Positions 1 through 36,209 of a stretch of 36,209 nucleotides of DNA are shown here, in pieces. The stretch's first letter is position 1; every line of letters starts with the position of its first letter. Source of the DNA: Cyclobacteriaceae bacterium. GTDB taxonomy: Bacteria; Bacteroidota; Bacteroidia; Cytophagales; Cyclobacteriaceae. The notes beneath the pieces are model-generated. The model saw only the letters and a list, made by a program, of their open reading frames with translations. It ran no database searches and was not told the DNA's origin. The position numbers and the translations under genes were made by a program. Location of the stretch: assembly GCA_026989535.1 (NCBI GenBank), contig JALSJD010000251.1, positions 1-36,209 of the forward strand. The letters run 5' to 3'.

Positions 1-446
1 TGAAATTTTGGCAATAAAAGATTCAAGAAATCCTTAACTACAAATTCAAGTGCTTTTCTATAAATCATTCCTGAGCTTTCAAGAAAGCCCAACTCTTCAA
101 TCATGTAAGCCTCTTGAAAAACGTTATAGAATTTTGGGCTCAAATTATCAATGTTATTTTTTTTCTCAAGTTCATATGGGTTATCCCTTTTTATGGCACG
201 AACCCAATTATGAACAGTTATCTTAAATACATCAAACTTCTCGGTTTCTGCATAATGGTTAGTCCCGTTAGAATTAGTAGCATCTATCGAATACCCTTTT
301 TCATCCTTTTTAATTATAGATTGAATAAGATTATTATTTGCAAAACCATAGTCTATTGAGTTGCCATCAAGTTTGAATGACATAGGTATATTCTCAGCAA
401 CAGAAATTTTCTTAAGTTCTATAATTTCAAGTTGGGTAAATTTCAT
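1..446 (-). CDS. Partial DUF4145-like protein (3' end outside window)
   Basis: An open frame runs on the minus strand from the ATG at 446 to the window edge without a stop, giving 148 residues; the C-terminus is missing. It begins MKFTQLEIIELKK, and no signal peptide or membrane segment is seen, so it is probably cytoplasmic. Residues about 118-145 contain LGFLESSGMIYRKALEFVV. This resembles the start of DUF4145, where an Ala/Gly-rich helix precedes an R(K/R)A(L/I)E motif; that domain is often found in accessory genes linked to restriction or defence. The family call comes from this short motif only and is tentative. The upstream region (447-608) is AT-rich. The gene is divergent from the threonine aldolase gene and looks accessory. 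No function is assigned. Confidence 0.6.
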   Translation of the reverse strand, partial: MKFTQLEIIELKKISVAENIPMSFKLDGNSIDYGFANNNLIQSIIKKDEKGYSIDATNSNGTNHYAETEKFDVFKITVHNWVRAIKRDNPYELEKKNNIDNLSPKFYNVFQEAYMIEELGFLESSGMIYRKALEFVVKDFLNLLLPKF

Positions 447-608
447 GTATCGCTTTTTTTTGTATTCTGCCTAACGTGCGTTAAAGTACAATATTTTTCT
501 TGAAATAATGAAATTGTATGTCATAATTCATCATCTTTACCCACCTATAATTCATTAGCTTGAGAAATTAATCGAGATTTCTTGATGTGGGAAATTAAGC
601 ACAACATT

Positions 609-1616
609 ATGATAGAACTACGCAGCGATACCTTTACAAAACCCACCAAACCAATGCTCGAAGCCATGATGGCTGCTAAGGTGGGGGATGATGTTTTTGG
701 TGATGACCCAACAGTTAATCTTTTGGAAGAAAAAATGGCTAATATTTTTGATATGGAAGCCGCAGTTTTCTGCCCTTCTGGCACTATGGCAAACCAAATA
801 GCCATTAGGGTGCATACCCAACCTCAAGATGAAGTTATTTGCGATAAAAACGCACATATTTATTTATACGAAGGTGGAGGAATGGCTTCCAACTCTGGAG
901 TAACTCCTGCATTACTTGATGGTGATAGAGGCAGAATTACGGCTGCTCAAATTGCAGCAGTTATCAAACCCGATGATGTACACGCACCCGTAAGCAGATT
1001 AGTTAGCCTCGAAAACACGATGAATAAAGGAGGAGGGAGTTATTATGATTTTAAGGAGATTCTAAAAATTAAAAAACTCTGTAATGATAAAGGCTTGGCG
1101 TTGCATTTAGATGGTGCACGCTTGTATAATGCCTTAGCCGAAACCAACGAAACTCCATCGGATTACGGAAACGTATTTGATACCATTTCGGTTTGCCTAT
1201 CCAAAGGATTAGGTGCGCCAATTGGCTCTGTTTTATTGGGTTCGGTTGCCCATATTAAAAAAGCACGCAGGGTGCGCAAAGTATTTGGGGGCGGAATGCG
1301 CCAAGCAGGCTACTTGGCTGCCGCTGGGTTGTTTGCGTTAGAAAACAACGTAGAACGTTTAAAAATTGATCACCAAAGGGCACGGGTCTTGGGTGATGCC
1401 TTAAACAAAGCCAGTTTTGTAGAAGAAGTGATGCCTGTAAACACCAACATTGTTATTTTTTTGGTAGATAATGTGCAAAAAAGAGTAGCACAATTAAAAG
1501 AAAAAGGAGTGTTAGCAGTGCCGTTTGGGGGTAATCAAATTCGATTTGTAACCCACCTAGACTTTACGGAGCAGATGTTAGAGCAAACGGTTGAAATTAT
1601 TAAAGCATTGAATTAA
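609..1616 (+). CDS. ltaE: Low-specificity L-threonine aldolase
   Basis: PLP-dependent cytoplasmic enzyme cleaving L-threonine or L-allo-threonine to glycine and acetaldehyde. The 335-residue product starts MIELRSDTFTKPT, the typical N-terminus of the family, so ATG 609 is preferred; an in-frame ATG at 582 would add nine unconserved residues. Visible landmarks are GDDVFGDDPTVNLLEE (about residues 26-41), the FCPSGTMANQ stretch, the HLDGAR motif whose Asp contacts the PLP pyridine nitrogen, and SVCLSKGLGAP with the PLP lysine at about K199. The length is normal (330-350). It stands alone on the plus strand and converges with the QueD-like gene 30 bp downstream. No clear TAnnTTTG promoter is seen upstream. 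The assignment is firm; preference for threonine stereoisomers cannot be read from the sequence. Confidence 0.95.
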   Translation: MIELRSDTFTKPTKPMLEAMMAAKVGDDVFGDDPTVNLLEEKMANIFDMEAAVFCPSGTMANQIAIRVHTQPQDEVICDKNAHIYLYEGGGMASNSGVTPALLDGDRGRITAAQIAAVIKPDDVHAPVSRLVSLENTMNKGGGSYYDFKEILKIKKLCNDKGLALHLDGARLYNALAETNETPSDYGNVFDTISVCLSKGLGAPIGSVLLGSVAHIKKARRVRKVFGGGMRQAGYLAAAGLFALENNVERLKIDHQRARVLGDALNKASFVEEVMPVNTNIVIFLVDNVQKRVAQLKEKGVLAVPFGGNQIRFVTHLDFTEQMLEQTVEIIKALN

Positions 1617-1646
1617 CAAATAACCCTTAACTTAATAACCAAATAA

Positions 1647-2180
1647 CTATTCATTGGTATAAATAGCTCCTGCTTTTTGGGTTTCCCAAAATTCTACTTT
1701 AGTGCACCTCACACCTTTAGGTAAAAGCGTATTTACAGCTTCAAATATCCATTTGCTAATGTTTTCGGCAGTGGGCACAAAATTTACAAACACAATACCC
1801 GCATATAACTCAAACTCTAATTCGGTTAAATCTTTTTTAGTTTCAGGTATAGTAAATAATTTATCCTTTAATTCCAAAATGGCCTCTTCAATTTTGGCTT
1901 TGGGTAACATAACGGGTATCATTGGGTCGCTAATGTCCATCAATGTTTTATGATCCATTACTCGATCGAGCCATTTTTTAAATGCCCCTAAATGCTTAAA
2001 ATCGGTTACCATCCCGTTTACTAATTTCTCCGACTCTAAATAAATTACCGTTTTAAAATTATGCCCATGCAAATGCCGGCAAGTACACTGTGTTGAATCG
2101 GCAAACTTTTCTTCTAAATTCTGATTCCACACACGATGCCCAAAACAACCATGAAATTCTTTGTAAATAATATGCCCCAT
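1647..2180 (-). CDS. queD: 6-pyruvoyl-tetrahydropterin synthase / QueD family protein
   Basis: Member of the PTPS/QueD family, zinc-dependent tunnelling-fold enzymes acting on dihydroneopterin triphosphate. In bacteria the usual role is 6-carboxy-tetrahydropterin synthesis for queuosine. Visible motifs are FHGCFGHRVW (first zinc histidine region), TCRHLHGHNF (catalytic Cys region and the HGH zinc pair), GMVTDFKHL, VMDHKTLMD, PTAENISKWIF and a terminal VEFWET with the substrate-binding Glu. At 177 residues it is clearly longer than the usual 120-140. The extra length lies around residues 95-135, between the MDHKTLMD and PTAEN motifs, and is charged and probably helical. A -7 element lies four bases before the ATG. 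No other queuosine gene is in the window, so QueD versus another pterin role is inferred. Confidence 0.85.
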   Translation of the reverse strand: MGHIIYKEFHGCFGHRVWNQNLEEKFADSTQCTCRHLHGHNFKTVIYLESEKLVNGMVTDFKHLGAFKKWLDRVMDHKTLMDISDPMIPVMLPKAKIEEAILELKDKLFTIPETKKDLTELEFELYAGIVFVNFVPTAENISKWIFEAVNTLLPKGVRCTKVEFWETQKAGAIYTNE

Positions 2181-2184
2181 AGTG

Positions 2185-2192
2185 CAAAGTTA
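2185..2192 (-). promoter_or_regulatory. -7 element upstream of the queD-like gene
   Basis: On the minus strand this reads TAACTTTG, an exact match to the Bacteroidota consensus TAnnTTTG. A TTG lies about 16 bp further upstream. Its last base is only four bases from the ATG, so if it is used the mRNA would be nearly leaderless. Confidence 0.45.
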
Positions 2193-2231
2193 AGGTAAAA
2201 TCTTGAGGCAATAAAAAAGGATTAGCTCAAC

Positions 2232-2497
2232 GGGTGCATAACATTTTGTCGTTTTACTTTAAACCATTTTGTGTAAGCCCCCTAACCTATAGTAAAAAGT
2301 AAAATAGAAATCGTCATTCCTCCCGAGTACTCGGGAGGAATGACGTAAGTGGTTGTTTTTCTTTGCATGTGCTTAAGCACTTAACCACAGATTCCCGAAG
2401 CGTTTATTGGGGGCATAATTTTGAAAAAAAACTTACTTTTCTTAGCTACTCCCAAAATAAAAGGTATAAATAATTAGCGACAAAATGTTATACACCC
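2232..2497. repeat. Inverted-repeat-bounded noncoding element (266 bp)
   Basis: The left end, GGGTGCATAACATTTTGTCG (2232-2251), is matched at the right end by CGACAAAATGTTATACACCC (2478-2497): a 20-bp terminal inverted repeat with one mismatch. Just outside, TAGCTC (2223-2228) and GAGCTA (2505-2510) continue the symmetry. No coding frame is seen inside, and a 34-bp perfect palindrome sits within. This fits a small nonautonomous transposable element or large stem-loop repeat. No second copy is visible in the window, so mobility is inferred. It fills most of the gap between the queD-like gene and tonB-1. Confidence 0.55.
2312..2345. repeat. 34-bp perfect palindrome
   Basis: CGTCATTCCTCCCGAGT (2312-2328) is followed directly by its exact reverse complement (2329-2345), with no loop. 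The core CCCGAGTACTCGGG recurs at 21690-21703 inside another repeat element. It is followed by mixed sequence rather than a T-run, so it is more likely a genome repeat than a terminator. Confidence 0.85.
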
Positions 2498-2500
2498 ATC

Positions 2501-2522
2501 AAAAGAGCTATCGCCCTCTTTT
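2501..2522 (-). terminator. Putative terminator after tonB-1
   Basis: AAAAGAG (2501-2507) pairs with CTCTTTT (2516-2522) around an 8-nt loop, with T-rich sequence on both sides. It lies about 36 bp beyond the tonB-1 stop codon. The stem is weak and could act in either direction. Confidence 0.4.
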
Positions 2523-2557
2523 TGTGAAAATTGTCTGTTTTCGGAGTGGACTCATTA

Positions 2558-3232
2558 TTAATTTAGTTTAAAATTGATAGGTAAGGTCATTTGTACTTTT
2601 ACGGGCTTACCTCGTTGTTTGCCAGGACTCCATTTTGGTAAAGTTTTAAGTACACGTATAGCTTCCTCATCACATCCTGCTCCAATGCCTCTTAAGAGTT
2701 TAATGTTGGTAATGCTGCCATCCTTGTCAATTACAAAGGAAAGTGTCACTCTGCCATCTATGCCCATTCTACGTGCTTGCGAAGGGTATTTCATCTTTTT
2801 GCTTATAAACTTATACAGTGCTTCCAAGCCACCCGGATAGGTTGGCATCTGCTCTACAATAATAAAAGGAGCTTCTTCTACCGGCTCAATACCTGGGCTT
2901 TCAATTTCACCTGGGTCTTCAAAACTATCGATTTCTTCAAAAGTATTATCAATGGGAGATTCGAATACTTCAACAACTATATCATTGGGTACTTCAACCA
3001 ATATAACCTCCTTAGGAGGTGGGGGAGGTGGTGTTTGATGTTCCGTTAATGGAACATCAAAAGACTCCTCTGTGTCGAACCCTGTATCCGGGACGACAAA
3101 CCGTTCGCAAATGCTATACGTTTTGTACTCAAATGCCAAGAGCACAAAACTTAAACTAATTACCAAGCCCAAGTTTAAGAATAAACCTGATTTTTTACGT
3201 AAATCGAGTGTCGGATTTTTCTTGTTTTCCAT
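2558..3232 (-). CDS. tonB: Energy transducer TonB (copy 1)
   Basis: TonB-family protein of 224 residues that would couple the proton motive force (via ExbB/ExbD, not in the window) to outer-membrane TonB-dependent transporters. Order: a short cytoplasmic N-terminus (MENKKNPTLDLRKKSG), a single membrane anchor at about 17-36, a proline run PPPPPP near residue 68, an acidic periplasmic linker, then the TonB C-terminal domain at about 130-224 with MPTYPGG, YPSQARRMGIDGRV and GAGCDEEAIRVLKTLPKW. It differs most from the other two copies in the linker and has an unusual cysteine just after the anchor (SICERF). It is probably the last gene of an operon with tonB-2 and the lipoprotein; a 21-bp gap separates it from the latter. 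Confidence 0.92.
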   Translation of the reverse strand: MENKKNPTLDLRKKSGLFLNLGLVISLSFVLLAFEYKTYSICERFVVPDTGFDTEESFDVPLTEHQTPPPPPPKEVILVEVPNDIVVEVFESPIDNTFEEIDSFEDPGEIESPGIEPVEEAPFIIVEQMPTYPGGLEALYKFISKKMKYPSQARRMGIDGRVTLSFVIDKDGSITNIKLLRGIGAGCDEEAIRVLKTLPKWSPGKQRGKPVKVQMTLPINFKLN

Positions 3233-3253
3233 CGTGTTTCTTGTTTTATTATA

Positions 3254-3742
3254 TTAATAATTCACATACCTGGTTTTTCCGCATTGAGCGTATTTATCAT
3301 CTCTGTTTAACTCAATCTTAATGTTTTTACTAAAGTTTTGAAGAACTGTTTCAAACTCCAATCTTTTAGCGTTCGAGATTGATGGGTTTATAATTCTAAA
3401 AAAATAATAATCGATAGAACCACTTTTGCTAAAATAAATTTTGTTAACAATGCTAATAGTTGAATCGGGTGAATCCCACGTAAAATTTTCATCTTTCATA
3501 AACTTCGATACCTGTTGATGAAATTTGCTCCACGATTCTATTACTTTTTTATGCTGTTCTTGCGTTGAGTTTCTGGAGTCTAATAGGTTTGGGTAAATAC
3601 TATCTAAATTCAGCTTTTTATACGCATCAAAGCTTGGCTGATTATCAAAGCTTATAATTGTGGGGTTTTTGTCAGTATCAGATATATTTTTAGCACAACC
3701 TATTAGTATAATAATTAGGAGAAAAATAGAAACTTGCTTCAT
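3254..3742 (-). CDS. Hypothetical lipoprotein between tonB-2 and tonB-1
   Basis: Product of 162 residues with a lipoprotein signal, MKQVSIFLLIIILIGCAKN; the lipobox is LIGC with Cys16, so it is probably anchored in the inner or outer membrane facing the periplasm. The rest is polar with no recognised domain. It ends with RDDKYAQCGKTRYVNY, a Cys-Gly-containing tail that looks like a conserved motif although I cannot name the family. Gaps of 15 bp to tonB-2 upstream and 21 bp to tonB-1 downstream indicate co-transcription. The context suggests a TonB-associated or envelope role, but this is inference only. Confidence 0.8.
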   Translation of the reverse strand: MKQVSIFLLIIILIGCAKNISDTDKNPTIISFDNQPSFDAYKKLNLDSIYPNLLDSRNSTQEQHKKVIESWSKFHQQVSKFMKDENFTWDSPDSTISIVNKIYFSKSGSIDYYFFRIINPSISNAKRLEFETVLQNFSKNIKIELNRDDKYAQCGKTRYVNY

Positions 3743-3757
3743 AGTAATTTTATTTGT

Positions 3758-4432
3758 TTAACTCAATCTAAAAGTTATTGGCAATACCATTCTTACTTTT
3801 ACGGCCTTACCACGTTGTTTACCGGGGTTCCATTTAGGCGAATTTTTAATCACGCGAATGGCTTCTTCATCGCAACCGGCACCTACGCCACGAATTACTT
3901 TTACATCGGTAATATTGCCTGCTTTATCCACCACAAACTGCACAAATACCTTTCCTTCAACGCCCATCTGCCTAGCTCGCGATGGATATTTCATTTTATT
4001 ACCTATGTACTTATAAAAAGCTTGATCGCCCCCCGGAAACGAAGGTTGCTTCTCTACAATGGTAAAAATTTCGTCAGCCACTTCTTCGTCTTCAGGCTCT
4101 TCAAAAATGGCTTCTTCAATTACAGTTTCATCCGTAATATCAATGTCAAGATCCACTTCTATATCTTCTTCAATTTCTTCTTCATCGGGTACCTCAATAA
4201 TTTCGGGCTGCTGTATTTTTGGCGGAGGAGGAGGCGGTTGCTCTATAGGAAGAATCTCTGTCATTTCCTCAAAATCGTCATTTACAGCGGCTAACTGCAT
4301 TAGTGAGCCGTCATCGTACGATTTGTACTCAAATGCGAATAATACCAACGACAGGCTAACTACTAAACCAATGTTTAAATATAAACCTGATTTTTTACGT
4401 AAATCGAGTGTAGGGTTTTTCTTGTTTTCCAT
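3758..4432 (-). CDS. tonB: Energy transducer TonB (copy 2, mosaic)
   Basis: TonB protein of 224 residues with the same plan as its neighbours: N-terminal anchor (about 17-36), PPPPPP run, acidic linker, and C-terminal TonB domain with QPSFPGGDQAFYKYI, YPSRARQMGVEGKV and GAGCDEEAIRVIKNSPKW. The first ~16 residues and the surrounding DNA nearly match tonB-1 (MENKKNPTLDLRKKSG). From FEYKSYDDGSL to the end of the acidic linker it is almost identical to tonB-3, and the DNA there is nearly invariant too. The gene is therefore a mosaic of its two flanking paralogues. It appears to head an operon with the lipoprotein and tonB-1; a terminator lies upstream, between it and tonB-3. Confidence 0.92.
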   Translation of the reverse strand: MENKKNPTLDLRKKSGLYLNIGLVVSLSLVLFAFEYKSYDDGSLMQLAAVNDDFEEMTEILPIEQPPPPPPKIQQPEIIEVPDEEEIEEDIEVDLDIDITDETVIEEAIFEEPEDEEVADEIFTIVEKQPSFPGGDQAFYKYIGNKMKYPSRARQMGVEGKVFVQFVVDKAGNITDVKVIRGVGAGCDEEAIRVIKNSPKWNPGKQRGKAVKVRMVLPITFRLS

Positions 4433-4491
4433 AGTATAACTATTTATTTAATTATAAAACTAAAGTAATAGTTATAGAAAACAAAATAAAA

Positions 4492-4510
4492 CCCCGATTT
4501 ATTTTCGGGG
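4492..4510 (-). terminator. Rho-independent terminator after tonB-3
   Basis: CCCCGA (4492-4497) and TCGGGG (4505-4510) form a GC-rich 6-bp stem with a 7-nt loop. On the minus strand the hairpin is followed by TTTTATTTTG. It lies 14 bp beyond the tonB-3 stop and separates the gcvH-vanZ-tonB-3 unit from the tonB-2 unit. Confidence 0.8.
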
Positions 4511-4524
4511 CTTTAAAATACTTT

Positions 4525-5199
4525 TTAGCTAAGCTTAAAGGTAATTGGTAGTACCATTCGTACTTTAACTGCCTTACCGCGTTGCTTACCGGGAGTCCAT
4601 TTTGGCGAGCTCTTAATTACTCTAGCTGCTTCTTCATCACAACCGGCACCAACACCACGTATAACTTTTACATCGGTAATATTACCTGCTTTATCCACCA
4701 CAAACTGCACAAATACCTTTCCTTCAATGCCCATTCTGCGTGCTTGCGAAGGATACTTCATTTTCTTTTGTACATACTTATAAAAAGCACCCATACCCCC
4801 TGGATAGCCAGGTTGTTTCTCCACAATGGTAAAAATTTCATCGGCCACTTCTTCGTCTTCAGGCTCCTCAAAAATGGCTTCTTCAATTACAGTTTCATCC
4901 GTAATATCAATGTCAAGATCCACTTCTATATCTTCTTCAATTTCTTCTTCATCAGGCACCTCAATAATTTCGGGCTGTTGAATTTTTGGAGGAGGAGGAG
5001 GCGGTTGCTCGGTAGGAGGAATCTCTGTCATTTCCTCAAAATCGTCATTTACAGCGCCTAGCTCCATTAGTGAACCATCATCGTACGATTTGTACTCAAA
5101 TGCAAAAAGCACTAACGCAAGGCTAATAACCAAACCAATATTTAGAAATAGCCCCGACTTTTTAGTCAAATCTGCTTCTGGTGATTTTTTAGCTTCCAT
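4525..5199 (-). CDS. tonB: Energy transducer TonB (copy 3)
   Basis: Third TonB paralogue, 224 residues. It has a cytoplasmic start MEAKKSPEADLTKKSG, a membrane anchor at about 17-36, a PPPPPP run near residue 67, then a strongly acidic linker of about 45 residues rich in Glu and Asp (for example PDEEEIEEDIEVDLDIDI), and a C-terminal TonB domain with QPGYPGGMGAFYKYV and GAGCDEEAARVIKSSPKW. TonB linkers are classically Pro/Lys-rich, so this acidic linker is notable, though acidic variants do occur in Bacteroidota. It follows the vanZ-like gene, has its own -7 element and ends at a strong terminator. Confidence 0.92.
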   Translation of the reverse strand: MEAKKSPEADLTKKSGLFLNIGLVISLALVLFAFEYKSYDDGSLMELGAVNDDFEEMTEIPPTEQPPPPPPKIQQPEIIEVPDEEEIEEDIEVDLDIDITDETVIEEAIFEEPEDEEVADEIFTIVEKQPGYPGGMGAFYKYVQKKMKYPSQARRMGIEGKVFVQFVVDKAGNITDVKVIRGVGAGCDEEAARVIKSSPKWTPGKQRGKAVKVRMVLPITFKLS

Positions 5200-5238
5200 T
5201 TATATTAATTTATCTAAGGTTGTAATCTTATGTAAAAC

Positions 5239-5246
5239 CAAATATA
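5239..5246 (-). promoter_or_regulatory. -7 element upstream of tonB-3
   Basis: The minus-strand reading is TATATTTG, an exact TAnnTTTG match about 40 bp before the tonB-3 ATG and just inside the gap after the vanZ-like stop. No clear TTG -33 element is seen at the right spacing. Confidence 0.45.
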
Positions 5247-5263
5247 ATGACTAATTATTAATA

Positions 5264-5677
5264 CTATCCGGTCTTAGATAAAATAATAGTTATTCCTAAG
5301 AATAATCCATATCCAACTAAAGTTCCTACACAATCAGCCGTAAGGTCGGCAAAATCGTACGATCGGTCTGGAACATAGGATTGCAAATATTCTAGTATAT
5401 ACCCATAACCAATAGACCCCATAATGATGGTTAATTTAGGCCAAGGTCCTATTTTAAGTCTATTATTTTCAACTCCAAGTAAGCCAAATAATACGAGTAC
5501 GGCAAAAAGAACAATATGCACGGTTTTATCAATGCTTATAAATTGCCAGCTAATATGTGGCAAAGCACTACCGGGTAACAGTGTAAGGATGGCAATAATT
5601 ACAAACCAGCTAATAAAAAGCCATTGGCTGTATTTAATAATAACTAAGAGCAGCTGATTTAATTTAATCACAGTCAA
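5264..5677 (-). CDS. VanZ-like family membrane protein
   Basis: Small integral membrane protein of 137 residues with about four hydrophobic segments (roughly 18-37, 50-66, 80-97 and 112-132). Features of the VanZ-like superfamily are visible: LLPGSALPH after the first helix, DKTVHIVLFAVLVLFG, and a C-terminal YDFADLTADCVGTLVGYGLF, with the D..aN..G-type motif represented by Asp-x-x-Ala-Asp-x-x-Gly. VanZ itself is linked to teicoplanin resistance, but this broad family has no established function in Bacteroidota. It lies between gcvH and tonB-3, an order I recall from other Bacteroidota genomes. A 159-bp gap with a stem-loop separates it from gcvH. Confidence 0.82.
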   Translation of the reverse strand: MTVIKLNQLLLVIIKYSQWLFISWFVIIAILTLLPGSALPHISWQFISIDKTVHIVLFAVLVLFGLLGVENNRLKIGPWPKLTIIMGSIGYGYILEYLQSYVPDRSYDFADLTADCVGTLVGYGLFLGITIILSKTG

Positions 5678-5701
5678 TTTGAATAATCATATAGAAAAAC
5701 G

Positions 5702-5741
5702 CGTAGTGCGATTTTTTTACACAGGCTATATTCGCACTACG
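5702..5741. repeat. Inverted repeat between gcvH and the vanZ-like gene
   Basis: CGTAGTGCGA (5702-5711) is the exact reverse complement of TCGCACTACG (5732-5741), with a 20-nt loop. It lies in the gcvH-vanZ gap and could be a leaky terminator or a small repeat. No clean T-run follows on the minus strand. Confidence 0.5.
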
Positions 5742-5836
5742 AGGGTGAATAGATATTATCCTAAAAATTGGAAGATGAAAGTCGCCAACTTCTAACTTGT
5801 AGCCGAGCCAATTAAATGGCTGCCAATTTGTAATGT

Positions 5837-6214
5837 TTATTGGCCAATTATTTCTTTATAGGCCTTTGCATCCATTAATTCTGATAAATCAGCTCCCTCT
5901 TGCATAGTTACCTTTACAATCCAGGCTTTGTAGGCATCTTGGTTAATGGCCTCTGGGCTATCTTCCAGTGTATCATTAAATTCATCGATGGTGCCTGTTA
6001 AAGGCATAAATAAATCTGATACTGTTTTTACCGCTTCAATGGTGCCAAAAACATCTCCACTGGCTACTTCATCTCCCACAGTATCAACTTCAACAAATAC
6101 AATATCGCCAAGTTCTTTGGCGGCAAATTCTGTGATGCCAATTATAACAGAATTGCCATCAATTTTAATCCATTCGTGGTCTTTTGTGTATTTTAAGTCT
6201 GTAGGAATATTCAT
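5837..6214 (-). CDS. gcvH: Glycine cleavage system H protein
   Basis: Lipoyl carrier of the glycine cleavage complex, shuttling the aminomethyl group between the P and T proteins and delivering electrons to the L protein. The 125-residue length is normal. Landmarks: YTKDHEWI near the N-terminus, GITEFAAKELGDIVFVE, then FGTIEAVKTVSDLFMP with the lipoylated lysine at about K63, and SPEAINQDAYKAWIVKV downstream. The genes for P, T and L are not here, so the system is dispersed in this genome. A -7 element precedes it. The VanZ-like gene and tonB-3 follow in the same direction. Confidence 0.97.
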   Translation of the reverse strand: MNIPTDLKYTKDHEWIKIDGNSVIIGITEFAAKELGDIVFVEVDTVGDEVASGDVFGTIEAVKTVSDLFMPLTGTIDEFNDTLEDSPEAINQDAYKAWIVKVTMQEGADLSELMDAKAYKEIIGQ

Positions 6215-6256
6215 TTTCGTATAATTTAATTGTCTTAAAGGAATCTATATTGAGTT

Positions 6257-6264
6257 CAAATTTA
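6257..6264 (-). promoter_or_regulatory. -7 element upstream of gcvH
   Basis: The minus-strand reading is TAAATTTG, an exact TAnnTTTG match about 43 bp before the gcvH ATG. The rest of the gap to asnS (6265-6482) holds no credible gene. Confidence 0.5.
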
Positions 6265-6482
6265 AGAGGTTTTTTTAAAAAGTTGCCTAAACCTGAGCCT
6301 ATCTATTTTGATAACTTTCATTTTAGTACATGCAGTAGCTGGGCAGGTACTCAGTAATGACGACAATCTCGATGGGATTATTTGTTATAAAAAAGTTAAG
6401 TCCACTGGTAAGGTAACTCAAAGTGCAGGAGGGTTTAACCAACCTATCAGTTTTGCTTGCACTACGTTTACAAAGAGAAATG

Positions 6483-7916
6483 CTAAAACTCCGCACTCCC
6501 TGGTGTTCTCGGAAAAGGGATTACATCTCTAATATTACCCATACCTGTAATAAATTGTACCATCCGCTCAAAACCCAAACCAAAACCACTGTGCGGTGCA
6601 GTGCCAAATTTACGGGTATCTAAATACCACCAAAGCTCTTTTTCTTCTATGTTCATTACCGCTAATTTTTCTTGGAGTACTTCCAGTCGCTCTTCTCGCT
6701 GTGAGCCTCCAATAATTTCGCCAATACCGGGGAACAGCACATCCATTGCCGCCACCGTTTTATTATCTTCGTTGGCACGCATATAAAAAGCCTTAATGGT
6801 AGCAGGGTAGTTATAAATGGTTACAGGTTTTTTAAAGTGCTTTTCCACCAAAAATCGCTCGTGCTCACTTTGCAAATCAGCCCCCCATTCTTCAATAATG
6901 TATTTGAATTTCTTCTTTTTATTTGGTTTGGAGTTTCGCAGAATTTCGATGGCTTGGGTATAAGTAACACGTTCAAAATCGTTGCTGGCTACAAATTCAA
7001 GTCGCTCGATTAAACCCATTTCGTTGCGCTCATGTTGAGGCTTGGTTTTATCTTCATCTGCGGCTCGTTTAGCGAGCAAAACCAAATCTTCTTTGCAATT
7101 TTCCAAGGCATAACTCACCAAGTATTTTACAAATTCCTCGGCCAAATCCATATTGCCTTGCAAATCGCAAAAGGCCATTTCGGGCTCAATCATCCAAAAT
7201 TCGGCCAAATGGCGGCTGGTGTTAGAGTTTTCGGCTCTAAAAGTGGGGCCAAAAGTATAAATTTCGCCCAATGCCATCGCAGCAGTTTCTCCTTCTAACT
7301 GACCCGAAACCGTCAGGTTGGTTTCTTTACCAAAAAAATCTTTGCTTTCATCTACTTTGCCATCTTTCGTTTTGGGTGGGTTTTCTAAGTTTAACGAAGT
7401 TACACGAAACATCTCTCCGGCACCTTCTGCATCAGAACCTGTTATGATGGGCGTGTGCACATTTACAAATCCTTTGTTATGAAAAAAGGTATGTACCGCA
7501 TAAATCATTTGGTGACGAATACGATAAATGGCACCAAACGTATTGGTTCTCACTCGTAAGTGAGCAATATCTCGTAAAAACTCAAGGCTATGTTTTTTAG
7601 GCTGCAAAGGGTATTCATCAGGGTCGCTATCGCCCAATATTTCGAGCGAATTAACCAACACCTCATACGCTTGCCCCTTACCTTGCGACTCAATTAACTC
7701 CCCGGTAATACTTACACTAGCCCCCGTAGTAATTCTTTTTAAGAGTGCTTCCTCAAAATTTTCAAAATCTACAACGGCTTGCATATTAGTAGAGGTAGAG
7801 CCATCATTGAGCGCAATAAATCGATTGCTTCTAAATGTACGTACCCATCCCATCATTTTTACTTGTTGCCCAAGTTTATCTCCTTTAAGCAGTTCTTTAA
7901 CTTTAATGCGTTGCAT
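6483..7916 (-). CDS. asnS: Asparaginyl-tRNA synthetase
   Basis: Class IIb aminoacyl-tRNA synthetase charging tRNA-Asn. The 477 residues comprise an N-terminal OB-fold anticodon-binding domain (about 15-105, with [18 protein letters not shown]) and the catalytic domain. Visible motifs are [12 protein letters not shown], class II motif 2 in [22 protein letters not shown], and motif 3 in [21 protein letters not shown], ending in the characteristic [12 protein letters not shown]. Length and ends match the family. The gene is divergent from rpoN. Presence of AsnRS means Asn-tRNA need not be made by transamidation alone. A sequence close to the -7 consensus (TAAATTGG) lies upstream but is imperfect. 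Confidence 0.98.
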
Positions 7917-8165
7917 ATTTTTTATTGTATTATTTTACCTGTTGCCAATTTATTAGCGTACCTGAACAATTATTATAAAACCAACATCATTAATGATAGA
8001 ATGATTTAATGCGATAATAGAACAAAAAGCAGTTGTAATATTTTTTTAAACAAATAAAAATGCTTCTATTATTAAGCCTTATTATTCAGTAACCGCAAAA
8101 AAACCACTTTTTAACTGATTATTCAATTAAACTTATCAATTGTGGGTTATTTTAGGGCATCAAAA
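7917..8165. other. Divergent intergenic region asnS/rpoN
   Basis: AT-rich noncoding stretch carrying promoters for both directions. A weak inverted repeat (TAATAGAA at 8013-8020, TTCTATTA at 8064-8071) is the only structure seen. No gene or RNA is recognised. Confidence 0.5.
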
Positions 8166-8198
8166 TTGTATGGGCTCAATAAAAACCTCCTATTTTTG
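8166..8198 (+). promoter_or_regulatory. Promoter of rpoN
   Basis: TTG at 8166-8168, a 22-bp spacer and TATTTTTG at 8191-8198 match the Bacteroidota -33/-7 pattern. Transcription would start about 8205, leaving a short leader before the ATG at 8218. Confidence 0.6.
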
Positions 8199-8217
8199 AA
8201 CTAACTTATTTTTTCAG

Positions 8218-9684
8218 ATGCAAAAACTAACCTTATCACAATCATTAGGTCAAAAGCTGAGTCCGCAGCAGATTCAGTTTATTAAACTCTTGCAGGTGCC
8301 TACCGCTGAGTTAGAGTCGCGCATTGAAGAAGAGTTAGAAGTAAACCCCGCCTTGGAAGAAGGGGAGGAAGATGAAACCCCATTGCAATCTCAAGAAGAG
8401 TCCGTTGCTGAAACTGAAGAAAAAAAGGAGGAGGAAGTAAAATCGGAAGATGAGATAAATGTAGAAGATTACCTCCGAGACGATGATTTTAGCGGCTATA
8501 AAATGCAGGGCGATGGAGAAGATTTTGAAGATAAAGAAATGCCCATTTCTACTTCAGCTACCTTAAACGAACAATTATTATCCCAACTTGGGTATTTACG
8601 TTTAGACGAGCGTCAGGTTAAAATTGGCGAGCAATTAATTGGCAGCATCGAAAGTGATGGTTACATCCGTAGGGATATAGAAGCTATAATTAATGATTTG
8701 ATGTTTGCCCAAAATATTGAAACGGATGAGGATGAAATTGAGGACATCTTATTTAAAATACAAGAATTTGACCCTGCCGGTATTGGAGCTCGAAACCTGC
8801 AAGAGTGCTTACTAATTCAATTAGAACGGCTACACGAGCAAAACCCAAACACACGGTTGGCTTATGATATTATCGACCGTTGTTTTGATGAGTTTACCAA
8901 AAAGCATTATGCCAAAATTATAAAAAAACTAAACCTCGAAGATGAAGAGGATATAAAACCAGCTATTGAAATAATAACGAAGTTAAACCCTAAACCTGGC
9001 GGAATTTCTACGGGAGGATTGGTTAAAACACAATACATTATTCCTGATTTTATTTTAACCAATAATGAAGGAGACCTTGAAATTGCCCTCAACTCAAGAA
9101 ATGCACCGGAACTCAAGGTGAGTTCTTCTTATTCTGATATGTTTGAGGCTTATGCCAAAAGCGATAAAAAGGATAAAAAGCTCAAAGAAACAGTTTCGTT
9201 TGTAAAGCAAAAACTGGATTCGGCCAAATGGTTTATCGATGCCATTCGCCAGCGGCAGCAAACCCTGCTTAAAACAATGCGTACCATTGTAAACTACCAG
9301 TATGAGTATTTTTTAACAGGTGATGAGAGTAAGCTAAGGCCAATGATTTTAAAAGACATTGCCGAAAAAATTGATATGGATATTTCTACCGTTAGCCGTG
9401 TGGCCAATAGTAAATCTATTCAAACCGAGTTTGGCACTTTTATGCTTAAATATTTCTTTTCCGAAGGCATTGCAACCGACTCTGGTGAAGATGTAAGTAG
9501 CCGAGAAGTAAAAAATGAGCTTAAAAAGCTGATTGATGCCGAAGATAAATCTAAACCGCTATCGGATGATAAATTAGAGAGCCTGCTTCGTGAAAAAGGC
9601 TATACCATTGCCCGCAGAACGGTGGCTAAATACCGCGAACAACTTGGGTTGCCAGTTGCTCGTTTACGAAAAGAATTGCTGTGA
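8218..9684 (+). CDS. rpoN: RNA polymerase sigma-54 factor
   Basis: Sigma-54, which directs polymerase to -24/-12 promoters and depends on AAA+ activators. The 488-residue protein shows region I at the N-terminus (LTLSQSLGQKLSPQQIQFIKLLQVP in two overlapping Gln-rich blocks), an acidic region II at about 48-105, the core-binding domain at about 110-300, a helix-turn-helix with DISTVSRVANSK near residue 392, and the RpoN box ARRTVAKYREQ near residue 463. Length is normal. It has its own promoter and overlaps the next gene by 4 bp (GTGA), implying translational coupling. No sigma-54 activator gene is in the window. Confidence 0.98.
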   Translation: MQKLTLSQSLGQKLSPQQIQFIKLLQVPTAELESRIEEELEVNPALEEGEEDETPLQSQEESVAETEEKKEEEVKSEDEINVEDYLRDDDFSGYKMQGDGEDFEDKEMPISTSATLNEQLLSQLGYLRLDERQVKIGEQLIGSIESDGYIRRDIEAIINDLMFAQNIETDEDEIEDILFKIQEFDPAGIGARNLQECLLIQLERLHEQNPNTRLAYDIIDRCFDEFTKKHYAKIIKKLNLEDEEDIKPAIEIITKLNPKPGGISTGGLVKTQYIIPDFILTNNEGDLEIALNSRNAPELKVSSSYSDMFEAYAKSDKKDKKLKETVSFVKQKLDSAKWFIDAIRQRQQTLLKTMRTIVNYQYEYFLTGDESKLRPMILKDIAEKIDMDISTVSRVANSKSIQTEFGTFMLKYFFSEGIATDSGEDVSSREVKNELKKLIDAEDKSKPLSDDKLESLLREKGYTIARRTVAKYREQLGLPVARLRKELL

Positions 9685-10307
9685 CCAAGCAGTTGGCTAC
9701 CCTTTTTTCGTACCTGTTTCATCCGCTCCTGATGAGCACCTATTTGTTTTCTATTTTGCTTTTTATGGCTCCCCATAGCATAATGCCCATTGGGTTTAGT
9801 GCCACTAGTGGTGTTGTGTTGGTCGGCTTAATTTTTATTACAACCTGCATTATTCCCGTTCTAAGCCTCTATATTTTAAAACTATCAGGCAGTATTTCTT
9901 CATTTTCGTTAGATGACAAAGGCGAACGAATTACCCCTATGATTTACACAGGGGTAATGTATGGAATTACAGCCTATATGTTTGCCAACAAATTAGAATT
10001 AGGGGAAATGATAGCCGTGTATTTAGGCATATCTACGCTCCTTATTTTACTTGCAGGCATTATTACTTTTTTTTGGAAAATAAGTCTGCATGGTATTGGG
10101 GTAGGTGGGTTTATTGGTTTTTTGCTAGGGCTTAATATGCAATCAAGTCTGGCGTATTTTAATTTTATACTGCCTCCTTTGTTTATAATTGCTGCATTGG
10201 TTTTGAGTGCACGCTTAAAGTTGAATGCACATACGCCTCAACAAGTATATGTAGGATTTGTATTGGGTATTTGTAGTAGTTTTGTTTCTTTAATGATTTA
10301 TACCTAA
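9681..10307 (+). CDS. PAP2-like integral membrane protein
   Basis: Product of 208 residues with about six membrane helices. The GTG start overlaps the rpoN stop by 4 bp. Traces of the PAP2 phosphatase signature remain: DDKGERITPM (the K..RP block), WKISLHGIGVGG (the SGH block, with Ser-x-His) and SARLKLNAHTPQQVYVG (the R-x5-H block). The aspartate expected four residues after that His is Gln here, so classical phosphatase activity is uncertain. The last two codons, ACC TAA, belong to the left terminal repeat of the adjacent MITE-like element, so the natural C-terminus may have been altered. Role unknown; a lipid-phosphate function is one possibility. Confidence 0.72.
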   Translation: MTKQLATLFSYLFHPLLMSTYLFSILLFMAPHSIMPIGFSATSGVVLVGLIFITTCIIPVLSLYILKLSGSISSFSLDDKGERITPMIYTGVMYGITAYMFANKLELGEMIAVYLGISTLLILLAGIITFFWKISLHGIGVGGFIGFLLGLNMQSSLAYFNFILPPLFIIAALVLSARLKLNAHTPQQVYVGFVLGICSSFVSLMIYT

Positions 10308-10468
10308 ATTGAGCGATTCACTAAAGCGATAAGCACTAATGTACTGAGTTAAAAAGACTTCCAAAAATACTCGCAATCCGCCAACTGGCGGATTCCTGCG
10401 TTTTTTGTAAACTTTTAATTCTCAGTCTTTTAGCACTTCTCATCTCTACTGAATCACTCAATCTAGGT
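10302..10468. mobile_element. MITE-like element, copy 1 (167 bp)
   Basis: The left end ACCTAAATTGAGCGATTCA (10302-10320) pairs with TGAATCACTCAATCTAGGT (10450-10468), 19 bp with two mismatches. The inverted similarity continues imperfectly for about 50 bp inward. The centre is a hairpin, AATCCGCCA (10375-10383) and TGGCGGATT (10386-10394), extended by CGCA/TGCG. There is no coding frame. The right 51 bp (10418-10468) match the left arm of copy 2 at 47 of 51 positions in inverted orientation. This fits a nonautonomous element moved in trans; no transposase is in the window. Confidence 0.75.
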
Positions 10469-10485
10469 TATATCCTGTAAAAAAT

Positions 10486-11265
10486 ATGTACGAATTTATA
10501 AAATACGATACCGCTGATGGGGTAACTACCATCACTTTAAATAGGCCAGATGTGTATAATGCCTTAAATGATGAAATTACTTATGAGCTGCAAGATGCTT
10601 TTAAAAAAGCCACCAAGGATGAAACCACACGAGTGGTGGTTTTTACAGGCGAAGGCAAGGCATTTTGTTCGGGTCAAGATTTAAAAGCAGCCGTTGGCGA
10701 CCAAAAACGATCTTTTTCTGCATCGCTCGAAAAACGGTATAATCCATTGATTAGCTTAATGCGAAATATGCCTAAACCTATTATTTGTAAAATAAATGGA
10801 GTAGCCGCAGGCGCTGGATGCTCGTTGGCATTAGCCAGCGATATTTTAGTAATAGCCGAAGAAACCTTTTTGGTGGAGGTATTTGTAAATATAGGCCTGG
10901 TAATGGATTCTGGCTCTTCTTATTTTTTACCTCGATTGGTGGGTTCTTCAAAAGCCTTTGAGTTGGCCACAATGGGTAGCCGCATATATGGCAAAGAGGC
11001 CGTTGAATTAGGTATTGCCAATAAGTCGGTGCCAGTTGCTGAGCTTGATAAAGCCGTTGCTGTTTATACTGATTATTATAAAAATGCCCCAACCAAAGCC
11101 ATTGGGCTTATGAAAAAGATGCTCAACAAATCGGGTAATAGCGATTTAAAAGCAATGCTCGAATATGAAAAACAGTGCCAAGAAATAGCAGGCGCTACCC
11201 ACGATTATAAAGAAGGTGTTGGTGCATTTTTAGAAAAACGCAAGGCTGAGTTTACGGGTAAGTAG
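10486..11265 (+). CDS. paaG: Enoyl-CoA hydratase/isomerase, PaaG-like
   Basis: Crotonase-fold enzyme of 259 residues. Oxyanion-hole blocks are visible: GKAFCSGQDLKA (about residues 60-71) and KINGVAAGAGCSLALASDI (about 102-120). FVNIGLVMDSGSSYFLPRLVG (about 132-152) carries the aspartate typical of PaaG, the isomerase that converts the phenylacetyl-CoA epoxide to its oxepin, rather than the Glu-rich site of a standard hydratase. The C-terminal GAFLEKRKAEFTGK is typical of the family. No other paa gene is in the window, so it may act in another acyl-CoA pathway. A MITE-like element ends 17 bp before the ATG. Confidence 0.85.
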   Translation: MYEFIKYDTADGVTTITLNRPDVYNALNDEITYELQDAFKKATKDETTRVVVFTGEGKAFCSGQDLKAAVGDQKRSFSASLEKRYNPLISLMRNMPKPIICKINGVAAGAGCSLALASDILVIAEETFLVEVFVNIGLVMDSGSSYFLPRLVGSSKAFELATMGSRIYGKEAVELGIANKSVPVAELDKAVAVYTDYYKNAPTKAIGLMKKMLNKSGNSDLKAMLEYEKQCQEIAGATHDYKEGVGAFLEKRKAEFTGK

Positions 11266-11364
11266 GGGGCTGCTGAAAAACCCACAACCCTATCAAATTT
11301 TATGTGTTTGTCTTCAAGCATCGCCTTTGCGTAGCCACTTCGGCAGAACAAGGTCAGACGGGCT

Positions 11365-11394
11365 CTTACTTTTTGTCTTGACACAAAAAGTAAG
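11365..11394. repeat. 12-bp stem-loop repeat between paaG and hemG
   Basis: CTTACTTTTTGT (11365-11376) and ACAAAAAGTAAG (11383-11394) form a perfect 12-bp stem with loop CTTGAC. It sits between two convergent genes and could act as a bidirectional terminator. The downstream stretch, AAGTCAAGGC, runs directly into the hemG stop codon. I recall similar AAAAAGTAAGCAAAAAA tracts as dispersed repeats in Bacteroidota, which is memory rather than a search. Confidence 0.6.
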
Positions 11395-11408
11395 CAAAAA
11401 AGTCAAGG

Positions 11409-12719
11409 CTATAAATTTCCAGCTACACAATCGCCAATGGCAACACCTGTTCTCCAATTACCTGAAATTTGAAAGCCGGGATAGCTTTTTTCCACAGCAT
11501 CCACCTTTTCCATTAATTTATAATAGCCCAAATTAAATTGGGGAATAGCCTTTTCTACCACATAATGATGTTGAAAAGTGGTTTCTGAAGAGATGTTCAT
11601 ATGCTTTTCAAAAGCTAGCTTTGCCTTTATAATAGCTTCTTTGGGTTTAGTAAGAATGGCTTTATTATGTACGCCACCCACAAATAAAGTAAATAAATGA
11701 GTACCCTTTTTTGCAACTTCAGGAAAAATAGCAGAGGTCCAGATACCGCCTAAGTAAGGTTGGTTTTCTTGTTGTGCGTTAAGGTAGCCGAATCCATCGA
11801 GTGCCTGGCCAACTGCCCCTGTGGGGTAGGCTAAGTACAAGAGCATCATTGGGGCATATTCAATGGCTGCTATTTCTTTTGCAAGATCTGGCTCAAGAAA
11901 GCTACATATATTGCTAAAAATTGGTGCAGGAAGTGTAGAAACAATTTCTTTTCCAACGAAATCGGCTGTCTTTCCATTTGAGTTATAACTAATGTTAAAC
12001 CCTTCGTTTAACGACTTTACAGCAGTAACCACTGTGTTTAATTTAACATGATTTAATGTAGCACCCAATGCATCAATTAGTGTAATAAGCCCTTTATCAA
12101 ACGACATCGCCTCTCGCTTGTGGGCATTTTTATCTCGCTTAAACATTGCACCTACCAAAGACCCATAATCTTGCTCCATAGCATAGAGTTTTTTAAAAGT
12201 GGCCCGCAAACTTAGTTTTTCTGGGTCTCCTGCATATATGCCTGTAACTAGGGGGTTTATCATTCGGTTTAAAATATCTGCATTAAGTCGCCTTCGGATA
12301 AAGCTTGCAATGCTCTCCTCTTTAAGGGTGCTTTTTTTGCGAAATAGTTCGGTTAGAAAAGCCCATACCATTGAAGGGGTAAGAAAGCCTGATTTAAAAA
12401 AAGTCCAATCAGGTTTCATCTTTAATGGCATATCCTTAAATAAAAGATAACGTGTAGAGGCTATGCTTTCATTTTTCCTAATTTTAGGGGCAATGCCAAG
12501 TTCCTCCATAAGCTGTTGAAGTTCCGCATTAGTTAAAATCGAATTAGGGCCCTGCTCTAATCGGTATCCCTCTTTAATTATCGTTTCGATTACGCCTCCC
12601 AATTTATCAGAAGCCTCTAAGAGAAGCACCTTTTTGCCTTTTTTCTGATGGCTATAAGCAGCTACTAAGCCGGAAATACCGCCTCCAAGGACAATAGTAT
12701 CGTACGCTGTTTCTTTCAT
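11409..12719 (-). CDS. hemG: Protoporphyrinogen oxidase (HemG/HemY type)
   Basis: FAD-dependent oxidase of late haem synthesis, oxidising protoporphyrinogen IX (or coproporphyrinogen III in coproporphyrin-dependent branches). The 436 residues open with IVLGGGISGLVAAY (dinucleotide-binding GxGxxG at about 12-17), then LEASDKLGGVIET and RLEQGPNSI, typical of the oxygen-dependent PPOX family. The C-terminus has ISGNWRTGVAIGDCVAGNL with the second FAD contact. The protein stops soon after this motif, and its stop codon abuts a dispersed repeat, so a short C-terminal loss is possible. It follows moxR by 22 bp at the end of the PPIase operon. Confidence 0.92.
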   Translation of the reverse strand: MKETAYDTIVLGGGISGLVAAYSHQKKGKKVLLLEASDKLGGVIETIIKEGYRLEQGPNSILTNAELQQLMEELGIAPKIRKNESIASTRYLLFKDMPLKMKPDWTFFKSGFLTPSMVWAFLTELFRKKSTLKEESIASFIRRRLNADILNRMINPLVTGIYAGDPEKLSLRATFKKLYAMEQDYGSLVGAMFKRDKNAHKREAMSFDKGLITLIDALGATLNHVKLNTVVTAVKSLNEGFNISYNSNGKTADFVGKEIVSTLPAPIFSNICSFLEPDLAKEIAAIEYAPMMLLYLAYPTGAVGQALDGFGYLNAQQENQPYLGGIWTSAIFPEVAKKGTHLFTLFVGGVHNKAILTKPKEAIIKAKLAFEKHMNISSETTFQHHYVVEKAIPQFNLGYYKLMEKVDAVEKSYPGFQISGNWRTGVAIGDCVAGNL

Positions 12720-12741
12720 TTAAACCTCCATGAAGGAGTGA

Positions 12742-13704
12742 CTACAACTGCTCTCTCACCAATCGATCAACCGAATAGCCCTTCGCTTCTGCCTTAAAAT
12801 TGCGCACCAAGCGATGCCTTAAAGCGGGTACAGCAATGGCTTGCACATCCTCGATATCTGGTGAGTATTTTCCTTTTAAAATAGCATGGCATTTTGCTGC
12901 CAATATTAATGTTTGCGAACCTCGTGGGCCGGCACCCCACTCGATGTACTCATTGGTAAGTTCGGATGACAACTCCGTATTTGGGCGTAATTTATGTACC
13001 AGATTAACGGCATAGCTTACCACATTATCTGTTACCGGCACTTTGCGTACTAAATGCTGAAAGGCAATAATTTCTTCTTTACTCAACACCTTATTAATAA
13101 TGGGGCTTTTATCGGTGGTAGTAAGGTTTACAATTTGCTTTTCTTCTTCTAAACTAGGGTAATCTAAAAATATATTAAACATAAACCGATCTAACTGTGC
13201 TTCGGGCAAGGGATATGTGCCCTCTTGTTCAATTGGGTTTTGCGTGGCTAATACAAAAAACGGAAGGTCTAATTTATAATGTTTACCAGCTATGGTTACT
13301 CCTTTTTCTTGCATAGCCTCCAATAAAGCAGCTTGTGTTTTAGGGGGCGTTCTGTTAATTTCATCGGCCAACACTATATTAGCGAATATTGGGCCTTTTA
13401 TAAATTTAAAATTTCGCTCATTGTCTAACATTTCAGCCCCCAAAATATCAGAGGGCATTAAATCGGGTGTAAACTGAATGCGGTTAAAGTTTAGGTCTAA
13501 TACCTCCGATAATGTTTGAATGAGCAGTGTTTTAGCTAGCCCAGGAACACCAATTAGTAGTGCGTGGCCCTGACTAAAAATGGAAATCAATAACTGGTCT
13601 ATGGTGTCGTTTTGCCCAATAATTTTTTTGCCAATTTCATTCTTAAGTCGAATGTAGGCATCGTGTAATTTATCGGCAAGTTCTACTTCGTTGGTCTGGC
13701 TCAT
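12742..13704 (-). CDS. moxR: MoxR-family AAA+ ATPase
   Basis: Product of 320 residues. Walker A is GVPGLAKT (about 52-59). Walker B, LADEINRTPPKTQAALLEAM, carries the MoxR-specific RTPPK block, and sensor 1 is ATQNPIEQEGTYPLPEAQLDRF. The C-terminal lid ends with VRNFKAEAKGYSVDRLV. MoxR ATPases act as chaperones and usually neighbour DUF58 and von Willebrand factor genes; none are here. Instead the gene starts 4 bp after a SurA-like PPIase and precedes hemG. The context suggests a role connected with the folding of envelope proteins or a haem enzyme, by inference. Confidence 0.95.
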   Translation of the reverse strand: MSQTNEVELADKLHDAYIRLKNEIGKKIIGQNDTIDQLLISIFSQGHALLIGVPGLAKTLLIQTLSEVLDLNFNRIQFTPDLMPSDILGAEMLDNERNFKFIKGPIFANIVLADEINRTPPKTQAALLEAMQEKGVTIAGKHYKLDLPFFVLATQNPIEQEGTYPLPEAQLDRFMFNIFLDYPSLEEEKQIVNLTTTDKSPIINKVLSKEEIIAFQHLVRKVPVTDNVVSYAVNLVHKLRPNTELSSELTNEYIEWGAGPRGSQTLILAAKCHAILKGKYSPDIEDVQAIAVPALRHRLVRNFKAEAKGYSVDRLVREQL

Positions 13705-13708
13705 ACTG

Positions 13709-15070
13709 CTATTTTCCTAAAATATCGCAATGTTTAAATTGGTCATCTATGTAAATATATACTCGATCAACCGAATCAATTACCCATTGTTGTTCTGCTT
13801 TACTTTTCTTTTCGTTTAAAGCAGCTCCTTGTATTTTTTGCCAGTCAACATCTAAATCGGCTTGGTGTGGAGCAAACCTTTTTTTATAATATATTATTCG
13901 AACAGCTTCTTTTCCATCTTGCATTCTAAAACTTAATGGTTTAGAAATACTGCCTACTTGCATCGTATCTAACATAAAAAAAACAGTGGGTTCTAGCTGA
14001 TCTACCGATATGCTTTTTGCCCCTGAGTTATCCAGAAAAAAGCCCCCACTAGGAGCTGATAATTTGTCATCTGAAAAGTCTTTGGCCGCTTTTTCAAATA
14101 CCACTGTGGAGTCTAAAATGAGAGCCCTAATGCTATCTAATTCGTGGGTGGCTAGGTCTATGTCTAAATCAGAAGACGAGGGAATAATTAATATATGCCT
14201 CGATCTAAATTCGTTACCTCTTCGCTCTAATAATTGTATTATGTGAAACCCAAAGTCTGACTCAACAGGGTCGGAAATTTCTCCAACTTGCATCTGAAAA
14301 CACACCGCTTCGTATTCAGGAGCCAATTCGCCTCGTTTATACCAACCGGGTAACTCACCTCCGGTTTTAGCAGATCCTGGATCCATCGAGTTTTTTTCGG
14401 CCAACTTTCCAAAGTCTGCACCCGCTTCAATTTGCCTTTTTATATCAAATAGTTTTCTTTCTACCTCTTGTTTTTGAGTTTTACCAATTTTAGCAATTTT
14501 TACAATTTGAGCTACTTCTACTTCTTCTGAAAAATAGGGGAGACTGTCTTTGGGTATTCTTGCAAAAAACTTTTTAACTTCTTTAGGTGTAATACTAACA
14601 CCATCTGAAATTTGGTCTTTCATTCGTTGGGCAACCATTTGGTCGTGCATATCATCACGCATTTCATCTCTAATATCGGATAAAGACTTGCCGTAGTATT
14701 CTTCCAAGGCATCTACCGACCCACCCGATTGTGCTATAAAATATTGCATTCTTCGTTCTAATTGCATATCCACTTCTATGTCCAGTACTTCTACAGAATC
14801 TACCTCTGCAATTGCTAATAACATTTTTGAGGTTATAAGGGTTTGCAATACTTGGCATCTTGGATTAGGCCCTCTAATGGCGCCTCTCGATGCCATATCT
14901 AAATACATATATTCTATGTCGGATAATAAGATAATATTATCATCCACCTTGGCTACAATTTCATCAATTACTTTAGGTTTTGAATCTTGCCCAAAACTTG
15001 AGGTAACTAAAAAAAGTAATACCAACAGGCTACTTATATATTTCAAATGAATTCTGTTTTTTTGCTTCAT
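13709..15070 (-). CDS. surA: SurA-like periplasmic peptidyl-prolyl isomerase
   Basis: Product of 453 residues with a signal peptide (about 1-28, ending SFGQ). A SurA N-terminal chaperone region follows (IVAKVDDNIILLSDIEYMY, about 38-56). The first parvulin domain, about 165-280, shows GADFGKLAEKNSMDPGSAKTGGELPGW and SDFGFHIIQLLERR. A second, degenerate parvulin-like domain begins at FRSRHILI (about 290) and has SAPSGGFF. SurA chaperones nascent outer-membrane proteins in the periplasm. The only Met in the signal region is the first, so ATG 15070 is supported even though it overlaps the upstream gene by 41 bp. It is the third gene of the PPIase operon. Confidence 0.92.
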   Translation of the reverse strand: MKQKNRIHLKYISSLLVLLFLVTSSFGQDSKPKVIDEIVAKVDDNIILLSDIEYMYLDMASRGAIRGPNPRCQVLQTLITSKMLLAIAEVDSVEVLDIEVDMQLERRMQYFIAQSGGSVDALEEYYGKSLSDIRDEMRDDMHDQMVAQRMKDQISDGVSITPKEVKKFFARIPKDSLPYFSEEVEVAQIVKIAKIGKTQKQEVERKLFDIKRQIEAGADFGKLAEKNSMDPGSAKTGGELPGWYKRGELAPEYEAVCFQMQVGEISDPVESDFGFHIIQLLERRGNEFRSRHILIIPSSSDLDIDLATHELDSIRALILDSTVVFEKAAKDFSDDKLSAPSGGFFLDNSGAKSISVDQLEPTVFFMLDTMQVGSISKPLSFRMQDGKEAVRIIYYKKRFAPHQADLDVDWQKIQGAALNEKKSKAEQQWVIDSVDRVYIYIDDQFKHCDILGK

Positions 15071-15917
15071 TATAAACTTCCTTCTCTAAATTTTTTGCTA
15101 ACGCTATTTTTCGCTTATTAATTATAATATCAACAATTTGATCCTTTACTACTTCCAAAGGAGCTATGTCGTCTGTTTTTTTATATGCTGATATTTTTAA
15201 AAAATACCTAAATGCCTCATCTGAGGCTTCTGCATATTTTCTATTTCTTAAAAATTGTACGGTGTTTGGCGTTTCAGCAAACGGAGATCCTCGTACTAAA
15301 TCCTCGAAATTAATCCAAACCGAATCAACTAACGTATAGTTTAATGCATTGCCAAAACAATAAGCTTGCAGTGCCTTTATGTCTTTTTCTTGGGATGACA
15401 AAACAAGTTTTTTTACCTTACGAAGGCTAGGAGCCGTATTGGGGAGCTTAATAAATTTGCCTCTAATAATGTTTTGCTTTAGAGGAAAATTATCTTGGTT
15501 TGAATCATAATAAGACTGAATTTCTTCATCGCTTACCTCCTTATTTATATGCTGATTAATGTAATATGCCCGGTATTGGTAGGCTATTAAACTATACCTG
15601 TAATTAAGTATTTTTCGCTCTAAGTCGGCCTCGTCAAAATCAATTTTAGATTTTGCTTCATCAATAAGCAACTGCTTACGAACCCAATTTTTAATATAGC
15701 GATCTACTCGAGCCATGCTATCTTCCACAGAAGTGCCACCCACTACAATCCCCTCTAAATCTGATTGGTATAAATAGCTTTGATTTACCCTAGCAATAGG
15801 TTTTTCGGTTGCTAATTTGTTCTCTTGCGCTGTTTTTACCTGCAGGAGTTCGCAGCCAAACAAGAGAACAAACCAACTTGCTATAAAAATTTTATTAAAA
15901 TGCTTTAAAATGCGCAT
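15030..15917 (-). CDS. SurA-N-like lipoprotein lacking a parvulin domain
   Basis: Product of 295 residues with a lipoprotein signal, MRILKHFNKIFIASWFVLL followed by FGCELL; the lipidated Cys is residue 22. Residues about 40-150 resemble the helical N-terminal chaperone region of SurA/PpiD proteins (IARVNQSYLYQSDL, then RYIKNWVRKQLLIDEA). The later region, KEVSDEEIQSYYDSNQDNFPL, matches the linker that precedes parvulin domains, but no HILI or GGDLG parvulin signatures follow. It is probably a non-catalytic periplasmic chaperone. It overlaps the upstream PPIase by 23 bp and the downstream one by 41 bp, so the three are tightly coupled. Confidence 0.82.
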   Translation of the reverse strand: MRILKHFNKIFIASWFVLLFGCELLQVKTAQENKLATEKPIARVNQSYLYQSDLEGIVVGGTSVEDSMARVDRYIKNWVRKQLLIDEAKSKIDFDEADLERKILNYRYSLIAYQYRAYYINQHINKEVSDEEIQSYYDSNQDNFPLKQNIIRGKFIKLPNTAPSLRKVKKLVLSSQEKDIKALQAYCFGNALNYTLVDSVWINFEDLVRGSPFAETPNTVQFLRNRKYAEASDEAFRYFLKISAYKKTDDIAPLEVVKDQIVDIIINKRKIALAKNLEKEVYNEAKKQNSFEIYK

Positions 15918-17859
15918 AAACGTTATTCAGGCTTTTTTTATTTATTTTAACCTTGTATTTTTTCTTTAATCCAGCAATAAATTTTTCGTCTAAATATTGT
16001 TGATAGTCAGCAATAACCTTTCCTTTAATTTCATCCATTGGAGGGGTTACAACTACATTAGTAAGTACAACCAAGTACCACAAGTCTTCTTGCTTAAATA
16101 CCTGTCCTGATTTTACAGTCTCAGCATTTATTGCTCGGCTCCAAGCTTTTGCCTCTTTTGAAACAATTTGCAAAGTTAATGGACTTACATTGTTTTCTTT
16201 TAAAAGATTCGACTTTAGGTTCTCCCAATCACCAATATGTATTTTATGCGCTGTTTTTTCTTTAATTTTTTCTAGTGTAAGGTTAGATGAGCTCGAAAAA
16301 ACAGTGGTGTCTTTAATTGTGTTGGAATACCGGCTTTTATTGTTTTCAAAATAAGTTATTAGTTGCAAGCTATCTTTCATCGAGAGGTTCCACACAGTAT
16401 CTTCCATAATTGAAAATAGTAATATGCCATCGTGGTACTCTTGAACTAAAAACACATACTCAGGATACTTTTGCGGGAGTTTTTCTTTCTCGAAACTTAC
16501 CACCAGTGAATCTTCGTAATTTAATAGGAGTTTTGTCATTTGTGCTCGCACGCCTAATCGATTATCAAAGGGTTTTGACTCCACATTTTTAAGAAACTCG
16601 CCCGAAGAAATTTTTATGTTACCAACGCTAAATAAAGTGGCTGTATTTGCAAGGTAAGAGCTATCAAATTTCCATTGGTTTTTACTGGCTACAGAAGCAG
16701 GTATTCTTAATAATTCTTCTTTAATTTTATCGTTTCTATAAAAATTGTTTTCCGCTTTCAACGTTTTGAGCATTTCTTTGCGCGGCATCGAAGCCCTTCC
16801 GTCCGACTTGATTTTTCTTGTTAATTTACTTAACTCCTCTTCGTACGAGCCTAATGGAATTCGATCTACAAGTTTTATTATATGCCAGCCATACGGTGTT
16901 TGTATTGGTTTAGAGATGTCGTTAATTTGTTGAAGGCTAAAAGCTTCCTTTTCAAATGAAGGCACTATTTGTCCTCTTCCAAAAGGTTTTAGCTCCCCAT
17001 TTTTAGCAATCGAATTTTGGTCTTCAGAATACTGTTTGCAAAGGGCATTCCAAGAAGCACCACTTTTTAAAAGGGAATCAATTAAGTTTATTTTTTGTTT
17101 TGCTTTTTCTTGCGCCTCGGCTGCATTCTTTTGAGTTGCCCTCACCATAATATGCGCTACTTTTAGCTGCCCTTCATTGGGGCGCTTGTCCACAACCTTA
17201 ATAATATGATAACCAAACTGGGTTCTAACAGGTGCTGATACTTGCCCAATTGGGGTGTTATAGGCTGCGGTTTCAAACGGGTACACCATTTTTAAAACAG
17301 AAAAATATCCTAAATCGCCTCCGTTTTGTTTTGCTGAGGGGTCTTCAGAGTTGGTTTTAGCCAAAGAGGCAAAATCTTCTCCTTTTAAAATACGATCTCT
17401 AATGGCCTTTATTTTTTTTAGCGCCTCAAGCGTATCTTTTTGGCTTGCCTCTTTGGGTACTCTTATTAAAATATGCGAAGCTCTAATTTCCCATTTGCTT
17501 CTTTCATAAGCTTCTTTTACCAGTGCTTCTTCTCCTCTTTTGGGTGTTAAAAAAGATTCTTCCAGCTGATTTTTATACAACCCAAACTCTTCTTTAAAAG
17601 CCTTGGTTGTATCATAACCTAATGCTTTTGCCTCCTTAACTTTTAGCCTAAAATTGATGTATAAATCTAAATAAGCATTAATGCTATCCTTGCTAATCTT
17701 CTGGTCGAGATTGTTTTTAGCATACGCATAATTAAATTCCTCGATAAAATGTTTTTCGCCCCCAATGGAGAAAAAATATTTTTTTGATTGGGCAAAACTT
17801 GGGTACGCTAAAGTGCCTATAAACAATAAACCTAAAATAATTATTCTGACTGATTTCAT
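15895..17859 (-). CDS. Periplasmic PpiC/PpiD-type isomerase with two parvulin domains
   Basis: Starting at ATG 17859 the product has 654 residues and a clean signal peptide, MKSVRIIILGLLFIGTLAY with cleavage near SFAQ. An in-frame ATG at 17904 would add 15 residues and spoil it. A helical N-terminal region (FIEEFNYAYAKNNL) is followed by two full parvulin domains: one opening IRASHILIRVPKE with NGGDLGYFSVLKMVYPFE and FGYHIIKVVDKR, the next opening KVAHIMVRATQ with NGELKPFGRGQIVPSFE and YGWHIIKLVDR. The C-terminal ~300 residues are helical and unassigned. It would isomerise prolyl bonds in exported proteins. It heads the operon with the lipoprotein, SurA, MoxR and HemG genes. Confidence 0.92.
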   Translation of the reverse strand: MKSVRIIILGLLFIGTLAYPSFAQSKKYFFSIGGEKHFIEEFNYAYAKNNLDQKISKDSINAYLDLYINFRLKVKEAKALGYDTTKAFKEEFGLYKNQLEESFLTPKRGEEALVKEAYERSKWEIRASHILIRVPKEASQKDTLEALKKIKAIRDRILKGEDFASLAKTNSEDPSAKQNGGDLGYFSVLKMVYPFETAAYNTPIGQVSAPVRTQFGYHIIKVVDKRPNEGQLKVAHIMVRATQKNAAEAQEKAKQKINLIDSLLKSGASWNALCKQYSEDQNSIAKNGELKPFGRGQIVPSFEKEAFSLQQINDISKPIQTPYGWHIIKLVDRIPLGSYEEELSKLTRKIKSDGRASMPRKEMLKTLKAENNFYRNDKIKEELLRIPASVASKNQWKFDSSYLANTATLFSVGNIKISSGEFLKNVESKPFDNRLGVRAQMTKLLLNYEDSLVVSFEKEKLPQKYPEYVFLVQEYHDGILLFSIMEDTVWNLSMKDSLQLITYFENNKSRYSNTIKDTTVFSSSSNLTLEKIKEKTAHKIHIGDWENLKSNLLKENNVSPLTLQIVSKEAKAWSRAINAETVKSGQVFKQEDLWYLVVLTNVVVTPPMDEIKGKVIADYQQYLDEKFIAGLKKKYKVKINKKSLNNVYAHFKAF

Positions 17860-17904
17860 ACTAAAAATAATAATGACTGCAATTTTAACCCTTAAATTCA
17901 GCAT

Positions 17905-18270
17905 AATTAATATAAAGCCACCCCTTTTTATCTAAACAAAAAATATATTAGAAATCCCTAGCGGAATTTTATGTCATTGTCCAAATTATTGACTATTAAA
18001 TGCTTAACCAACTTGAAAGTATAACATTATAAGTTGCTCATTTTTAGAGTGTTGCGTTTTTAATTTTTACAAATGGGTCACTACTTTTGTTTTTTTAACA
18101 TAAGGTTTATATTTAAATTGATCCCCAGATTACGGAGCAAATTGAGGCATCCAATAGTCTGTCTATCAGCATGCTGCAGGTTTTTGCAAATTTGAAATAC
18201 CTTAATGAAACTTAAATTTATTTTTATAACTTTTCAAGTTGGGTTAATAGAGGTGCCCTAATAATAACCG
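17905..18270. other. Intergenic region between ppiC-type gene and DPP III gene
   Basis: AT-rich noncoding stretch upstream of the PPIase operon and downstream of nothing on the plus strand. No exact TAnnTTTG element is seen for the operon. A 33-codon open stretch at 18117-18215 (plus) reads like coding sequence, with ITEQIEASNSLSISMLQVF, but is preceded by a stop and has no upstream start; it may be a gene remnant. Confidence 0.4.
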
Positions 18271-20292
18271 CTACAAATTAGAATACGTTTCAGCGTAATA
18301 CAGCATTTGTTTTGTAAAATCAGCTGGATATTCAACTTTAACATCGGTGATGTTTCCAGCATCATCGGTTACTGGCACTAGCTTAGGATTAATAAAACCA
18401 CCGTAAGGGGCAGACTTTAGTTTAGCTGCTCTCTCGAGTACCTCTTTGTGCAGTTCCAAATCAACCTTAACGCCATAATTCTCGATTAAGCTTTTACCAG
18501 CTTCAAAATCTCCTTCTGATTTAATTCGCTGAATCTCTCTTAATAATTGACCAAACAAATCGTGTAGTTTTTCATAATCATTTACCACAAAATAGGTTTT
18601 TCCATCTTTTGTTTTACGTTCAATTACATTCTCATCGGCTCCTTTTTCAAGAACCCATTTGGCAATCATTTGGCGGTTACGCATATGGGCTTCTTCAATA
18701 TCATCCCCTATATTCAACCTACGTAATTGCAACATTAGCCCATTACGGATATAGCCATCATAGGTTTCTTTACCAACCTCAAGGCTGGGTACTAACCCAA
18801 GGTCTATTAATTTTTGGTCGTAAAGAAAATAGAGGGCTACCAAATCAGCACGGCCTTCTTCCAAGGCGGATGCGTAATTTTTCAACGTCTCTTTAGGCGT
18901 TCCTACGCCTTCGTTTAATTTACCTGATGCGTGGCCAACTACTTCGTGCAAGGCCGTGTGCATTTTACCTCCAATGTCGCCATATTCTTTGGCTCTGGCA
19001 ATTTCTTCTTTGCTGTAGGCAAACTCTTCTAAAAAGCCTGAACCACCTGCTTTGCCATAAGCGGCAACAATGTTACCTAAGCTTACCGATTTTGACCCAT
19101 GTGTTGCTCTAATCCAGTTAGCATTTGGCAGGTTTACACCTATGGGCGTTGATGGAGAGGCATCGCCTGCTTCGCCTGCTACATTTACTACTTTGTAGGT
19201 AACACCCACCACTTTGGCTTTTTTGTGTTCATCCATAATAGAGGAGTTATCTTCGAACCACTGCACATTATCAGATAATACCTTCATTCGCTCTGATGCT
19301 TCAAAATCGTTTATTTCAACAATGTTTTCGTACGAACCCCGGTAGCCTTTGGGGTCGTTATATACTTCTATAAAACTATTAATGTAATCGATATCGCCCT
19401 CGGTAGCCTCTACCCAAGCAATATTATATTCATCCCAGGTTTCTAAGCTTCCAGTTTTGTAGTACTCAATAAGTAACTCTAATGCTTTTTTTTGAGGCTC
19501 ATTTTCAGCAACTGTAGCAGCTTTTTCTAACCAATAAATAATACGTTTAATAGCAGCGCCATAAAGGCCGTCTGCCTTATACACATCCTCTTGAATGGTA
19601 CCATCTTTCATTCGAACCAACCGAGAGTTTAACCCGTACGAAAGCGGCTTATCTCCTGCTTTGGCTAATAATGGCGCATAAAATGCATCTACTTCTTCGG
19701 CTGTAATGTCTGGGTCGTAAAAATTAACAGCAGAGCCTTTCACCAACCCTTTGCTTGCGTCTAAATTTACTTTTTTGGCATCTACTTCGGGGTCGAATAA
19801 AATAGCAATAATGTCGGTTGAAAGTTCCGTATTAGTGGCTGTTAATAGTTCTTGCAAGTATTCTTTGCTAAACTCTGGCATTAGCTTGGCATTAGAATAA
19901 TGATGATGGATGCCATTCGAAAACCAAATACGCTTTAGGTACACCTCAAACTGTTTCCAACTTTCGGCAGTTTTATCTCCAGTATAATTTTTAATAATTT
20001 TTTCCAGTGCTTTTCGTACGGCAAGGTTATGACGGTAATTCATATCGTACATAATGTCTCTACCCTCTAACCCTGCTTGGGTTAGGTAATACACCAATGT
20101 TTTTTGGCTTGTGCTCAACTTATCAAACCCGGGAATTTTATAGCGGAGAATTTTTAAATCAGCAAATTGCTCCGTTAAATACTTAAAATCATCTTTGTGT
20201 TCAGCGGGCGTTTCTTCTTTGGTGGTAGGCGTACAGCTAAGTGTAAAAGCAATTAGTAAAAGCAGCCAATAATTTTGTTTACTTGGTTTCAT
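18271..20292 (-). CDS. Dipeptidyl peptidase III (M49) lipoprotein
   Basis: Zinc exopeptidase releasing dipeptides from peptide N-termini. The 673 residues begin with a lipoprotein signal, NYWLLLLIAFTLSC, placing the enzyme in the periplasm or on a membrane surface, whereas eukaryotic DPP III is cytosolic. The hallmark six-residue zinc motif HEVVGH lies at 449-454 (HExxGH, unique to M49), with the second motif EEGRAD at 478-483 supplying the third zinc ligand. The region ASGKLNEGVGTPKETLKNY links them as in the family. It is monocistronic on the minus strand. Database entries for such Bacteroidota proteins often carry a misleading 'dihydrofolate reductase' label; nothing here supports that. 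Confidence 0.93.
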   Translation of the reverse strand: MKPSKQNYWLLLLIAFTLSCTPTTKEETPAEHKDDFKYLTEQFADLKILRYKIPGFDKLSTSQKTLVYYLTQAGLEGRDIMYDMNYRHNLAVRKALEKIIKNYTGDKTAESWKQFEVYLKRIWFSNGIHHHYSNAKLMPEFSKEYLQELLTATNTELSTDIIAILFDPEVDAKKVNLDASKGLVKGSAVNFYDPDITAEEVDAFYAPLLAKAGDKPLSYGLNSRLVRMKDGTIQEDVYKADGLYGAAIKRIIYWLEKAATVAENEPQKKALELLIEYYKTGSLETWDEYNIAWVEATEGDIDYINSFIEVYNDPKGYRGSYENIVEINDFEASERMKVLSDNVQWFEDNSSIMDEHKKAKVVGVTYKVVNVAGEAGDASPSTPIGVNLPNANWIRATHGSKSVSLGNIVAAYGKAGGSGFLEEFAYSKEEIARAKEYGDIGGKMHTALHEVVGHASGKLNEGVGTPKETLKNYASALEEGRADLVALYFLYDQKLIDLGLVPSLEVGKETYDGYIRNGLMLQLRRLNIGDDIEEAHMRNRQMIAKWVLEKGADENVIERKTKDGKTYFVVNDYEKLHDLFGQLLREIQRIKSEGDFEAGKSLIENYGVKVDLELHKEVLERAAKLKSAPYGGFINPKLVPVTDDAGNITDVKVEYPADFTKQMLYYAETYSNL

Positions 20293-20781
20293 TATTTTAT
20301 AGTTTGGTTAGAAATTTCCCCTTTCGGACTTTAGCGAAACTTCCTCAAATTTCTTTGAATTAACTCGTTAGTCCTACAAAAATTTGAGTTATTTATGATT
20401 CCGAATACTATCGAGTCCAATAAACAAAAATCAAATACTAAAAATTTTAAATCTATTAAGTGTTTGATTATTAAATAATTGGGTTTTAACTCCGATAGCT
20501 ATCTGGATTTATTTGTTATTTAATGGTTGGCAATTGTGATTTTTAAAAACATTTATTTTAAAAACATAAGCACTAATTAAGAAATTAATTTGTAGAGCAG
20601 AGCTTACACAAAAAAAAATAAAAGATTAATCTAAAATAAAAGTTAGTAAAATAAAATCTTAAAAACATTTAGAATAATCCAATATTAGTCTATATTAGCC
20701 CCAAATTAGGTGTTGAGTATGCAATAACATACAGAGGTACACGTAAGCATTGAATAAAATTTTTGATACGCAATTATAATT
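20293..20781. other. Divergent intergenic region with degenerate inverted repeat
   Basis: Very AT-rich, with no gene. A degenerate long inverted repeat is visible: AATCAAATAC (20429-20438) against GTGTTTGATT (20460-20469), with CTATCGAGT and ACTCCGATAG further out. A short perfect palindrome, GATAGCTATC, lies at 20494-20503. It presumably holds the promoters of DPP III and the 74-aa gene; no exact -7 match was found. Confidence 0.4.
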
Positions 20782-21006
20782 ATGGGAAGACCGTCCACAA
20801 AACCAAAAAAATTAAAAGATGGATTTTATATCGAAGTCCGAAATAAAGGAGCTAAATCTGGTTTAAAAATCCGCAGAGAAACAGAAGCCCAAATGCTGTT
20901 TGCAAAAAAGAGTTATGACAAAACAAAAGATGTTATTATTATTGGGGAGGTAATAAACGGCAAGCCGATAAAAAAAGCAAAAGACAAAGCAAAAGACAAA
21001 GCTTAG
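20782..21006 (+). CDS. Small basic conserved hypothetical protein
   Basis: Product of 74 residues, strongly basic, starting MGRPSTKPKKLKDGFYIEV with no signal or membrane segment. The core RNKGAKSGLKIRRETEAQM is followed by a predicted strand KDVIIIGEVINGK and a Lys/Ala tail KKAKDKAKDKA encoded by an imperfect tandem 12-bp repeat. I recall similar small proteins in other Bacteroidota genomes, but no function is known to me. The charge suggests nucleic acid or ribosome contact, which is inference. It stands alone between two large noncoding stretches and is followed by a terminator-like hairpin, supporting expression as a single gene. Confidence 0.78.
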   Translation: MGRPSTKPKKLKDGFYIEVRNKGAKSGLKIRRETEAQMLFAKKSYDKTKDVIIIGEVINGKPIKKAKDKAKDKA

Positions 21007-21034
21007 CTTAAGAAAGCTATTATAACCATTCTAA

Positions 21035-21070
21035 AAAAATCAGGTTTGCTCATTGGCAGGTCTGATTTTT
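21035..21070 (+). terminator. Putative terminator after the 74-aa gene
   Basis: AAAAATCAG (21035-21043) and CTGATTTTT (21062-21070) form a 9-bp stem with an 18-nt loop, ending in a T-run. It lies 29 bp beyond the stop codon. Confidence 0.6.
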
Positions 21071-21635
21071 AGCTTTTCGGCTTTTGGGCGAATTATATAT
21101 TGGCAGCACCCTTAGTGCTGGGTTAACACATAATAATTTTGGGCTGGATTAATAGCTTTACTACATCTGTTAAGCAATATTTGAGTTTTTTGGTTTTGGG
21201 TGTTTTCTGAGTGGATTCCTTTTTAGTAATTTTAAAGTAATGTTTGCAAGTTATAATGGGCTAATCCTCTTGTTTGCCAAGAGATGATATATCTATGATG
21301 AGTTTCTCCTTTCTTGCAATAAGATTCTAATTATGCGCAGATTCTCTCTACCCCCCTTATACATAAAAATGCAACAGCCTTGTTTAGAGGTTATTACATT
21401 TTGTGTGCAGCCACCTTCAAGTTTGATCAAGGCGGCAAACTGTATTTTTACTAAAAGAAAGAAGGCTCTGCTTTCTTGGGGACTGAACTATTCATAACGC
21501 AACTTAGCTGCAAACAAAAGTAAGGATTTTCGATATTTGTCTTAACAAGTTTAATCAGAACACTCACGCTTTCTGAGAGTACCTCTTAAATCTACAAAAT
21601 TATAGAGAAAAATAGCTTATATTTATTTTAATAAT
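21071..21635. other. Long noncoding stretch
   Basis: No credible open frame or RNA gene is seen. A small hairpin CAGCAC (21104-21109) / GTGCTG (21115-21120) with a 5-nt loop follows the terminator, and AAGAAAG...CTTTCTT occurs near 21457-21476. The stretch ends at the MITE-like copy 2. It may be decayed sequence or hold an unrecognised small RNA. Confidence 0.35.
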
Positions 21636-21753
21636 ACCTAAATTGAGCGATTGAGTAGAGATGAGAAGTGCTAAGAGACTGAGAATAATCCCGAGTACTC
21701 GGGAACAAAAAACACAGAAACACCTACGCTGTAATGAATCGCTCAATTTAGGT
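21636..21753. mobile_element. MITE-like element, copy 2 (118 bp)
   Basis: The ends are perfect inverted repeats: TAATACCTAAATTGAGCGATT occupies 21632-21652 and its exact complement 21737-21757 (21 bp including flanking TAAT/ATTA). The left 51 bp match the right arm of copy 1 (10418-10468) in inverted orientation at 47 of 51 positions. The centre differs from copy 1: it holds the perfect palindrome TCCCGAGTACTCGGGA (21689-21704). There is no coding capacity. It ends about 27 bp before the next start codon. Confidence 0.75.
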
Positions 21754-21780
21754 ATTACTAATCTTCAAATTTAGATAAGC

Positions 21781-23340
21781 ATGCGACAATTTTTTATCAC
21801 TGCTTTTTTTACCGTTACAACACAACTCCTCTACGGTCAAAACGACTCCACTCAATTAGTAAGATTTGATGAGTTAACATTTAATTCAGCTAGCGAAAAA
21901 CAATATTATGAAGAACTTTATAATGATAAGCCCGCATACTTCGAACTTTTAGCAAGTATTGATTCAACTACAACAAACAAGGATATATCGGCCTACTCGC
22001 AAAGGCTTTACTTTGCGTTAGATGAGTTTAATAACACCAAATGGCAGAACAAGAAACCAGAAAAAAAAATTAAAACCATTTACGAGAAAATTCACACAAT
22101 ATTTTTTGATCAATATAGCTTAGAAAACAATTTTTCAGATGTATTTACCAGTGGCAAATACAATTGTGTATCTGCCACTGGAGTATATGCTCTTGCATTA
22201 GATAAATTAAATATTCCTTATGTAATCAAAGAAGAACCTACGCATGTATATCTAATTGCCTATCCAAATTCAGAAAGAATAATTGTGGAAGCCACAAACC
22301 CTGCTGCTGGTTATACCCAGTTTAACGAGGCGTTCAAAAAAGACTTTGTTAATAGGCTAACAAAAGCAAAGATTATTGGCTCACTTGAAGCACAACAATC
22401 TAATATTAATCAATTATTTGACAAATATTATTTTACAAAAAACAATATCCAATTAAAAGAATTAGTGGCACTACAATACTATAATGATGGGCTTTATAAA
22501 ATGGAAGGAGAACAATACGAGCTTGCCTTTACCCAGCTAGAAAAATCTTATTTATTATATGAGAACGAAAGAATAGGCTACTTACTTTATATGAACGGAG
22601 CCAGCTTTTTAAGAACATTACCAATTGAAGATTTGAGGTATGCCCCTATGGTGCTAAGAATCGCTAGGTTTAAAGATTATGGTGTAAAAAATGAGCAAAT
22701 AATAGCGGAGTACCAACAACTCGCCAATCTATACCTTTTTAAAAATGGGGATGTTGCTAAAAACGATAAACTTTATAATGATTTTAAAAAAGTATCGCCA
22801 GATTCATCCTATCAAAATACCATCTCCTATTTGTATAATTTTGAAGCTGGAAGGTATAATTACACAAAAGGAAAATATGCTCAGGCACTTGAATATTTAG
22901 CTATTGCCTATAATATAAAACCAAATGATGCGCAAGCTCAAAGTATTTTAGTGAGTGCAATTGCCCAACAAGCCTCTCGTTTAAACAACATTGAAAAAAC
23001 ATATGCTTTCTTAGATCAATATGGCGCATCCTATCCAAATCTTATTGAAAACGATAATTTTAAAATTATGTTAGCAAACGTAAAATTAGAGATGGCTTCT
23101 TTCTACTATTACACAAACAAGGCTAAACAAGCTGAGCTATATTTAGCTAAATTTGAAGCATTAAGTATGGATGACATTAAAACATTAAATGAAAATTCAA
23201 TCTCAAAAGCCTATGTATCAGCAGCCATGTACTATTACCGAAAAGGGGCTGTAAGCAGTGCTCAAAAACATGTTGGTAGAGGGTTGCAAATTTTGCCTAA
23301 TGACTTTAATTTAACCCGATTAAAACAAATGATGAGATAG
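21781..23340 (+). CDS. Exported transglutaminase-like / TPR protein
   Basis: Product of 519 residues with an N-terminal signal peptide (MRQFFITAFFTVTTQLLYGQ). Residues about 95-185 resemble a transglutaminase-like cysteine-protease fold: SGKYNCVSATGVYALALDKL with Cys129, then EEPTHVYLIAY with His155, then IIVEATNP where an Asp would complete a triad but Glu/Asn are seen. The remainder (about 230-519) is helical with tetratricopeptide-like units such as YALAYNIKPNDAQAQ-type repeats (LEYLAIAYNIKPNDAQAQS). It may process or bind periplasmic proteins or peptidoglycan; the activity is inferred. It is monocistronic, directly after a MITE-like element and converging with the MORN gene 1 bp downstream. 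Confidence 0.72.
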   Translation: MRQFFITAFFTVTTQLLYGQNDSTQLVRFDELTFNSASEKQYYEELYNDKPAYFELLASIDSTTTNKDISAYSQRLYFALDEFNNTKWQNKKPEKKIKTIYEKIHTIFFDQYSLENNFSDVFTSGKYNCVSATGVYALALDKLNIPYVIKEEPTHVYLIAYPNSERIIVEATNPAAGYTQFNEAFKKDFVNRLTKAKIIGSLEAQQSNINQLFDKYYFTKNNIQLKELVALQYYNDGLYKMEGEQYELAFTQLEKSYLLYENERIGYLLYMNGASFLRTLPIEDLRYAPMVLRIARFKDYGVKNEQIIAEYQQLANLYLFKNGDVAKNDKLYNDFKKVSPDSSYQNTISYLYNFEAGRYNYTKGKYAQALEYLAIAYNIKPNDAQAQSILVSAIAQQASRLNNIEKTYAFLDQYGASYPNLIENDNFKIMLANVKLEMASFYYYTNKAKQAELYLAKFEALSMDDIKTLNENSISKAYVSAAMYYYRKGAVSSAQKHVGRGLQILPNDFNLTRLKQMMR

Positions 23341-23341
23341 G

Positions 23342-24109
23342 CTATTGAGCTCTGTTTTCGATAGCTACATTATACGACTTTGTGGTGAGGTAATAATTGC
23401 CCTGCCTAGTTTTTGTTTTTGCGATAATGTTGAGTTTTTCGATTACAAATTGCCCAAGAGCTAATGTATAGGTGACGGTGAAAAATCCATCTCCTTTTGA
23501 ACCCATCCGTACTGCATTACTCTTAATAAACCCATCTTTATCTAGCTTGCCTAAATAAAATTGCACTTTCTTCGAGTTATCTGACATGCGTACATGAACT
23601 TTATACTGCCCATTTAATAGCATTTTGTCTTCAGTAGAAATCTTAATAGTTGGGTATTTTTTTTTGAGTTGCCCATCAATCAAGTACTCTTTTAGCGAAT
23701 TATTGGGTTCCCCATTTCTATAAATTGCAATACTGCTTAACTTTCCGTTTTTTCTGAACCTTTTTTGTTCTCCATCCATCAAGCCTTCATTATAGTTATA
23801 TGTTCTGTAGAGGGAGCCCTCTTTATAATAAGCTTTAACTACCCCGTGTTTTATGCCTTTTTTGTAGTATATCTCACTTTTTAGTGTCTTTCCATCTTTC
23901 TGATATATTGTTGTTTTGCCTTCTAGTTTGTAGTTTTCTACATTTCTAATAGCATATAGAACATCGTTTTTATATTCCTTTACTGTACCCGATACAATTT
24001 TTCCTTCCGCATCTCTCACATAAGAGGCTTCTTTTTGGCCACTGCCTGTTACCATATCACAGCTGTTTGCCCAAAGAATAAAAATGATTAAATAAAGTTG
24101 TTTAATCAT
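23342..24109 (-). CDS. MORN-repeat lipoprotein (YwqK-like)
   Basis: Product of 255 residues with a lipoprotein signal, MIKQLYLIIFILWANSCDM (Cys17). Residues about 35-150 contain repeated MORN-type units (EGKTTIYQKDG, HGVVKAYYKEGSLY, DGEQKRFRKNGKL), the pattern seen in proteins labelled 'YwqK family antitoxin', although no toxin partner is here. The C-terminal ~100 residues form a beta-rich domain without a name I recognise. It is probably surface- or periplasm-exposed. It starts 5 bp after the PEBP gene stop, so the two form one transcript. The role is unknown. Confidence 0.78.
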   Translation of the reverse strand: MIKQLYLIIFILWANSCDMVTGSGQKEASYVRDAEGKIVSGTVKEYKNDVLYAIRNVENYKLEGKTTIYQKDGKTLKSEIYYKKGIKHGVVKAYYKEGSLYRTYNYNEGLMDGEQKRFRKNGKLSSIAIYRNGEPNNSLKEYLIDGQLKKKYPTIKISTEDKMLLNGQYKVHVRMSDNSKKVQFYLGKLDKDGFIKSNAVRMGSKGDGFFTVTYTLALGQFVIEKLNIIAKTKTRQGNYYLTTKSYNVAIENRAQ

Positions 24110-24114
24110 TTCAA

Positions 24115-24657
24115 CTATTGCTTATAATAAGAAATAACAGAGGCCTTTTCGATTACATTGGCATTAAGGTAGTACCCAACCATGGCGGGTGGGGCATTGG
24201 CTTCCAGCTCAATTTTATCAATGCCCAGCGCATACACTGTAAAAATATAGGCGTGTGGCTTGTCGCCTTTGGGTGGGCAGGCTCCGCCATAACCCGATTG
24301 GCCAAATGAGGTAATGCTTTGAGTACAGCCTTCGGGTGCCAAGCCAGTTTCTATATTGCCTGCATTGGTTTTTAGCTCACTAACCGAAACTGGAATATTA
24401 AACACAACCCAATGCCACCACCCACTGCCTGTGGGTGCATCAGGGTCATATACAGTTACTGCAAAACTTTTGGTGCCCTCTGGGGCATTTTGCCAAGCTA
24501 ATTGAGGCGAAATGTTATCACCAAAGCATCCAAAGCCCGAAAACACTTGGGCGCTGGTTATTTGCCCTTGTAAATCGGTGCTTGATAAAGTAAGCCCTTG
24601 CGCAAAAAGACCTGTGGCAAAAAAGACTAATAAAAGAGGTGTGATTAAGTTTTTCAT
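24115..24657 (-). CDS. YbhB/YbcL-family PEBP-like protein, exported
   Basis: Product of 180 residues with a signal peptide (about 1-19, ending GLFAQ). The phosphatidylethanolamine-binding (Raf kinase inhibitor-like) fold is shown by SPQLAWQNAPEGTKSFAV, the ligand-site motif DPDAPTGSGWWHWVVFNIP, and GYGGACPPKGDKPHAYIFTVYAL. The length is normal for bacterial YbhB/YbcL proteins with a signal. The physiological ligand is unknown in bacteria. It is the first gene of a two-gene unit with the MORN lipoprotein. Confidence 0.92.
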   Translation of the reverse strand: MKNLITPLLLVFFATGLFAQGLTLSSTDLQGQITSAQVFSGFGCFGDNISPQLAWQNAPEGTKSFAVTVYDPDAPTGSGWWHWVVFNIPVSVSELKTNAGNIETGLAPEGCTQSITSFGQSGYGGACPPKGDKPHAYIFTVYALGIDKIELEANAPPAMVGYYLNANVIEKASVISYYKQ

Positions 24658-24757
24658 GCTAAAATATTAAACGTTGTACATAAATTATAATTACCCAAAC
24701 AGGGACTTTATAAATGCTGAATTAAACCACTCTCAAATGTTAGGAATAACTCAGTAA

Positions 24758-25816
24758 TTATTCAATTATTTTCGTTTCTGGTAATTTTGGCAATTCTCCG
24801 GTAAGTGAATTTAAAAAAGAAACAATCAACTTTGCGTCTTCATCGCTTAGGTCTTTATCAACCTGTAGTTTGGCCATAATTTTAACAGCTTCACTTAAAT
24901 CCTCTACACTGCCATCATGAAAATAGGGAGCCGTTTGTGCTACATTTCTCAACGAAGGGATTTTGAACATATATTTATCACCTTCCTTTTTCGTAACTTC
25001 ATACCTGCCCATATCTATTGTGCTGCTTTTAGTTAGTTCCCAGTAGTTGTAAAAAGAGCCAAACTTTAAAAGAGAGTGCCCTCCTAGCAATGTACCCGAA
25101 TGGCAGGCTATACATCCTGTTCTCATAAATTTATCTAGTCCGGCTTTTTCTTTGTCTGTTAAAGCATCGGTATTTCCTGCCAAAAAAGAATCAAAAGGAG
25201 AGGGTGTTATTAACATACGCTCAAAGGCTGCTAAAGCATTTTTAATATTAGTATAGTTTATGGGGTTCTGCTCATCAGGAAAAGCAATAGAAAACCCTTT
25301 TTTGTACTCATCAATACCAGATAAGCGGTCTTCCAAAAATTTCTCGTCTGGTATCGCCATTTCCACAGGGTTTAAAATAGGGCCACCTGCTTGTTCTTCC
25401 ACATCTTTAGCTCTTCCGTCCCAAAATTGAGAAAAATGAAGTGCTGCATTTAATACGGTAGGAGAGTTTCTGGTTCCAAAAGAACCCTCATCGTTCCCTG
25501 GCGAAACTGCAAGGTTATCAACCCCAAAGGTTCTTAAATTATGGCAGGAATTACAGCTAATTGTATTATCCTTAGACAAGCGTACATCAAAGAATAGCTT
25601 TTTGCCCAATGCCACTTTTTCATCTGTAAGTATGTTTTCCGGGTTTTCTGCTACTGTTGGCAATATGCCAAAAAGCTGTTGAGCTCTTTCGGTCAATCCT
25701 GCAAATTGATCCGTTTGTTTTACCGTTTTTTGTTCTTCTTCTGGGTTCTTCTTAGTATCTGAGCCACAGCCCAACATTAAAGTTCCAATAAATGCAATAA
25801 CTATTAATTTTTTCAT
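24758..25816 (-). CDS. ccpA: Dihaem cytochrome-c peroxidase (CcpA/MauG family) lipoprotein
   Basis: Product of 352 residues with a lipoprotein signal (MKKLIVIAFIGTLMLGCGSD, Cys17). Two c-type haem motifs are visible: CNSCH at about 88-92 and CIACH at about 235-239. Between and around them are family blocks LGKKLFFDVRLSKDNTISC, FGTRNSPTVLNAALH, QFWDGRAKDVEEQAGGP, and near the C-terminus FKIPSLRNVAQTAPYFHDGSVEDL. The enzyme reduces H2O2 to water in the periplasm using electrons from small cytochromes or quinol-linked donors. It is monocistronic with a promoter upstream. The MauG branch, which modifies proteins, cannot be excluded, but the WDGRA block fits peroxidases well. Confidence 0.93.
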   Translation of the reverse strand: MKKLIVIAFIGTLMLGCGSDTKKNPEEEQKTVKQTDQFAGLTERAQQLFGILPTVAENPENILTDEKVALGKKLFFDVRLSKDNTISCNSCHNLRTFGVDNLAVSPGNDEGSFGTRNSPTVLNAALHFSQFWDGRAKDVEEQAGGPILNPVEMAIPDEKFLEDRLSGIDEYKKGFSIAFPDEQNPINYTNIKNALAAFERMLITPSPFDSFLAGNTDALTDKEKAGLDKFMRTGCIACHSGTLLGGHSLLKFGSFYNYWELTKSSTIDMGRYEVTKKEGDKYMFKIPSLRNVAQTAPYFHDGSVEDLSEAVKIMAKLQVDKDLSDEDAKLIVSFLNSLTGELPKLPETKIIE

Positions 25817-25838
25817 TATTATACAGTTAGGTTTACAG

Positions 25839-25869
25839 TAAAGTTATAACATGATTATTAGAGATTCAA
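25839..25869 (-). promoter_or_regulatory. Putative promoter of the dihaem peroxidase gene
   Basis: On the minus strand TTG (25869-25867), a 20-bp spacer and TAACTTTA (25846-25839) fit the Bacteroidota -33/-7 pattern with one mismatch in the -7 box. Confidence 0.45.
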
Positions 25870-25936
25870 CTATTGCATTATCAATAATCATCAGTAATAA
25901 GGTAAAACCTTAAAAAACCCTCGGAGGAGGGCAGAG

Positions 25937-25959
25937 ATTGCCCTGATTTACGGGGCAAT
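25937..25959 (-). terminator. Stem-loop downstream of the M1 peptidase operon
   Basis: ATTGCCC (25937-25943) and GGGCAAT (25953-25959) form a GC-containing 7-bp stem with a 9-nt loop, 43 bp beyond the first peptidase gene's stop. A short GGAGGAGGG tract and an A-run (T-run on the minus strand) lie beyond it. A terminator is likely but the T-run is not immediate. Confidence 0.4.
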
Positions 25960-26001
25960 AACGATTTGCATTTAGTGTTCCTGCTTTCACAAGAATATTT
26001 A

Positions 26002-28221
26002 TTAATGCGAATCTTTAAATTCCTCTAATTTAGACTTGGCTTCTCGCTTAGGAAAGTAATTATTATTCATTTCTGTATCGCCCGTTTCTTTGTTGGGGTC
26101 GATGGTGATGTTGATTACTTCCTTGCTTTTTACAAACACTTTTTTAGCTTCATTTTCGTTGGAGCGCCAAATTTCTGCAGGTAATTGTTGCACTTCTTTG
26201 GTGCCATCGGCATAAGTCCACTCTATAATAATGGGAGAAACTAAGCCACCTACATTTTTAAACGATAACTCATAAAAATTCTTTCCGTTATAGGTGTTTT
26301 TTATGGCTTCATCGTCCACTCTGGCCATAAACTCACTATAATAACGATCGGGTGTATTGGTAATTACTAATAGATCTGCCCCATTAGAAAAGTCTATATT
26401 ATTGCCGTTCTCATCCTTATTGGTATTCTTTATTTTAGCCGTTTCGTTTTGGCCTTCAATGCTTTTAGAAACTGTATTGGTTGTAAACCAACGCACATTG
26501 GCAAGTTCAATATCCACATAATCAATCGAGTAAAACCAGCCTCTCCAAAACCAATCTAAATCCACCGCAGAGGCATCTTCCATTGTTCTAAAAAAATCGG
26601 CAGGCATTGGGTGTTTAAAAGCCCAACGCTGTGCATACTCTTTAAAAGCAATATCAAATAATTCTGGACCCATAATAGTTTCACGAAGTAAAACAAGGGC
26701 TGCAGAAGGTTTACCATAGGCATTATAACCAAACTGTCTAATCTGCTCCGAGTTCGTCATTATAGGACGGATATAATCGGGGTTGCTCTTCATATAGTGC
26801 GTAATTCCTTTGGGGGTACCCCACGTTAAATCAAAAGTAGGGTAGTATTTAACCAATGTATTATGCTCTAAAAAAGTATTAAGCCCTTCATCCATCCAAG
26901 TCCATTGGCGTTCATCCGAATTGATAATCATTGGAAAATAATTATGCCCTACTTCGTGCACCACAACACCTACCAAGCCTTCAAGTAACTGCTGTGAGTA
27001 TTTGCCCTTTTCATCAGGGCGGCCATAATTAAAGCAAATCATTGGGTACTCCATTCCTTGGTCGGCAGCATGTACTGAAATGGCTACCGGATACGGATAA
27101 TCAATTGTTTTTTCGGAGTAATAACGAAGTGTATTTGCTACTGCCTCTGTAGAGTAATCTGCCCATAATGGATTGCCTTCTTTAGGGTAGAACGACATAG
27201 CTAATGGTTTATGGTTTTCCAATTGAACCGCTACGGCATCCCAAATATATTTACGCGAAGTAGTAAAGGCGAAATCTCTCACATTCTCCGCCTTAAAATG
27301 CCAAGTTTTAGTGCTTGTTTCTTTTGATTTTTCGTTTTTTTTCGCTTCTTTTTCCGTTACTATAAACACAATCTCTTCTGAGTTTTGTGCTTGGCTCCAA
27401 CGTTCTAATTGTTTAACAGTAAGCACTTCTTTTTCGTTTTGCAACCAACCAGTTGAGCCTACAATATGGTCAGAGGGCACGGTAATATTTACTTCAAAAT
27501 CGCCAAAGGTAAGGGCAAACTCTCCTCTACCTAAAAATTGCTTATGCTGCCACCCGTTTACATCATCATAAACAGCCATACGTGGATACCACTGCGCTAA
27601 GGTAAAGGCGTAGTTATCATCTTTAGGAAAATACTCATACCCTCCACGACCATCAATAAGCATACGATCGTACAAATTATACCACCAATCAATGGCGAAC
27701 GAGTAAGACTCGCCCGTAGCCAATGCTGTTGGCATATCAATCCGCATCATTGTTTCTACGATGGTATGCTTTAACTCATTGCCGTTGCCATCTTTAACGG
27801 CCATTATTTTAAAGCCACCATCGTAGCTATTGTAATCATCGGCATAGTGCGTTATAGATTTGGCAGCAATAGAGTCGCGCATCCTACGTGTACCTACTTG
27901 CGTGCTCAATGCATTTTTCTGACGTACATTTTGATCCAATTGTACCCATAAATAATTTAGGGCATTGGGTGAGTTATTGGTGTAGGTAATCTGCTCCGAC
28001 CCTGTTAATTTCAAGGAATTTTCATCGATGGCTACATCAATTTTATAATCTGCTTTTTGTTGCCAGTATTTTATACCCGGTGCTCCCGCTGCATTTCGGT
28101 ATTCGTTAGGAGTAGGTAATTGTGTTCCTAACTGCTCGAACTTGCCTTGCCAGTTTAATTTTTCTTGTGCAGTTGCCATAAAAGGCAGTGCTAGTATGCA
28201 GGCGATTAATAATTTTTTCAT
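26002..28221 (-). CDS. M1-family metallopeptidase (paralogue A)
   Basis: With ATG 28221 as start the product has 739 residues and a clean signal peptide, MKKLLIACILALPFMATAQ; an in-frame ATG at 28284 would add 21 non-signal residues. The gluzincin site is HEVGH at about 422-426, followed 18 residues later by the Glu ligand in WTWMDEGLN. An upstream GMEYPMICF block matches the substrate-binding GxMEN region of M1 enzymes, with Tyr for the Asn-side residue. It would be an exported aminopeptidase-like enzyme. It is roughly two-thirds identical to the next gene, so they arose by tandem duplication. Last gene of the operon with HupE and paralogue B. Confidence 0.93.
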   Translation of the reverse strand: MKKLLIACILALPFMATAQEKLNWQGKFEQLGTQLPTPNEYRNAAGAPGIKYWQQKADYKIDVAIDENSLKLTGSEQITYTNNSPNALNYLWVQLDQNVRQKNALSTQVGTRRMRDSIAAKSITHYADDYNSYDGGFKIMAVKDGNGNELKHTIVETMMRIDMPTALATGESYSFAIDWWYNLYDRMLIDGRGGYEYFPKDDNYAFTLAQWYPRMAVYDDVNGWQHKQFLGRGEFALTFGDFEVNITVPSDHIVGSTGWLQNEKEVLTVKQLERWSQAQNSEEIVFIVTEKEAKKNEKSKETSTKTWHFKAENVRDFAFTTSRKYIWDAVAVQLENHKPLAMSFYPKEGNPLWADYSTEAVANTLRYYSEKTIDYPYPVAISVHAADQGMEYPMICFNYGRPDEKGKYSQQLLEGLVGVVVHEVGHNYFPMIINSDERQWTWMDEGLNTFLEHNTLVKYYPTFDLTWGTPKGITHYMKSNPDYIRPIMTNSEQIRQFGYNAYGKPSAALVLLRETIMGPELFDIAFKEYAQRWAFKHPMPADFFRTMEDASAVDLDWFWRGWFYSIDYVDIELANVRWFTTNTVSKSIEGQNETAKIKNTNKDENGNNIDFSNGADLLVITNTPDRYYSEFMARVDDEAIKNTYNGKNFYELSFKNVGGLVSPIIIEWTYADGTKEVQQLPAEIWRSNENEAKKVFVKSKEVINITIDPNKETGDTEMNNNYFPKREAKSKLEEFKDSH

Positions 28222-28292
28222 ATTGATTACCTTTTTCATCAATGCTAGGCATAGCCTGCTTCGTTTTTGGGCAAGGAGTCGCATTAACGTTA

Positions 28293-30518
28293 TTAATTGT
28301 CCTTAAACTCTTCTAACCTAGATTTCGACTCTTTTTTAGGGAATACATTATTATCCGTATTTACATCCGCTGTTTTTAACTCAGGGTCGATAACGATGCT
28401 TTCCACTTCTTTATCTTTGGCAAATACCTTTTTAACTTGGCTTTCATTCGACCTCCAAATTTCAGCAGGAATCATTTCAATTTCTTTGGTGCCATCGGTA
28501 TAATTCCACTCAATAATTACAGGCATAACAAGCCCTCCATTATTTTTTAAGGTTAATTCATAAAAATTTTTATTTGCATTTTTCTTACGAATAGCCTCAT
28601 CATCTACGGTGTTCATATACTCCCCATAATAATGATCAGGCGTATCTGTAATTACTAAGTTTTCTGGCCCGTTAGAAAAGTCTTTGTTATTACCGTCCTC
28701 GTCTTTATTCGTATTTTCTATTTTACCAGATTGGTTCTGGCCTTCAATGCCTTGCGAAACCGTATCAACTTTAAACCAGCGCACATTGCTTAATTCAATT
28801 TCCACATTATCGATGGTGTAAAACCACCCTTTCCAAAACCAATCTAAATCAATAGCAGAGGCATCTTCCATCGTTCTAAAAAAATCGGCCGGTTCTGGGT
28901 GTTTAAAAGCCCAACGCGTGGCGTATTCTTTAAAGGCATAATCAAATTCTTCTTCCCCCATAATCGTTTCCCTTAAAATGGTTAAAGCGGTTGCGGGTTT
29001 GCCATACGCATTATTCCCAAACTGGATAATTTGCTCCGAATTAGTCATAATTGGGCGAATATAATCAGGGTCGCCCTTCATATAATTAACAATGGTATTG
29101 GGCTCGCCTCTACGCTTAGGCATATCTGGGTAGTTCTCTTTTTGGGTAACGGTTTGCACAAACGTGTTTAACCCTTCGTCCATCCAAGTCCATTGGCGTT
29201 CATCCGAGTTAATAATCATAGGAAAGAAATTATGCCCCACTTCGTGTACTATCACGCCAATCATGCCCCATTTCTTTCTGTCTGAATAAGTGCCATCTTC
29301 TTCTGGTCGCCCAAAGTTGAAGCAAATCATTGGGTACTCCATACCAATACTTGCAGCATGCACAGAAATGGCTACAGGATAGGGGTAATCGATGGTCATT
29401 CGAGAGTAGGTTCTGAGCGTATGCGCTACTGCTTTAGTAGATTCTTTTTCCCATAATGGATTACCTTCTTTGGGGTAATATGACATTGCCAAAGGCTTTT
29501 TGCCATTAATATCTACCATTTGTGCATCCCAAATAAACTTACGTGAGCTTGCAAAAGCAAAATCTCTTACATTCTCGGCTTTAAAATGCCACGTGCGTTT
29601 TTGAGTAGATTTGGCTTTTTCTTTTTTGATGGCCTCGTCTTGGGTTACAATTATCACAATATCTTCTGAGCTTTTCGCTTGCTCAAAACGCTCTTGTTCC
29701 AAATCTGTGAGTACTTCTTTAGGGTTTTGAAGCGAGCCCGTTGAAGCCACAATATGATCGGCAGGCACGGTGATTTCTACATCGTAGTTGCCAAACACCA
29801 AGGCAAATTCACCTCTTCCTAAAAATTGCTTGTTTTGCCATCCTTCTACATCGCTGTAAACTGCCATTCGAGGAAACCACTGTGCAATCGTAAACAGGTA
29901 GTTATCATCTTTAGGAAAATACTCGTAGCCACCTCGGCCACCCATTGCCATACGGTCGTTAATATTATACCACCAATCAATCGAAAATGATACGTTTGCG
30001 CCCGGTTTAAGAGGTTCGGGTAAATTGATGCGCATCATGGTATGATTAACCACATAGCTTAAATCGTTGCCTTTGGCATCTTTTACAGCAGTTAGTTTAA
30101 ACCCGCCATCGTAATCAACATCGTACAACACATATTGTTGCAATATTTTACCCGAAATAGAATCTGATCTTAAGGAAGAGGATGCTACTTGAGGTGTTTG
30201 TGAGGTTTTGGCTCGCATATTTTGGTCGAGCTGTACCCATAAATAGGTTAAATCATCTGGGCTATTATTAAAATAAGTTATGGTTTCAGACCCTGCTATG
30301 GTTTGCTTATCTTCATTAAGCGTTACTTTAATTTTATAGTCAGCTTTTTGCTGCCAATAGGCTTCGCCCGGAGCACCAGAGGCTGTACGATAAGTGTTTG
30401 GTGTTGGCAGTATAGTGCCTAGCTGCTCGAATTTGCCTTGCCAACCAGACTTTTCTTGGGCATTAGCCCAAACAGCCGCTAACAATAGTGTAATTAATAG
30501 GATTATGCGGTTCATCAT
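28293..30518 (-). CDS. M1-family metallopeptidase (paralogue B)
   Basis: Product of 741 residues with a signal peptide (MMNRIILLITLLLAAVWANA). The zinc site HEVGH lies at about 425-429, with Glu448 in WTWMDEGLN, and GMEYPMICF lies upstream. The N-terminal beta domain begins WQGKFEQLGTILPTPNTYR, and the C-terminus ends SRLEEFKDN, both close to paralogue A. Both copies keep all metal and catalytic residues, so both are likely active, perhaps with different specificity. It starts 15 bp after the HupE/UreJ gene and is co-transcribed with it. Confidence 0.93.
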   Translation of the reverse strand: MMNRIILLITLLLAAVWANAQEKSGWQGKFEQLGTILPTPNTYRTASGAPGEAYWQQKADYKIKVTLNEDKQTIAGSETITYFNNSPDDLTYLWVQLDQNMRAKTSQTPQVASSSLRSDSISGKILQQYVLYDVDYDGGFKLTAVKDAKGNDLSYVVNHTMMRINLPEPLKPGANVSFSIDWWYNINDRMAMGGRGGYEYFPKDDNYLFTIAQWFPRMAVYSDVEGWQNKQFLGRGEFALVFGNYDVEITVPADHIVASTGSLQNPKEVLTDLEQERFEQAKSSEDIVIIVTQDEAIKKEKAKSTQKRTWHFKAENVRDFAFASSRKFIWDAQMVDINGKKPLAMSYYPKEGNPLWEKESTKAVAHTLRTYSRMTIDYPYPVAISVHAASIGMEYPMICFNFGRPEEDGTYSDRKKWGMIGVIVHEVGHNFFPMIINSDERQWTWMDEGLNTFVQTVTQKENYPDMPKRRGEPNTIVNYMKGDPDYIRPIMTNSEQIIQFGNNAYGKPATALTILRETIMGEEEFDYAFKEYATRWAFKHPEPADFFRTMEDASAIDLDWFWKGWFYTIDNVEIELSNVRWFKVDTVSQGIEGQNQSGKIENTNKDEDGNNKDFSNGPENLVITDTPDHYYGEYMNTVDDEAIRKKNANKNFYELTLKNNGGLVMPVIIEWNYTDGTKEIEMIPAEIWRSNESQVKKVFAKDKEVESIVIDPELKTADVNTDNNVFPKKESKSRLEEFKDN

Positions 30519-30533
30519 ATTTATAATTTATTC

Positions 30534-31118
30534 TTACCAAAATTTAGTTTCTATCATTAAAGTGGTGGCAATGGCTGCCACGCCTGAGGAAATTATTAGT
30601 TTCCAATCTCTTTTGCTTATGCCAATTATATCTACAAATAAAAAGGATAATACCATAAACGAAAGCACTATTATTATTTGACCCATTTCTAACCCTACAT
30701 TAAACGCCAAGAGCTGTGTAAATATAGTGGTATCGCTGCCTAATAAACTTCGTAAATAATTGGAAAAACCCATCCCGTGGATTAATCCAAAAATAAGGGC
30801 AAGCCAATAGTTAAGCTGTATTTTTTTGGTGCTGTGCTCTGCTCTTTTACGCAGCAAGTTAGCGACTGCTGTAAAAAATATGGTTACGGGTATTAAAAAT
30901 TCGATTAAATCAGCATTAAATTTTATAACATGCAAGGTGGCCAAAGCCAGTGTAATGGAATGACCTATGGTAAAGGCGGTAACTAAAATAAACACGCGCC
31001 TCCAATCTTTTAGCTGATAAATAGTGGTAAGTGCCACTACAAAAAGGATATGGTCGTATCCCCTTACATCAAGGATATGCTCCATTCCTAACTCAAAATA
31101 CAACTTAAAAGTATCCAA
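30534..31118 (-). CDS. HupE/UreJ-family membrane protein
   Basis: Product of 194 residues with about six to seven membrane helices and family motifs: LGMEHILDVRGYDHILFV near the N-terminus, FTIGHSITLALA, and LIFGLIHGMGFSNYL, which carry the conserved His residues. HupE/UreJ proteins are proposed nickel or other metal permeases, but in Bacteroidota this subgroup lies by peptidase genes and its substrate is unknown. The apparent start is TTG at 31118 (MDTFKLYFELG), kept because FxLYFxLG is conserved in the family as I recall it; the next ATG is 31085. First gene of the operon with the two M1 peptidases. Confidence 0.85.
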   Translation of the reverse strand: MDTFKLYFELGMEHILDVRGYDHILFVVALTTIYQLKDWRRVFILVTAFTIGHSITLALATLHVIKFNADLIEFLIPVTIFFTAVANLLRKRAEHSTKKIQLNYWLALIFGLIHGMGFSNYLRSLLGSDTTIFTQLLAFNVGLEMGQIIIVLSFMVLSFLFVDIIGISKRDWKLIISSGVAAIATTLMIETKFW

Positions 31119-31152
31119 TACGCCTGTTCTTAAAAGTCGTAAAATTAATGCT

Positions 31153-31160
31153 TAATTTTG
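31153..31160 (+). promoter_or_regulatory. -7 element upstream of DUF6702 gene
   Basis: TAATTTTG is an exact TAnnTTTG match 31 bp before the ATG at 31192. No clear TTG at the usual spacing. Confidence 0.45.
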
Positions 31161-31191
31161 GGTTTTATTCACCGTTTGTATAAATCAATCA

Positions 31192-31680
31192 ATGATTATT
31201 CTACTATCCATTATTACTTTTTTTGTGAGCCCGTTTATGCATCCGTTTCACGTATCGGTTTGTGAGATAGAACACGATGTTGAAACCAAAGCGATTCAAA
31301 TTTCGGAACGAGTGTTTTTAGACGATTTAGAAGAAACATTGAATAAGGTGTATCATGTAAGGTTAGATATTATGAACCCGGAAGATACTCAATGGAGAGA
31401 CTCACTTGTGCAGCATTATATGCTTTCGCATTTAATAATTACGGTAGATGGTAAGCAAAAAAAACGCAAATACCTGGGCCACGAAATTGAAGAGGATGCC
31501 TTGTGGTGCTATATTGAGTATTATGGGGTTAAAAAAATGAAGGAATTAAGTATTACCAACACTATTTTTTTTGAGGTTTTTGATGACCAAAACACTTTGG
31601 TGCATATAAAATATAATGGAGTTACTAAAAGCAAACGCCTTACTCCACAAAAACCTACCGAGGTTTTTACGTTTGAGTAA
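31192..31680 (+). CDS. DUF6702-family protein
   Basis: Product of 162 residues with an N-terminal hydrophobic segment (MIILLSIITFFVSPFM) acting as signal or anchor, followed immediately by HPFHVSVCEIEH, the signature start of DUF6702. The rest is beta-rich, with RVFLDDLEETLNK and a YLGHEIEEDALWCYIEY block. Family members are Bacteroidota envelope proteins of unknown function, often next to HupE/UreJ and M1 peptidase genes as here. It is divergent from the HupE operon, with a 73-bp shared intergenic region and its own -7 element. Confidence 0.88.
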   Translation: MIILLSIITFFVSPFMHPFHVSVCEIEHDVETKAIQISERVFLDDLEETLNKVYHVRLDIMNPEDTQWRDSLVQHYMLSHLIITVDGKQKKRKYLGHEIEEDALWCYIEYYGVKKMKELSITNTIFFEVFDDQNTLVHIKYNGVTKSKRLTPQKPTEVFTFE

Positions 31681-31692
31681 GTTGGAGATATT

Positions 31693-31712
31693 ATTCTTGC
31701 TTTCGCAGGAAT
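31693..31712. terminator. Bidirectional stem-loop between convergent genes
   Basis: ATTCTTGC (31693-31700) and GCAGGAAT (31705-31712) form an 8-bp stem with one G-T pair and a 4-nt loop, midway in the 41-bp gap between the DUF6702 gene and the outer-membrane barrel gene. There is no strong T-run. Confidence 0.5.
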
Positions 31713-31721
31713 AAAGGTATG

Positions 31722-32486
31722 TTAAAATGTAGAAAGCGATAGGCCAAACGAGAAAGTAGTTGGATTTCTTATGCCTGCTGTTTTATTGCCATCAAAAAAG
31801 TTATTGAGACCCATATAACCCCAAAAGTTAATGGGGCCGTACCCTATTCTGGCCGTAGCACCATACCTAATGGCATTTATATTAAAATTGTACAAATCTT
31901 TAAATTTCTTCTTACTTCCTAATTCTGAATAAACCACTTTTGTTTTTCCGGCAAATCGAAAACCTACTTTTCCTCCAATAGCAAGGTAAAATGCTCTTTT
32001 ATGGTCGTTTTTTCGCGAATGAATCCTAAACTCTAAAGGGATATCAAGGTAATTAATAACCATTTGAGATTTTTTAAGGGCACTAATATTACTAAAATAA
32101 GGTATGTTTTTAATTGAATCAATAATAGTTATTTGCAGCGAATCGGTAAAAGTAACAGGGGCTTCAAATGTATATTTTTCATTGCCTACCCCCGCACCAA
32201 TATTAACCGAAAACCGGGAGTCTCCCAACCTTATATCATACATATAATACAAATTTAAAGTTGGTGAACCCCAAGGTTTGGTGTCCATAACAGGGCTGTT
32301 TTTATCAAAATAGTTGATGCCGTACTCTAACACCAATGCTCCGGGAAAATCGGGGCTAGGGGTATAGCGGTAAGCAGTTGATTCTTTCGCGTCTTTTGCA
32401 GGTTCAGCATTTTCTTGGGCAAAAACAGAGCTGCCCAAACCCGTTAAAATAACTACAAAAAGTATGTATTTCATATATTTATTCAC
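31722..32486 (-). CDS. Outer-membrane beta-barrel protein
   Basis: Product of 254 residues with a signal peptide, MKYILFVVILTGLGSSVFAQ, preceded by MNKY; ATG 32474 is an alternative start with a tighter signal. The mature part shows alternating hydrophobic strands: LVLEYGINYF, TLNLYYMYDIRLG, FSVNIGAGVGNEKYTF, YLDIPLEFRIHSR, FYLAIGGKVGFRFAG, and a terminal TFSFGLSLSTF ending in Phe, typical of barrels inserted by BamA. This resembles the PorT/OmpW-like small barrel group, but no specific family is assigned. It has a -7 element (TATATTTG) upstream and converges with the DUF6702 gene. Confidence 0.8.
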   Translation of the reverse strand: MNKYMKYILFVVILTGLGSSVFAQENAEPAKDAKESTAYRYTPSPDFPGALVLEYGINYFDKNSPVMDTKPWGSPTLNLYYMYDIRLGDSRFSVNIGAGVGNEKYTFEAPVTFTDSLQITIIDSIKNIPYFSNISALKKSQMVINYLDIPLEFRIHSRKNDHKRAFYLAIGGKVGFRFAGKTKVVYSELGSKKKFKDLYNFNINAIRYGATARIGYGPINFWGYMGLNNFFDGNKTAGIRNPTTFSFGLSLSTF

Positions 32487-32552
32487 TCTTCAGTATGTTA
32501 GTATGGAGAAATTATTTTTTATTTTTCAATAAATCTCTTAAATTTTCGCTCG

Positions 32553-32560
32553 CAAATATA
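32553..32560 (-). promoter_or_regulatory. -7 element for the outer-membrane barrel gene
   Basis: The minus-strand reading is TATATTTG, an exact TAnnTTTG match about 66 bp before the ATG. It lies back-to-back with the tRNA promoter. Confidence 0.5.
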
Positions 32561-32579
32561 GCGCTTTTAAAAAAAATAC

Positions 32580-32587
32580 TACATTTG
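32580..32587 (+). promoter_or_regulatory. -7 element for tRNA-Arg
   Basis: TACATTTG is an exact TAnnTTTG match 41 bp before the tRNA. A small hairpin TCCGTT/AACGGA lies just downstream in the leader. Confidence 0.5.
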
Positions 32588-32628
32588 CAGTCCGTTAGAT
32601 AACGGATAATTTAAAATTATATTTTGCT

Positions 32629-32702
32629 GGCCTCGTAGCACAACTGAATAATGCACTTGATTACGGCTCAAGAGATTACAGGTTTGAATCCTGTCGAGGT
32701 CA
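32629..32702 (+). tRNA. tRNA-Arg (anticodon ACG)
   Basis: Full cloverleaf of 74 nt. Acceptor GGCCTCG (32629-32635) pairs with CGAGGTC (32695-32701), with discriminator A. The D arm is GCAC/ATGC with one imperfect pair. The anticodon stem CTTGA/TCAAG encloses loop TTACGGC, anticodon ACG, which would be edited to ICG to read CGN codons. The T arm is ACAGG/CCTGT with loop TTTGAAT. CCA is not encoded. The D loop has GA instead of the usual G18-G19, and the T loop has T instead of C56, which keeps a 19-56 pair. A strong terminator follows. Confidence 0.95.
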
Positions 32703-32712
32703 CTAGAAGCGT

Positions 32713-32740
32713 AAAACCCGATAGAAATATCGGGTTTTTT
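32713..32740 (+). terminator. Rho-independent terminator after tRNA-Arg
   Basis: AAAACCCGATA (32713-32723) and TATCGGGTTTT (32728-32738) form an 11-bp stem capped by a GAAA tetraloop, followed by T residues. It lies 11 nt beyond the tRNA. Confidence 0.9.
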
Positions 32741-32783
32741 GTTAATAATAAAATGCTTTTGAGACCCTAACCTACAATAAACA

Positions 32784-33557
32784 ATGATGCGCATATTCTT
32801 TTTATTCATACTTATTAGTCTTTCGTTTTCTGCCTTTTCGCAATCAGATGTGCTGGTTACATTAAAAGGGGATACGTTAACTGGCAAAGCTTTTATAGCT
32901 ACCAACAAAGGAAACGCTATTCAAGTAATTACGATAAAGAAAGGGAAAGAGAAAAGAAAATTTAAGGCATACGAGGTAAAATGGTTGCTAAAAGAGGAAG
33001 AAACGTATCACCCTATTAAGGTATTGAATAAATATCAGCTAGGTATTCTCGTAAAAGAGGGGTATCTCAGTATTTATAAAATCATGAATACTGAAGCAAA
33101 TTCTTCTGCCTCGTTTTCAACTTTGGTGCTAATTAAGAAAGATGGGGCTAGCCTCATTGTGCCTAATTTAGGGTTTAAAAAGCATGTGGAGAAATTTTTA
33201 AATGATTGTGATGTAATTGTTAGAGGATTTTCAAATAGCGCCTACAAAAAGTCTAACCTTGAAAAAATAGTAGATGATTATAATGGTTGTATAGCTGCTA
33301 ATACTACCCAACAGAATAGTGAAACTTTTAAAGTGGAACACAACCTTGAAAAAGTAGCTCTTGTTACCACCCTTATTAAAAGCATTAAAGATGATGGCCG
33401 CTTAGAAGATACTGAAACAGTGGTAGAAATGCTTAACGACTTAAAATCAAAAATTAAAGAAGACTCCAAAATTCCTTCGTATTTAGAAAACGCATTAAAA
33501 GTGTCTTTAAAAGACAATACAGCCTTTATAAAACAGCTTAATCAGATTTTAGAGTAA
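32784..33557 (+). CDS. Exported hypothetical protein
   Basis: Product of 257 residues with a signal peptide (MMRIFFLFILISLSFSAFSQ). The first half is beta-rich (DVLVTLKGDTLTGKAFIAT, then KKGKEKRKFKAYEVKWLL), a pattern common in Bacteroidota exported proteins that begin with a 'GD.l.Gkv' repeat. The second half (about 130-257) is helical and charged. Two cysteines (NDCDVIV and YNGCIAA) could form a disulfide. No named domain is recognised. It stands alone downstream of the tRNA terminator and converges with feoB, 39 bp away. Confidence 0.72.
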   Translation: MMRIFFLFILISLSFSAFSQSDVLVTLKGDTLTGKAFIATNKGNAIQVITIKKGKEKRKFKAYEVKWLLKEEETYHPIKVLNKYQLGILVKEGYLSIYKIMNTEANSSASFSTLVLIKKDGASLIVPNLGFKKHVEKFLNDCDVIVRGFSNSAYKKSNLEKIVDDYNGCIAANTTQQNSETFKVEHNLEKVALVTTLIKSIKDDGRLEDTETVVEMLNDLKSKIKEDSKIPSYLENALKVSLKDNTAFIKQLNQILE

Positions 33558-33596
33558 TATTACTGTATCAAAGGGAATGAGTGGACTCATTATTAT

Positions 33597-35657
33597 TTAC
33601 GAAAACAAATTAAACGTAAGCAGTGAAAGCATATACGCCAAGCCCGACATATAAATAGTTTGCAAGGCAGGCCATTTCCATCCTTTGGTTTCGCGGTAGG
33701 TAATGGCTAAAGTACTCATACATTGCATGGCAAATACATAAAATACCATAAGAGATAGGCCCACAGCTAGGGTAAAATAGGGCTTTCCGGTTTCAGGGTT
33801 TATTTCCGAGCCCATACGCGATTTTATGGTATTTACATCTCCATCGGCTGATTCGATGCTGTAAATAGTGGACATTGTGCCCACAAACACTTCGCGAGCC
33901 GCAAAAGACGTTACCAAAGCAATGCCCACTTTCCAGTTAAACCCAAGGGGTTTTATAGCAGGTTCAATCGCTTTGCCTAATTTAGCAACATAAGAGTTCT
34001 CTAATTTATAAGAAGCCACCTTATCATTAAATTCGTTCTGGGTGTATTTAGTACCCACCAAAGATTTGGCTACATTTTGCTCTGCATTTTTAATGTTATC
34101 GCCTGGCCCATAAGTGGCCAGTACCCAAAGCACAATAGAAACAGCTATAATAATTTTACCGGCTTCAAACGAAAAGGTTTTTACTTTTTCTATAATAGTA
34201 AGTCCCACATTTTTCCAACGTGGGGTTTTGTAGGTAGGCAACTCCATTATTAAAAAACTACGTTCGGTAGTTTTCATTATCTTATTTAAAATATAGGCCG
34301 AAAATAGCACCGCAACAAAACCCAACAGGTATAAGCTAAGCAAAACCAATCCTTGCATATTAAAAACCCCCAATACATATTCATCAGGAATTACCAAGGC
34401 AATTAAAATGGTATAAACAGGCAACCGAGCTGAGCAACTCATTAAAGGTGTTACAAAAATGGTAATCATCCTTTCTTTCCAATTTTCGATGGTTCGGGTG
34501 GCCATGATGGCCGGAATAGCACAAGCCACGCTCGAAATAAGTGGAACCACGCTCTTGCCATTTAACCCGAACTTGCGCATTATTTTATCCATTAAAAACA
34601 CCACCCTGGCCATATAGCCAGATTCTTCTAGCAAAGAAATAAAGGCAAATAAAATAGCTATTTGAGGAATAAAAATTAATACGCCACCAACTCCTGGCAC
34701 TAATCCTTTGGCTAATAAATCGGTAAAAACACCCGCAGGTAAATTAGTTGATAGCCAAACCGACAGTTCAGAAAAAACCACATCGATTAAATCCATAGGC
34801 CAGCTTGCCCAGGCAAAAATGGCTTGAAATATTACAAAGAGAACTGATAGGAAGATGACATAACCCCAAATTTTATGGGTAAGAATTTTATCTATTTTTT
34901 CTGAATACAGCTTTAAACCCACCGCCTCTTTCGTAATTTCTATTTGCTTAACCAATCGGTTAATTTTACCATAACGAAGGGTGGTGTCTTTGGCCTGAAC
35001 ACTGTCTTTTTGTTTAATTTTACCGTTTATCGTTAGTTGTTGTAGCGCCCAATAGGCAGTATCATTGGAGTGTTTTTTGAGGTATTCCGCTATTTCTTCT
35101 TTGGCTAATTCGGTCACATCAAAAAAGCTGTTTGCGCTTGGTTTTACCTCTTCTTCTAATGCCTTTTTCAGTTCCTCTACGCCTTTACCTATGCGAGCAT
35201 TAATAGAGATTACAGGAGCACCAATCTCTTTTTCAAGCAATTTTAAATCGTAACCAACACCCTTTCGGTCGGCCATATCCACCATATTTAAAGCCAAAAT
35301 AACAGGCAGTCCTAAATCCTTCATCTGTGTAAAAAGGAGTAAGTTCCGCTTTAAATTAGAGGCATCTATAACTACCACTAACACATCGGGGAAGAGATTT
35401 CCTTCTTTATTTAAAAGAATATCAGCAACTACGGTTTCGTCATTTGATTTTGGATAGATACTGTAGGTACCTGGCAAATCAATAATTTCTACTTTTTTGC
35501 CATTGGTAAGCACAGAAATGCCTGATTTTTTATCTACTGTAACCCCAGGAAAATTTCCGATTTTTTGGTTAAGCCCTGTAAGCTGGTTAAATAAGGAAGA
35601 CTTGCCAGAATTAGGATTACCGACAAGTGCAATGCGTTTTCGCTGATCTTTACTCAT
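33597..35657 (-). CDS. feoB: Ferrous iron transporter FeoB
   Basis: Inner-membrane Fe(II) transporter with an N-terminal G domain, 686 residues. G-protein motifs: G1 GNPNSGKS (13-20), G3 DLPG (60-63), G4 NMVD (124-127), G5-like SINARIGKG. A helical GDI-like region follows (about 170-265), then about ten membrane helices with two Gate motifs (YMARVVFLMDKIMRKFGLNGKSVVPL and AREVFVGTMS), including the conserved Cys in VACAIPAIMATR and SCSARLPVY. Length is normal. FeoA ends 3 bp upstream, so feoAB is one transcript. No feoC is seen. Confidence 0.97.
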   Translation of the reverse strand: MSKDQRKRIALVGNPNSGKSSLFNQLTGLNQKIGNFPGVTVDKKSGISVLTNGKKVEIIDLPGTYSIYPKSNDETVVADILLNKEGNLFPDVLVVVIDASNLKRNLLLFTQMKDLGLPVILALNMVDMADRKGVGYDLKLLEKEIGAPVISINARIGKGVEELKKALEEEVKPSANSFFDVTELAKEEIAEYLKKHSNDTAYWALQQLTINGKIKQKDSVQAKDTTLRYGKINRLVKQIEITKEAVGLKLYSEKIDKILTHKIWGYVIFLSVLFVIFQAIFAWASWPMDLIDVVFSELSVWLSTNLPAGVFTDLLAKGLVPGVGGVLIFIPQIAILFAFISLLEESGYMARVVFLMDKIMRKFGLNGKSVVPLISSVACAIPAIMATRTIENWKERMITIFVTPLMSCSARLPVYTILIALVIPDEYVLGVFNMQGLVLLSLYLLGFVAVLFSAYILNKIMKTTERSFLIMELPTYKTPRWKNVGLTIIEKVKTFSFEAGKIIIAVSIVLWVLATYGPGDNIKNAEQNVAKSLVGTKYTQNEFNDKVASYKLENSYVAKLGKAIEPAIKPLGFNWKVGIALVTSFAAREVFVGTMSTIYSIESADGDVNTIKSRMGSEINPETGKPYFTLAVGLSLMVFYVFAMQCMSTLAITYRETKGWKWPALQTIYMSGLAYMLSLLTFNLFS

Positions 35658-35660
35658 TAA

Positions 35661-35891
35661 TTACTCAACTAGCGAAATGGTATGAGCCTCTGCCTTGCGC
35701 AGTAATAAACTGTACCCGTCAACATCAATGCAAAGCGGGTCGCCAAGCGGAGCCGAAAATTTCATTTGCACACTTGTGCCGGGTAAGCAACCCATATCGA
35801 GCAGCTTTAACGAAAGTCTATCATCTGTAAAACAACAGATAGTTCCGTTCTCTCCTGGTTTTAACTCTCCTACGGTTTTTGCTTTGCTCAA
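35661..35891 (-). CDS. feoA: Ferrous iron transport protein FeoA
   Basis: Small SH3-like cytoplasmic protein of 76 residues that supports FeoB. Landmarks: VGELKPGENGTICCF at the N-terminus, LLDMGCLPGTSVQMKFSAPLGDPLCIDVDGYSLLLRKAEA, the family's signature Gly/Pro turns. The stop is 3 bp from the feoB start. A -7 element and a dyad symmetry lie upstream, consistent with iron-dependent control, though the regulator is not known. Confidence 0.95.
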   Translation of the reverse strand: MSKAKTVGELKPGENGTICCFTDDRLSLKLLDMGCLPGTSVQMKFSAPLGDPLCIDVDGYSLLLRKAEAHTISLVE

Positions 35892-35916
35892 TTATTTAGA
35901 ATTATTATAAACAATG

Positions 35917-35939
35917 CAAATGTAGTTGGCTTAGCCCAA
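35917..35939 (-). promoter_or_regulatory. feoA -7 element with adjacent dyad
   Basis: The minus-strand TACATTTG (35924-35917) is an exact TAnnTTTG match 26 bp before the feoA ATG. Directly upstream, TTGGGCTAAGCCAA (35939-35926 on the minus strand) has outer dyad TTGG/CCAA and an inner GGCT/AGCC stem, resembling a half-degenerate DtxR/MntR-type operator. It lies where a repressor would block polymerase. Confidence 0.4.
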
Positions 35940-36110
35940 TATAAAAAATGACTTAAATCATATAAAAACAAGAAAAAGGATTTTTTTTTCTAATCTCCTT
36001 ATGTAGAATGGTTCTTGCTAGTGGCTAACTCTAAGAAAACCCAGTACCCTCATTCCTGCGGAGGTTAACAATCATAATGCAATTATTAACCCGGCTTTAA
36101 TTAACCGATA

Positions 36111-36209
36111 TTAAGCTGCATATCTAATATCTTTGTGCTTAAAATATTTTTGTATTCGTTGCGGACTGTTTTGTAAAAGAACCATATGTTCTCTAAGATG
36201 TTCGGTTAA
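36111..36209 (-). CDS. Partial gene, C-terminal 32 residues only
   Basis: An open frame enters from the right edge on the minus strand and ends at TAA (36113-36111). The visible 32 residues read LTEHLREHMVLLQNSPQR followed by IQKYFKHKDIRYAA; the N-terminus lies outside. The composition looks like a real helical protein tail rather than random translation. No family is recognised. The stretch 35940-36110 between it and feoA holds no other gene. Confidence 0.5.
   Translation of the reverse strand, partial: LTEHLREHMVLLQNSPQRIQKYFKHKDIRYAA

Follow-up and report, generated by a model that had tools for sequence, protein, structure and literature searches.

What moves two short elements that share nearly the same arm, and how did they come to carry different hairpins at their centers? 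The question is raised by a 36,209-nucleotide stretch of a Cyclobacteriaceae genome (the window, contig JALSJD010000251.1), in which a first-pass annotation had noted a common 17-bp end, an inverted 51-bp arm, unlike central palindromes, and a plus-strand gene shortly beyond each element. All of these features are present. The end ACCTAAATTGAGCGATT occurs at 10302 and 21636; the arms, at 10418–10468 and 21636–21686, are identical at 47 of 51 positions (92%), and a repeat search of the window returned the pair as 56 nt at 89% identity. The centers hold AATCCGCCAACTGGCGGATT in element 1 and TCCCGAGTACTCGGGA in element 2, and the downstream ORFs follow after 17 bp (at 10486) and 27 bp (at 21781). 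The two elements themselves were correctly recognized, but their limits were not: these move to 10303–10467 and 21637–21752, which leaves the target words outside. With a probability of about 0.9, we assign both to a family of non-autonomous MITEs in the IS1380 group, a family new in itself but of a kind already known.

Element 1 lies on the plus strand, measures 165 bp including its ends (CCTAAATTGAGCGATT ... AATCACTCAATCTAGG), and is bracketed by a perfect target-site duplication, TTATA, at 10298–10302 and 10468–10472. Its tip hairpin, AATCCGCCAACTGGCGGATT, at 10375–10394, is terminator-like on the plus strand. Element 2 is a 116-bp copy in the opposite orientation, on the minus strand, with TAATA on its left (21632–21636) and TATTA on its right (21753–21757), words that match at four of five positions; its hairpin, TCCCGAGTACTCGGGA, occupies 21689–21704. 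A scan of element 1 for sigma-70-type promoters found none.

These two copies are not alone. The 17-bp end, searched with up to two mismatches, occurs at 88 sites in the genome (3.82 Mb in 252 contigs), against none for the reversed pattern, and the window copies thus belong to a large family. Its members, cut out stretch by stretch, include 25 complete copies of 46–215 bp that encode no transposase, along with many fragments, and the exact ends are 16-bp inverted copies of CCTARATTGAGCGATT. Target duplications, sought around the copies, were found as 5-bp words: 14 of the 24 complete elements with flanks examined have a perfect duplication, which in 13 of the 14 reads TNNNA, while the other ten lack a perfect one and eight of these elements have flanking words that match at four of five positions. 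A reading of 3-bp duplications was dropped in favor of 5-bp TNNNA words, obtained by assigning the outer A/T to the target. The family is dispersed in intergenic DNA (of the 25 complete copies, none has most of its length within an ORF of 100 aa or more), and its interior is a long imperfect palindrome with mutually related halves, whose single-strand DNA folds reach z values of −5.5 to −8.1. Among 396 genomes of the same bacterial family, the strict end pattern was found in this genome only, and in none of the four of the same genus (81–95% complete).

The insertion of element 1 can be read from its neighbors. The upstream gene (9681–10307, plus strand) has had its last two codons and stop replaced, and its TAA stop now comes from the MITE end; the downstream gene (10486–11265, plus strand), enoyl-CoA hydratase-like by sequence, is now separated from it by the MITE. 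In a genome of the same genus (G014), both genes lie four bases apart, without the element. Joining the flanks in silico, with element 1 and one TTATA excised, changes the C-terminus of the upstream product from ...SLMIYT* to ...SLMIYIL*, equal in length to the ...SYIVYVH* of that relative. The empty site and the restored C-terminus show that the insertion is derived. Of the two alternatives that the first-pass annotation had named, an ancestral origin of the sequence does not agree with this locus, and a total of only two copies does not agree with the 88 end sites. For element 2, the orthologous locus in genome G135 has only 50% protein identity and offered no usable site. Because element 1 parts two adjacent genes and places a terminator-like hairpin between them, it may reduce their co-transcription.

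Which enzyme moves the family? The 18-mer ACCTAAATTGAGCGATTC occurs in at least 114 genome stretches from many phyla, including Bacteroidetes, Nitrospirae, Deltaproteobacteria, Acidobacteria, Planctomycetes, Gemmatimonadota, and others, against about seven expected by chance in 257 Gb (our estimate, under a uniform model). Many of these loci are short two-ended elements, and four (L173, L159, L155, L113) are 1.7–1.9 kb long and encode a transposase. All four transposases match the IS1380 model NF033539, L173 with 250 bits against a cut-off of 180 and the other three below it, some as split or partial ORFs; the three that were checked against Pfam all match PF13701. Identical 5-bp words flank L173 (TTCGA) and L159 (TAATA). 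The genome under study has a single match to this IS1380 transposase, at C3:5927–7084, which runs to the contig end and scores 160.8 in NCBIfam, below the curated cut-off of 180, a shortfall that is consistent with a truncated protein but does not prove the assignment. An exact family end lies 231 bp from it, at C3:5680; the IS1380 element is incomplete at the end of contig C3, with one of its two ends seen. Thus, an autonomous transposase with the same ends exists in other phyla, and one such end stands beside the transposase of this genome; together they lend good support to mobilization in trans. The many copies, the duplications, and the empty site likewise accord with the non-autonomous family, moved in trans, that had been proposed. 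Judged from these shared ends, an IS1380-type transposase very probably moves the family, and would recognize the CCTARATTGAGCGATT ends and move the elements in trans as it does its own insertion sequence.

The family resembles IS1380 insertion sequences (NF033539, PF13701; e.g., ISEcp1) in ends that begin with CC, in 5-bp duplications, and in sharing its ends with transposase-coding elements. For instance, the duplication TATGA described for the IS1380 member ISEcp1 (PMC2887853) also flanks family copy L014. It differs from them in lacking a transposase gene and in having a palindromic interior with hairpin modules.

This interior bears on the second part of the question. Alignment of full-length copies defines an element with five hairpin sites, A to E, of which A and E, and likewise B and D, are mirrored, and each site carries a GC-rich hairpin, another short sequence, or nothing. 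Sites A and E, which mirror each other in the two arms, are either empty or occupied by a CCTGCC-type hairpin; B and D have CCCCGATnnnnATCGGGG or TCCCGAGnnCTCGGGA where they carry a hairpin, and an AT-rich stretch otherwise; and C, the tip, has CCGCCAACTGGCGG or ACCTTTCAGGTG. Element 1 has a hairpin at C and none at A, B, D, or E. Element 2 has one at D and none at E, and a deletion has taken away the left arm with sites A, B, and C; its D hairpin is central only because of that loss, and element 2 is an internal-deletion derivative. The earlier proposal that the central hairpins were swapped at one position therefore fails, since AATCCGCCAACTGGCGGATT and TCCCGAGTACTCGGGA hold different sites of the full-length element.

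The idea of a modular interior, on the other hand, stands. Modules reassort among copies, with all four combinations occurring in five of the ten site pairs (AE, BC, BE, CE, and DE). On a tree of the backbone, site E requires five changes for its five positive copies, and copies L005 and L013, identical over the compared backbone columns, differ at E. The tree takes in some site-B columns, which makes the low figure for B (one change) partly circular, and for C it may include part of the tip region. Reassortment is most simply explained by recombination or conversion between copies, although repeated independent gain or loss could also be its source. Under the former, copies would exchange segments through recombination or gene conversion, and deletion would remove others, yielding mosaics like the two elements in the window.

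Several of the hairpins are not confined to the MITE, and this opens a different reading, possible though doubtful, in which the modules are themselves very small palindromes, mobile or copied, that come to rest on the tips and loops of sequences that fold, the IS1380 MITE being one host among others. In pattern searches of the genome, TCCGCCA-N0-6-TGGCGGA was tallied at 22 places, against none for a reversed palindrome of the same composition, and YCCCGA..TCGGGR at 49, against six for its control. Most of these hairpins lie outside the IS1380 MITE, at the tips or centers of other palindromic repeats (at least four families, some of which have alternative hairpins at one site). Of the hairpin types of the MITE, those of sites B, C, and D recur in this way: in other palindromic repeats, on stem tips of RNase P RNA, and within a D-loop that belongs to a partial tRNA copy. 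The RNase P RNA (L302/L003 1774–2206; C11:22709–23141) has three TCCCGA..TCGGGA-type hairpins and a CCGCCCGCTAGCTAGCGGGCGG tip, in place of which a genome of the same genus (G162) has TCCGCCAGATGGCGGA; its tips vary from one genome of the genus to another, with identical words turning up at different helices. A tRNA-Ala(GGC) gene (L272 1407–1540, on C44) is accompanied by a partial copy of its 5′ half, in which TCCCGATAGTTATCGGGA replaces the D-loop. The same palindrome is thus found at unrelated sites, RNA genes included, as in Rickettsia palindromic elements.

Shared hairpins of this kind suggest, at the level of sequence, exchange across the genome. In its broadest form, the proposal would make the 14–20 bp GC-rich palindromes (TCCGCCA..TGGCGGA, YCCCGAN..NTCGGGR, and their kin) interchangeable tip cassettes throughout the genome, a conjecture we offer tentatively; it is likewise speculative that they would replace one another on any folded host, whether MITEs, REP-like palindromes, or RNAs. 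We hold it no more firmly because ordinary terminators are among the matches and because variation of RNase P tips is general to bacteria. Against movement, too, the searches found no unit boundary, duplication, or enzyme; the differences at RNase P tips among relatives look like replacements rather than clean insertions; RAYT genes are flanked by other hairpins; and the E module is almost wholly confined to the MITE.

Further repeats with such tips were observed in the same genome. One palindromic family of about 235 bp (L250, L256, L244, L269, L276, L278) has ends TAACCTGAATAATTCATGAATAATC and alternative central hairpins, TCCGCCA.., TACGCCAGCTGGCGTA, or GTAGCTCGCTAC, with an extra TCCCGA hairpin in L278. 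These tip hairpins also occur in a family with ends TAGTGTCTCTAAGAAAACA (L259, L260, L246) and in one characterized by GAGTGGACTC (L270, L276, and the window at 2544 and 33579, where the ends are of the GAGTGGACTC type). In the window, CGTCATTCCTCCCGAGTACTCGGGAGGAATGACG at 2312–2345 is a perfect CGTC-type palindrome with the tip hairpin of MITE element 2, and positions 2558–5199 hold three tandem paralogous ORFs of 224 aa with TonB-like C-termini, the nearest two at about 82–92% DNA identity. Outside the bacterial family but within the order, genome G397 has 374 matches to CCCGA-N2-9-TCGGG against 18 for the control, far above the genome of the window.

Selection without movement, in which a host factor or RNA stability favors these stems as terminators or protein sites, is an unlikely account of the hairpins. 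It agrees with the terminator-like hairpin of element 1 and with the CCCGA..TCGGG hairpin at 4492–4510 in the window, which has a terminator-like tail; convergence is nevertheless hard to reconcile with a 14-base palindrome found at 22 places against none and shared by MITEs, RNA gene tips, and a partial tRNA copy.

It is very improbable that the family belongs to REP/RAYT systems, in which a Y1 (HUH) transposase moves repeats as single-stranded hairpins: the repeats are palindromic and intergenic, and the genome has 15 Y1_Tnp matches against one to four in same-genus genomes, but Y1 transposition makes no target duplication, and the MITE has terminal inverted repeats and 5-bp duplications and shares its ends with elements that encode an IS1380 transposase. 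The Y1_Tnp (RAYT/IS200-like) matches lie on C11, C68, C138, C209, C37, C29, and other contigs, several with flanking palindromes of their own. A RAYT link for the hairpins was also dropped, as the flanks of the Y1 genes examined in this genome carry other palindromes.

The non-autonomous IS1380 family can be set beside several described systems. Correia/NEMIS and other bacterial MITEs (PMC2229807) are likewise short, multicopy, and intergenic, with inverted ends, and Correia elements occur in two forms, one having an internal 50-bp segment that the other lacks (PMC2229807); the IS1380 MITE differs from Correia/NEMIS in its ends, its transposase group, and its five optional or alternative hairpin sites. 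The wider spread of GC hairpins resembles Rickettsia palindromic elements (RPE) and organelle hairpin elements (PMC2229807, PMC2800124, PMC4478555), the former of which insert into RNA genes, those for RNase P RNA and tmRNA among them (PMC2229807). RPE, however, are 105–146 bp long, whereas the units here are of 14–20 bp and are known from shared sequence. Several GC hairpins tip CGTCATT-flanked palindromes, as in REP/RAYT systems (subclass 2.6 of Bacteroidetes, PMC6006769; CGTC repeats, PMC3733652), but the hairpins here are not beside RAYT genes, and inverted ends and target duplications set the MITE apart. Searches of the open-licence literature turned up no account of IS1380 MITEs whose hairpins are modular, and none that places these hairpins in Bacteroidetes.

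With many copies, a known transposase group, and an empty site, the MITE family is a clean system for following the diversification of palindromic MITEs. If the wider proposal is true, short hairpins would travel from one repeat to another, unrelated one and also reach essential RNA genes; free-living bacteria would then have an equivalent of the organelle hairpin elements, and RNase P RNA a source of variation in length.

Follow-up and report, generated by a model that had tools for sequence, protein, structure and literature searches.

A tRNA-Arg(ACG) gene from a Cyclobacteriaceae bacterium raises the question of whether a natural bacterial tRNA can close its elbow with A19-U56 in place of G19-C56, a pair described as ‘found in all canonical tRNAs’ in the available text of PMC10412605. 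According to the accessible part of PMC4810234, the bases at 19 and 56 are joined in Watson-Crick fashion and offer a flat face to which the ribosome, proteins and RNAs bind, and the elbow partners named there include ribosomal protein L5 and RNase P. The gene lies on contig JALSJD010000251.1 (assembly GCA_026989535.1), of which we analysed a stretch of 36,209 nucleotides, called the window below.

The tRNA-Arg(ACG) gene and its numbering

ARAGORN and Rfam RF00005 agreed on a tRNA-Arg(ACG) at window positions 32629–32702. The Rfam match to this interval scored 54.9 bits against a gathering score of 29, so that the cloverleaf stood above the family cut-off. The features within the gene were as follows.

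32629–32702, + strand: tRNA-Arg(ACG) gene, 74 nt, CCA not encoded (ARAGORN; Rfam RF00005)
32641, + strand: C13, opposite A22 (32651) as a C.A mismatch, with A46 at 32675 (sequence; relatives)
32643, + strand: A15, in a Levitt pair with U48 (32677) as A-U (sequence; relatives)
32647, + strand: A19, where the canonical elbow has G (sequence; covariance-model register)
32663–32665, + strand: anticodon ACG (ARAGORN)
32685, + strand: U56, where the canonical elbow has C, the putative Watson-Crick partner of A19 (sequence; register; covariation)

Numbered by hand, the acceptor strand (1–7) was followed by U8 and A9, the D-stem strand G10 C11 A12 C13, the D loop A14 A15 C16 U17 G18 A19 A20 U20a A21, and then A22 U23 G24 C25. 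The variable loop had 5 nt (A44–U48), and the T loop read T54 T55 T56 G57 A58 A59 T60. The Rfam covariance model gave the same register, setting the second conserved D-loop G opposite an A and the C of the conserved T-loop UUC opposite a U. This confirmed an earlier sequence-only reading, which had placed A at 19 and U at 56, and the numbering also held in an alignment of relatives. The elbow pair G19-C56 was thus replaced by A19-U56, with the Watson-Crick pairing kept and the identity changed, in a tRNA that still passed the RF00005 cut-off.

It is scarcely credible that the swap is an artefact of numbering or the mark of a degenerate tRNA gene. The C13.A22 mismatch, together with an Rfam score below those of 28 of the 32 tRNA places in the genome, would suit a degenerate gene. 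However, the D-loop and T-loop lengths equalled those of aligned G-C relatives and the covariance model agreed with our register, which ruled out an artefact of numbering; the conserved stems and the finding of only this ACG gene ruled out a pseudogene.

The copy number was established in a draft genome of 3.82 Mb (99% complete, 252 contigs). Scoring 150 of 281 RF00005 candidates gave at least 32 tRNA places, and ARAGORN, run on the fetched tRNA loci, identified the window gene as the sole ACG gene found, the other arginine tRNAs being TCT, CCT and TCG. An ACG-specific pattern run over the whole genome matched once. The possibility of a second ACG gene, raised in the sequence-only reading, was therefore not borne out by either search. 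In bacteria the determinants for arginine are A20, C35, U/G36 and A/G73, with A20 a main one, according to the portion of PMC9976931 available. The window tRNA had A20, C35, G36 and A73, and A20, which adjoins A19, was kept. Because no other ACG gene was found, this tRNA is presumably a substrate of ArgRS and serves in translation. The genome also encoded a TadA-like protein (L168), whose best NCBIfam match was TadA at 130 bits, below the cut-off of 150; given this deaminase, conversion of ACG to ICG by an enzyme of the TadA type would be expected, and the tRNA would then read CGU, CGC and CGA.

Two candidate expression signals flanked the gene.

32580–32587, + strand: TACATTTG, fitting the Bacteroidota promoter −7 motif TAnnTTTG (sequence)
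32713–32738, + strand: intrinsic-terminator-like hairpin and T run (pattern search)

We take TAnnTTTG to be the −7 consensus of Bacteroidota promoters. The terminator pattern was found once, compared with 0.3 in shuffles, and sigma-70-type promoter matches numbered 4, compared with 1.6 (sd 1.3) in shuffles, which was not convincing. The gene had been called an otherwise normal tRNA with promoter and terminator. The terminator was supported by pattern, and for the promoter the −7 motif was the single support; the normality of the tRNA has two exceptions, the C13.A22 mismatch with its A46 and the missing CCA.

Covariation of positions 19 and 56 among relatives

We transcribed the tRNA-Arg(ACG) gene sequences of 80 genomes, one per genome and with the window’s own included; these were not a random draw, having been picked to include both elbow states. 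A19-U56 was present in 43 and G19-C56 in 37, and no mixed pair occurred. One gene needed care in this count: in G037 a one-base displacement of the D loop (AACGGATTA) makes fixed columns misread the gene as A19 with C56, and since G18-G19 is present we counted it as G-C. Direct pattern searches for the half-changed forms of tRNA-Arg(ACG) found A19 with C56 in 0 of 385 class genomes and G19 with U56 likewise in 0 of 385. These searches would miss some genes, because a generic pattern blind to positions 19 and 56 matched in 372 of the 390 order-level genomes and in 187 of the 198 from the phylum; among the 59 relatives, own genome included, it matched in 57.

When 27 full-length genes, 26 of them distinct, were aligned without gaps, the result was the same, with A-U in 16, G-C in 10 and no other combination at 19-56, which is column pair 19-57 of that alignment; the structure was paired in 99.3% of cells. 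This alignment excluded the gene of G037 (L040), the duplicate genes in L039 and L045, the additional ACG gene of G025 (L065), L166, and six loci whose tRNA is identical to that of the window (L031–L034, L061 and L062). Among the 59 relatives, 54 genes were transcribed (30 A-U, 24 G-C); the remaining five comprised G004 and G047, which had no match, and G039, G043 and G052, which were G-C by reading. The A-U form occurred in 57 of 188 class genomes and, by reading of the match list, over 23 family codes. Outside the class, all the matches listed in the phylum pattern search were G-C, again by reading.

The identical 74-mer was found in four titled contigs. In one of them, the Cyclobacteriaceae contig L031, it has the same flanks as in G002, a genome of the window’s genus; L031 matches the window both in its tRNA, which is identical, and in its flanking genes, with 78% identity over 1030 bases. 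Because the identical 74-mer recurs in four contigs, the pair covaries and half-changed forms were not found, A19-U56 is not a chance occurrence. We concluded that the swap at 19-56 is true covariation, as the sequence-only reading had proposed; a one-sided change, which would have told against it, was seen in none of the 80 genes.

Other tertiary positions also varied in a paired manner. Positions 22 and 46 were G,G in 74 of the 80 genomes and A,A in 6, a second covariation, and relatives had C-G, U.G or U-A at 13-22, with base 46 being G or A to match. The C13.A22 form itself was seen in the window, in G002 and in the same four titled contigs. The Levitt pair was A15-U48 in all 80 transcribed genes, G-C relatives included, and G15-C48 occurred together with A19-U56 in G660.

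The swap is wider than the sequence-only reading knew, recurring across a large clade and touching other tRNA species. A search with any anticodon found A19-U56 in other tRNA genes of 3 of 59 relatives and 8 of 190 class genomes, 11 genomes in all, and ARAGORN confirmed such tRNAs for Arg(TCG), Arg(CCG), Arg(TCT), Gly(TCC), Gly(GCC), Thr(TGT) and Ala(TGC). That the swap is exclusive to Arg(ACG) is thereby ruled out. Many any-anticodon matches were chance matches outside tRNAs, and one doubtful tRNA (L165, Lys, in G656) was not counted. Because the pattern demands TAGC together with a short variable loop, it undercounts other isotypes; the contrast between Arg(ACG), A-U in 30 of the 59 relatives, and other isotypes, A-U in 3 of the same 59, is accordingly rough, the pattern being narrower for other tRNAs. 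Several isotypes carried A19-U56 within single genomes of families f87 and f107 (G633, G669, G699, G727 and G754), and in the first three of these Arg(ACG), Arg(CCG) and Gly(TCC) all did so. Perhaps the constraint on 19-56 is generally relaxed in the f87/f107 lineage.

History of the switch and competing explanations

A tree of the 80 genomes was built from 21 ribosomal proteins (3175 columns). On it the elbow state needs 18 changes, and branches whose support is 95 or more force 16 of them; when eight gappy rows were removed, the tree of 72 needed 16 changes, 11 of them forced. A gains-only model took 20 changes and a losses-only model 21. Clustering of the state on the tree of 80 was real but loose, as 500 shuffles averaged 26.7 changes.

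The gene neighbourhood offered a second view of these changes. The relevant feature is as follows.

31722–32486, − strand: outer-membrane beta-barrel protein (PF13568), divergent neighbour (family match; neighbour comparison)

Of 30 loci compared, that of the window’s genome among them, 21 have this neighbour next to the tRNA, comprising 16 of 18 A-U loci and 5 of 12 G-C loci. It was absent from 7 of 12 G-C loci versus 2 of 18 A-U loci (Fisher p = 0.013), a comparison in which G025 is represented by L065, its native-type copy being elsewhere (p = 0.028 without this other copy). Given the uneven count, many G-C genes sit elsewhere, and we claim in-place switching for only part of the changes. 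The PF13568 neighbour is present in each of two sister genomes of opposite state, G009 (A-U) and G031 (G-C), and G592 is G-C yet keeps the TGGCGC D arm of A-U relatives. These cases indicate that some elbow switches happened in place, and others may involve moved or replaced genes. Elsewhere in the window, the ORF list includes paralogues at 2558–5199 (−) and 26002–30518 (−); three proline-rich proteins of 224 aa look like TonB, and a further two, 741 and 760 aa long, look like M1 metallopeptidases.

The uneven neighbour count bears on a possible but rather improbable alternative, in which ready-made copies spread by horizontal transfer, by gene conversion or through integrating elements that replace the 3' half; fewer double substitutions would then have occurred than the tree suggests. 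In three contigs, titled Vicingaceae, Flavobacteriales and HGW-Bacteroidetes-12 (L032, L033 and L034), the identical tRNA, mismatch included, has immediate surroundings that differ from those of the Cyclobacteriaceae copy; L032 shares with the window only a single gene, which lies further away, and NCBI places Vicingaceae and Cyclobacteriaceae in different classes. Therefore transfer also happens, or the gene evolves slowly, with extreme conservation. Genome G497 holds both an A-U gene and a second ACG tRNA (L166) that is G19-C56 and has a different acceptor stem, which likewise favours transfer, as does the more frequent absence of the usual neighbour at G-C loci. Against spread of ready-made copies as the general account, the same neighbour is found with both states and the D arm of G592 is that of A-U relatives; replacement of the 3' half would, moreover, make mixed pairs, of which both 385-genome searches found none. 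A search for a phage or plasmid source returned 6 phage and 6 plasmid records at 75–82% identity, none nearly identical. An A+T mutational bias alone, driving G-C to A-U, is a very improbable explanation. The state is indeed an A-U replacement, and median GC of the ribosomal-protein region was 0.399 in A-U genomes and 0.417 in G-C genomes, but this difference was not significant (p = 0.11; independent pairs, median p = 0.58), and of the 31 distinct tRNA sequences in the window’s genome the ACG gene has U56 while the remaining 30 all have C56.

A further reading, which we regard as tentative, is that the elbow swap belongs to a set of positions that switch together (51-63, 50-64, 32-38 and 59), perhaps balancing EF-Tu affinity and decoding. 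The upper T-stem pairs are tuning sites for EF-Tu binding, and the 32-38 pair is a tuning site for decoding. We compared 16 phylogenetically independent contrasts at the 16 columns whose second commonest base occurred in at least 8 rows. The A-U state was accompanied by A51 (9.7 contrasts for, 0.2 against; median p = 0.002), U32 (8.3 versus 0.2; median p = 0.008), C50 (10.1 versus 0.7; median p = 0.012), C38 (7.3 versus 0.2; median p = 0.016) and A59 (6.8 versus 0.5; median p = 0.04). Of the remaining tested columns, ten were without signal and column 13 was borderline (0.06). A link between position 16 and the elbow state was unsupported once phylogeny was considered. After a 16-fold correction column 51 alone survived, and the links were not absolute, since 15 of 43 A-U genes have A38. 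The linked changes at 51, 50, 32/38 and 59 are therefore a lead, not a result. If the lead were to hold, tRNA-Arg(ACG) of this Bacteroidota class might evolve between two alternative, internally coordinated designs, crossed some 11–18 times without detectable intermediates: A19-U56 with A51, C50, A59 and U32.C38, versus G19-C56 mostly with G51, G50 and C32-A38. The ‘invariant’ pair would then be one element of a switchable tuning state of the whole molecule, a proposal we put forward with much reserve.

We favour the explanation that the window gene, present in a single copy, encodes a functional tRNA-Arg(ICG) in which A19-U56 takes the place of G19-C56 at the elbow, the pair being under selection; on the sequence comparisons this is probably correct. 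Those comparisons show that 19-56 switches as a unit, repeatedly and at least partly at the same chromosomal place, between two Watson-Crick forms. The L1 stalk is also a partner of the elbow. In the favoured explanation A19-U56 would adopt the same Watson-Crick geometry as G19-C56 and present the same flat face to such partners, so that selection would act on the pair and not on the bases. Half-changed intermediates, given their absence from our searches, would be unfit and would not persist, the second substitution coming soon enough in this lineage for both peaks to be populated.

Laboratory mutants described in the literature bear on this mechanism. In human mt-tRNA-Ser(UGA), serylation was lost in G19C and restored by A19:U56, according to the available text of PMC10412605. 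With plant PRORP3, a G19A/C56U pre-tRNA-Gly gave 1.78 per min and a KM of 7.7 nM, the unchanged substrate giving 1.67 and 4.8, and C56U alone (1.81 and 6.4) was as good as the double change, as listed in the table of PMC5039416 that was available; that step therefore shows no unfit intermediate. With PRORP1 and another pre-tRNA, C56U fell to 22% in the accessible part of PMC5039416. A simple account in which only the pair matters leaves unexplained both the enrichment in Arg(ACG) and the linked changes at 51, 50, 32/38 and 59.

Significance and comparison with known systems

Overall, this is most likely an ordinary, functional tRNA, notable for a tertiary pair that is unusual, recurs among relatives and is compensated by double substitution. 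G19-C56 is treated as near-universal, and in one isoacceptor nature has apparently run the compensatory experiment many times. The system should allow clean tests of whether G-C itself is required at the elbow or any Watson-Crick pair suffices, how far fitness drops in the intermediates, and whether other positions must change along with the pair. It also advises caution wherever C56 or G19 serves as a fixed anchor, as in tRNA finders, motifs of T-loop enzymes and reverse-transcription primers. No natural bacterial A19-U56 was found in searches of open-licence papers, although an older description in a subscription journal or in tRNA databases is possible; the A19 and U56 tertiary pairs that these searches did find were laboratory-made mutants, in the accessible text of PMC10412605 and PMC5039416.

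Canonical bacterial tRNA-Arg(ACG), read as ICG, resembles the window tRNA in its anticodon, A20, A73, stem lengths, U54, G18, U55 and A58, and the D-loop and T-loop lengths of the window tRNA are those of its G-C relatives; the canonical molecule differs in having G19-C56, whereas that of the window has A19-U56 and C13.A22. The human mt-tRNA-Ser(UGA) A19:U56 mutant carries the same swap, and A19:U56 and C19:G56 both restored serylation (PMC10412605, available text); that case is engineered and mitochondrial, whereas ours arose naturally and repeatedly in bacteria. tRNA-Pyl and some mitochondrial tRNAs are, like the window tRNA, natural departures from G19-C56 in the parts of PMC7609411 and PMC10412605 available, but they lose or rebuild the elbow, whereas the window tRNA changes the identity of the pair only.
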